DNA of 37,216 nucleotides from a virus: positions 1-37,216 of the IMG/VR virus record IMGVR_UViG_3300043399_000210, one strand, 5' to 3'. Below the pieces are notes generated by a model that worked only from the letters and a program-made list of their open reading frames with translations, ran no database searches and was not told the origin of the DNA. The translations under genes and the position numbers were made by a program. Positions 1 to 37,216 of this stretch are shown here, in pieces (position 1 is the first letter of the stretch; each line of letters opens with the position of its first letter).

Positions 1-714
1 CATGTCTCTGGTCGTACATACTTTGAGGCTGCTCGCTTTATCAAGTCTAAAGAAACAGAGAGCAACCTTGAGCAAGAAGTCAACAAGCGACTTATCGAAA
101 AACCAGACTATGTTCCATTCGATGAACTATTAATTCAGCGACTAAATGCACAGGCATTAGAGTCGCCTCGTGCTATGCGATACTATGACGGTCGTCTGAT
201 CACTGAAGAATCGGTCAACAAGTTTAAGCTTGGCTTCTCTGAAAAACAGGATATGGTAACTATTCCAGTCCACTCTCCAGACGGTATGCCAGTAGGATTT
301 GTAGGACGATCCGTAGAAGGTAAGGAGTTTAAGAATACTCCAGGATTGCCTAAAGCAAAACTTCTGTTTAACCTACACAGGGTCAAAACAGCAGACAGGG
401 TATATGTAGTCGAATCATCATTCGATGCCATCCGCCTTGACCAAGTTGGAATGCCAGCAGTTGCCACACTAGGGGCTAACGTTTCCAACATCCAAATAGA
501 CCTGCTAAAGAAGTACTTTAATAACATATATGTTATTGCAGATAATGATGAAGCAGGGGGGAATATGAAGAGCAAGATCATTGAGAAGCTGGGTTCTCGT
601 GTGAATGTTGTTCAGCTAGATAAACAATATAAGGATATCGGAGACATGACAGACGAAGATATAAAAAATCTTGACACATCATTTGACAAAACCATCATGT
701 CTATGCTAAACTGA
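1..714 (+). CDS. DNA primase, C-terminal part with Toprim domain (5' end outside window)
   Basis: The reading frame is open from base 1 to the stop at 712-714, so this is the C-terminal ~237 residues of a longer protein. A Toprim core is visible: a VVESSFDAIRL segment carrying the conserved acidic residue and an ADNDEAGG segment carrying the DxD-like metal site. This matches DnaG-type primases and primase-helicases, which make RNA primers for lagging-strand synthesis. The basic GFVGRS stretch just before it is typical of the same family. The N-terminal zinc finger, if present, lies outside the window. An ATG at 175 is internal and should not be taken as the start. The next gene, a ssDNA-binding protein, fits a replication operon. 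Family assignment is firm; presence of a helicase domain cannot be judged. Confidence 0.85.
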   Translation, partial: HVSGRTYFEAARFIKSKETESNLEQEVNKRLIEKPDYVPFDELLIQRLNAQALESPRAMRYYDGRLITEESVNKFKLGFSEKQDMVTIPVHSPDGMPVGFVGRSVEGKEFKNTPGLPKAKLLFNLHRVKTADRVYVVESSFDAIRLDQVGMPAVATLGANVSNIQIDLLKKYFNNIYVIADNDEAGGNMKSKIIEKLGSRVNVVQLDKQYKDIGDMTDEDIKNLDTSFDKTIMSMLN

Positions 715-740
715 TAACCTCAACAACTAAGGAGAAAACT

Positions 741-1391
741 ATGAGTGCAATTAAGGGACTTAAGAATCTAAACGCCCTACTCGAAAAACCAAAGTACGAA
801 GGCACAAAGGTCCGCTGGCTTAAGCTTGCTGACGGACAGTCTGCCACAATTCGATTCATCGAAGAGCTGGATGCAGATTCAGCACACTACGCTGAAGACC
901 GTGGACTCGCTGTAGTCTACGCAGAGCACACTAACCCCAAGGACTACAAGCGTAAGGCTGCTTGTACAATTGAGTCTGAGGGTCGCTGCTACGGCTGCGA
1001 AATGGCTCGTAAGGAGCCTAAGTCTGGATGGCGAGCACGTAACCGCTTCTACTGCAACGTCCTTGTTGACGATGGCTTGGAAGCTCCCTACGTGGCTGTT
1101 TGGTCGCAGGGTATCTCAAAGCAGTCAGCAGTACCAATGCTTATGGAGTTCTACGGTGACACCAATGGCATCTCAAACCTTGAGTGGAAGATCAAGCGTA
1201 ACGGACAGGGAACTGAAACCAGCTACACCTTGATCCCCAAGGGACCAGACACAGAGCCTTTCGACTGGTCAACCGTTGAGGCACACAGCCTTGATGCCGT
1301 TCTTCGTGAGATTCCTTACGCTGAACAGGAAGCATTCTACTTCGGTTTTGATGCTCCCTCTGTTACCTCTTCGACTAACACCGACTGGTAA
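741..1391 (+). CDS. T4 gp32-like single-stranded DNA-binding protein
   Basis: Protein of 216 aa with a strong AAGGAG ribosome site ahead of ATG 741. It should coat ssDNA during replication and recombination. The key evidence is a zinc-ligand set H63, C75, C83, C86 (H-x11-C-x7-C-x2-C), very close in spacing and position to T4 gp32 (H64, C77, C87, C90). The N-terminal basic LxxLxxLL-like stretch resembles the gp32 cooperativity region, and the C-terminal tail is acidic and ends in SSTNTDW, which could recruit partners. It lies between primase and DNA polymerase. Function is inferred from the motif, overall layout and context; sequence identity to gp32 itself appears low. Confidence 0.75.
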   Translation: MSAIKGLKNLNALLEKPKYEGTKVRWLKLADGQSATIRFIEELDADSAHYAEDRGLAVVYAEHTNPKDYKRKAACTIESEGRCYGCEMARKEPKSGWRARNRFYCNVLVDDGLEAPYVAVWSQGISKQSAVPMLMEFYGDTNGISNLEWKIKRNGQGTETSYTLIPKGPDTEPFDWSTVEAHSLDAVLREIPYAEQEAFYFGFDAPSVTSSTNTDW

Positions 1392-1457
1392 TATTTCTGA
1401 GCTGGGTATCTCGTAAAACTGCCCACCTAAACTTTTCATCTACAACGTAAGGATATA

Positions 1458-4400
1458 ATGAGTTACGCTGGACTACACGTTCACACGCATTACTCACTCT
1501 TCGACGGAATTGCTACACCACAGGAATATGTGGATCGTGCCGTTGAGTTGGGAATGCCAGCGATTGCAATCACTGACCACGGATCACTCTCAGGACACCG
1601 TGAAATGTACCGTGCTGCTAAGGAGGCAGGTATCAAGCCCATTCTTGGTATTGAGGGGTACATCTGTAAGGATCGACTTGACCATGAGGAAAAGGACAAG
1701 GACGACCTTCTTAATCTTAACTATAATCACCTTATTATTCTTGCTAAGAATGCAGAGGGGCTAGAGAACCTTAACAAACTGAATGAGATCGCTTGGACAG
1801 ATGGGTTCTACAAGAAGCCACGCATCGACTGGGAAATTCTTGCTCAGTACAAAGAAGGACTTATTGTAACCTCTGGCTGTTTGTCTGGGGTACTGGCTAA
1901 GGCTATCGAAGCTAACGAACTTGCCTATGCTAAGGAGCACATCAAGTGGTGTAAAGACACATTTGGTGACGACTACTACATTGAGGTAATGCCACACAAC
2001 CCTGCAGAGGTGAACAAGCTGTTGCTAGAACTCGCAGATGAATTTGGCATTACTCCTGTCGTCACTCCTGACTGCCACCACTCTGACCCTAGCCAGAAAG
2101 AGGTTCAGGAACTCAAGCTTATCCTCAACTCGTATGCTAACAAGACTGAAAAGGATGTTACCTACGAGAAGTCAAAGAAGTACGACAACCTCATGGATCG
2201 TCTGGACTACCTCTATGGAGCAGACCGTCAGATGTCTTTTAATAAGTTTGATATTCATTTGCTCTCAGACGAAGAGATGCATAACGCCATGAAAGCTCAG
2301 GGTATTGACCGTGAGGATATGTACGAAGCAACCATTGAGATCGTAAACAAGATTGAGGACTACGATATTCAGGATAATCGTAATCTTCTGCCTGTCCAAT
2401 ACCAAGACCCAGACAATGAACTCCGCACACTGGCTATGGAAGGTCTTAAGGCTAAGGGTCTTGCAGACAAGCAAGAGTACCTTGATCGTCTTGATGAAGA
2501 GCTAAAGATTATTGGTGACAAGAACTTTGGTCCATACTTCTTGGTCGTGCGTTCTATGATTGCGTGGGCTAAGAAGGAAGGCATTATGGTGGGACCAGGA
2601 CGTGGTTCTGCTGCAGGTTCACTTCTATGCTATGCCCTAGAGATTACAGACATTGACCCTATCGTACACGGTCTGCTGTTCTTCCGATTTATCAATCCAG
2701 AACGTAATGACTTCCCAGATATTGATACAGATATTCAGGATTCACGACGTGAAGAGGTCAAGGACTACCTTGTACGCCAGTACCGTCACGTAGCCTCTAT
2801 TGCTACATTCTTGCAGTTTAAGGGTAAGGGTATTGTACGAGACATTGCACGTGTCCTTAACATTCCACTTCCTGACGTTAACAAGGTACTTAAGCTTGTA
2901 GACGACTGGGATGAATACTGCACATCAAAGTCAACTGAAGAGTTCCGACTTAAGTATCCAGAGATTGAGAAATATGGAGAACAGCTTCGTGGTCGAATCC
3001 GTGGTACTGGTATCCACGCTGCAGGTGTTGTTACATCTAAGGAGCCTATCTTTAAGTATGCTCCACTGGAGACTCGCACAACGCCAGGTAGCAAGGAGCG
3101 TATCCCTGTTGTAGCCGTAGACATGACAGAAGCAGAACGTATTGGTCTAATCAAGATCGATGCTCTGGGTCTTAAGACACTTTCTGTTATTCAGGATACT
3201 CTCGCCATCATTCAGGAGCGTGAGGGAAAGACCATCGACCTACACGATATCAACATGGAAGACCGTAATGTATACGGTATGCTTTCCGATGGGTACACTA
3301 AGGGTGTCTTCCAGTGTGAAGCCACGCCATACACTAACCTGCTTGTCAAGATGGGTGTCAAGAACTTCTCAGAGCTTGCGGCTTCTAACGCTCTCGTCCG
3401 TCCAGGTGCTATGAATACTATTGGTAAGGACTACATCGCTCGTAAGCATGGTAAGCAGAACATCGCATATCACCACCAAGTTATGAAGTCATTCACAGAA
3501 GATACCTATGGATGCATTCTCTATCAAGAGCAGGTCATGCTTGCCTGTGTAGAACTCGGCGGTATGTCAATGGCTACTGCTGACAAGGTTCGTAAGATCA
3601 TTGGTAAGAAGAAGGATGCTAAGGAGTTTAAGCAGTTCCAAGACCAGTTCGTAAAGGGTGCATCACGGTATGTATCTCCAAACATTGCGGAGGAACTCTG
3701 GCATGACTTCGAAGCACACGCTGGCTACTCATTTAACAAGAGCCACGCTGTAGCCTACTCAACGCTATCCTACTGGACTGCATGGCTGAAGTACTACTAC
3801 CCACTTGAGTTTATGTTTGCACTTCTCAAGAATGAGAAAGATAAGGATGCTCGCACAGAGTACCTTATCGAAGCCAAGCGTATGGGTATCCCAATCAAGT
3901 TGCCACACGTCAACGACAGCGATGCAGACTTTAAGATTGAGGGCAAGGGTATTCGATTTGGTCTCACTGGTATCAAGTACATCTCCGATGGCATTGCTAG
4001 TAAGTACATCGCCGCTCGTCCATTTAACTCCTACAAGGAGCTAGAGGAGTTCTCATTCGGTAAGGGCAATGGCGTTAACTCTCGTGCTCTCGCTGCAATG
4101 CGACACGTCGGTGCTGCAACGTTCCCAGACAACCCACGAGACGACGAATCAATTCGTGAGAACCTTTACGAATACCTAAACCTGCCAGAGTTTAATACCT
4201 CTGTGCCATCCCACTACTACGCATACATTTCTGATTCAGAGGAGTATGAGGAAAAGGGTCCATACGTCCTGATGGGAATGGTAAAGAACATTAAGCGTGG
4301 CAAGGGATGGTCTCGTGTTGAGATCCTTGATAAGACTGGTGTTGTTGGTATCTTTGACGACGAGCAGACAACGATTGAGGCAGGACGTACCTATCTCATT

Positions 4401-4733
4401 CTTGCAAGCGACAACAGAATCACAACGGCAGTACCTGCAGATGAAATTAAAACTTCGGACACAGCACTTGTCAAGTACATGAACTACCGTATGCTACCCT
4501 ACAAGGACGATGAAATGTTCGTGGTATCATTTAGACCACGAGTAACAAAGACTGGTAGTAAAATGGCATACATGGTAGTAGCAGACTCGTCAAGAGAACT
4601 GCACAGTGTTATTGTCTTCCCAACTTCTTTTGCTAAGGCATATATGAAGATTAAGGATGGCGGTATCTACAAATTTAAGTTTGGAAAAACCAAAGACGGA
4701 TCAACAATTATGGAGGATGTATTCGATGTTTGA
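1458..4733 (+). CDS. dnaE: DNA polymerase III alpha subunit (DnaE type) with intact PHP domain
   Basis: Full-length 1091-aa C-family replicative polymerase. The N-terminal PHP domain (1-210) keeps all nine metal ligands expected of a proofreading PHP site: H7, H9, D16, H41, E66, H91, C141, D205, H207. The first five sit exactly seven residues below their counterparts in Mycobacterium DnaE1. The palm has GPGRGSAAGS at 379-388 and catalytic D421 and D423 in PDIDTD, with the third aspartate D568 in GLIKIDALGL. A C-terminal OB-fold region follows. Because E. coli DnaE has lost the PHP ligands, this enzyme is predicted to edit by itself without a DnaQ subunit. The stop overlaps the next start. A phage carrying a bacterial-type alpha subunit instead of a T4/T7-type polymerase is uncommon but known in actinophages. 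Confidence 0.95.
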   Translation: MSYAGLHVHTHYSLFDGIATPQEYVDRAVELGMPAIAITDHGSLSGHREMYRAAKEAGIKPILGIEGYICKDRLDHEEKDKDDLLNLNYNHLIILAKNAEGLENLNKLNEIAWTDGFYKKPRIDWEILAQYKEGLIVTSGCLSGVLAKAIEANELAYAKEHIKWCKDTFGDDYYIEVMPHNPAEVNKLLLELADEFGITPVVTPDCHHSDPSQKEVQELKLILNSYANKTEKDVTYEKSKKYDNLMDRLDYLYGADRQMSFNKFDIHLLSDEEMHNAMKAQGIDREDMYEATIEIVNKIEDYDIQDNRNLLPVQYQDPDNELRTLAMEGLKAKGLADKQEYLDRLDEELKIIGDKNFGPYFLVVRSMIAWAKKEGIMVGPGRGSAAGSLLCYALEITDIDPIVHGLLFFRFINPERNDFPDIDTDIQDSRREEVKDYLVRQYRHVASIATFLQFKGKGIVRDIARVLNIPLPDVNKVLKLVDDWDEYCTSKSTEEFRLKYPEIEKYGEQLRGRIRGTGIHAAGVVTSKEPIFKYAPLETRTTPGSKERIPVVAVDMTEAERIGLIKIDALGLKTLSVIQDTLAIIQEREGKTIDLHDINMEDRNVYGMLSDGYTKGVFQCEATPYTNLLVKMGVKNFSELAASNALVRPGAMNTIGKDYIARKHGKQNIAYHHQVMKSFTEDTYGCILYQEQVMLACVELGGMSMATADKVRKIIGKKKDAKEFKQFQDQFVKGASRYVSPNIAEELWHDFEAHAGYSFNKSHAVAYSTLSYWTAWLKYYYPLEFMFALLKNEKDKDARTEYLIEAKRMGIPIKLPHVNDSDADFKIEGKGIRFGLTGIKYISDGIASKYIAARPFNSYKELEEFSFGKGNGVNSRALAAMRHVGAATFPDNPRDDESIRENLYEYLNLPEFNTSVPSHYYAYISDSEEYEEKGPYVLMGMVKNIKRGKGWSRVEILDKTGVVGIFDDEQTTIEAGRTYLILASDNRITTAVPADEIKTSDTALVKYMNYRMLPYKDDEMFVVSFRPRVTKTGSKMAYMVVADSSRELHSVIVFPTSFAKAYMKIKDGGIYKFKFGKTKDGSTIMEDVFDV

Positions 4734-5061
4734 TGAAGTAACAAAACACCTGCACGAAGTCGCAGTAGAAAAAGGCTTCTGGGATGTAATTAAAGGTGCA
4801 TCTCAAGAACAAAAAGATATCTTTATGACTAAGCAGTTGATGATGATTGTATCAGAGGCTGTAGAGGTTATGGAGGCTATTCGCAAGTCACGAGGACCAG
4901 AAGAAGTTGCTGACGAGATGGCTGATATCCTTATCCGTACATTCGATCTCTACGCTGGTCTGGTAGAGCACGAATACACACACGTCTCTCTTGACGAGGC
5001 ATTCGAAAAGAAGACGGCATTTAACAAGTCACGACCAGAGAAGCACGGAGTAAAATTCTAA
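4726..5061 (+). CDS. MazG-like nucleotide pyrophosphohydrolase
   Basis: An all-alpha NTP-PPase of 111 aa. The MazG signature is visible as E44xxE47 and E64xxD67 (SEAVEVMEAI and ADEMADILI), the residues that bind Mg2+ and the substrate phosphates. Family members hydrolyse (d)NTPs to monophosphates, and phage versions are thought to sanitise the nucleotide pool or alter ppGpp signalling. The start is set by GGAGG at 4712-4716, nine bases before ATG 4726, inside the dnaE 3' end; longer in-frame starts (4657, 4717) lack proper spacing. Translation is coupled to dnaE upstream and to the NrdH gene downstream (TAATG). Confidence 0.8.
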   Translation: MFDEVTKHLHEVAVEKGFWDVIKGASQEQKDIFMTKQLMMIVSEAVEVMEAIRKSRGPEEVADEMADILIRTFDLYAGLVEHEYTHVSLDEAFEKKTAFNKSRPEKHGVKF

Positions 5062-5285
5062 TGAATGTAACAGTATATACAAAGCCTAATTGCGTACAGT
5101 GTGAGGCAACCAAGCGTCTTCTAGATAAGCTTGTTATTGAGTACAACACAGTTGATATCACTCAGGATATCGGAGCATACGACATGCTAATTGACAAGGG
5201 CTTTAGAGCAGCACCTGTAGTCAATGCAGGAGACGAGTGGTGGGCTGGGTTTAACCCAGACAAGATCAACGGACTGGTGGACTAA
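5061..5285 (+). CDS. nrdH: NrdH-like glutaredoxin (thioredoxin-fold reductant)
   Basis: A 74-aa thioredoxin-fold protein that begins with a beta strand followed by KPNCVQCEATK. The CVQC redox pair is the classic NrdH active site, and RAAPVV supplies the cis-proline loop. NrdH passes electrons from thioredoxin reductase to class Ib ribonucleotide reductase, which this phage also encodes as NrdI/E/F 6 kb downstream. In bacterial genomes nrdH is usually next to nrdI; here it sits with replication genes. Start and stop overlap both neighbours by one to two bases, so it is translationally coupled. Confidence 0.9.
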   Translation: MNVTVYTKPNCVQCEATKRLLDKLVIEYNTVDITQDIGAYDMLIDKGFRAAPVVNAGDEWWAGFNPDKINGLVD

Positions 5286-6298
5286 TGACAACGATTGATG
5301 AAGCGTTGGCACAACTAGATCCCAAGATCCGCAAGCGTCTCACAACTGGGGTGGGCTTTAAGACTGACTTTCAGCCTACCCCCAGCTATGGGCTAAATCG
5401 TGCTTTGGGTGGTGGATTGCCATATGGTCGCCAGGTTCTTATCTGGGGAAGTAAGTCAAGTGCTAAGTCGTCTGCTTGCTTGCAGATGATTGCACTCGCT
5501 CAGAAGGACGGCAAGCTTTGTGCTTGGATCGATGCAGAGATGTCATACTCAGAAGAGTGGGCAGAGCGTCTTGGCGTAGATACAACACAGCTTATTGTTT
5601 CACAAGCTCGTACTATTAACGAGATGGTAGACGTTGGGATTGCCCTGATGGAAGCAGGGGTAGACTTAATCGTGGTTGACTCTATTACATCACTGCTTCC
5701 TGCTATCTATTTCGAAAAGGGTACTGATGAACTCAAAGAGCTGGAAAACACTAAGCAAATTGGAGCTGAATCTAGAGACTTCAGCAACGCATGGAAGATG
5801 CTCAACTATGCCAATAATAAGGTCAAGCCTACTCTTCTTGTCCTTATTAGTCAGTCTCGCAATAACATTTCTGCTATGTATACAAGTCAACAGCCTTCGG
5901 GTGGTCAGGCGACTAAATTCTATTCATCAACAGTTATCAAACTATTTTCATCTGAATCAGACAATCAAGCTATTAAGGGCAAGATTGCAGTTGGAGATAA
6001 ACTCATTGAGGAGAAGATAGGTCGTAAGGTACGCTGGGAAGTACAGTTCAGCAAGACCTCACCAGCCTTTACAAGCGGTGAATACGACTTCTATTTCCGT
6101 GGAGACAATGTTGGCGTAGATGCCGTTGGAGACCTCGTAGATACCGCAGAGATGGCAGGTATTGTAAACCGTACAGGTGCATGGTACATCGTCTCTGAGG
6201 ACAAGAAGATTCAGGGTAGAGAAGCATTTATCAACTACGTCAAGGAGAACGACGAGTTCCGCAAGGAGATTGAGGATAAGCTAAATGGGCAAGTATGA
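5285..6298 (+). CDS. RecA/UvsX-like recombinase
   Basis: A 337-aa RecA-fold ATPase for strand exchange and recombination-dependent replication. The Walker A segment is G55-SKSSA-K61-SS, preceded by GGGLPYGRQVLIWG as in UvsX and RecA; Walker B is LIVVDS ending at D132. A glutamine-rich loop (LISQSRNN, then QQPSGGQATKFYSS) matches the L1/L2 region and signature of RecA proteins. The second Walker A glycine is replaced by alanine at residue 60 (GxxxxAK), a deviation worth noting. The length is close to bacterial RecA (about 350 aa). It overlaps the next small gene by 14 bases. Confidence 0.85.
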   Translation: MTTIDEALAQLDPKIRKRLTTGVGFKTDFQPTPSYGLNRALGGGLPYGRQVLIWGSKSSAKSSACLQMIALAQKDGKLCAWIDAEMSYSEEWAERLGVDTTQLIVSQARTINEMVDVGIALMEAGVDLIVVDSITSLLPAIYFEKGTDELKELENTKQIGAESRDFSNAWKMLNYANNKVKPTLLVLISQSRNNISAMYTSQQPSGGQATKFYSSTVIKLFSSESDNQAIKGKIAVGDKLIEEKIGRKVRWEVQFSKTSPAFTSGEYDFYFRGDNVGVDAVGDLVDTAEMAGIVNRTGAWYIVSEDKKIQGREAFINYVKENDEFRKEIEDKLNGQV

Positions 6299-6467
6299 CG
6301 TTCTTAAGGGAGAGTTTGTTTGCCACACTTGCAAGGCTACAACATACTCAATGCGTTGGTACTATCAAGATAAGATCATGACTTGGATGTGTCCTGAAAA
6401 GCACGTCAGTGAAGTAGATCTAAATAAAAAGAGAAAGGTAAGTCATGACGGAGAGATCGGAGAGTAA
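6285..6467 (+). CDS. Small zinc-finger-like protein, unknown function
   Basis: A 60-aa basic protein. It has C13-x2-C16, then C36 and H40, a plausible single zinc site (C-x2-C-x19-C-x3-H). The start ATG 6285 lies inside the 3' end of the recombinase gene, and its own 3' end overlaps the next gene, so it is embedded in the recombination operon. I do not recognise the family. A role in DNA or protein binding is only suggested by the zinc-like motif and the neighbours. Confidence 0.65.
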   Translation: MGKYDVLKGEFVCHTCKATTYSMRWYYQDKIMTWMCPEKHVSEVDLNKKRKVSHDGEIGE

Positions 6468-6732
6468 ACGAATTGGGGCTAAACAACATAAAAATTCGGG
6501 TCGCAATACACAAAAGGGTGATGCCTCTTGGGGACAGTTTGTTATTGACTTTAAAGAGGTGGGAAAGTCGTTTACTATCAACAAGGAAGTTTGGGCTAAG
6601 GCTACGACTGATGCAATTCGCAACGGCAAAGACCCAGCAATTGTTGTTGTACTTGGCGAGGGTAATTCTAAAGTAAGACTAGCAGTCATTGAGCTCAGCA
6701 TCCTAGAACAATTGACGGAAGACTCTGAGTAG
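6445..6732 (+). CDS. Hjc-like PD-(D/E)XK Holliday junction resolvase or nuclease
   Basis: A 95-aa protein with the compact layout of archaeal-type Hjc resolvases and their phage relatives: an early acidic residue in SESK (E6), a basic segment ending in NSGR at 17-20, KGDASWG with D26, and IDFKEVGKSF with D35-x-K37. The usual ExK is DxK here. The following helix and final VVVLGEG strand also fit. The predicted role is cleavage of branched DNA. A second resolvase-like gene (RuvC type, 8134-8712) is nearby, so the two may act on different substrates. The assignment is by motif only. Confidence 0.6.
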   Translation: MTERSESKRIGAKQHKNSGRNTQKGDASWGQFVIDFKEVGKSFTINKEVWAKATTDAIRNGKDPAIVVVLGEGNSKVRLAVIELSILEQLTEDSE

Positions 6733-6740
6733 TGTATAAT
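6712..6740 (+). promoter_or_regulatory. Consensus sigma70-type promoter
   Basis: TTGACG at 6712-6717 and a perfect TATAAT at 6735-6740 are separated by exactly 17 bp. The predicted start near 6747 gives a ~20-base leader before ATG 6767. The promoter overlaps the 3' end of the Hjc-like gene. Confidence 0.8.
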
Positions 6741-6766
6741 AGATAGAACGATAGAAATTGGAAACA

Positions 6767-7072
6767 ATGGAAACAAACAACACAACAATAGATATGGTAA
6801 ATGGTCTGGCAGAGATTGCAGACTTTATGAATGACGAAGAGCTTACTACAGCTCTTACGTTTATCGCTAAGGTCATTCTTAAGCCAGACATTCCTCCACA
6901 GGTCGCATCTGTAGAGATTGTACGCCTTCAGGCTATCGCCGCTAAGATGCAGTTTAAAGCAACTTGGCTTACCAATGTAGATAAAGGAGATAGAGCGAAA
7001 AAGAATATTTATTACACTGCCGCAGAAGCTATTAACCAGCTTGTGTCAGCTCTTAAGTATATTATTCGCTAA
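6767..7072 (+). CDS. Conserved-looking helical protein, unknown function
   Basis: Mostly alpha-helical, about 101 aa from ATG 6767. An in-frame TTG at 6758 is an alternative start; neither has a good Shine-Dalgarno, but the transcript start predicted from the upstream promoter (about 6747) allows both. The sequence has the pattern of an interaction protein, with a hydrophobic heptad-like middle and a basic KGDRAKKN turn near residue 80. No catalytic motif is visible. Its position right behind a strong promoter and before a nuclease gene suggests a replication or recombination accessory role, which is only inference. Confidence 0.65.
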   Translation: METNNTTIDMVNGLAEIADFMNDEELTTALTFIAKVILKPDIPPQVASVEIVRLQAIAAKMQFKATWLTNVDKGDRAKKNIYYTAAEAINQLVSALKYIIR

Positions 7073-7084
7073 ACTAGTACTATG
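7070..7084 (+). promoter_or_regulatory. Possible leaderless promoter (-10, 6 nt, ATG)
   Basis: TAAACT at 7070-7075 is followed by exactly six bases and then ATG 7082. No Shine-Dalgarno precedes this ATG. The same -10 variant occurs in the promoter at 22783-22811. The spacing matches the leaderless sites elsewhere in the window, but the hexamer is weak. Confidence 0.4.
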
Positions 7085-7888
7085 GCAAAAAATCTATTAC
7101 AGCAGGTTCTGCTTAAAAAGGCTGAGGAGCCACAGTCGTCATTCCTTGACACTGCCCAGCTAATCGAAAAGATTCAGCACGGATATGTTATTAACCGTGT
7201 TGATAAATTCCAACAGAAGAAAACATTCGCACCTAGCACAATTGCATTCTCTCACGGAGAATGTCCTCGCTACTGGTATCTCGCATTCGAAGGTGCAGTA
7301 TTCACTGACAATGCAGATGCATACGGTGGAGCGAATATGACTGCTGGTACAAAATCTCACGAGCGTATCCAGGCAGCTATGGGCAATGTCCCAGACCTGC
7401 TTGTTGACTCAGAGTTTAAAGTAACAAGCAATGACCCACCTATCTTTGGATATGGTGACGTTATTCTTAAATGGGGTGGAGAAGATCTTCTTGGTGAGAT
7501 CAAGACCATGCCAAATGAAGGATTCGAATATAGGAAGGCTTCTGGTAAGCCTAAGACTGGACACCTCGTTCAGCTCCTTATCTATATGAAGATTCTCAAT
7601 CGCAAGAGAGCCGTTCTAATCTACGAGAACAAGAATAACCACGAACTGCTGGTCATTCCTGTAGAGATGAACGACTATCTTAAAGGGTGGGTAGACCGTG
7701 CATTTGATTGGATGCGAGAAGTTCGTGGAGCATGGGAGCGTAAAGATCTTCCAACCAAGAACTATCGATCTAACTCAAAAATTTGCAAGACCTGCCCAAT
7801 CAGGGCTACTTGCGATGTTGCAGGTGAGGGGACGTTAAAAATCAAGTCCTTGGAGCCTATCGATGAAACATTGTCAATGGTGCGATAA
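7082..7888 (+). CDS. Cas4/RecB-like PD-(D/E)XK nuclease with Fe-S cysteines
   Basis: A 268-aa protein of the Cas4/RecB nuclease group. The active site is H93, D126 (FGYGDVIL), E139-x-K141 (GEIKT) and Q164 (QLLIYM). Four cysteines that would hold a [4Fe-4S] cluster are present: C61 (GECPRYWY) and C235-x2-C238-x5-C244 near the C-terminus, exactly the Cas4/AddB arrangement. Such phage proteins act as 5'-3' exonucleases in recombination and end processing. There is no CRISPR array or cas1 in the window, so a CRISPR role is not supported. The next gene overlaps its 3' end by 26 bases. Confidence 0.85.
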   Translation: MAKNLLQQVLLKKAEEPQSSFLDTAQLIEKIQHGYVINRVDKFQQKKTFAPSTIAFSHGECPRYWYLAFEGAVFTDNADAYGGANMTAGTKSHERIQAAMGNVPDLLVDSEFKVTSNDPPIFGYGDVILKWGGEDLLGEIKTMPNEGFEYRKASGKPKTGHLVQLLIYMKILNRKRAVLIYENKNNHELLVIPVEMNDYLKGWVDRAFDWMREVRGAWERKDLPTKNYRSNSKICKTCPIRATCDVAGEGTLKIKSLEPIDETLSMVR

Positions 7889-8156
7889 CGCATTCGAACC
7901 TAACGTATCATATCAAATCTATTGCTCACCAGAATGCCGTGAGTCAGCCACAAGAGAAAAAATTGCAGAACGATATGCAATTCAGAGACTTAGTAAAAAG
8001 TCTAGGAAGAATCGTAAATGCAAGTCTTGTGGCTGTACTCTTTCTGTGTATAATGACACGCAAACTTGCACGGCATGTGAGATTAACCCAGTTGATGTTA
8101 GCAAGATCTTAAAAGAGATTAAGGGGATAGCTGATGGTAAAATTGAGCTTGATTAA
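7863..8156 (+). CDS. Double zinc-knuckle protein, unknown function
   Basis: A 97-aa protein with cysteines in two clusters: C4-x2-C7 with C21-x3-C25, and C53-x2-C56 with C69-x2-C72 (plus C58). Between them is a strongly basic helix (RLSKKSRKNRK) that could contact nucleic acid. The start is inside the nuclease gene and its end overlaps the RuvC-like gene, so all three are translated as a block. I do not recognise the family; a DNA-binding helper for the flanking nucleases is the simplest guess. Confidence 0.7.
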   Translation: MKHCQWCDNAFEPNVSYQIYCSPECRESATREKIAERYAIQRLSKKSRKNRKCKSCGCTLSVYNDTQTCTACEINPVDVSKILKEIKGIADGKIELD

Positions 8157-8712
8157 TAAACCTCTTAAGAAAGTCGTTGCTATTGATGCTAGTACTAATA
8201 GCATTGCATTCTCAGTCTTTGATAATGAAAAGCTAGAGTGCTTTGGAAAGATTAAGTTCGAAGGTAAGAATACATATCAAAAGGTTCAGGATGCTTGTAG
8301 GAAGCTTGAGAAGTTTCTATCAAGATTCTCTGGTAGTACAATCGTCATTGAGCACACAGTATTTATGAACAGTCCTAAGACTGTTTCTGATCTAGCATTA
8401 GTCCAGGGTGCAATTATAGGTGCTGCTGGAATCAACGGTATACGAGTATCAGGTTCAGTTAATCCTATTACATGGCAGAGCTTTATTGGAAACAAGGTTC
8501 TAACCAAGATGGAGAAGCAAGAGATCAGGAATCAGTTTCCAGGAAAGTCAGTAGCGTGGTATAAGGCACATGAACGAGAACTTAGAAAACAAAAAACGAT
8601 TCACTTCGTTAACACATACTATGATAAGACAGTTTCTGATGATGATGTGGCTGATGCCATTGCTATTGGGCATTGGGCTGTACGAAACTGGGAAAAGGTT
8701 GACAAAGGTTAA
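8134..8712 (+). CDS. RuvC-like Holliday junction resolvase
   Basis: A 192-aa RNase H-fold nuclease. The acidic residues lie where RuvC needs them: D18 in VVAIDAST, E73 in IVIEHT, and D171 and D174 in DDDVADAIAIGHW near the C-terminus. RuvC-like phage enzymes cut four-way junctions before DNA packaging. The length is typical (RuvC is about 170 aa). It follows the zinc-knuckle gene with overlap and precedes a small HTH gene with only one base between. Confidence 0.85.
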   Translation: MVKLSLINKPLKKVVAIDASTNSIAFSVFDNEKLECFGKIKFEGKNTYQKVQDACRKLEKFLSRFSGSTIVIEHTVFMNSPKTVSDLALVQGAIIGAAGINGIRVSGSVNPITWQSFIGNKVLTKMEKQEIRNQFPGKSVAWYKAHERELRKQKTIHFVNTYYDKTVSDDDVADAIAIGHWAVRNWEKVDKG

Positions 8713-8713
8713 G

Positions 8714-8869
8714 ATGGCTGTTAAACTATATACTAACGAAGCTTGGCTACGCAAGCGATTTCACGTTGACAAAAAGACCCCAGAACAAATTGCAAAGGAA
8801 TGCGGCACTAGCGTAGAAACTATTTACGTATATCTGGCAAAATTTGGATTAAGAAAGAGTAAGCGATAA
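8714..8869 (+). CDS. Small helix-turn-helix protein
   Basis: A 51-aa protein from ATG 8714, directly after the RuvC-like stop. Residues ~21-48 form a clear HTH of the resolvase or sigma-4 kind (TPEQIAKECGTSVETIYVYL, then a basic tail LRKSKR). It could be a site-specific DNA-binding regulator or a terminase-associated recognition protein. A longer in-frame reading from 8570 would run inside the RuvC-like gene and is not supported. The stop overlaps the next ATG. Confidence 0.7.
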   Translation: MAVKLYTNEAWLRKRFHVDKKTPEQIAKECGTSVETIYVYLAKFGLRKSKR

Positions 8870-9162
8870 TGGCAAGACGTAAGGTAGAACCCAACAAGGT
8901 TGCAATTGTAGACCCCTTTGAGCGTGTCTATTCGATGCCCTATGAGAACTTCACAATTGAGCGTGGAGATCTAATCAAGATTACTGGTGAGTACGGAACT
9001 CGCTTTAGGTTTGAGTCCGTTACAACTAATCCTAAGAACGGTGCGGTATGGGTAGACTGCTTTGAGATGCACCGTGGACAGGTAGGACCATACCGTTCGT
9101 TTGCTCTTGAGCGTGTAAAGCGTATTCCTAAGCGTAGACCAAGAAAGGCTAAGAAGGCATGA
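8869..9162 (+). CDS. Basic small protein of the terminase region, unknown function
   Basis: A 97-aa protein rich in beta strands, with a very basic C-terminus (KRIPKRRPRKAKKA) suited to nucleic-acid binding. The central part (GDLIKITGEYGTRFRFESV) looks like a small SH3/Tudor-like barrel. It is encoded between an HTH protein and the small terminase, overlapping both, so a role in DNA recognition near packaging is possible. No family can be named from the sequence alone. Confidence 0.65.
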   Translation: MARRKVEPNKVAIVDPFERVYSMPYENFTIERGDLIKITGEYGTRFRFESVTTNPKNGAVWVDCFEMHRGQVGPYRSFALERVKRIPKRRPRKAKKA

Positions 9163-9698
9163 CTAATTTCGAAGACCTAACAGTAGAACACCTTGACGAA
9201 ATGAACAAGGTTGTAGAAAAGTATCTACAGGGTGAAGATCCAACACAGATTTCTAAGGTGCTTGCACTACCTCGTCAAAAGGTTGTGTCACACCTTAACC
9301 AGTGGAAAGCTATGGCTGCAGACAATGCTGCTATCCGTGCTCGTGCCAAAGAAGCACTCGTCGCTGCAGACACACACTATAACTATCTAATTAATAAAGC
9401 ATATGAGGTTATCGACGAGGCTACAACTGTTGGCAATCTTGGTGCAAAGAACGCAGGTATCAAGTTAGTACTTGACATTGAGTCTAAGCGTATCGACATG
9501 CTGCAGAAGGCTGGTCTACTTGAGAACAAAGAGCTGGCAGAAGAGATGCTTGAGATCGAACGCAAGCAAGATGTGCTTAAGGCTATTCTTCAGGATATTG
9601 CATCAGAACACCCAGAGATCCGTGATAAGATTATGCGTAGGCTCTCAGAGGTAGCCAAGGAACAAGAGGTGATTACTGTTGTCAGAGATGTTCAGTGA
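9159..9698 (+). CDS. Probable terminase small subunit
   Basis: A 179-aa helical protein placed directly before, and overlapping, the large terminase gene. Residues ~22-50 form a helix-turn-helix (DPTQISKVLALPRQKVVSHL), the DNA-recognition part expected of TerS. The rest is a long helical, probably oligomerising segment (ESKRIDMLQKAGLLE, EIERKQDVLKAIL). TerS recognises viral DNA and regulates TerL. The assignment is by HTH, size and gene order; sequence alone would not prove it. Confidence 0.7.
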   Translation: MTNFEDLTVEHLDEMNKVVEKYLQGEDPTQISKVLALPRQKVVSHLNQWKAMAADNAAIRARAKEALVAADTHYNYLINKAYEVIDEATTVGNLGAKNAGIKLVLDIESKRIDMLQKAGLLENKELAEEMLEIERKQDVLKAILQDIASEHPEIRDKIMRRLSEVAKEQEVITVVRDVQ

Positions 9699-11463
9699 AT
9701 TCCTAGAAGCTCTTAAGACAGATAACTTTAATGAGCGACCTGTAGATGCTCGTACTTTTGTGGAGGGCGAAGACTATCTTGGTCAGCCACCACTGTCAGA
9801 TATTCAGTACGATATCGTTGAGGCTATGAGCCAGATCTACAAGCTAGAAGATCTACAGGAACTCATGGGGGCAACAGAGGGTGCTCGTTATTACAAGAAG
9901 TACACCAAGAACGAAATTATCCTCCAGCTTGGGAAGGGTAGTGGTAAGGACTTTACGTCTACCGTAGCATGTTCATATATCGTATATAAACTACTATGCC
10001 TCAAAGATCCAGCTCGATACTTTGGCAAGCCATCTGGTGATGCTATTGATATTATTAACGTGGCTATCAACGCACAACAGGCTAAGAACGTCTTCTTTAA
10101 GGGCTTTAAGTCCAAGATCGAACGCTCGCCATGGTTTGCTGGTAAGTTCTATGCCAAGGCAGACAGCATTGAGTTTGACCACTCCATTACGGTTTACTCT
10201 GGTCACTCAGAGCGTGAGTCTCACGAGGGTCTAAACCTTATCCTTGCAGTGCTTGACGAGATCTCTGGTTTTGCGACTGAGGTTGGAACTGGTAACGAAC
10301 AGGGTAAGACTGCAGACAACATCTATAAAGCCTTCCGTGCTTCCGTAGACTCTCGTTTCCCAGACTTAGGAAAGGTAGCCCTGCTATCATTCCCTCGTTA
10401 TCCTGGAGACTTTATCTCACAGAGATACGATGCGGTTATCATGGAAAAGGATGTTGCCACAAAGACTCATAAGTTTATTATGAATCCAGATCTTCCAGAA
10501 GATGCAGATGGAAACTCATTGGAAATTTCATGGGATGAAGACACCATTGTTTCATATAAGTATCCAGGGGTATTTGCACTTAAGAGACCAACATGGGTAG
10601 TTAATCCTACTCGTAGCATTGACGACTTTAAGCTTGCATTCTATACAGACCTTGGAGATGCTATGCAACGTTTTGCCTGTATCCCAACATACTCCTCAGA
10701 CGCATTCTTTAAGCAGATTGAGAAGGTCCAGGCTGCAATGACATTGCGTAACCCTTTAGACCAGAATAGACGCTTTGACGAAACATTTAAGCCAGACCCA
10801 GACAAGATCTACTACGTCCATGCTGACCTCGCACAGAAGCACGACAAGTGTGCTGTGGCTATCGCTCACGTTGATAAGTGGGTAAACATTCAGGTAATCA
10901 AGGACTACGAGCAGGTAGCCCCTATCGTAGTAGTAGATGCTGTAGCGTGGTGGGAGCCTCGTAGAGAAGGTCCTGTTAACCTATCAGAAGTAAAGCAGTG
11001 GATCCAGAATCTACGCAGACTTGGATTTAATATCGGCATGGTCTCCTTTGACCGCTGGCAGTCATTTGATATCCAGAACGAGCTGAAGCAGGTAGGTATG
11101 AGAACTGAAACTGTTTCTGTTGCCAAGAAGCACTATGAAGATATGGCAATGCTTGTATATGAAGACCGTCTTGTAATGCCATCAATCGATCTCTTATTCG
11201 AAGAGCTAACAGAACTCAAGATTATCAAACAGAACAAGGTAGACCACCCTCGCAAGTCTTCTAAGGACTTGGCAGACGCTGTGTGTGGTGCTATATTTGG
11301 TGCTATCTCACACACGCCTAAAGACCTTAACCTTGAGGTAGAGGTTCATACGTTTAGAGAAAGACCCAAATCTGCACTTGCGGATCGTCCTAAAGGTGTG
11401 ATAGAATATAAATCCATACCAAACGATGTTCGGGACTATCTTGGACAATTTGACTTACTTTAG
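9679..11463 (+). CDS. Terminase large subunit
   Basis: A 594-aa packaging motor. The ATPase domain has Walker A GKGSGKD at 85-91 and Walker B ILAVLDE ending at D193-E194, with the coupling region after it. The C-terminal RNase H-type nuclease domain starts near YYVHADLA (~375) with its first aspartate, continues with MVSFDRW and ends with SKDLADAVCG as the last acidic site. TTG 9679 has GAGG nine bases upstream (9666-9669) and is preferred; ATG 9688 is an alternative with poor spacing. The 5' end overlaps the small subunit. Confidence 0.93.
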   Translation: MSEMFSEFLEALKTDNFNERPVDARTFVEGEDYLGQPPLSDIQYDIVEAMSQIYKLEDLQELMGATEGARYYKKYTKNEIILQLGKGSGKDFTSTVACSYIVYKLLCLKDPARYFGKPSGDAIDIINVAINAQQAKNVFFKGFKSKIERSPWFAGKFYAKADSIEFDHSITVYSGHSERESHEGLNLILAVLDEISGFATEVGTGNEQGKTADNIYKAFRASVDSRFPDLGKVALLSFPRYPGDFISQRYDAVIMEKDVATKTHKFIMNPDLPEDADGNSLEISWDEDTIVSYKYPGVFALKRPTWVVNPTRSIDDFKLAFYTDLGDAMQRFACIPTYSSDAFFKQIEKVQAAMTLRNPLDQNRRFDETFKPDPDKIYYVHADLAQKHDKCAVAIAHVDKWVNIQVIKDYEQVAPIVVVDAVAWWEPRREGPVNLSEVKQWIQNLRRLGFNIGMVSFDRWQSFDIQNELKQVGMRTETVSVAKKHYEDMAMLVYEDRLVMPSIDLLFEELTELKIIKQNKVDHPRKSSKDLADAVCGAIFGAISHTPKDLNLEVEVHTFRERPKSALADRPKGVIEYKSIPNDVRDYLGQFDLL

Positions 11464-11471
11464 GAGCAAGC

Positions 11472-11862
11472 ATGAGTCCGAACATTGTTTATTTTTCTAA
11501 TTATTCTGGAAACACAAAAAGGTTTGTAGAAAAGTTAGGTTTAGAGGCTATTAGAATTCCAATTAGTGATTCTAATGACCCAATAATAGTACAGGATCCA
11601 TATGTACTATTTGTTCCAACCTATGGCAGTGGTAGCGAAGGTCACGCAATTCCAAGACAAGTTCGCTCATTCCTAAATGAAGCAAGCAATAGAAGCAAGC
11701 TAGTAGGCGTTGTAGGTTTAGGTAACACAAACTTTGGTGAACACTACTGCAAGGCTGCAGACTTAATTGCAGCTAAGACTGGTGTACCCATATTGGGCAG
11801 GGTAGAGATATTCGGCACAGACGAAGACGTAATCAATATAAAAGAAAGGCTGGCGATGCTAG

Positions 11863-11873
<11 letters not shown>
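11472..11873 (+). CDS. nrdI: NrdI flavodoxin-like activator of class Ib ribonucleotide reductase
   Basis: A 133-aa flavodoxin-fold protein. The FMN phosphate loop [11 protein letters not shown] is at the N-terminus, followed by PTYGSGS and [15 protein letters not shown], all diagnostic of NrdI. NrdI supplies the oxidant that assembles the Mn-tyrosyl radical in NrdF. AGGAG precedes ATG 11472. The stop overlaps the nrdE start (ATG 11863 within the last codons), so the two are coupled. Together with nrdH at 5061 the phage has a complete class Ib set. Confidence 0.92.
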
Positions 11874-14939
<3,066 letters not shown>

Positions 14940-14952
14940 GACACAAGAGATT

Positions 14953-14979
14953 GGGCTACTTCGGTAGCCCTTTCTTTTT
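14953..14979 (+). terminator. Intrinsic terminator after nrdF
   Basis: A perfect 7-bp stem GGGCTAC / GTAGCCC closes a TTCG tetraloop and is followed by TTTCTTTTT. It ends the nrdIEF transcript. Confidence 0.92.
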
Positions 14980-14988
14980 GTAAAGCCA

Positions 14989-15024
14989 TGATATACTTAT
15001 ATAGTTAAGCTTCCCCAAGCTTAA
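14989..15024 (+). promoter_or_regulatory. Extended -10 promoter plus 5'-terminal hairpin
   Basis: TGATATACT at 14989-14997 is an extended -10 element. The expected transcript start is near 15004. The transcript would then begin with a perfect 8-bp hairpin, TTAAGCTT, loop CCCC, AAGCTTAA (15005-15024), directly ahead of the GGAG ribosome site at 15029-15032. A 5'-end hairpin of this kind may protect the holin-like mRNA. Confidence 0.65.
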
Positions 15025-15041
15025 TAAAGGAGATGAAAGGT

Positions 15042-15287
15042 TTGAGTTTAAGAAAACTAGAAAGAATCGTGGGCAGAATGGCTGCACTATTCATCGTATC
15101 AGCATTTACAGCTATTGGTGCAGGTGCAATAATCCAAATTGACGCAATTAAGACAGCAATTTTGGCAGGTATTATCAGCATTGTAAACGTACTAGAAGAC
15201 CTATCTCGTGGATATCTAAATGACGGAAGACTAACAGACTTTGAGATTGATGAAGCATTTAAGAAAAACACACCAGAAGATCACTAA
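15042..15287 (+). CDS. Holin-like small membrane protein
   Basis: An 81-aa protein with two hydrophobic segments (about residues 12-34 and 37-53) separated by a short IQIDAIK loop, then a soluble acidic C-terminus (LEDLSRGYLNDGRLTDFEIDEAF). The size and two-helix topology fit a class II holin or a related phage membrane protein that lets the endolysin reach the wall. TTG 15042 has GGAG nine bases upstream; ATG 15033 also exists in frame but touches the ribosome site. The endolysin gene lies downstream, beyond the tRNA cluster. The function is inferred from topology and context. Confidence 0.6.
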   Translation: MSLRKLERIVGRMAALFIVSAFTAIGAGAIIQIDAIKTAILAGIISIVNVLEDLSRGYLNDGRLTDFEIDEAFKKNTPEDH

Positions 15288-15293
15288 ATATAC

Positions 15294-15342
15294 TTGACAG
15301 CCCTCTTAGGTTGATGTATAATAAATATACAACTTAAGAGGG
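15294..15342 (+). promoter_or_regulatory. Consensus promoter of the tRNA cluster with flanking inverted repeat
   Basis: TTGACA at 15294-15299 and TATAAT at 15317-15322 are 17 bp apart, a perfect consensus promoter reading into the tRNA genes. An exact 8-bp inverted repeat, CCCTCTTA (15301-15308) and TAAGAGGG (15335-15342), brackets the -10 and could be an operator or a 5' RNA structure. Confidence 0.85.
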
Positions 15343-15351
15343 TTTGTCTAT

Positions 15352-15423
15352 TCCTCCTTAGCTCAACGGCAGAGCGTTTCACTGTTAATGAATTGGTTCG
15401 TGGTTCGAATCCACGAGGGGGAG
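15352..15423 (+). tRNA. tRNA-Asn (anticodon GTT)
   Basis: Acceptor TCCTCCT pairs with AGGGGGA. The D-stem is GCTC/GAGC, the anticodon loop is CTGTTAA, and the T-arm is CGTGG-TTCGAAT-CCACG. No CCA is encoded. It is the first gene of the cluster. Confidence 0.93.
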
Positions 15424-15449
15424 CGATAGGTCTAATCAATCTATTCGGT

Positions 15450-15575
15450 TTGATATATGTCGTTAAATATATCCGTTGTCCAAGCAAAAATAGTAAATCA
15501 ATTTGGCGTAAGAAGTGCGATAACTTCAGGGGTATGGTTGCCTGTCCTAATAATAACCCAGAGGTGAGAGACTGA
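15450..15575 (+). CDS. Doubtful short ORF between tRNA genes
   Basis: A TTG-start reading of about 41 codons fills the only sizeable gap between tRNA-Asn and tRNA-Asp. It has two or three cysteines and a basic middle (KNSKSIWRKKCDN). There is no ribosome site ahead of TTG 15450, and the same frame runs back through the tRNA. A 36-codon ORF from ATG 15458 in another frame overlaps it. Neither is convincing; the gap may simply be spacer RNA. Confidence 0.2.
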   Translation: MIYVVKYIRCPSKNSKSIWRKKCDNFRGMVACPNNNPEVRD

Positions 15576-15594
15576 TTATCTCAGAACCTCACAA

Positions 15595-15670
15595 GGTCCT
15601 GTAGAGCAGCGGAGTGCTCGCTACCCTGTCACGGTAGAGGTCGTGGGTTCGAATCCCATCAGGATCGCCA
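15595..15670 (+). tRNA. tRNA-Asp (anticodon GTC)
   Basis: Acceptor GGTCCTG/CAGGATC, anticodon stem CTACC/GGTAG with loop CTGTCAC, T-arm GTGGG-TTCGAAT-CCCAT. CCA is encoded. Confidence 0.93.
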
Positions 15671-15730
15671 TACACCTTATTAGGTGTAGAGGTCCCTTGT
15701 GGATCACCCTAGTCGAAAGGCTAGGTGTTT
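15671..15730 (+). other. Spacer with two hairpins between tRNA genes
   Basis: TACACCT-TATT-AGGTGTA is a perfect 7-bp hairpin at 15671-15688. A second hairpin at about 15705-15727 has a GAAA tetraloop and one bulged C. There is no poly-T run, so these are more likely processing or stabilising elements of the tRNA precursor than terminators. Confidence 0.5.
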
Positions 15731-15803
15731 GCCGCCTTAGCTCATTTGGTAGAGCAGGTCCTTTGTAACGATCAGGTGCTCGGTTCGAATCCGAGAGGTG
15801 GCT
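15731..15803 (+). tRNA. tRNA-Thr (anticodon TGT)
   Basis: Acceptor GCCGCCT/AGGTGGC, D-stem GCTC/GAGC, anticodon loop TTTGTAA, T-arm CTCGG-TTCGAAT-CCGAG. The anticodon stem has one C:C mismatch next to the loop. CCA is not encoded. Confidence 0.88.
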
Positions 15804-15804
15804 C

Positions 15805-15894
15805 GGAAATATGGCTGAGTGGTCTAAAGCACGTCACTGCTAATGACGAGTAGGGTAAAATCTACCGTAGGTTCGAATCCTACTATTTCCGCCA
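15805..15894 (+). tRNA. tRNA-Ser (anticodon GCT)
   Basis: Class II tRNA with a long variable arm. Acceptor GGAAATA/TATTTCC, anticodon stem CGTCA/TGACG with loop CTGCTAA, CCA encoded. It starts one base after tRNA-Thr. Confidence 0.93.
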
Positions 15895-15895
15895 C

Positions 15896-15967
15896 GTCCC
15901 CATCGTCTAGTGGTTAGGACACCAGCCTTTCACGTTGGTAACACGAGTTCGAATCTCGTTGGGGATA
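15896..15967 (+). tRNA. tRNA-Glu (anticodon TTC)
   Basis: Acceptor GTCCCCA/TGGGGAT (first pair G:T), anticodon loop CTTTCAC, T-arm CGAG-TTCGAAT-CTCG. A new promoter begins one base downstream. Confidence 0.9.
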
Positions 15968-15968
15968 C

Positions 15969-15996
15969 TTGACAAACAATTTATCTATGCTATACT
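15969..15996 (+). promoter_or_regulatory. Internal promoter in the tRNA cluster
   Basis: TTGACA (15969-15974), a 16-bp spacer, then TATACT (15991-15996). Exactly six bases later is an ATG (16003), so transcription should begin at or next to it. Confidence 0.78.
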
Positions 15997-15999
15997 AAG

Positions 16000-16096
16000 G
16001 ATATGGAAATGATTATTGACCAGCTAGGCAAACAGCGATTTAAGATGTCGCTTGCCTATTATAGCTGGCAAGCCTAAATCATTATAATTCCATATC
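16000..16096 (+). ncRNA. Candidate structured RNA inside the tRNA cluster
   Basis: About 97 nt that fold into one long nested hairpin. Paired arms: 16000-16008 with 16088-16096 (9 bp, GATATGGAA/TTCCATATC), 16009-16014 with 16077-16082 (6 bp), 16020-16026 with 16062-16068 (CCAGCTA/TAGCTGG), 16027-16031 with 16052-16056 (GGCAA/TTGCC) and 16035-16038 with 16048-16051. A dedicated promoter starts transcription within a few bases of the first arm. The structure ends two bases before tRNA-Trp. It may be a stand-alone small RNA, a processing element, or the leader of tRNA-Trp. Confidence 0.6.
16003..16077 (+). CDS. Possible leaderless 24-codon micro-ORF
   Basis: ATG 16003 to TAA 16077 encodes 24 residues ending in YYSWQA, with one Trp codon near the end. 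The ATG sits six bases after the -10, as in the other leaderless genes of this window, and there is no Shine-Dalgarno. It lies wholly inside the structured RNA and just before tRNA-Trp. It could be a leader peptide, or the frame may be accidental to the RNA fold. Confidence 0.35.
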   Translation: MEMIIDQLGKQRFKMSLAYYSWQA

Positions 16097-16098
16097 TT

Positions 16099-16172
16099 AT
16101 CGCACTGGTGTAGTGGTAGCACGACAAGCTCCAACCTTGTAGGCGTGGGTTCGATTCCTACGTGCTTTGCCA
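16099..16172 (+). tRNA. tRNA-Trp (anticodon CCA) with imperfect acceptor stem
   Basis: D-stem GTGT/GCAC, anticodon stem ACAAG/CTTGT with loop CTCCAAC, T-arm GTGGG-TTCGATT-CCTAC, discriminator G and encoded CCA are all normal. The acceptor ATCGCAC opposite GTGCTTT pairs at five positions, but 2:71 (T:T) and 3:70 (C:T) are mismatched. Confidence 0.78.
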
Positions 16173-16245
16173 CCTGCTATAGCTCAATTGGCAGAGCGTC
16201 TGTATGAAGAACAGAAGGTTCCAGGTTCGATTCCTGGTGGTAGGA
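16173..16245 (+). tRNA. tRNA-Phe (anticodon GAA)
   Basis: Acceptor CCTGCTA/TGGTAGG, anticodon stem TCTGT/ACAGA with loop ATGAAGA, T-arm CCAGG-TTCGATT-CCTGG. It directly abuts tRNA-Trp. CCA is not encoded. Confidence 0.9.
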
Positions 16246-16268
16246 CTTAAAAACTAAATAGAGAATAA

Positions 16269-16345
16269 TGCAGAGTAGAACAACCTGGTAGTTCAGCACC
16301 CTCATAAGGTGAAGGTTATGGGTTCGAATCCCATCTCTGCGACCA
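16269..16345 (+). tRNA. tRNA with CAT anticodon (elongator Met or Ile2)
   Basis: Acceptor TGCAGAG/CTCTGCG, D-stem GAAC/GTTC, anticodon loop CTCATAA, T-arm ATGGG-TTCGAAT-CCCAT, CCA encoded. The anticodon stem lacks the three G:C pairs of initiator tRNA. Whether C34 is modified to lysidine (Ile, AUA) cannot be told from sequence; a separate TAT-anticodon tRNA at 25205 already reads AUA. Confidence 0.85.
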
Positions 16346-16346
16346 T

Positions 16347-16426
16347 TCCGTGAGTGCTGGGACACATAGGGGTCTGTAAAATCCCTCCCTCTGGGTAGCT
16401 GAGTTCGATTCTCAGGCACGGAACCA
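16347..16426 (+). tRNA. tRNA-Tyr (anticodon GTA), unusual D-arm
   Basis: Acceptor TCCGTG(A)/(G)CACGGA, anticodon stem GGGGT/ATCCC with loop CTGTAAA, long variable arm (TCCC-TCT-GGG), T-arm CTGAG-TTCGATT-CTCAG and encoded CCA. The D-arm is short: GTG/CAC around a six-base loop. The seventh acceptor pair is A:G. Confidence 0.78.
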
Positions 16427-16427
16427 A

Positions 16428-16501
16428 AGCCTATTAGCTCACTAGGTTAGAGCGTCACACTGATAATGTGAAGGTAGCTGGTTCGAATCCAGCATAGGCT
16501 A
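16428..16501 (+). tRNA. tRNA-Ile (anticodon GAT)
   Basis: Acceptor AGCCTAT/ATAGGCT, D-stem GCTC/GAGC, anticodon stem TCACA/TGTGA with loop CTGATAA, T-arm GCTGG-TTCGAAT-CCAGC. No CCA. Confidence 0.93.
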
Positions 16502-16502
16502 C

Positions 16503-16573
16503 GGATCTAAAGCATTAAGGTGATGCATCAGACTCTTACTCTGAGAAACTTGGTTCGATACCAGGTAGGTCCA
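16503..16573 (+). tRNA. tRNA-Lys (anticodon CTT)
   Basis: Acceptor GGATCTA/TAGGTCC, D-stem GCAT/ATGC, anticodon stem TCAGA/TCTGA with loop CTCTTAC, T-arm CTTGG-TTCGATA-CCAGG. No CCA. Confidence 0.9.
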
Positions 16574-16574
16574 C

Positions 16575-16647
16575 GTCCCTCTAGCTCAGTTGGTAGAGCA
16601 ACAGACTTTTAATCTGTGGGTCCAGAGTTCGATCCTCTGGGGGGACA
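16575..16647 (+). tRNA. tRNA-Lys (anticodon TTT)
   Basis: Acceptor GTCCCTC/GGGGGAC, D-stem GCTC/GAGC, anticodon stem ACAGA/TCTGT with loop CTTTTAA, T-arm CAGAG-TTCGATC-CTCTG. It is the last gene of the main cluster and suits an AT-leaning genome rich in AAA. Confidence 0.94.
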
Positions 16648-16657
16648 CAACTAATCC

Positions 16658-16666
16658 TGCTATACT
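16658..16666 (+). promoter_or_regulatory. Extended -10 promoter of the endolysin gene
   Basis: TGCTATACT right after tRNA-Lys, with no recognisable -35. The start would be near 16673, at the GAGGAGG ribosome site itself (16673-16679), giving a very short leader before ATG 16689. Confidence 0.55.
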
Positions 16667-16688
16667 TGTATAGAGGAGGTCATATATT

Positions 16689-17432
16689 ATGGCAAAAGCA
16701 CAATTCCCTATCGATGGGAAACCAGGGAAGGACTGGAAAGTTACTTCCTACATGGGTTGGAGAATGCATCCAATTCACAAAGTTAAGAAGCATCACAACG
16801 GCACTGACATTTGGTCAAAGCACGAGCCTTGCTGGATCGAAGCACCATACGATGGTAAGGTAATTAAGGTTGGAAACAATCCTTCTGGGTTTGGTAACTA
16901 TGTTATCATTCGTCACGTTATTAAGGGGACAACATACGTAACTCTTTATGGTCACATGAAAGATGGATCAATTAAGGTTAAGCCAAAGCAGGTTATCGCT
17001 GCTGGAACAGCAATTGGTAAAATGGGTACAACTGGTGCATCTACTGGTAAGCACCTACACTGGGAGCTTCAGGTTGGCAAGAACTGGGTCTGGTCTGATA
17101 AGGGCAAGGGCTTTATTGAGCCTGTCAAGTTCTTTGATAATCTTATTAAGTTTGAGGCATCAATTGCATCAGCACCTGTAGAGGCTAAAGATACAGATCC
17201 TGTAGCACCAGCACCAACACATGATGACAAGGGAGCTGTAGAAGCAGCAAAGGCTGAAAAGCCAGCCCCTTCCGCTCCAGCACCACAAGCAATTAACTAC
17301 AAGGCACTAGCCAAGAAAGTAATTCGTGGAGACTTTGGTAATGGTCCAGCTAGAATCAAGGCTCTTAAGGCTAAGGGACTTACTGCTGCAGATATTAAAA
17401 AGGTTCAGGCAGAAGTTAACAAACTACTGTAA
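16689..17432 (+). CDS. Endolysin: M23 peptidase with Cpl-7-like wall-binding domain
   Basis: A 247-aa lysis enzyme. The N-terminal LytM/M23 zinc peptidase (~1-150) has H36-x3-D40 (HNGTD), the YGHM motif with H89 and H122-L-H124, the full zinc and catalytic set for cutting peptidoglycan cross-bridges. A Pro/Ala-rich linker (~160-200) follows. The C-terminus (~200-247) matches a CW_7 (Cpl-7) repeat: LAKKVIRGDFGNGPARIKAL then VQAEVNKLL. There is no signal peptide, so a holin would be needed; the holin-like gene is upstream. GAGGAGG precedes the ATG at nine bases. An intrinsic terminator follows. Confidence 0.92.
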   Translation: MAKAQFPIDGKPGKDWKVTSYMGWRMHPIHKVKKHHNGTDIWSKHEPCWIEAPYDGKVIKVGNNPSGFGNYVIIRHVIKGTTYVTLYGHMKDGSIKVKPKQVIAAGTAIGKMGTTGASTGKHLHWELQVGKNWVWSDKGKGFIEPVKFFDNLIKFEASIASAPVEAKDTDPVAPAPTHDDKGAVEAAKAEKPAPSAPAPQAINYKALAKKVIRGDFGNGPARIKALKAKGLTAADIKKVQAEVNKLL

Positions 17433-17435
17433 GTC

Positions 17436-17482
17436 TGATATAATGGTAGTCCCCCTAGAATTTTCTGGGGGGATTATTTTTT
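17436..17482 (+). terminator. Terminator hairpin with a promoter placed directly before it
   Basis: A ~10-bp stem from 17450 to 17473 (TCCCCCTAGA opposite TCTGGGGGGA, one G:T pair) is followed by ATTATTTTTT. It ends the endolysin transcript. An extended -10, TGATATAAT (17436-17444), lies just upstream, and its predicted start (~17451) is the first base of the hairpin. Confidence 0.85.
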
Positions 17483-17491
17483 AGGAGAACA

Positions 17492-17668
17492 ATGGCATTT
17501 TATGATTATAAGTGTCCAGATTGTGATACAACAAAGACTGTTCAGCGTGGGATGACAGAAGATGACCCTGGATATTCGTGTGAGACTTGCAATTCTGAAC
17601 TAATTAGGGTATACTCTAATGTAGGAGTTAGTTTTAAAGGCTCTGGTTTTTATTCCACCGATAAGTAG
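17492..17668 (+). CDS. FmdB-like zinc-ribbon small protein
   Basis: A 58-aa protein. C8-x2-C11 and C30-x2-C33 form a zinc ribbon, and the C-terminus has the FKGSGFYSTD signature of FmdB-family regulators, common in actinobacteria and their phages. AGGAG precedes ATG 17492 at a normal distance. The next gene starts ten bases after its stop. FmdB proteins are putative transcriptional regulators; the biochemical role is not established. The family match is clear despite the small size. Confidence 0.85.
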   Translation: MAFYDYKCPDCDTTKTVQRGMTEDDPGYSCETCNSELIRVYSNVGVSFKGSGFYSTDK

Positions 17669-17677
17669 GAGGTCAAA

Positions 17678-17923
17678 ATGACTGAAACTGAAGAAAAGGT
17701 TTTTACCCTCACCGCCCTTGATCGATGTGATGCAGGTGACTGTGGTTCACAGGCTTATGTAAAGGCAGTTGGAGTTAACGGAGAATTGCTATTCTGTGCT
17801 CACCACTATGGAAAGATCGAAGCAGATCCAGCCGCATCAATCAAGATGCTTGAGTTTGTGTTTGAGCTTGTGGACGAGCGTGAGCGTCTTATTGAGAATC
17901 GTCTGAAGGGTACTGAGAACTAA
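17678..17923 (+). CDS. DUF7455-like small zinc protein
   Basis: An 81-aa protein carrying the actinobacterial pattern LTALDRCD...CGSQAYV...GELLFCAHH: C17, C22, C40, H42 and H43 are the likely zinc ligands. Chromosomal relatives in actinobacteria usually lie near sigma-factor genes, and their function is unknown. It points to an actinobacterial host. A long acidic C-terminal helix follows. AGGAGG precedes the ATG. It shares one base with the next gene. Confidence 0.75.
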   Translation: MTETEEKVFTLTALDRCDAGDCGSQAYVKAVGVNGELLFCAHHYGKIEADPAASIKMLEFVFELVDERERLIENRLKGTEN

Positions 17924-18252
17924 TGGAAGATGCCGAAAACATGATGGACTATTTAATTCTTAATGGGGCTATGGAAGTCAGCGGTATCAATGAGGACGGT
18001 AGCTTCCTCTATACGTTTACAGAAAAGCTACAAGAGATTGCACCAGACATTCACGAGCAGGTTGCAGAAGCATTCTTTGCAGAACTAATGACATTCTGGG
18101 AGCTAGGCTTTGTAGAGGCAAACATGCAGGATGCAGAGCCAATCATCACTTTGACAGCAAAGTGCTTTAGTCCAGAAGCACGAGAAACATTGACAGAACT
18201 TCAGAACAAGAATTTAGATATTATAATTCAGGCGTTTCGTGAAGGATCATAG
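17923..18252 (+). CDS. Acidic protein, unknown function
   Basis: A 109-aa, strongly acidic helical protein (EIAPDIHEQVAEAFFAELMTF). No catalytic or metal motif is visible apart from single cysteines. The start overlaps the stop of the DUF7455-like gene (TAATG), so it is in the same operon. I do not recognise it. Confidence 0.65.
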   Translation: MEDAENMMDYLILNGAMEVSGINEDGSFLYTFTEKLQEIAPDIHEQVAEAFFAELMTFWELGFVEANMQDAEPIITLTAKCFSPEARETLTELQNKNLDIIIQAFREGS

Positions 18253-18273
18253 TATAATTGATTAGGAGATAAC

Positions 18274-18699
18274 ATGGAATACCTAATCTTATTGACTTTG
18301 GTAATTCCAGCCTTGCTATCATATAAGATTTTGCATAAAGCAAAGACTTTTAGTAATATCCCAAAGCTACAAATAAGCCAAGCAAGATCACTAAAACTGT
18401 TTGGGGATATGCTTGAGGCTGAGATACTTGCACATGAAGCTAAGTCAAAAATTAAAACTCAATCAACAGATCATTTCGATAGATCGCACGTCCGCATTTT
18501 GTTTTATGGTGAACGAGCATACTGGATTAACAACAACCAGGTATTTTATGCAGACATCATAAACGGCGAGGTAGACAAAGAAACTACAAACCAGGTTGAC
18601 ACAATGACCATGGATGATGTACAATTAAAGGAAATGATTTTCATCATAGAAAAACTAACAGAAGGATTAAATAATGAAGATAGGAATTCAGGGGACTAA
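18274..18699 (+). CDS. Membrane-anchored small protein, unknown function
   Basis: A 141-aa protein with an N-terminal hydrophobic helix (MEYLILLTLVIPALLSYKIL) that should anchor it in the membrane, followed by a helical and then a beta-rich cytoplasmic part (RILFYGERAYWINNNQVFYA). TAGGAG precedes ATG 18274, and a TATAAT at 18253-18258 may act as a -10. The 3' end overlaps the next gene by 26 bases. Function unknown. Confidence 0.65.
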   Translation: MEYLILLTLVIPALLSYKILHKAKTFSNIPKLQISQARSLKLFGDMLEAEILAHEAKSKIKTQSTDHFDRSHVRILFYGERAYWINNNQVFYADIINGEVDKETTNQVDTMTMDDVQLKEMIFIIEKLTEGLNNEDRNSGD

Positions 18700-19024
18700 A
18701 GACTTTAATGATTACTCTGTCTTTCTTCGTGCTATGCGAGTCGTTCTCTCTGACCTAAAGCCAGAAGACACTGAGTTTATTATTTATTCTGCTGGTCCTG
18801 CAAAAGTCAATGCGTTTGCAATGGAGTTTGTAAACATTACAGAACGCACAATGAAGGCACAGGGAATTCGTACACGAGTAATTAAGTTATCTCCAGGCAC
18901 TCTTAAAAAAGAGATGGGGACAATGGACTACTTTGCATACTTCTGTGTACCGAAAGAATCTGCAAACGATTTGGTTCGTGAAGCAGAAGACAAAGAGATC
19001 GAAGTTGGGATCTTTCGATACTAA
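18674..19024 (+). CDS. Rossmann-like protein resembling the SLOG/DUF2493 group
   Basis: A 116-aa protein that starts MKIGIQGTKDFNDYSVF, close to the GSRxFxDY opening of DUF2493/YspA-type SLOG proteins, which bind nucleotides or nucleotide-derived ligands. The next strand (FIIYSAGPAKVNAFAMEF) parallels the SGGAxGxDxxA segment, but the glycines are partly lost, so ligand binding may have changed. It ends overlapping the deaminase-like gene. The fold assignment is tentative. Confidence 0.5.
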   Translation: MKIGIQGTKDFNDYSVFLRAMRVVLSDLKPEDTEFIIYSAGPAKVNAFAMEFVNITERTMKAQGIRTRVIKLSPGTLKKEMGTMDYFAYFCVPKESANDLVREAEDKEIEVGIFRY

Positions 19025-19404
19025 TGGAGAGCGACCTGAGTAACAGAGAAAAGGCTTACCTTTCTGTAGCACGATACTTTGCCAGTAAGTCAAAGGCACG
19101 TAGGATGCACGGAGCGGTAGTTGTTAAGTCTGGACGAGTACTTGGTACTGGATTTAACAAAGATCGTAACAACCCATACTATGTTTCACCTGAGCATATT
19201 AAGACACACTGTTCTGTACATGCTGAGGTTGATGCAATCAGGGATGCTGGTTGGAACGTAAAGGGTGCTGTGCTGTACGTAGCACGAGTCAACGCTCGTG
19301 GCGAAGACAGAAACAGCAAGCCTTGCATTCGATGCGAGGCAGTAATACAGGAATCACAAATCAAAAAAGTGATCTACACAATAGGAGAAGATAATGAAGA
19401 TTAG
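19024..19404 (+). CDS. dCMP/cytidine deaminase-like zinc enzyme
   Basis: A 126-aa deaminase fold. The zinc and catalytic residues are H66-A-E68 (SVHAEVDAI) and C101-x2-C104 (PCIRC), the standard HAE...PCxxC pattern. A dCMP deaminase would produce dUMP for ThyX, encoded at 23298. The segment RRMHGAVVVKSGRVLGTGFN fits the substrate-binding beginning of this family. It is shorter than T4-type dCMP deaminases, so the exact substrate (dCMP, cytidine or another nucleobase) is open. Confidence 0.75.
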   Translation: MESDLSNREKAYLSVARYFASKSKARRMHGAVVVKSGRVLGTGFNKDRNNPYYVSPEHIKTHCSVHAEVDAIRDAGWNVKGAVLYVARVNARGEDRNSKPCIRCEAVIQESQIKKVIYTIGEDNED

Positions 19405-19615
19405 CTCTCTAGAACAAATGGAGACAATTGTAGAAAACAATGTGTCTCTAGACTGGGACGGATGGGACGTAGTAGAATACCAATCATCGCCCACCGCTTG
19501 GATGAAACCGAATGGAGTATACCGTAATAATGGTTGGAGCCTTCGAAAGTTTTATCGCCTTACTAGTGCTGGTTGGGATCTTCCCAACAAGTTTGTGAGG
19601 AAAGATGAAGAATGA
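19394..19615 (+). CDS. Trp-rich small protein, unknown function
   Basis: A 73-aa protein with seven tryptophans or aromatics clustered (LDWDGWDVVEYQ, NNGWSLRKFYRL, SAGWDLP). It begins inside the deaminase gene and ends inside the WhiB gene, so it belongs to a tightly coupled unit. The repeated W-D/S pattern suggests a small beta domain. No family recognised. Confidence 0.65.
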   Translation: MKISSLEQMETIVENNVSLDWDGWDVVEYQSSPTAWMKPNGVYRNNGWSLRKFYRLTSAGWDLPNKFVRKDEE

Positions 19616-19886
19616 AAAGTGGAGAGAACAGGCTCGTTGTCTAGACTACGATACTAACCTATTCTTTGATACATACGAAGAAGATGAAAACTTAAGAGTT
19701 GCAATCGATGATCTTTGTGCTGGCTGTCCAGTAGCAAGACTATGCTTCGCAACAGGAGTCTCTAACAAAGAGTGGGGAGTCTGGGGTGGCGTATATCTTG
19801 AGAACGGCAAGGTATCAAAAGAATTTAACAAACATAGATCAAAGGCTGACTGGGCTGAGGTCTGGACTAATTTAACTAACGACTAG
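19605..19886 (+). CDS. WhiB-family Fe-S transcription factor
   Basis: A 93-aa WhiB-like protein. The four cluster ligands are C12, C38, C41 and C47 (C...C-x2-C-x5-C), followed by the G-V-W-G-G turn (WGVWGGVYL) and a basic C-terminal region for DNA contact. WhiB proteins are unique to actinobacteria and their phages; they bind [4Fe-4S], usually contact the principal sigma factor and control transcription. A phage copy may redirect host RNA polymerase or repress host whiB genes. It supports an actinobacterial host. Confidence 0.95.
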   Translation: MKNEKWREQARCLDYDTNLFFDTYEEDENLRVAIDDLCAGCPVARLCFATGVSNKEWGVWGGVYLENGKVSKEFNKHRSKADWAEVWTNLTND

Positions 19887-19894
19887 GAGAAACA

Positions 19895-20143
19895 ATGTAC
19901 ACTACAGATGAAATGCGTAGAGCTTTCCACTCTGTAAGAGCACCAAAAAACTTTGGTGTAGCACTTGCGGAACATAGTGACAATGGTGTATTATTGTACT
20001 TAGAGGTTATCGCAGACGAGCAAGCGTTCATGCGTTTAGACGATCAAGGTAAGCGAGAAGCCATTGAGTACATGGTCAAAGTTAAGACAGCACTTGAGGA
20101 TAATGGTGCTGTTGTCCAATTATCACGAAGGGCTGTAAACTAA
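19895..20143 (+). CDS. Small protein, unknown function
   Basis: An 82-aa protein with a GGAG ribosome site before ATG 19895. It has a beta strand pair (GVALAEHSDNGVLLYLEVIA) and a C-terminal helix, no cysteines and no obvious catalytic residues. The stop overlaps the next start. It sits between WhiB and a probable DNA-repair protein. Function unknown. Confidence 0.65.
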   Translation: MYTTDEMRRAFHSVRAPKNFGVALAEHSDNGVLLYLEVIADEQAFMRLDDQGKREAIEYMVKVKTALEDNGAVVQLSRRAVN

Positions 20144-20622
20144 TGCAGACATTCCTCCCATACGCTGACTTCTCTAAGTCTGCAGAGGCACTAGACAACA
20201 AGCGTCTCAACAAGCAGATTCTAGAAGGCTATCAAATTCTCAAGGTTCTTGGCAACCCAGACCCACGTGCTGGTTGGCGTAATCATCCTGCAGTCAAGAT
20301 GTGGCGTGGACACGAGTTTTCATTGTTCGGTTACGTCATGGCTATGGTTGAGGAAGCAAAGACTCGTGGCATCAAGACTGACAAGAACGAAGAGAATCTT
20401 TGGAACCTACACGCAGATCGATTCCCTGAATGGGGCATTGGTGCTCCAGAGTGGTGGGGTGACAAAGAGACAATGGCTCGTGTAACAACTACACACAAAG
20501 CTAATCTATACAAGAAAGATCCTTCCTATTACTGGGGATTTATTGATGCTGTAGATAGCGATAACAATAAGCCATGCTGTGACAAGTGCAACTATTATTG
20601 GGTGACACACGAGGCGGCATAA
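20143..20622 (+). CDS. MSMEG_6728-like protein, possible pyrimidine-dimer glycosylase relative
   Basis: A 159-aa protein. It begins MQTFLPYADFSKSAEALDNK, continues RLNKQILEGYQIL and has GWRNHPAVKMWRGHE, the hallmarks of the MSMEG_6728 family, which is often annotated as pyrimidine dimer DNA glycosylase in actinobacteria. If so it would repair UV damage in phage DNA. A C-terminal CC-x2-C cluster (PCCDKCNYYW) is an addition that may bind zinc. The family match is good; the activity is inferred from annotation tradition, not from active-site residues I can prove. Confidence 0.65.
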   Translation: MQTFLPYADFSKSAEALDNKRLNKQILEGYQILKVLGNPDPRAGWRNHPAVKMWRGHEFSLFGYVMAMVEEAKTRGIKTDKNEENLWNLHADRFPEWGIGAPEWWGDKETMARVTTTHKANLYKKDPSYYWGFIDAVDSDNNKPCCDKCNYYWVTHEAA

Positions 20623-20994
20623 ATGAATGAAGCAATTGTCATAGCAATCCTAGCTGGTGTATCAATCATTAGTTTATCGTTTAACATTTATCAAAGAGTG
20701 ATGCTCAAGATGGTGTCAAACAAGCTACTGCAAGAAATGCTAGACAGGGTAACAATAGAAAAGAAGTTCTCTGACTACATCCAGGGAATTGACAATAAAG
20801 ATATTGAGCAGACTCAGGGCTTCGTAAAGTTTCTCTCTGAATCCAGAGACTGGGCTTTTAAGTACATTGAGGATGTTCAGGTATCCATCGAATCGCTAAA
20901 ATCTGCGGTAGAGAGTGGATACGATACACAGGAAGAGATGCAGAAGCTATTCGAATTCCTTCCAGAAAATAACAAGGAGAATAACAATGAGTAA
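20623..20994 (+). CDS. Membrane-anchored coiled-coil protein, possible lysis accessory
   Basis: A 123-aa protein with an N-terminal transmembrane helix (AIVIAILAGVSIISLSFNIY) and a long, charged helical cytoplasmic or periplasmic part. It is followed, with eight bases of overlap, by another small membrane protein. Paired membrane genes like this in phages are often lysis-related (holin/antiholin or spanin-like), but the endolysin is 3 kb upstream, so this is uncertain. Confidence 0.6.
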   Translation: MNEAIVIAILAGVSIISLSFNIYQRVMLKMVSNKLLQEMLDRVTIEKKFSDYIQGIDNKDIEQTQGFVKFLSESRDWAFKYIEDVQVSIESLKSAVESGYDTQEEMQKLFEFLPENNKENNNE

Positions 20995-21259
20995 CACACT
21001 AAAGGCACTACTTGCCTCATATGGTCGTAGCGTCCTCGCAGGTGCTGCAACACTCTACCTCGCAGGAGTAACTGACCCTGTTGACCTTCTCTGGTCACTC
21101 GTCGCTGCTTTTGCACCAGTAGCAATCCGCTACATCAACCCTAACGATCCTGCATTTGGTCGTCTACCTTCAGCAGATAAGGTCAGCACCGCAGCTCGTA
21201 AGGCAACGCCAAAGAAGGCTCCTGCTAAGAAGCCTGTGGCAAAAAAGACAACAAAGTAA
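20987..21259 (+). CDS. Holin-like membrane protein with Lys/Pro/Ala tail
   Basis: A 90-aa protein from ATG 20987 (AAGGAG upstream). Hydrophobic segments at about 12-27 and 31-50 (GRSVLAGAATLYLAG, DLLWSLVAAFAPVAIRYI) fit two membrane helices. The C-terminal 30 residues are a KAAPAKKP-type basic tail that would stay in the cytoplasm, as in many holins. A second holin-like gene is at 15042, so only one may be the true holin. A strong terminator follows. Confidence 0.6.
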   Translation: MSNTLKALLASYGRSVLAGAATLYLAGVTDPVDLLWSLVAAFAPVAIRYINPNDPAFGRLPSADKVSTAARKATPKKAPAKKPVAKKTTK

Positions 21260-21272
21260 ATAAATAGTAATT

Positions 21273-21300
21273 GGGGGATCGCTTCGGTGGTCCCCCTTTT
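21273..21300 (+). terminator. Intrinsic terminator
   Basis: GGGGGATCGC-TTCG-GTGGTCCCCC forms a 10-bp stem (two G:T pairs) closed by a TTCG tetraloop and followed by TTTTATT. Confidence 0.92.
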
Positions 21301-21304
21301 ATTA

Positions 21305-21313
21305 TGTTATACT
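21305..21313 (+). promoter_or_regulatory. Extended -10 promoter of the candidate ncRNA
   Basis: TGTTATACT, directly after the terminator. Its start should be near 21320, the first base before the long closing stem of the RNA. Confidence 0.65.
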
Positions 21314-21319
21314 ATAAGT

Positions 21320-21410
21320 GTCCCTCACACTATCTTAGGATGGACTAGTTACCCAAATGATAAGACCGTGGCTAAGGCAGCGGATTTCGGTGTGAGGGAT
21401 TCTTCTTTTT
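21320..21410 (+). ncRNA. Candidate stand-alone small RNA (~90 nt)
   Basis: It lies between a terminator and the next gene's promoter. Its 5' end (21321-21330, TCCCTCACAC) pairs perfectly over 10 bp with 21390-21399 (GTGTGAGGGA), and TTCTTCTTTTT follows at once, so the closing stem doubles as an intrinsic terminator. The 59-nt interior has no good ORF. It offers competing short helices: TCTTA 21333-21337 with TAAGA 21361-21365, or CTTAG 21334-21338 with CTAAG 21372-21376. It is not a tRNA: there is no T-arm. Confidence 0.7.
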
Positions 21411-21412
21411 CG

Positions 21413-21421
21413 TGGTATACT
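21413..21421 (+). promoter_or_regulatory. Extended -10 promoter
   Basis: TGGTATACT reads into the 441-aa gene. A normal AGGAGG leader follows (21444-21449) before ATG 21455. Confidence 0.6.
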
Positions 21422-21454
21422 ATAAATGATCGTGAAGATCTCTAGGAGGAAATT

Positions 21455-22780
21455 ATGCCAGTAGGTGGCGGAGGAAAGCCAGCAGGTGGATACCGTGCAG
21501 GTAAGAAGGGTAGCTACGGATGTAGCGGATACCCAACAGTAAGTGCAGACGGAACAGTACACGGATGCCACAAGACAAAGGCAGAAGCTGCCGCACAAGC
21601 TCGTGCTATCTGGGCATCAGTTAACTCACAGAAGGCTGATAGTCTTCCACTAGAAGCCTTTATGACAAAGGCGTATAGGGTTGCAGAGAATGTTCCTGGA
21701 TGCGAAGGATTTGCTGTCATCGATGAAGATGGTATGCTAGACCAATGCTTTATGACTCGTGCAGATGCAGAGGCATATGCCAATGCAGAAAACGTAGACG
21801 ATGTTGATGAAATGTCTGAAGATGACATGAAGGCAATGAATGATGAAGAAGATGAACGTAAGGGTCGTCACCGTAACGAAATGCATAAGTATGCTATTAC
21901 TGAGGGCGACTACGTAATGGGAATGACTGTAGAAGGCATGGTCATTGGACAAGTCGAACACGTTATGCTTGAGGGCGGAGTTTACGGCACACCTGGAACA
22001 GAATACGCAGTTGAGTCAACACCCGAAAACCCAGCAATGGCTGTAAGAATTTTTGAGGAAGATAGTGGAATGTATTACCCAACAGCATACTCAATTGGTA
22101 TGCGTATGACAGATGCACAAAAAATTCCAAATCTTCCAATCGGACAAGACGAAGACGAGGAAGATATGGAGATGATGGCTAAGGCTGATACATACACACC
22201 AACTTCAGGCATGAAGGCTGCTGCTCGTCGTGCTCTTCGTTGGAAAGAAGAGGGCAAGGCTACAGGTGCAGGTACTCCAGTTGGTTGGGGTAGAGCAAGT
22301 GATATTGTAGCAGGACGCTCAATGTCTCTCAGTGTAGTTAGACGTATGTATTCTTTCTTCTCACGTCACGAGGTAGACAAGAAGGGCAAAGACTTCTACA
22401 ACACAAGCAATCCTAGCAATGGTCGCATTATGTGGGATGCTTGGGGTGGAGACGCAGGGTATTCATGGTCACGAGGCATCGTTGACCGTATGAAGGATAA
22501 GGCGTTGTTTGCTGATTTTGGTAAAGATTATACTAAGTCAGAGCGTATGGTTGTAAAGGCAATCGGCGTAGGCTCAATGGTTAGCTGGAATTCTTCTGGC
22601 GGTACAGCATCAGGAAAGATCACACGTATTATTCGTAATGGATCCTACAATGTTCCTGGTACAGACGTAACTGTTAACGGTACTCCAGACAACCCAGCTG
22701 CAGTCATTCGTCTATACCGTGACGGAAAGCCTACAGATACCGTTGTTGCACACCGCCTAAACACTCTTAGAGCGTCCTAG
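21455..22780 (+). CDS. Multidomain phage protein with two duplicated domains
   Basis: A 441-aa protein. Residues ~20-55 and ~80-112 are related Cys-pair modules (GC-G...DG...C--T-A-A-A). Residues ~145-225 and ~370-440 are related Tudor/HVA1-like beta modules (VYGTPGTEYAVESTPENPAM versus NVPGTDVTVNGTPDNPAAV). Between them (~247-350) is a domain with GMKAAARRALRWKEEG, VGWGRASDIVAGR, FSRHEVDKKGKDF and WDAWGGDAGYSW, which recurs in phage proteins, often attached to protease or portal genes. An acidic linker (~115-135) separates parts. The function is unknown; a structural or capsid-associated role is possible. Confidence 0.7.
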   Translation: MPVGGGGKPAGGYRAGKKGSYGCSGYPTVSADGTVHGCHKTKAEAAAQARAIWASVNSQKADSLPLEAFMTKAYRVAENVPGCEGFAVIDEDGMLDQCFMTRADAEAYANAENVDDVDEMSEDDMKAMNDEEDERKGRHRNEMHKYAITEGDYVMGMTVEGMVIGQVEHVMLEGGVYGTPGTEYAVESTPENPAMAVRIFEEDSGMYYPTAYSIGMRMTDAQKIPNLPIGQDEDEEDMEMMAKADTYTPTSGMKAAARRALRWKEEGKATGAGTPVGWGRASDIVAGRSMSLSVVRRMYSFFSRHEVDKKGKDFYNTSNPSNGRIMWDAWGGDAGYSWSRGIVDRMKDKALFADFGKDYTKSERMVVKAIGVGSMVSWNSSGGTASGKITRIIRNGSYNVPGTDVTVNGTPDNPAAVIRLYRDGKPTDTVVAHRLNTLRAS

Positions 22781-22782
22781 AC

Positions 22783-22811
22783 TTGACAACAGCTCCTACT
22801 TGCTGTAAACT
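22783..22811 (+). promoter_or_regulatory. Sigma70-type promoter with spacer inverted repeat
   Basis: TTGACA (22783-22788), a 17-bp spacer and TAAACT (22806-22811). The spacer is bounded by a short inverted repeat, ACAGC ... GCTGT. It serves the small membrane protein, GroES and ThyX genes. Confidence 0.7.
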
Positions 22812-22843
22812 GTACTTATACAACTTACGCATTAGGAGAGACA

Positions 22844-23020
22844 ATGCACACGGATGAATTGCTTGAGGTGATGTTCGGTACTGAACACGTTATTGCAGAG
22901 ATGTTCTGGAATACAGTTTGGTTCGGCATCGCCTTTGCATTTGGCAAGGTAGTCGCATTCCGCAAGGTACACAAGTACATTGACGAGAAGCACGGCGTAA
23001 CCCACAAGGAAGGATACTAA
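22844..23020 (+). CDS. Small single-span membrane protein
   Basis: A 58-aa protein with TAGGAG before ATG 22844. Residues ~20-40 (MFWNTVWFGIAFAFGKVVAF) form one amphipathic or membrane helix, followed by a basic, charged tail (RKVHKYIDEKHG). It is the first gene behind the 22783 promoter, and the GroES gene starts directly after its stop. Function unknown; conserved-looking small membrane protein. Confidence 0.7.
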   Translation: MHTDELLEVMFGTEHVIAEMFWNTVWFGIAFAFGKVVAFRKVHKYIDEKHGVTHKEGY

Positions 23021-23311
23021 TTGATTCAGCCACTTTATGATAAGGTAGTTCTTGATCCAATCAAGGAGGAGCAGGTAACTACATCTGGTTTTATTATTGC
23101 AGGAGATGCAGATAAGCCACAGGAAGCAACCGTAGTTGCTGTTGGTACAGGCGTGACGACATCCAATGGAGTACACGTTGAGATTCCACTTGCAGTCGGA
23201 GACAAGGTTCTCTTTGCAAAGTACAGTGGAACAGATGTACGACACGAAAATAAAGACTATATTGTTATCTCGTACAACGATATTTTGGCGGTACTTGATG
23301 AACAAGATTAG
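23021..23311 (+). CDS. GroES-like co-chaperonin
   Basis: A 96-aa protein starting at TTG 23021, with AAGGA upstream. The GroES pattern is clear: IQPLYDKVVLDPIKEE, mobile loop TTSGFIIAGDADKPQEATVVAVG, then GDKVLFAKYSGTDV and YIVISYNDILAVL. The hydrophobic GFII tripeptide would bind the host GroEL. Phage co-chaperonins such as T4 gp31 help fold large capsid proteins. The ThyX gene begins inside its 3' end. Confidence 0.9.
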   Translation: MIQPLYDKVVLDPIKEEQVTTSGFIIAGDADKPQEATVVAVGTGVTTSNGVHVEIPLAVGDKVLFAKYSGTDVRHENKDYIVISYNDILAVLDEQD

Positions 23312-23987
23312 GGTACTAGACAAAGGATATATTCGACTTGTTGACACTCTTGGTGACGATTTATCTATCGTTAATGCTGCTCGTGTTTCTTACGATAAGG
23401 AAGCATCTGAATTCACTGAAAAAGATGAACGTCTCATTAACTTCCTCGTCCGTGAGGGTCACACATCGCCCTTTCGCCACGCTGCTCTTACGTTCGAAGT
23501 ATACGCACCGCTGTTTGTTGCACGTCAGTGGTGGAAGTATGCAGTAGGCTCTACCCATGTTGACGATCAGAATGGTTGGAATGAGTCGTCTCGTCGTTAT
23601 GTAACTGAGGATGAAGAGTTTTACGTTCCAAACAAGTACGAGTGGCGTAGTAAGCCTGAGAATAGCAAGCAGGGTAGTGGAGAGCCAGTAGGCAGTAAAA
23701 CTGGTGACTACTTCTACCACGAACTGCTAACAACCATTGACGATGGCGTTAAGTATTACCACGAAGCTATGGATGCTGGAATTGCACCAGAACTAGCTCG
23801 TCTATTCCTACCAGCATATGGTATGTATGTACGCTGGCGTTGGACTGTATCCCTCCAGGGAGCAATGACATTCCTTGAGCAACGTCTAGGACACGATGCA
23901 CAGCTAGAAATCCAGGAGTATGCAAGGGCAGTTCGTAGCTTAACTGAGCAGTCATTCCCACACACAATGAAAGCATTTGGGGTATAA
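23298..23987 (+). CDS. thyX: Flavin-dependent thymidylate synthase ThyX
   Basis: A 229-aa enzyme converting dUMP to dTMP with FAD and methylene-tetrahydrofolate. Visible landmarks: GHTSPFRHAALTFEV (S57, R60, H61), VARQWWK at 74-80 and NESSRRY at 95-101. The classical RHRx7S motif is replaced by a WKYAVGS stretch plus a short insertion before NESSRRY, a variant seen in phage ThyX proteins. LSLQGAMTFLEQR-like and SFPHTMKAF ends are present. The start ATG 23298 overlaps groES; the upstream in-frame ATG 23166 lies inside groES. Confidence 0.93.
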   Translation: MNKIRVLDKGYIRLVDTLGDDLSIVNAARVSYDKEASEFTEKDERLINFLVREGHTSPFRHAALTFEVYAPLFVARQWWKYAVGSTHVDDQNGWNESSRRYVTEDEEFYVPNKYEWRSKPENSKQGSGEPVGSKTGDYFYHELLTTIDDGVKYYHEAMDAGIAPELARLFLPAYGMYVRWRWTVSLQGAMTFLEQRLGHDAQLEIQEYARAVRSLTEQSFPHTMKAFGV

Positions 23988-23997
23988 TAGAATCATG
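23983..23997 (+). promoter_or_regulatory. Leaderless promoter (TATAAT, 6 nt, ATG)
   Basis: TATAAT at 23983-23988 overlaps the thyX stop and is exactly six bases before ATG 23995. No Shine-Dalgarno is present. Confidence 0.6.
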
Positions 23998-24660
23998 AAC
24001 ACAATAGATAGTAGCTATCCTCGTGCCTACTTTGGCGATGAACCAGAGATGTTGGCAGAGGTCACAGTGCCTGTCACAGAGCAGGACAAGAAGTCCCTTG
24101 ACAAGAAGACTAAGACACAACGAAAGACTGCCTCGCCACAGCAGGTAGCCCAGAAGAAGGCTGAGCGACAGAAGCTTGCAATGTACGCAAAGCAAGAGAG
24201 CAAACGTGCTCCAAAAGTCCAGATTGACCAGAAGCTTATTCTCTGGACATGGATCATTGGCATCATCGTTGCCTTCGTATCTTCAGCTGTAGTTTCATTT
24301 AATGGAATCACTGCTGTGGCACAGTTTGTAGGACTCTCAGTAGACTGGATTGGATACCTGTTCTTCTTCTTCATTGAGTTGATGTATCTTCTCTTCCTTA
24401 TGGCGTACTTGCTTCTTGCATCTCGTGTAGACGAAGATGGTAAGCCAGAGCGTACAGCAGGTGCATTCTGGGGCATGTTTTCATTCGGTGCAATTGCAGT
24501 TCTTGCAAACGCATTCCACACAATCGACTTCTGGAACTACGACTTCCTAGAACCACGCATGTGGGCTGGGGTAGTGCTCTCAGTAGCCGCACCTATTGCA
24601 ATCATTAGTGCCTCAAAGATGGCATCACGAGTAGTGTTTGCAAAGGCTATCAAGCTATGA
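23995..24660 (+). CDS. Four-helix membrane protein (SpdB/DUF2637-like topology)
   Basis: A 221-aa protein with a basic, Lys/Gln-rich N-terminus (~1-75, likely cytoplasmic) and four hydrophobic helices (~80-103, ~118-138, ~160-178 and ~186-207). The phrase VGLSVDWIGYLFFFFIELMY recalls SpdB/DUF2637 membrane proteins of actinobacteria and their plasmids, but the resemblance is mainly in topology. The ATG lies six bases after a -10, so the mRNA is probably leaderless. It overlaps the kinase gene. A role in spread or membrane modification is speculative. Confidence 0.65.
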   Translation: MNTIDSSYPRAYFGDEPEMLAEVTVPVTEQDKKSLDKKTKTQRKTASPQQVAQKKAERQKLAMYAKQESKRAPKVQIDQKLILWTWIIGIIVAFVSSAVVSFNGITAVAQFVGLSVDWIGYLFFFFIELMYLLFLMAYLLLASRVDEDGKPERTAGAFWGMFSFGAIAVLANAFHTIDFWNYDFLEPRMWAGVVLSVAAPIAIISASKMASRVVFAKAIKL

Positions 24661-25199
24661 TCGTTGGACTAAGCGGATACGCCCAGAGCGGTAAAGACAC
24701 AGTTGCTAATCATCTTGTAGAGCATTATGGATTCACTCGCATTGCGTTTGCTGATTCCATTCGTGAAGCACTCTATAGGCTGAACCCATCACTTCCAGAT
24801 GTCCCAGATCTTCCAGGAGTTACGCTTAAGTCTGCAGTAGATAGCATGGGCTGGGAGTTTGTAAAGAACATTTCGCCACACACTCGTGCATTGCTACAAC
24901 GTTTTGGTACTGAGGTAGCCAGAGACCTGTGGGACGAAGATTTCTGGGTAGATCTTGCAATGAAGAAGGCTTCTAGTCTAGACAAGGTTGTGATTACTGA
25001 TGTACGATATCCTAACGAGCTGGAGGCTATTTTAAAAGCAAATGGTGATGTCTGGAGAATCATAAAGCCAAACATAGCTCCTGTCAATAGACACGCTTCT
25101 GAGGTTGCACTAGATCACTATCAATTTAATAGAATCATTCTAAATGATACATCACTAGAAAATCTCTACGCAACAGTAGACTATCTAATACAGCACTAA
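24657..25199 (+). CDS. Deoxynucleoside monophosphate kinase
   Basis: A 180-aa P-loop kinase. Walker A is G7-YAQS-G12-K13-D-T; the FADSIREALYRL stretch and the RFGTEVARDLWDEDFWVD lid-like region match T4 gp1-type dNMP kinases. VVITDVRYPNELEAI is the Walker B-like region. It would phosphorylate dTMP, dGMP and related monophosphates, completing the pathway from NrdEF, deaminase and ThyX to dNDPs. The start overlaps the previous stop (ATGA). tRNA-Ile begins six bases after the stop. Confidence 0.9.
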   Translation: MIVGLSGYAQSGKDTVANHLVEHYGFTRIAFADSIREALYRLNPSLPDVPDLPGVTLKSAVDSMGWEFVKNISPHTRALLQRFGTEVARDLWDEDFWVDLAMKKASSLDKVVITDVRYPNELEAILKANGDVWRIIKPNIAPVNRHASEVALDHYQFNRIILNDTSLENLYATVDYLIQH

Positions 25200-25204
25200 G
25201 TCTG

Positions 25205-25281
25205 GGGCAGGTAGCATAAACGGTAAATGCAGGACTCTTATAAGGTCAAGACAGAGGGATCGTTACCCTCCCTGCCTACCA
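25205..25281 (+). tRNA. tRNA-Ile (anticodon TAT)
   Basis: Acceptor GGGCAGG/CCTGCCT (first pair G:T), D-stem GCAT/ATGC, anticodon loop CTTATAA and T-arm GAGGG-ATCGTTA-CCCTC with an unusual first loop base (A instead of T). CCA is encoded. It would read AUA, a rare codon in high-GC hosts. Such a TAT tRNA replaces the lysidine-dependent route. Confidence 0.82.
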
Positions 25282-25354
25282 CCCTCCATAGCTCAGGGGA
25301 TAGAGCGTCGGACTTCTAATCCGTGCGTCGTAGGTTCGAATCCTACTGGGGGGA
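25282..25354 (+). tRNA. tRNA-Arg (anticodon TCT)
   Basis: Acceptor CCCTCCA/TGGGGGG, D-stem GCTC/GAGC, anticodon stem TCGGA/TCCGT with loop CTTCTAA, T-arm GTAGG-TTCGAAT-CCTAC. It reads AGA, rare in high-GC hosts. Confidence 0.93.
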
Positions 25355-25370
25355 CTCATAGAAAGGTAAA

Positions 25371-25388
25371 TGGTATAATACTATTATG
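25371..25388 (+). promoter_or_regulatory. Leaderless extended -10 promoter
   Basis: TGGTATAAT (25371-25379), six bases, ATG 25386. No -35 and no Shine-Dalgarno. Confidence 0.72.
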
Positions 25389-26054
25389 ACAAATAAACTA
25401 GCAATTCTAGTGCCAACTCGTGGTAGACCACAGAACATGGCACGACTCTCAGAGGCACTCAAAAAGACATGCACCTCTGATTATCACCTTTATGTCCGTA
25501 TGGATGATGATGATACTGCTAAGTATCCAGAGATCGAAAATGGAACATACATCACAGGACCAAGAGTCTTCTTTGCTGGCTCTGTAAATGAACTAGCATC
25601 CATTGCTTCTGTGGATGGCTTCACACACATTGCTATTCTTGGAGACGATGTTCTCCCTGAAACAATTGGCTGGGACGATAAGATGATGTCAGCTGTGCCT
25701 GATCTTGGGGTAGCATACGGCAGTGACGGTCTAGAAGAGTTACACGGAGAAGATCTTCCAACACACGTTGTAGTACCCATTGAGATGTATAACCGTCTTG
25801 GCTGGATTGCACTACCTGCACTACGTCACCTGTTCTGTGACAATGTTTGGAGAGAGCTTGGGAAGGCAACTAATTTTATCTACCTTCCAGACGTAAAGCT
25901 TACACACCTTCACAGATGGAATAAGTCTGCACCAGACGATAAGACGTACCAAGAGGCTAATGACAAGATCAAGCGTCAGAAGGATAAGGAAGCCTTCGAA
26001 CTATGGCGTAAGGGTAAGGGTCTTAGAGATGCAAAGAAAGCTTTAGAAGCATGA
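25386..26054 (+). CDS. GT-A (family 2-like) glycosyltransferase
   Basis: A 222-aa protein with the GT-A opening LAILVPTRGRPQNM, an acidic DDDD at 40-43, and GDD at 86-88 as the metal-binding site (ILGDDVLP). The C-terminus is helical and basic. It should transfer a sugar from a nucleotide-sugar donor. Targets in phages include DNA bases, capsid proteins or host surface glycans; nothing here decides between them. It overlaps the GT-B gene by four bases and is followed by a third glycosyltransferase-like gene. Confidence 0.82.
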   Translation: MTNKLAILVPTRGRPQNMARLSEALKKTCTSDYHLYVRMDDDDTAKYPEIENGTYITGPRVFFAGSVNELASIASVDGFTHIAILGDDVLPETIGWDDKMMSAVPDLGVAYGSDGLEELHGEDLPTHVVVPIEMYNRLGWIALPALRHLFCDNVWRELGKATNFIYLPDVKLTHLHRWNKSAPDDKTYQEANDKIKRQKDKEAFELWRKGKGLRDAKKALEA

Positions 26055-27103
26055 GTCTTGTAGCAGTATCGCACGGATATCCACCAATTTGGAATATGGG
26101 TGGAGAAGTATCGTTGCATAGAACTATGGTAGCTGCACGTGGGGATAAGTACGTTTTGACAAAGACAGACAGCCCTTACACTTTTGAGGGGGTACATGCA
26201 GTAAACATTGATACTCCTAACGTACTAGATATTAAGGCAGACCCACGACCTATTGCAAAGCAACTAGAAGAACTAAATGCTAAGGTAGTTATTGGTCAGA
26301 ACGAGCTATCGTTACCAGCAGTTAAGGCTGCAAGCATGGTTGGGGCAGTATCTGTAGTAAATGTACACACACCACCAAAATACGGTAGAGGAATTCAGCA
26401 AGCAGTGATTGACGCTGACTATGCAATTTATAACACACAGACTTCTGCTACACAGTGGGGAGAGCCAAATGCTCTTGTCGTTCATCCACCAATTAGTCCA
26501 CTGCCAAAAGACACGCTGTCTGGTGGAGATGCCTATACGCTGCTTTCGTCACTAGCCAACAAGGGCGTACAGGTCGTTCTTGATCTTGCTAAGCAATACC
26601 CAAATCAAAGATTCATTATTGTAAGATCCCCTGCCGAGCCAACACACGGCATTGAGGATTTAATGGAACAAGCGGCACGACTTCCCAATGTTGAGTTACA
26701 CCCTCGTGTATCTCCAGAAGAGGTTGTAAAATACTTTAAGCAGACAAGGATTCTTCTTGTCCCTTCACGATACGAGACATATGGCATGTCAACAATTGAG
26801 GCTGCAGGATATGGCATTCCAACAGTCCACGTAGATACACCGCATGTTAGGGAGGGTATCGGAGAAGCAGCCATACTAGTACCACCACTAAGCCTAATGG
26901 CTACAGCAGAAGGCATTGAGACTATCGAAGAGAACTACCAGGAGTATGCAGACAAGGCTAGGGCAAGAGCAGAATGGTTGGATGCACGACAGAAGATAGA
27001 GTTAGAGCAGTTTGCAGACTTTATAGATACAGCAACTATCCCTAAGAACAAGAGTGATAGAGCTAGAAAAGTCCTTAAGGCATCTAGACGACGCTACTCG
27101 TAG
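26051..27103 (+). CDS. GT-B (family 4-like) glycosyltransferase
   Basis: A 350-aa two-domain GT-B enzyme. The N-terminal acceptor domain opens LVAVSHGYPPIWNMGGEVSL; the C-terminal donor domain has LLVPSRYETYGMSTIEAAG, with the E242-x7-E250 pair that binds the nucleotide sugar, and YGIPTVHVDTPHVREGI. It may add a second sugar after the upstream GT-A enzyme. Its 3' end overlaps by ten bases the 3' end of a leftward gene of the same functional class. Confidence 0.88.
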   Translation: MSLVAVSHGYPPIWNMGGEVSLHRTMVAARGDKYVLTKTDSPYTFEGVHAVNIDTPNVLDIKADPRPIAKQLEELNAKVVIGQNELSLPAVKAASMVGAVSVVNVHTPPKYGRGIQQAVIDADYAIYNTQTSATQWGEPNALVVHPPISPLPKDTLSGGDAYTLLSSLANKGVQVVLDLAKQYPNQRFIIVRSPAEPTHGIEDLMEQAARLPNVELHPRVSPEEVVKYFKQTRILLVPSRYETYGMSTIEAAGYGIPTVHVDTPHVREGIGEAAILVPPLSLMATAEGIETIEENYQEYADKARARAEWLDARQKIELEQFADFIDTATIPKNKSDRARKVLKASRRRYS

Positions 27104-27795
27104 TACTCATATTTTGATGGCTCTGGGAATAAATCTTTGAGTAGATTGTTATAAACAGTATCAAAGGAAGTATCCTGTGTAGACAAGAACGGATATCTTT
27201 TACTTGCATAATCGTAACTTTTAAACTGAAGATTTCCTTCTTCATATACCTTTACATCTTCGATCTGCTCTAATGTGTCCTCAGAGACAAAGCGATTGCC
27301 GTAGTTAGATCTCCACATTACCTCGTCTCCAAGCACCTGAATAAGCAGGTCTTTTTGCACAGGCATTGGGACATGCAGCTCAAAGTCTAGCATTGTCTTT
27401 CCTCTATGCTTTAAGAAGCGGTACAGGTCAACAAGTTGTGTAACGTATGCAGGAGAAGCCTTGTGCTTACGATACTGTAGAACCTTGTCCCTGAGCGTAC
27501 CACCATAGTAATGCTTGATATCATCAATCTCTCTAACAAAGATAAAGTCGTCGTTCATTACTACAATATCATTAGGTATCTTAATATTCTTACAGGCAAG
27601 GGCTAGACTGTTTTTTACATTAGAGAATCGATTGCTATTCTGCTCAGACTTTATGTAGTTTCCAATGTACCAGTCTGGCTTACCACCAACAACCCAAACG
27701 GTAGCGTCAGGATAGAACTTCTCAATCGATCTAAGCGAATATCTAAGCTCTTCATTCTTGCCATTCTTGCATACATATACAAATGTTTTACCCAT
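27094..27795 (-). CDS. Stealth/capsule-type phosphotransferase-like protein
   Basis: A 233-aa protein on the minus strand. NDD at 81-83 in VVMNDDFIFV and the later DFELHVPMPVQK and WRSNYGNRF segments follow the order of conserved regions in Stealth-type sugar-phosphate transferases and related GT-A enzymes. It lies tail to tail with the GT-B gene, completing a three-gene glycosylation set. Its ATG is six bases after a TGTTATAAT element, so the mRNA should be leaderless. Target unknown. Confidence 0.7.
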   Translation of the reverse strand: MGKTFVYVCKNGKNEELRYSLRSIEKFYPDATVWVVGGKPDWYIGNYIKSEQNSNRFSNVKNSLALACKNIKIPNDIVVMNDDFIFVREIDDIKHYYGGTLRDKVLQYRKHKASPAYVTQLVDLYRFLKHRGKTMLDFELHVPMPVQKDLLIQVLGDEVMWRSNYGNRFVSEDTLEQIEDVKVYEEGNLQFKSYDYASKRYPFLSTQDTSFDTVYNNLLKDLFPEPSKYEYYE

Positions 27796-27831
27796 ATATC
27801 AATTATAACATTTGGTATAATGGTTATGATG
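27793..27831. promoter_or_regulatory. Compact divergent leaderless promoter pair
   Basis: On the minus strand, TGTTATAAT (27810 to 27802) is six bases before ATG 27795. On the plus strand, TGGTATAAT (27813-27821) is seven bases before ATG 27829. The two extended -10 elements are only two bases apart, and the start codons about 33 bp apart. Neither gene has a Shine-Dalgarno. Confidence 0.75.
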
Positions 27832-28089
27832 TCAATTACAGAACATTTACCAGCTCTGCAACGATATAAAGAAGAGCAAGGTTGCACTGATTGTGGAATG
27901 AACTACCCCCATTTTGTTCTAGAATTTGACCATAGACCAGGTGAACGTAAGTTTGGGAATGTCTATCGTGTACTCAAGAAGTACGGTGCTGAGAAGGCGT
28001 GGGCAGAGGTAAAGAAGTGTGACGTAGTGTGCTCAAACTGCCATAAGCTAAGAACCTACGAGAGAGAACAAGAGCTACTAGCCTCTTAG
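27829..28089 (+). CDS. HNH endonuclease-like protein
   Basis: About 86 aa from ATG 27829 (ATG 27826 and 27820 are also in frame, but the latter overlaps the -10). It has C-x2-C (CTDCGMNYP), the FDHRPG histidine and a second C-x2-C-H (VCSNCHKLRT), the zinc-stabilised HNH fold. Small HNH proteins in phages may be homing nucleases or packaging cofactors. It is divergent from the Stealth-like gene and overlaps the 3' end of the next leftward gene by 12 bases. Confidence 0.85.
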   Translation: MSITEHLPALQRYKEEQGCTDCGMNYPHFVLEFDHRPGERKFGNVYRVLKKYGAEKAWAEVKKCDVVCSNCHKLRTYEREQELLAS

Positions 28090-28278
28090 AATACGACCCA
28101 AAGCCCAGTCAAGGACAGATACGGCTACATGATCGCCACGTGAATCCTTTTCCTGAATAAGCATTCTAATCTCGTTGAGGAATCGACTACGCTCCTCCAT
28201 AATTCCAGCCTCATAAAGCTCAATAAGGTGATTTTCGATTATTGCCATATGGGTTTTCCCATCTCTTCCAATGTTCAT
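28078..28278 (-). CDS. Small helical protein, unknown function
   Basis: A 66-aa helical protein. Its middle (EAGIMEERSRFLNEIRMLI) resembles the G-x3-ER-x-RII-x-LL pattern shared by the three tandem genes at 31.4-31.9 kb, but it lacks their cysteines. TATACT on the minus strand (28290 to 28285) lies exactly six bases before its ATG, so it is probably leaderless. It is divergent from the next gene. Confidence 0.6.
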   Translation of the reverse strand: MNIGRDGKTHMAIIENHLIELYEAGIMEERSRFLNEIRMLIQEKDSRGDHVAVSVLDWALGRILRG

Positions 28279-28317
28279 ATACCAAGTATACAGTATTTCT
28301 GGTATAATTGGGGTATG
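28276..28317. promoter_or_regulatory. Second compact divergent leaderless promoter pair
   Basis: Minus strand: TATACT (28290 to 28285), six bases, ATG 28278. Plus strand: TGGTATAAT (28300-28308), six bases, ATG 28315. No Shine-Dalgarno on either side. Start codons are 37 bp apart. Confidence 0.72.
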
Positions 28318-28440
28318 ACAAATTTCGAATACCCTATCTTCCCAGACCGCACATATCGAATCGATATTGACGGTGAAAAGTACTACATTACTGGTGCAAA
28401 TCTTATTGCGATCGCACTTGACAAAATTGACGAGGAATGA
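28315..28440 (+). CDS. Small leaderless protein, unknown function
   Basis: 41 aa, starting at ATG 28315 six bases after TGGTATAAT. It consists of beta-like segments (TYRIDIDGEKYYITG) and a short acidic helix. A longer in-frame reading from 28228 would cross the promoter and is rejected. No family recognised. Confidence 0.6.
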   Translation: MTNFEYPIFPDRTYRIDIDGEKYYITGANLIAIALDKIDEE

Positions 28441-28451
28441 GATAATGGGGT

Positions 28452-28694
28452 ATGAAGAAAATATTTATACCCACGCCTCGTAATCTTAAGCGTAGAGACG
28501 AACTCATGCGTAAGCTTGGTGCTCGTGACATGAAAGAACGTCTTGTTGATTTCGTAGAAACTCGCATGGAAAATGGCATTATCGAAGTTGAGGATGCCTA
28601 CAAGCAAGGGCATCCACAGATGGGAGACTATCTTAGTGGTGCTGTTGCTGCCTGTAATGCAATGATCAGAACAATTAGGAGCAATCAGTTCTAA
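28452..28694 (+). CDS. Small basic/helical protein, unknown function
   Basis: 80 aa. A basic N-terminus (KKIFIPTPRNLKRRDELMRKL) is followed by helices with AAVAACNAM-like hydrophobic stretches. A GATAAT five bases before ATG 28452 might be another leaderless signal, but it is weaker than the others, and no clear Shine-Dalgarno is at the right distance. The stop overlaps the next start. Confidence 0.6.
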   Translation: MKKIFIPTPRNLKRRDELMRKLGARDMKERLVDFVETRMENGIIEVEDAYKQGHPQMGDYLSGAVAACNAMIRTIRSNQF

Positions 28695-28894
28695 TGACAC
28701 AATACAACGTAATCGAACTAGAAGGGTTAGACGAGATGCAAACCCAGATTGTGAATGCAGTAATTCATGAGGGAGAGATGCGACAGACCGAAAAGGTAAT
28801 CGCACTCCTTGAGCGTAAAATGGTAGAAGAGTACCAAGATAAAGAAAAGGTTAACTTCTACTACAACCTTATCGCAGAGATAGAATCGCTTTGA
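28694..28894 (+). CDS. Small acidic helical protein, unknown function
   Basis: 66 aa, nearly all helix, with EKVIALLERKMVEEY reminiscent of the RERIIALL helix of the three tandem genes at 31.4-31.9 kb. It is coupled to the previous gene (TAATG), and the next mini-gene may start over its stop (TTGA). Function unknown. Confidence 0.6.
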   Translation: MTQYNVIELEGLDEMQTQIVNAVIHEGEMRQTEKVIALLERKMVEEYQDKEKVNFYYNLIAEIESL

Positions 28895-28971
28895 TTTGTA
28901 GAAAACACCGTGTCCTCTACCGTGGAGGGTACTGCAAAATCTGTTATGAAGAAAGGCAGAAGCGTGGCTAA
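28891..28971 (+). CDS. Possible 26-aa zinc-finger mini-protein
   Basis: From TTG 28891 (overlapping the previous stop) to TAA 28971. It has C-x2-H and, eleven residues on, C-x2-C (CRKH...CKIC) in only 26 residues with a basic tail, a minimal zinc knuckle. The start has no strong ribosome site and would depend on translational coupling. Confidence 0.45.
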   Translation: MICRKHRVLYRGGYCKICYEERQKRG

Positions 28972-29074
28972 GACAATTGTACATTTTGGATCACCAGAGG
29001 GAACCACTTATGGAGACAAAGACACTTCGAAGATTGTTATTATCACTGGGGGCAATGATGGCAACCCAAGTTGA
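28964..29074 (+). CDS. Possible 36-aa protein
   Basis: GTG 28964, with AAAGG seven bases upstream, to TGA 29074. It is glycine-rich with a short hydrophobic run (KIVIITGGNDG). It overlaps the next gene's 5' region, and only one of the two readings of 29010-29055 may be used. No family recognised. Confidence 0.35.
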   Translation: MAKTIVHFGSPEGTTYGDKDTSKIVIITGGNDGNPS

Positions 29075-29312
29075 GATGCGTGTCAATGGGAGTATTATCC
29101 AGACACTCCACATTGGTCGAATTGAGGGAACAGAAGACAAGCATTCCCTCAATACATACATTGCAGTGGTCCGTCGTCCAGGAGAGCAGCCAGACTGGTA
29201 TGCTGACGATGCCACAGAGTTCCAGCATCGCTATGGTGACGGCATTGAGGAATTAGTTCGTAAAGCACTCAATGCAATCCATGAGGCAGAGGAGCTTCAG
29301 GGATTACTCTAA
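29055..29312 (+). CDS. Small protein, unknown function (start uncertain)
   Basis: About 85 aa from ATG 29055 or 29058. An alternative ATG at 29010 has AGAGGG eight bases upstream and would add 15 residues, but then it would overlap the GTG-start reading at 28964. The protein is a beta-rich first half (MRVNGSIIQTLHIGRIEG) with a helical acidic end. No known family. Confidence 0.6.
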   Translation: MMATQVEMRVNGSIIQTLHIGRIEGTEDKHSLNTYIAVVRRPGEQPDWYADDATEFQHRYGDGIEELVRKALNAIHEAEELQGLL

Positions 29313-29434
29313 AACACATTGACACTGGAGAACAAGTAGAAATATCTATTGTATCTGTATCTGGAAACTGGATGCTATGTTCTGATGGGTATGTATACGA
29401 CACAAGATTTTGGAGTAGAAACCATGGATCGTAA
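29303..29434 (+). CDS. Probable gene with rare ATT start codon
   Basis: A 43-aa open frame that lacks any ATG, GTG or TTG in its first 24 codons but reads like a compact beta protein (DTGEQVEISIVSVSGNWMLC, then DGYVYDTRFW). AGAGGAG (29288-29294) is eight bases before ATT 29303, an ideal Shine-Dalgarno distance. It fills the gap between two genes and overlaps both, as true genes do here. If real, it is an ATT-start gene; otherwise only a 20-codon piece from ATG 29375 is left. Confidence 0.45.
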   Translation: MTLKHIDTGEQVEISIVSVSGNWMLCSDGYVYDTRFWSRNHGS

Positions 29435-29603
29435 AACACGACGAGATAACAAAAAGATTCTAGACACTGTTATGCGTAAGGCAAAGCAGGACATGGCAGA
29501 ATGGATCACTGAGATTGACCGTTTGCCAACCGAAGAGGAACTCCGTGCATTTCAGGCAGGGTACATTTCAGGAATGAATCGTGGAGCAAACAATGAAAAA
29601 TAA
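29424..29603 (+). CDS. Small basic helical protein, unknown function
   Basis: 59 aa from ATG 29424, with GGAG eight bases upstream. A basic N-terminus (DRKTRRDNKKILDTVMRKAK) suggests nucleic-acid binding; the rest is an acidic helix and a GYISGMNRG turn. The longer reading from 29349 overlaps the ATT-start candidate in another frame. Function unknown. Confidence 0.65.
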   Translation: MDRKTRRDNKKILDTVMRKAKQDMAEWITEIDRLPTEEELRAFQAGYISGMNRGANNEK

Positions 29604-29940
29604 GGTAGAGATTAAGTACGTAAGTGCAAAGAATGAAGATTTTCTAACATACACTCCAGACCACTGGGAGCTGACTGTGTGGAGTGATATTGTTGGCAAA
29701 CAGGTTGTTCACCTTACAACAGAACAGGCTTTGGTTGTTGCCATTGCAGTTGGTCTTGTAAAAGATATCGGTAAAAAAGAGGGGTACGAAAAGGCTAAGA
29801 AAAAGTACAAGGCTATTGATAAGATTTCTAGGATGAATTTTCATGGAACCAATAGCATAGGTGTCAATATGCCTTGGGAAGATTCTAACAAGCCAATGCA
29901 ATGGGACCCTAAGCTGATGCTACATGACCCCAACGCCTAA
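29593..29940 (+). CDS. Unknown protein, about 115 aa
   Basis: ATG 29593 with GGAG seven bases upstream, overlapping the previous gene. The first half is beta-rich (HWELTVWSDIVGKQVVHLTT), followed by a helix (ALVVAIAVGLVKDIG) and a lysine-rich segment (KKEGYEKAKKKYKAIDK). The upstream GTG 29581 is less likely. I do not recognise the family. Confidence 0.65.
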   Translation: MKNKVEIKYVSAKNEDFLTYTPDHWELTVWSDIVGKQVVHLTTEQALVVAIAVGLVKDIGKKEGYEKAKKKYKAIDKISRMNFHGTNSIGVNMPWEDSNKPMQWDPKLMLHDPNA

Positions 29941-30157
29941 CTATCTTGAGTGCATCTGCGGTACTTCATGTCTGAATATGACTAAGCCAGAGCAGATCGA
30001 AGATTTCTGGGAAGCACACGATGATTGCTATTACAATTATGAATATGTAAAGCCAAAGGGTACTCATTCAGCTCAGTGTGTTTGTGGGGATAGTATCGAA
30101 TCGTTTCCAGACAGCTGGCATGAGATGTGGCTAGAAGTACACAGCGAACATAGTTGA
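29924..30157 (+). CDS. Tandem zinc-finger-like protein
   Basis: 77 aa with two related halves: CICG followed by an acidic helix ending FWEAH, and CVCG followed by a helix ending MWLEVH. Each half supplies C-x-C and a distal His, a plausible zinc site, so this is an internally duplicated mini-domain. It overlaps the previous gene by 17 bases. A consensus promoter starts at its stop. Confidence 0.65.
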   Translation: MTPTPNYLECICGTSCLNMTKPEQIEDFWEAHDDCYYNYEYVKPKGTHSAQCVCGDSIESFPDSWHEMWLEVHSEHS

Positions 30158-30182
30158 CAAATACTAGTCCAGCCTGTATAAT
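30154..30182 (+). promoter_or_regulatory. Perfect consensus sigma70-type promoter
   Basis: TTGACA (30154-30159), 17 bp, TATAAT (30177-30182). Its start near 30189 gives a leader with GGAG before ATG 30208. Confidence 0.9.
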
Positions 30183-30207
30183 GTTTATAGAGACAAAAGG
30201 AGTGGGT

Positions 30208-31353
30208 ATGACCAAGAAGGTATTTCAGACTTCCGCACACAATTTGCAGGACGACTTCGAAATCTACACTGTATATCTTATGCAGAAGATTGCAGAGGAT
30301 GCCAAGAAGCATATCACTGTTAAGTCTGCCTCTGTTCTCAAGGACTTCGAATCAGCACTCGCTGCACATGGACTAAACCACGCACACACAATGTCTGGCG
30401 ATGGTCTCGTTTACCGTAACAATCTTATTGCTGGAGTCAATGACTTCATGGACCGTCTGTTTGCTAAAATGCCAGACAACAAGTTTGACTTTACTCACGT
30501 TGCTAAAGAGTTGCGTAATCAGAACAAGAAGGGTGACATCGTAATCACTGTAGACGATGGCTCTGAGATCTCTTTGTCACTCAAGAACTACAAGACACCC
30601 ATTGGCACCATTCAGGTATCTTCTGGGACGTTCCAATCTTTCATCGTAAACTTTTTGTTTGAGGCAGCTGGCGTGGGTACATGGATCAATCCTGTAGACA
30701 ATACTACCTTTAACAATCGTAATGCAGAGAAGCGTAATGCCGTACTTGTAGAGAACGGATATGCATCAGTCGTCACCATGATTGACAAGATGGATACTCT
30801 TAGCAAGAACATGCGTACACGCTTCATTGACAGCGAGGAGTTCCGATTCTACTCTGAGCAAGAGTTTGACAAGGCTCGTAAAGATGTTGGTCTTGCTGGT
30901 CTTAAGATTGCTAAAGAGTTTGTAGACTTGCTTCCTGCAGAGATCGTAAAAGCACGACTCCTCAAAATGACAGGGTTTGACGGTAACGAGGATATCCTTA
31001 TTCTTGGCAAGGGTACTGTTGCAGACAGCATTACTGACGAAGCATTCCAGGAACTTTCTACTAAGGTTCGTAATGCCAATATCGTGGTCACTATTGAGGG
31101 GCAGAGCCTTGTGTTTGCTTTCCAAGATGCGGAGGGCATTGATGTACTCAGGGTAAACGTACCATTCACTATCAATAAGAATGGTGCTTGGTACATGGAT
31201 GGAGAACAGTACGAAGGTACTCGCTTCCACAAGAAGGAAGGCGTAGAGCTTGCATGGGGAGAACGTCGTCCCAAGAAGTCACGAGAGATGGCTACATCAA
31301 TCAATACCTACGTTGACTTTGGCAAGACTGATGTAGTTCGAAAGGTAGCATAA
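30208..31353 (+). CDS. Unknown 381-aa protein, possible PD-(D/E)XK-like nuclease
   Basis: Start ATG 30208, with GGAG at 30199-30202; the longer frame from 30154 begins inside the promoter. The only motif I can see is GDIVITVDDGSEISLSLKNY (residues 109-128): D110, an acidic turn, then S-L-K126. This resembles the D...(D/E/S)xK core of some type II restriction-type nucleases. The following helix (SSGTFQSFIVNFLFEA) also fits. The N- and C-terminal parts are unfamiliar. It is the largest gene of the small-gene region and has the strongest promoter there, so it is probably highly expressed. Confidence 0.55.
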   Translation: MTKKVFQTSAHNLQDDFEIYTVYLMQKIAEDAKKHITVKSASVLKDFESALAAHGLNHAHTMSGDGLVYRNNLIAGVNDFMDRLFAKMPDNKFDFTHVAKELRNQNKKGDIVITVDDGSEISLSLKNYKTPIGTIQVSSGTFQSFIVNFLFEAAGVGTWINPVDNTTFNNRNAEKRNAVLVENGYASVVTMIDKMDTLSKNMRTRFIDSEEFRFYSEQEFDKARKDVGLAGLKIAKEFVDLLPAEIVKARLLKMTGFDGNEDILILGKGTVADSITDEAFQELSTKVRNANIVVTIEGQSLVFAFQDAEGIDVLRVNVPFTINKNGAWYMDGEQYEGTRFHKKEGVELAWGERRPKKSREMATSINTYVDFGKTDVVRKVA

Positions 31354-31559
31354 TGACTGAATCTGAAAAACAATGGGCATGGTTTGATGCTGGGGTAAAG
31401 CAAGAGCGTGAACGCATCATTGCACTACTCGAAGCCAGAATTGACGAATGTAATTGGGAAGAAGTCAGTAAAGACACGGGCTACGATGATGGACCTTGTG
31501 AAATGTGCGAGGAGACCCTTATCAATATCGCACTTATCAAGGGAGAGAACAATGACTAA
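31353..31559 (+). CDS. RERIIALL / C-x2-C small protein, copy 1
   Basis: 68 aa. It carries the block G-x3-ERERIIALLEAR, then C-x2-C (PCEMCEE) and ends in NIALIKGEN. The two genes downstream share the same block, cysteine pair and ending, so the three are tandem paralogues. The start overlaps the previous stop (TAATG), the end overlaps copy 2. The cysteine pairs might bind zinc. Function unknown. Confidence 0.75.
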   Translation: MTESEKQWAWFDAGVKQERERIIALLEARIDECNWEEVSKDTGYDDGPCEMCEETLINIALIKGENND

Positions 31560-31734
31560 TGAAACTTACTGGATGGGATTTGATCGTGGTCAGGAAGCAG
31601 AGCGTGAACGGATCATTGCACTACTAGACTTAGAACATTCTGAGTACACATATCAACACCAAGAAAACAAGGGAGCATATATTGATGATTGTTCTGCTTG
31701 TTTCGCTATTGCTATTATAAAGGGAGAGGACTAA
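31552..31734 (+). CDS. RERIIALL / C-x2-C small protein, copy 2
   Basis: 60 aa from ATG 31552 (an earlier in-frame ATG at 31408 is inside copy 1). It shows GFDRGQEAERERIIALLD, C-x2-C (DCSACFA) and the ending AIIKGED. It overlaps both copy 1 and copy 3 by a few bases. It is the most similar to copy 1 in the helix. Confidence 0.75.
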   Translation: MTNETYWMGFDRGQEAERERIIALLDLEHSEYTYQHQENKGAYIDDCSACFAIAIIKGED

Positions 31735-31913
31735 TGGCTAGTCCAGAGATCGAACAACTCCAAGAAGCAATGGAACTAGGTGCATATCGTGAACGTCAAC
31801 GCATCATTGCACTGCTCAACCACGAGTATTGGCATCACATTAGCTATCTTTCAGACATTCATTACGATTGCCTAATGTGTGAGGCTATCGCACTTATCAA
31901 GGGGGATAACTAA
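31734..31913 (+). CDS. RERIIALL / C-x2-C small protein, copy 3
   Basis: 59 aa. It shows ELGAYRERQRIIALLNHE, C-x2-C (DCLMCEA) and the ending AIALIKGDN. It has an extra His-rich stretch (EYWHHISYL) between the helix and the cysteines, possibly extending a metal site. The start overlaps copy 2 (TAATG). Confidence 0.75.
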   Translation: MASPEIEQLQEAMELGAYRERQRIIALLNHEYWHHISYLSDIHYDCLMCEAIALIKGDN

Positions 31914-32098
31914 TGGCAGTAATCTATTGCGATAACTGTGAGCTTGGTGTACACCATACCGATATCTGTTGGGGTGGCAAGAACGGAAAGCCACGTCTTA
32001 CAAAACAAGAACACAGAAACCTTACCATTAGATACTGGACCATTGCAATAGGCATAGTAGTTGGAATTGATGCAATAGTCCTATTTCTGGTGAAATAA
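31913..32098 (+). CDS. Zinc-knuckle plus membrane helix protein
   Basis: 61 aa. The N-terminus has C-x2-C (YCDNCELGVHH) with following His/Cys, and the C-terminus is one membrane helix (RYWTIAIGIVVGIDAIVLFL). Such small membrane-tethered zinc proteins occur in phages without known function. The start overlaps copy 3 above. Confidence 0.65.
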   Translation: MAVIYCDNCELGVHHTDICWGGKNGKPRLTKQEHRNLTIRYWTIAIGIVVGIDAIVLFLVK

Positions 32099-32099
32099 A

Positions 32100-32165
32100 T
32101 TCGGCGGAAAAGTTCGGCGGTATAGAGTGACAACGCTTGACAAACAAGCGACCAAACAGTATAAT
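32100..32165 (+). promoter_or_regulatory. Consensus promoter with direct-repeat and palindromic operator-like sites
   Basis: TTGACA (32137-32142), 17 bp, TATAAT (32160-32165). A perfect palindrome, CGCTTG-N5-CAAGCG (32134-32150), covers the -35. Just upstream TTCGGCGG occurs twice with a 13-bp period (32100 and 32113). Together they look like a regulated promoter. Confidence 0.8.
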
Positions 32166-32190
32166 GGATATAACAAACAAAGGAGACACA

Positions 32191-32415
32191 TTGGCAGTTA
32201 AGAAAACATTCGAAGCATTCGATGCTCGTGGATGGCGAAAGCACGGAAACAATGAGCGTTTCATTACGCTCTACGTACAGGGACATCACGGAGCAGTCCA
32301 GCACGATCTTTCATTGGCAGAGGTTGTAGAGCTTCAGGAACTTCTTCAGCGAGCAGTCACTCAGTCTGGTGAAGAGCCTAAGAATCCTGGTTCGTGGGAT
32401 ATCGAACCTTTCTAA
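32191..32415 (+). CDS. Small protein, unknown function (TTG start)
   Basis: 74 aa from TTG 32191, with GGAG five bases upstream. The in-frame ATG 32164 lies inside the -10 and cannot be on the transcript. The protein has a beta-rich first half (ERFITLYVQGHHGAVQHDL) and a helix (LAEVVELQELLQRAV). It is the last rightward gene before the non-coding region. Confidence 0.65.
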   Translation: MAVKKTFEAFDARGWRKHGNNERFITLYVQGHHGAVQHDLSLAEVVELQELLQRAVTQSGEEPKNPGSWDIEPF

Positions 32416-32440
32416 GTCGGAGGTAGACGCACTACAAAAG

Positions 32441-32468
32441 TGGGGGGTATCAGAAATGGTATCCCCCA
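32441..32468 (+). terminator. Probable terminator hairpin at the end of the rightward block
   Basis: TGGGGGGTAT opposite GTATCCCCCA forms a ~10-bp stem around an eight-base loop, 26 bases after the last rightward stop. There is no long T-run, so it may need a factor or act in both directions. Confidence 0.55.
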
Positions 32469-32886
32469 TTACCTATATAACATATAACCTATAGTAGATA
32501 GAATGACCTATATGACAAGATGGTTTTGAGCTTATAGGACATTGTGACATCAAGCAATAGACCTCGCCACAGCTCATTCTGACGTGTCTGAGACAGTGTT
32601 TTAGCTTCATATTTGGCAGATTCATCTTACTGATATATTTTTTATCTGACTGTAATTTGATGTTGGATAGGTTGTTTGGATAATAATGCCTATATATAGG
32701 GGCGTTCGTAATCCCAAACCACAACATATAGCCCTTGACAAACCACCAAATCTATGCTACAACCATGCCCAAACCCTATATCTAGTGTCCAATACCCCCA
32801 AAATACCCCATATATAGTGTTTATTTATCTATCAAAACATTCCCAAACATAACAATTTGATATCAAAAATGTACAAAATGTACAAG

Positions 32887-32921
32887 AATCTGGGAAAAAT
32901 AATCAAGGGTTCGTAATGTCT
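32887..32921 (+). repeat. 35-bp repeat, copy 1
   Basis: ATCTGGGAAAAAT, nine variable bases, then GGTTCGTAATG and TCT. It shares this layout with the two tandem copies at 33091 and 33126. Confidence 0.8.
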
Positions 32922-33090
32922 ATTTCCCTATAGGTGTTTGTTATTATATAGGGGATTTGGGTATACTTCGATACCGCCAAACATATGTCAAACAGTATTT
33001 GCAGACATTTCGGGGGTATCAAACAATGGATCGTAATACTATAGGTATATACACTATATAGGTAATAGACATATCTTCTGATACCCCACG

Positions 33091-33160
33091 ATCTGGGAAA
33101 AATTTGTTTGGGATCGTAATGTCTAGAATCTGGGAAAAATATTTGGAGGTTCGTAATGGT
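33091..33160 (+). repeat. 35-bp repeat, copies 2 and 3 in tandem
   Basis: Two directly adjacent units (33091-33125 and 33126-33160), each ATCTGGGAAAAAT or near, variable centre, GGATCGTAATG or GGTTCGTAATG. The shorter core GGATCGTAAT also occurs at 33028, GTTCGTAAT at 32704, and a diverged whole copy at about 36794-36824. Confidence 0.8.
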
Positions 33161-33216
33161 GTTTTTGGTGTATATGTTTGTTAGTATGTTATGACATATG
33201 CCTAGGCGACCTCCCC

Positions 33217-33477
33217 CTATTCGGAGGATGCCGCTAACAAATCATTTAAAGTTTCATATCCAGTGTCTTCGATACCAATCGCTGAGATAAGCAAATCAAA
33301 TGTTTCGTTAATGAAGTTTTCTGCCATTGGTGTCTTGAGTACCACACCCTCGCTGATGGCATAGGAGAGAGGCAATCCCAAATCGTTATATGTAACAAAG
33401 TCTTGGAATTCATCATCATGTCGATAGTTGAGCCATAGCTCTGAGAGAATCAGACACTTGTTCTCAAAGGTTGTCAT
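33217..33477 (-). CDS. Acidic protein, paralogue of its neighbour (unknown function)
   Basis: 86 aa, leftward. It aligns along its length with the adjacent upstream protein: KCLILSELWLNY, DFVTYNDL, ENFINETFDLLISA, EDTGYETLNDLL. The stretch is helical and acidic. The start overlaps the previous stop by four bases. It is the last gene of the leftward block; a CCTCC/GGAGG hairpin spans its stop. Confidence 0.7.
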   Translation of the reverse strand: MTTFENKCLILSELWLNYRHDDEFQDFVTYNDLGLPLSYAISEGVVLKTPMAENFINETFDLLISAIGIEDTGYETLNDLLAASSE

Positions 33478-33752
33478 TCTGGGATTGCCTTTCCTAATAC
33501 ATCTTCTACTGTTTTGTAGCCCTCGTCTTGTACCCTCGCAAAGTCAAGGAACATCTCAAATGCTTCGTTGATTAGTTCTTCTAACTTTGGTGTCAGCCCA
33601 AGCCAGTCAATGATTTCATCATCAAGCATAAACGCTGTGAAAAGAAACAACTCGTGTTCCTCAACAAAGTCTGCCAAGTCTGCTTCCTTTGAGTAATAAA
33701 CCCAAAGTTCAGCAAGAATGTGAACCTTGTCAGTAAACTCGGTATTCGTCAT
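33474..33752 (-). CDS. Acidic protein, paralogue of its neighbour (unknown function)
   Basis: 92 aa, leftward. It shares KVHILAELWVYY, DFVEEHEL, EELINEAFEMFLDF and DEGYKTVEDVLG with the following gene, so the two arose by tandem duplication. No catalytic motif. It overlaps the preceding 68-aa gene by 23 bases. Acidic, helical, probably an interaction protein or inhibitor-sized factor, though nothing proves that. Confidence 0.7.
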   Translation of the reverse strand: MTNTEFTDKVHILAELWVYYSKEADLADFVEEHELFLFTAFMLDDEIIDWLGLTPKLEELINEAFEMFLDFARVQDEGYKTVEDVLGKAIPE

Positions 33753-33936
33753 TCACTCCGTCTTTCTCTTGTTTTGCGATTTCTGCCATAAGCAGTATTC
33801 GGTTGATTGCTACTCGTGGTGCGAGTTCAGCCAGATAAACTCCGACCATTTCGATATCTAATGCGAGATGTGAAATCAAATCTGAAATCTTCTTGGCTAC
33901 TCGTTCCTCGTCTGTCAGTCTGTGTCGTTTTGGCAT
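33730..33936 (-). CDS. Small basic-start helical protein
   Basis: 68 aa from ATG 33936 (minus strand), with AGGAG seven bases upstream; the longer reading from 34011 crosses a hairpin and a promoter. The N-terminus is basic (PKRHRLTDEERVAKKISDL), the rest helical. An extended -10 (TGGTAAAAT, 33965 to 33957, minus strand) should drive it and the two paralogues that follow. Confidence 0.65.
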   Translation of the reverse strand: MPKRHRLTDEERVAKKISDLISHLALDIEMVGVYLAELAPRVAINRILLMAEIAKQEKDGVNDEYRVY

Positions 33937-33973
33937 TGTGTTACTCCTATAAATCCATTTTACCAGAAGTGGA

Positions 33974-34019
33974 GGTAGAACGCAAGTGGTGAAAGGAAAA
34001 AGTCCACTCACGCTCTACC
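33974..34019 (-). promoter_or_regulatory. 16-bp RNA hairpin on the leftward transcript
   Basis: 34019-34004 and 33989-33974 (minus strand) pair at all 16 positions if G:U is allowed (three wobbles). Read as plus-strand RNA, the three wobbles become A:C mismatches, so the structure favours leftward RNA. The loop is T-rich. It lies between the 34066 gene and the 33957 promoter and may be a terminator-like or processing element. Confidence 0.55.
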
Positions 34020-34065
34020 CCCTTGTTGTAGACGGAACCCCCATTCATCGTCTACCCATCCACCA

Positions 34066-34416
34066 CTACGTTGTGGTAGGTCCTGTGTATGTGAGCACGG
34101 ATGCATGTTTCTTAGGCTTATGCAAATCGATCTGATTTAGTATCTTAGCAATGCGACGTGTAGGGATTGACACCTCGTCCGCAAACACCCAGAAGTCACT
34201 GCCGTACTCGTCCATGGGGTGCTGGTATGCAAGTTCCTGAGTTTCGAATTCATCACACTCAATGAGAACACCAGTCTCAATGTTGTATACCGCTCCGCTG
34301 TCGTCGTACACACGAACGTAGGGTTCTATGGTGAAGGTATCACTCCAGGTTGTACCAGTCTCAGGGGACCAGTCCTCACGGTAGAAGATGTTTAGGTCAA
34401 GCACACGGTTATCCAT
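34066..34416 (-). CDS. Unknown protein, about 116 aa
   Basis: ATG 34416 overlaps the previous stop (TGATG), with GAGGAGG upstream. Beta-rich (DTFTIEPYVRVYDDSGAVYN), with an acidic middle and a basic C-terminus (LHKPKKHASVL). No recognised motif. A hairpin, GTAGACG/CGTCTAC, follows its stop at about 34033-34060. Confidence 0.65.
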   Translation of the reverse strand: MDNRVLDLNIFYREDWSPETGTTWSDTFTIEPYVRVYDDSGAVYNIETGVLIECDEFETQELAYQHPMDEYGSDFWVFADEVSIPTRRIAKILNQIDLHKPKKHASVLTYTGPTTT

Positions 34417-34526
34417 CAGTCCTCCTCGTTGCAATCGTGAGTATCCATCTCAACAATCTCGTTAGCCTTGTTTACATTGTATAGGCGACCACAGCCACCG
34501 CATTCTTGATACTGTCGTGTATCCAT
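34416..34526 (-). CDS. 36-aa zinc-knuckle mini-protein
   Basis: Leftward; ATG 34526 shares its A with the previous stop. C-x2-C (ECGGCGRLY) near the start and H-x-C (DTHDCNEED) near the end form a likely zinc site in 36 residues. The acidic end contains the GAGGAGG that serves as ribosome site for the next gene. Function unknown. Confidence 0.6.
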   Translation of the reverse strand: MDTRQYQECGGCGRLYNVNKANEIVEMDTHDCNEED

Positions 34527-34669
34527 TAGACCTCTATAACGTTGATGCTGATGTTGTCTGAGATATCTTGCCAAACGTACTCTTCGTCAACGTCATCATT
34601 ATAAAATGCCGTCATCGTGAAGTACTGCCCACTGGGAGTATGGATTACTTCGATTTCATATTCTTTCAT
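34526..34669 (-). CDS. Small beta protein, possible DpnD/PcfM-like family member
   Basis: 47 aa, leftward, with AAAGG before ATG 34669. It opens MKEYEIEVIHTPSGQYFTMT, like the Y-x-V/I-x-V beta opening of several neighbours (35566, 35971, 36524). The segment VDEEYVWQDI is acidic. Family membership is tentative. Confidence 0.55.
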   Translation of the reverse strand: MKEYEIEVIHTPSGQYFTMTAFYNDDVDEEYVWQDISDNISINVIEV

Positions 34670-34684
34670 TATCTACCTTTCGAT

Positions 34685-35218
34685 TTAGTAGTGGAAGTCC
34701 ACAGGTACAAGATACCACACACCACCGACATCTAACCTGTCTTTAGTCATGTGGATAGGATTGGTGGACCAGTGTTCCAAGTCGTAGAAGTATGAGTTGT
34801 AGTCCCACTCACCCTGAACCATGTCAATCATTTTGCCAAGAGGATACAGTTTCATTGAGTAGTCCATGTCACCGTCATACATATCAAAGTAAGATTCTAG
34901 ATTGATATTGGCTCGTTGCCATTCGTCACGGTAGCGTTGGAATTCTGAAACACGGCTCTCAATGCAACTCTCAAGGATAGCAAGGAACTCGTCAAGGTTA
35001 TCAGTACTAACAATCATGTTAGTCTTACCTTCTTTGTATGCTTCGTGAATGTCGTCACTGTTGCCAGTGTTCCAACGTCCACCACCTACAACAAACCAGT
35101 CATACCATGTACCATTACCGTATTCACCACCAAGCATATCCTGAAGTATGGTCTCTACTTGGTGATAGGCTTCGTCAGCAGTTTCAGCCTTTACTGCGAT
35201 GTATTGCAAAACGTGCAA
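34685..35218 (-). CDS. Unknown acidic, aromatic-rich protein (177 aa)
   Basis: Start TTG 35218 with AAAGGA upstream. The N-terminus (YIAVKAETADEAYHQVE) has the same strand-then-EA-helix pattern as the small neighbours, followed by a glycine-rich stretch (MLGGEYGNGTWYDWFVVGGG) and long acidic helices. It is the largest leftward gene. A consensus promoter precedes it. Function unknown. Confidence 0.7.
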   Translation of the reverse strand: MHVLQYIAVKAETADEAYHQVETILQDMLGGEYGNGTWYDWFVVGGGRWNTGNSDDIHEAYKEGKTNMIVSTDNLDEFLAILESCIESRVSEFQRYRDEWQRANINLESYFDMYDGDMDYSMKLYPLGKMIDMVQGEWDYNSYFYDLEHWSTNPIHMTKDRLDVGGVWYLVPVDFHY

Positions 35219-35245
35219 TGTATTTCCTTTCGTTTGGGTATATCT

Positions 35246-35274
35246 ATTTTACAGCAAGTGGGGGTATTTGTCAA
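35246..35274 (-). promoter_or_regulatory. Leftward consensus promoter
   Basis: On the minus strand: TTGACA (35274 to 35269), 17 bp, TAAAAT (35251 to 35246). It drives the 177-aa gene and overlaps the 3' end of the gene before it. Confidence 0.8.
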
Positions 35275-35438
35275 GAACCAAATTTGTTGGTAATGTGTTC
35301 ATATGCCTCAATAATCCCAGAGAGATATCCAGCATAGTCAGGGTCGTCTCCTCCAAGCACGGCATCTTCATAGCAGTCGATGATGTCTGGGAGTTGTTCG
35401 TTGATATAGTCAATGATGTTGGGGTCAAATTGTTTCAT
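35271..35438 (-). CDS. Small acidic protein, unknown function (leaderless)
   Basis: 55 aa from ATG 35438 (minus strand), exactly six bases after TATAAT (35450 to 35445); no Shine-Dalgarno. Helical and acidic (NEQLPDIIDCYEDAVLGGDD). The longer reading from 35483 crosses that promoter. Function unknown. Confidence 0.65.
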   Translation of the reverse strand: MKQFDPNIIDYINEQLPDIIDCYEDAVLGGDDPDYAGYLSGIIEAYEHITNKFGS

Positions 35439-35450
35439 AGTTACATTATA
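35436..35450 (-). promoter_or_regulatory. Leftward leaderless promoter
   Basis: Minus strand TATAAT (35450 to 35445), six bases, ATG 35438. It overlaps the last codons of the zinc mini-protein. Confidence 0.6.
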
Positions 35451-35566
35451 CCTTTGACCACGGACACGAAATGATCTTCGCATAGATAGTTAAAGTCCTC
35501 AACATCGTGCTTGGTAGCAGGATTTGGACACCCTGCCATTTCACACACATAAATATATGGTTGCAT
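35441..35566 (-). CDS. 41-aa zinc-finger-like mini-protein
   Basis: Leftward; ATG 35566 overlaps the previous stop (TAATG). C8-x4-C13 (VCEMAGCPNP) and C-x2-H (LCEDHF) 16 residues later form a single zinc site, reminiscent of the C...CAHH pattern of the DUF7455-like protein. Function unknown. Confidence 0.6.
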   Translation of the reverse strand: MQPYIYVCEMAGCPNPATKHDVEDFNYLCEDHFVSVVKGIM

Positions 35567-35733
35567 TACTCGTCCTCCAATACCTCAAAGTCCCACTGGG
35601 CGTGTTCCTTGTAGGGAAGGAAGTCGTCCATAATCCATTCGTCCAATGCTTGCAAGGCTGCAGATTCATCTTCTGCTTCTACAGGTACGTTGTACTCAAT
35701 CTGTACCATTGCGTTCACTACATATTTAGGCAT
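35566..35733 (-). CDS. Small acidic beta-alpha protein, possible DpnD/PcfM-like paralogue
   Basis: 55 aa from ATG 35733, with AAGGA upstream. Layout: beta strand (PKYVVNAMVQIEYNVPV), then EAEDESAALQALDEW helix, then an acidic end. The strand - VEAE-S-E-A-helix order is shared with the 53-aa gene at 35971 and the 36524 gene. It resembles the DpnD/PcfM pattern; function of that family is unclear. Confidence 0.6.
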   Translation of the reverse strand: MPKYVVNAMVQIEYNVPVEAEDESAALQALDEWIMDDFLPYKEHAQWDFEVLEDE

Positions 35734-35971
35734 ACATTTCCTTTTGGTCAGTTACAAACACGGTGTCAGTCCACGGCTTCTCGGTTACAAAGTAGCCAAG
35801 ACGATTGATTCGGCGGTAGCCATTGGAGAGATTCGCATAACGACCATCTCCGTCAACCATAGTCCAGACATAGTGAGGGTCAGTTCCCTCTGGGATATCC
35901 TCAATATCGTCAAGAGCCAATGGCGTGGTAGGAAGATAAGTGTCTTCCCATTCGTCCCAAGTCATAATCAT
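35726..35971 (-). CDS. Unknown protein, 81 aa
   Basis: Leftward, ATG 35971 overlapping the previous stop. Aromatic-rich with HYVWTMVDGDGRYANLSNGY and LGYFVTEKPW, which looks like a small beta sheet domain. No catalytic motif. It overlaps the next gene by eight bases. Confidence 0.65.
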   Translation of the reverse strand: MIMTWDEWEDTYLPTTPLALDDIEDIPEGTDPHYVWTMVDGDGRYANLSNGYRRINRLGYFVTEKPWTDTVFVTDQKEMYA

Positions 35972-36132
35972 TACTTATCTCCAAAGTTATTGCTGTCATA
36001 GGGGTCAATGAAAGCGTCCCAATCACCGTCAGGCATATCCTCGTGCTTTTCGATAGCCAGTTCGATTGCTTGCTCTTCACTCTCTGCTTCTACCCAGTAA
36101 GTTGCCTGGTATTCTACTTGATAAGTCTTCAT
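35971..36132 (-). CDS. Small acidic beta-alpha protein, possible DpnD/PcfM-like paralogue
   Basis: 53 aa from ATG 36132, with GAGGAG in the stop of the gene before. KTYQVEYQATYWVEAESEEQ gives the strand, strand, VEAESEE opening; a helix and acidic tail follow. It is the clearest member of the local family. Confidence 0.62.
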   Translation of the reverse strand: MKTYQVEYQATYWVEAESEEQAIELAIEKHEDMPDGDWDAFIDPYDSNNFGDK

Positions 36133-36133
36133 C

Positions 36134-36295
36134 TTACTCCTCGTCCATAAACTTGATAAACACTTTGACCAACTCTAATGCTATTGTACTACTGAGGTAC
36201 GACATAGAATCCATACCCTGTAGTTCCTCAATCTTGGCAAGGATTTCTTGTTTGGCTACCTCACGCTCGTTGACTTCGTATTGTGTGATTTCCAT
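36134..36295 (-). CDS. Small helical protein, unknown function
   Basis: 53 aa, leftward, ATG 36295 in a TAATG overlap. A coiled helix (EREVAKQEILAKIEELQ) is followed by a second helix (STIALELVKVFIKFM). The acidic end carries the next gene's ribosome site. Function unknown. Confidence 0.6.
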   Translation of the reverse strand: MEITQYEVNEREVAKQEILAKIEELQGMDSMSYLSSTIALELVKVFIKFMDEE

Positions 36296-36552
36296 TAGAA
36301 TCCAACCTTCCCATAAGTCTCAAACTCCTCAAGACCATCTTCTCGTTCCCACTGGTCTTCTTCCCAATAGGCTTCTGGCTCAGTTACATATGAAGCCAAG
36401 TCTGTGTGGGCAACATCGTCCCATACCTCGTCACTCCACTCAGCCATACCTGGCACGGTGAAGGTAATTACAGAAAAGTCTGAGATGAAGCGGTATGTAA
36501 TAAACTTATCAGGCTTCCAGTCATCACTCGTCATCTTCACACTCACATTCAT
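36295..36552 (-). CDS. Acidic Trp-rich protein, unknown function
   Basis: 85 aa from ATG 36552 (minus strand), with GAGG nine bases upstream; a shorter start at 36534 is possible. Very acidic and Trp-rich (EWSDEVWDDV, EAYWEEDQWERE). DNA-mimic or protein-binding roles would suit such a composition but are guesses. Confidence 0.62.
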   Translation of the reverse strand: MNVSVKMTSDDWKPDKFITYRFISDFSVITFTVPGMAEWSDEVWDDVAHTDLASYVTEPEAYWEEDQWEREDGLEEFETYGKVGF

Positions 36553-36730
36553 TAATGTCTACCTCACAGTGTTCGCACACTTCGAAGTCAGCCTCACAGG
36601 AGTAATCCTCTGGACCAACATAGTAAGCATCAAGATTCTTGATAAAGATATCGTAGGCTTCTTCTTCATTTGCGGCAATGATGCCTTCGGCTTCATATTC
36701 GTATGTAGCCTTGATAGTGAAACTCTGCAT
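36524..36730 (-). CDS. Acidic small protein with Cys-rich tail
   Basis: 68 aa from ATG 36730, with AAAGG six bases upstream; the longer reading from 36781 begins upstream of the promoter. The first half (QSFTIKATYEYEAEGIIAAN then EEEAYDIF) fits the local strand-EA-helix family; the tail adds C-x2-C and C-x-C among Asp/Glu. It is the first gene of the leftward block. Confidence 0.65.
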   Translation of the reverse strand: MQSFTIKATYEYEAEGIIAANEEEAYDIFIKNLDAYYVGPEDYSCEADFEVCEHCEVDINECECEDDE

Positions 36731-36758
36731 TTCACACCTTTCTTTCGGGGATACTTCT

Positions 36759-36788
36759 ATTATAATGTAGACCACCGACATATAACAA
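36759..36788 (-). promoter_or_regulatory. Leftward promoter of the small-gene block
   Basis: Minus strand TTGTTA (36788 to 36783), 18 bp, TATAAT (36764 to 36759). The start near 36752 gives a short leader with AAAGG before ATG 36730. Confidence 0.65.
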
Positions 36789-36793
36789 GAGAC

Positions 36794-36824
36794 TTTCGGG
36801 AAATTTTTGGGGATCTTCGTAATC
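36794..36824 (+). repeat. Diverged copy of the 35-bp repeat
   Basis: TTTCGGGAAATTTTTGGGG followed by ATCTTCGTAAT resembles the 33091 unit. With the copies at 32.9-33.2 kb it flanks the leftward gene block. Confidence 0.5.
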
Positions 36825-36870
36825 GGTTCTTAATGATTAATTATTCTAATAAAGATGTGCCGAGGCAGCC

Positions 36871-36889
36871 TGTGGATAACTTATCCCCA
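36871..36889. other. Pair of facing DnaA-box-like sites
   Basis: TGTGGATAA (36871-36879) is the exact reverse complement of the E. coli-type box TTATCCACA. One base later is TTATCCCCA (36881-36889), one mismatch from consensus on the other strand. Confidence 0.5.
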
Positions 36890-36944
36890 ACCAAATCGAT
36901 CCCCATAGGGAGGGCAGTTTATACTGTTGCCCAGCAGTTGTGGA

Positions 36945-37216
36945 TTACACTCCCAGCAGTACGCCAGCCACTACACGAGCCAGACGGTTCTTTTCTGCGT
37001 TGATAGCAGGGTCGAAGCCAGAAGCACCAGCGAGAATGTTCTCAGAGTTGCCACCACGAGCAGTCCTGTGCCAGTCAAGGCGTTCGGTGAGAGCGTTGAG
37101 CGTACCCCAAGCAGTACCAGCGATAGTGTTGTTGTAGTCACCAACATAGATGTCGTTGATAAGGTCAATCTTGTTCTCGTGCTTTTTGAGTGAACCCTTA
37201 GCGTCTTTCTCAGGGG
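36945..37216 (-). CDS. DUF932-like protein, C-terminal end (5' part outside window)
   Basis: Minus-strand frame open from the window edge (codons from 37214) to TAA at 36945. The 90 visible residues include DIYVGDYNNTIAGTAWGTLN and ALTERLDW, close to the NTxWGxxNAxTE end of DUF932 (phage/plasmid-like TIGR03299) proteins, followed by an alanine-rich end. These proteins are common in phages and plasmids with unknown function. Shadow frames on both strands in this stretch are rejected. Confidence 0.75.
   Translation of the reverse strand, partial: PEKDAKGSLKKHENKIDLINDIYVGDYNNTIAGTAWGTLNALTERLDWHRTARGGNSENILAGASGFDPAINAEKNRLARVVAGVLLGV

Follow-up and report, generated by a model that had tools for sequence, protein, structure and literature searches.

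The window, by which we mean the whole 37,216-base stretch of DNA analysed, is a 37 kb record of a freshwater-type phage encoding a primase-like Toprim protein, DnaE, RecA, a RuvC-like protein, ribonucleotide reductase, NrdI, glutaredoxin, a GroES-like protein, ThyX and 14 tRNA genes. All 40 of the 40 ThyX matches listed were Streptomyces phages, whilst 79 of the 80 best genomic matches to NrdA bore actinobacterial titles, mostly of Micrococcales, among them that of the freshwater Rhodoluna limnophila. These matches suggest that the host is probably an actinobacterium. Several genes of the window begin a few bases downstream of a hexamer resembling a -10 promoter element, and the sites considered here are as follows (TATAMT denotes TATAAT or TATACT):

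7070..7084, plus strand: TAAACT-N6-ATG before a 268 aa ORF at 7082; a weaker candidate
15968..16005, plus strand: TTGACA-16-TATACT-N6-ATG within the tRNA array, starting a 24-codon ORF
23983..23997, plus strand: TATAAT-AGAATC-ATG; putative -10 and start of a 221 aa membrane protein (23995-24660) with DUF2637-like relatives
25371..25388, plus strand: TGG-TATAAT-ACTATT-ATG; putative extended -10 and start of a glycosyltransferase (25386-26054), 3′ of two tRNA genes
27793..27810, minus strand: TGT-TATAAT-TGATAT-ATG; putative extended -10 and start of a PHROG 7999 protein (27094-27795)
27813..27831, plus strand: TGG-TATAAT-N7-ATG; putative extended -10 and start of a small HNH endonuclease (27829-28089)
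28276..28290, minus strand: TATACT-TGGTAT-ATG; putative -10 and start of a 66 aa protein (28078-28278)
28300..28317, plus strand: TGG-TATAAT-TGGGGT-ATG; putative extended -10 and start of a 41 aa protein (28315-28440)
28418..28454, plus strand: TTGACA-17-GATAAT-N5-ATG before an 80 aa ORF at 28452
35436..35450, minus strand: TATAAT-GTAACT-ATG; putative -10 and start of a 55 aa ORF (35271-35438), the weakest of the six ORF-starting exact matches described below

The original prediction had placed TATACT/TATAAT-N6-ATG at 15991+, 23983+, 25374+, 28303+, 27807-, 28290- and 35450-, TAAACT-N6-ATG at 7070+ and TATAAT-N7-ATG at 27816+, and each of these is present. It lacked one exact match, 17510-, which lies antisense within a gene, opens a frame of 5 codons and is probably due to chance. 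The search against shuffled sequence that it proposed puts the motif above chance: TATAMT-N6-ATG occurs 8 times on the two strands of the window, against a mean of 0.84 and a maximum of 4 in 100 dinucleotide shuffles. Thus 8 of the 47 TATAMT sites have an ATG exactly six bases on, and each other spacing from N0 to N30 holds 0-3. Six of the eight matches start ORFs of 41-233 codons. For five of these six the starts of relatives also carry the motif; for the sixth, 35450-, one relative (L015, 50% identity) was seen, and it is without the motif. ThyX and glycosyltransferase searches gave 29 related loci (L009-L037).

The hexamer at 23983 includes the TAA stop of thyX, and the motif of the 23995 gene is shared by three distant relatives and absent in close ones such as L016. 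In the L016 (~10660-10700) and L036 (~10690-10740) orthologues a -10 is kept at 9-10 bases from the ATG, with an SD-like run (TATAATAGGAGATAAGATG, TATAATGGAGGAGCAATG) in between, and these copies are possibly intermediate forms linking leaderless and leadered starts. The glycosyltransferase has TATAMT at 5 or 6 bases in 8 of 9 close orthologues, and its TG is invariant in the six aligned. The start of the PHROG 7999 protein is arranged in the same way in L009, L010, L017, L019 and L023. Divergent from it is the HNH gene, whose N7 spacing is conserved in the window, L015, L016, L036, L037, L009 and others. Likewise, 28290- and 28303+ are divergent promoters in a common 36-base gap, and the start of the 28315-28440 gene is placed identically in L015 and L016. 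GATAAT occupies the same place before the 28452 ORF in both of these loci, and we take this start to be probably near-leaderless and of the -35 class. The 7082 ORF had no orthologue among the related contigs compared.

We also observed consecutive small ORFs with similar motifs (ERERIIALL...) at 31353-31910 of the window, a pattern that points to a small gene duplicated in tandem; small ORFs of this kind occur 3′ of the motif in L027 and L032. Moreover, a minus-strand gene of L033 (13403-14440) for a PstS-like phosphate-binding protein, which may be an auxiliary metabolic gene, has TATAAT-N6-ATG at its start.

The site at 15991 is a likely promoter. Its 24-codon ORF overlaps a strong RNA hairpin (16003-16098; -30.7 kcal/mol, z = -4.35), for which no Rfam match above threshold was found. 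This coincidence makes the ORF doubtful and 15991 a poor illustration of a leaderless start. The hairpin is near-identical in a second phage contig (L110, ~309-390) except that six bases of the loop are deleted without loss of the frame, and the deletion data fit either a small gene or a structured RNA. A reading in which the promoters as a whole drive small RNAs, structured or non-coding, and the ATG is incidental is plausible here, given the overlap of promoter and ORF with a hairpin in a tRNA array. Elsewhere, however, protein families that recur begin at the ATG at a constant distance, and we regard this reading as highly improbable.

Spacing and gene context in related phages

Across the 29 related loci, 91 ORFs of at least 40 codons start six bases after TATAMT (duplicate sites removed and the window excluded), with 16 at N5, 16 at N7 and ~4 at other spacings. 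The base preceding the ATG is T at 71 of 102 unique sites, giving a pyrimidine-purine start at the A. A real -10 could nevertheless direct transcription from 2-5 bases before the ATG, or from a few bases inside the gene, in which case the genes would be near-leaderless or their true start codons would lie further in. The enrichment at N5 and N7 and the N7 kept by the HNH family speak for such short leaders, but N6 is about six times commoner than either and transcription favours starts at an A preceded by T; we therefore consider short leaders unlikely as the general case. Other start codons showed little or no peak when sought at N6 in the relatives (GTG 5, TTG 0).

About 10% of genes in this phage and its relatives carry the motif. 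Their context was analysed in 719 genes, window included, defined by a simple codon-usage gene caller that is crude and places start sites approximately. In this set the signal without a Shine-Dalgarno (SD) was most frequent where genes diverge (35% of starts), followed by same-strand starts after a gap of 15-60 bases (18%) and after longer gaps (10%), and was least frequent within operons (2.8%). The control spacings N12 and N3 gave 5 and 1 genes. An SD-like match was also present in only 3 of the 74 signal carriers, and the two initiation modes proposed to run side by side in this phage are, at the level of sequence, borne out.

The proposal of a dedicated gene set stands in part. Some families do recur, motif-bearing members making up 8/10 of the 28278- family, 7/9 of the glycosyltransferases and 8/13 of the Dps-like proteins, with none in 41 other families of at least 4 members. 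However, the strongest correlate of the signal that we found is first place in a transcription unit, and carriers in Streptomyces phages include virion genes (head-to-tail adaptor), so that they would not form one functional class. It has also to be asked whether the glycosyltransferases, the Dps-like protein, HNH nucleases and small ORFs make up a translational regulon, kept leaderless and translated when host initiation is altered or shut down; we think this improbable. A reading of leaderless genes as mobile cassettes, i.e. movable single-gene modules, was dropped, since their upstream neighbours are more varied (0.71 vs 0.48 distinct neighbours per member) and their downstream neighbours are not (0.40 vs 0.48).

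The peak is also seen in whole Streptomyces phages, namely Wofford (5 N6 sites), EGole (7-9), Riptide (5) and Karimac (5-6), which are mutually related so that their counts are not independent. The corresponding N9 counts are 1, 0, 2 and 0, and EGole and Karimac have 0-1 at other spacings. Seven annotated CDSs start exactly on the predicted ATG (Wofford 30582, 44749 and 88534; EGole 24148, 31167, 45366 and 85065). Amongst the sites checked, no CDS is annotated at the ATG of Wofford 63352 and 83431 or EGole 63967 and 5085-; used as an annotation rule, the signal flags the first three as candidate starts. It further suggests that the start of the EGole (MK494112.1) HNH endonuclease should be moved from the annotated 113552 to an in-frame ATG 30 bases 3′, at 113582, which follows TATAATTGGCAC.

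Contigs carrying PHROG 7999 (L039-L098, low-GC freshwater phage contigs) had 43-44 sites at N6 and ~7 elsewhere with an ORF filter, and no clear peak without it. These had been taken as an unrelated negative control and were dropped as such, sharing some gene families with the window's clade. Their N6 peak indicates that the feature extends beyond the ThyX clade. T4, SPO1, S-PM2 and KVP40 did not peak clearly at N6, and least so when only TGn sites were counted (raw N6:N9 counts of 12:11, 11:5, 9:8 and 5:2, respectively).

Promoter type and conservation footprints

With the exception of 15991, the sites of the window had been described as lacking a -35, and the best -35 indeed has 3-4 mismatches in 6 at the other sites and 0 at 15991. 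Overlooked was an extended -10, TGn lying directly 5′ of the hexamer at 25374, 27807-, 28303 and 27816; at 15991 both TGC and a -35 are present. The 102 unique sites divide into 49 with TGn and no -35, 21 with a -35 and no TGn, 2 with both and 30 with neither. Amongst sites without a -35, TGn is found at 49/79, compared with 93/657 other TATAMT sites (odds ratio 9.9, p = 3e-19). This enrichment points to the missing -35 being largely replaced by an extended -10.

Footprints of three families (glycosyltransferase, PHROG 7999 and Dps-like) show a TG without variation and a hexamer of 91-96% identity, whereas positions -42..-16 show 26-29% identity, roughly the random level. The members were selected by their hexamer, so that its identity is built in; the TG was not selected for. 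It is not conserved in the 28278- family and a family of 95 aa.

AT-rich DNA by start codons would by chance yield TATAAT-like words at various spacings. The DNA of this phage is AT-rich (the GC content of the window is 44%) and the 17510- match is of such a kind. Against this, both the window and its relatives peak at a single spacing, AT-rich non-actinobacterial phages have no clear peak and the TG is conserved in orthologues. Chance or composition was ruled out by these spacing and footprint controls, and the likelihood that we would give it is negligible.

Middle promoters of T4 lack a -35. Most of the sites described here do so too, and they could be phage-specific middle promoters at which an activator binds upstream, the -10 only positions it and the distance to the ATG is secondary. 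However, no conserved upstream block that could be a T4-type activator box near -30 was visible in six family footprints (-42..-16 at 26-41% identity), and the reading that invokes such a box was rejected. Moreover, the distance to the ATG is the sharpest feature of these sites. We consider middle promoters very unlikely.

Proposed leaderless initiation and its relation to known systems

In standard numbering the sigma-A hexamer occupies positions -12 to -7. With six bases between hexamer and ATG, the A of the ATG would be +1. Leaderless genes are reported to exceed 20% in Actinobacteria (Zheng et al. 2011, PMC3160421), and the same study gives TANNNT ~12 bases before the start as their signature. 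This abundance, together with the spacing and the near-absence of SD matches, makes leaderless initiation the best reading. We judge it very probable that the TATAMT hexamers are sigma-A-type -10 elements giving mRNAs that start at, or within 1-2 bases of, the ATG. The leaderless starts originally proposed are thus supported by the distance that would put +1 on the A, by conservation in orthologues and by the rarity of SD matches in carriers.

We hypothesise that roughly half of the genes are read by host RNA polymerase from an extended -10 (TGnTATAMT) and about one in five from a -35 combined with a -10, transcription beginning on the first base of the start codon or one or two bases away. 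The resulting mRNA would have no 5′ leader and the ribosome would initiate on the 5′-terminal AUG, as in leaderless genes of Actinobacteria. Operon-internal genes of these phages would mostly use SD or coupled starts. Such a module would be compact, taking 21 bases from the TG to the last base of the ATG, fewer than a promoter, leader and ribosome site, and could allow expression at strand switches, beside tRNA genes or overlapping the end of the previous gene.

Some observations count against the leaderless model. Neither TGn nor a good -35 is present at the 30 sites noted above, and the signal is missing in some orthologues, such as those of the 23995 gene in L016 and L036. Six actinobacterial genomes, which may not include the host's, contain almost no strict TATAMT-N6-ATG. 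Lastly, these phages use ATG almost only, whilst GUG leaderless starts were reported to be more efficient in Mycobacterium smegmatis and Streptomyces coelicolor (PMC9031893).

Taken together, these data indicate a group of actinobacterial phages that uses leaderless initiation systematically, and by their sequences the leaderless genes look like a conserved part of the group's gene expression. TGnTATAMT-N6-ATG offers a compact, testable promoter-plus-start module. Since culturable Streptomyces phages share the signal, leaderless expression in infection is directly measurable. If its specificity holds in a larger panel, the signal could help to infer actinobacterial hosts of environmental phage contigs.

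That this is a new case of a known initiation mode, and not a new mechanism, is well supported. We found no description of such a leaderless set in the open-access literature on leaderless phage genes, Streptomyces phages and freshwater actinophages. The nearest bacterial counterparts are the TA-led genes of Actinobacteria and Deinococcus-Thermus (PMC3160421), which likewise have a -10-like signal ~12 bases before the start codon and no SD. Those genes are bacterial and their TANNNT is degenerate, whereas the phage genes have a near-consensus TATAMT, a sharp N6 and ATG almost only, at ~10% of genes. Extended -10 promoters of sigma-70/sigma-A are alike in that TGn by the hexamer replaces the -35, and differ in that here the element is tied to a fixed six-base distance to the ATG. 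Amongst phages, lambda cI is cited as a leaderless gene in PMC3160421 and PMC9031893, and gene 90 of mycobacteriophage Adephagia is predicted to be leaderless (PMC11373665). For both, as here, the transcript is taken to start at the start codon. They are, however, single genes, whereas the phages described here each carry many such genes, with conservation across the clade.
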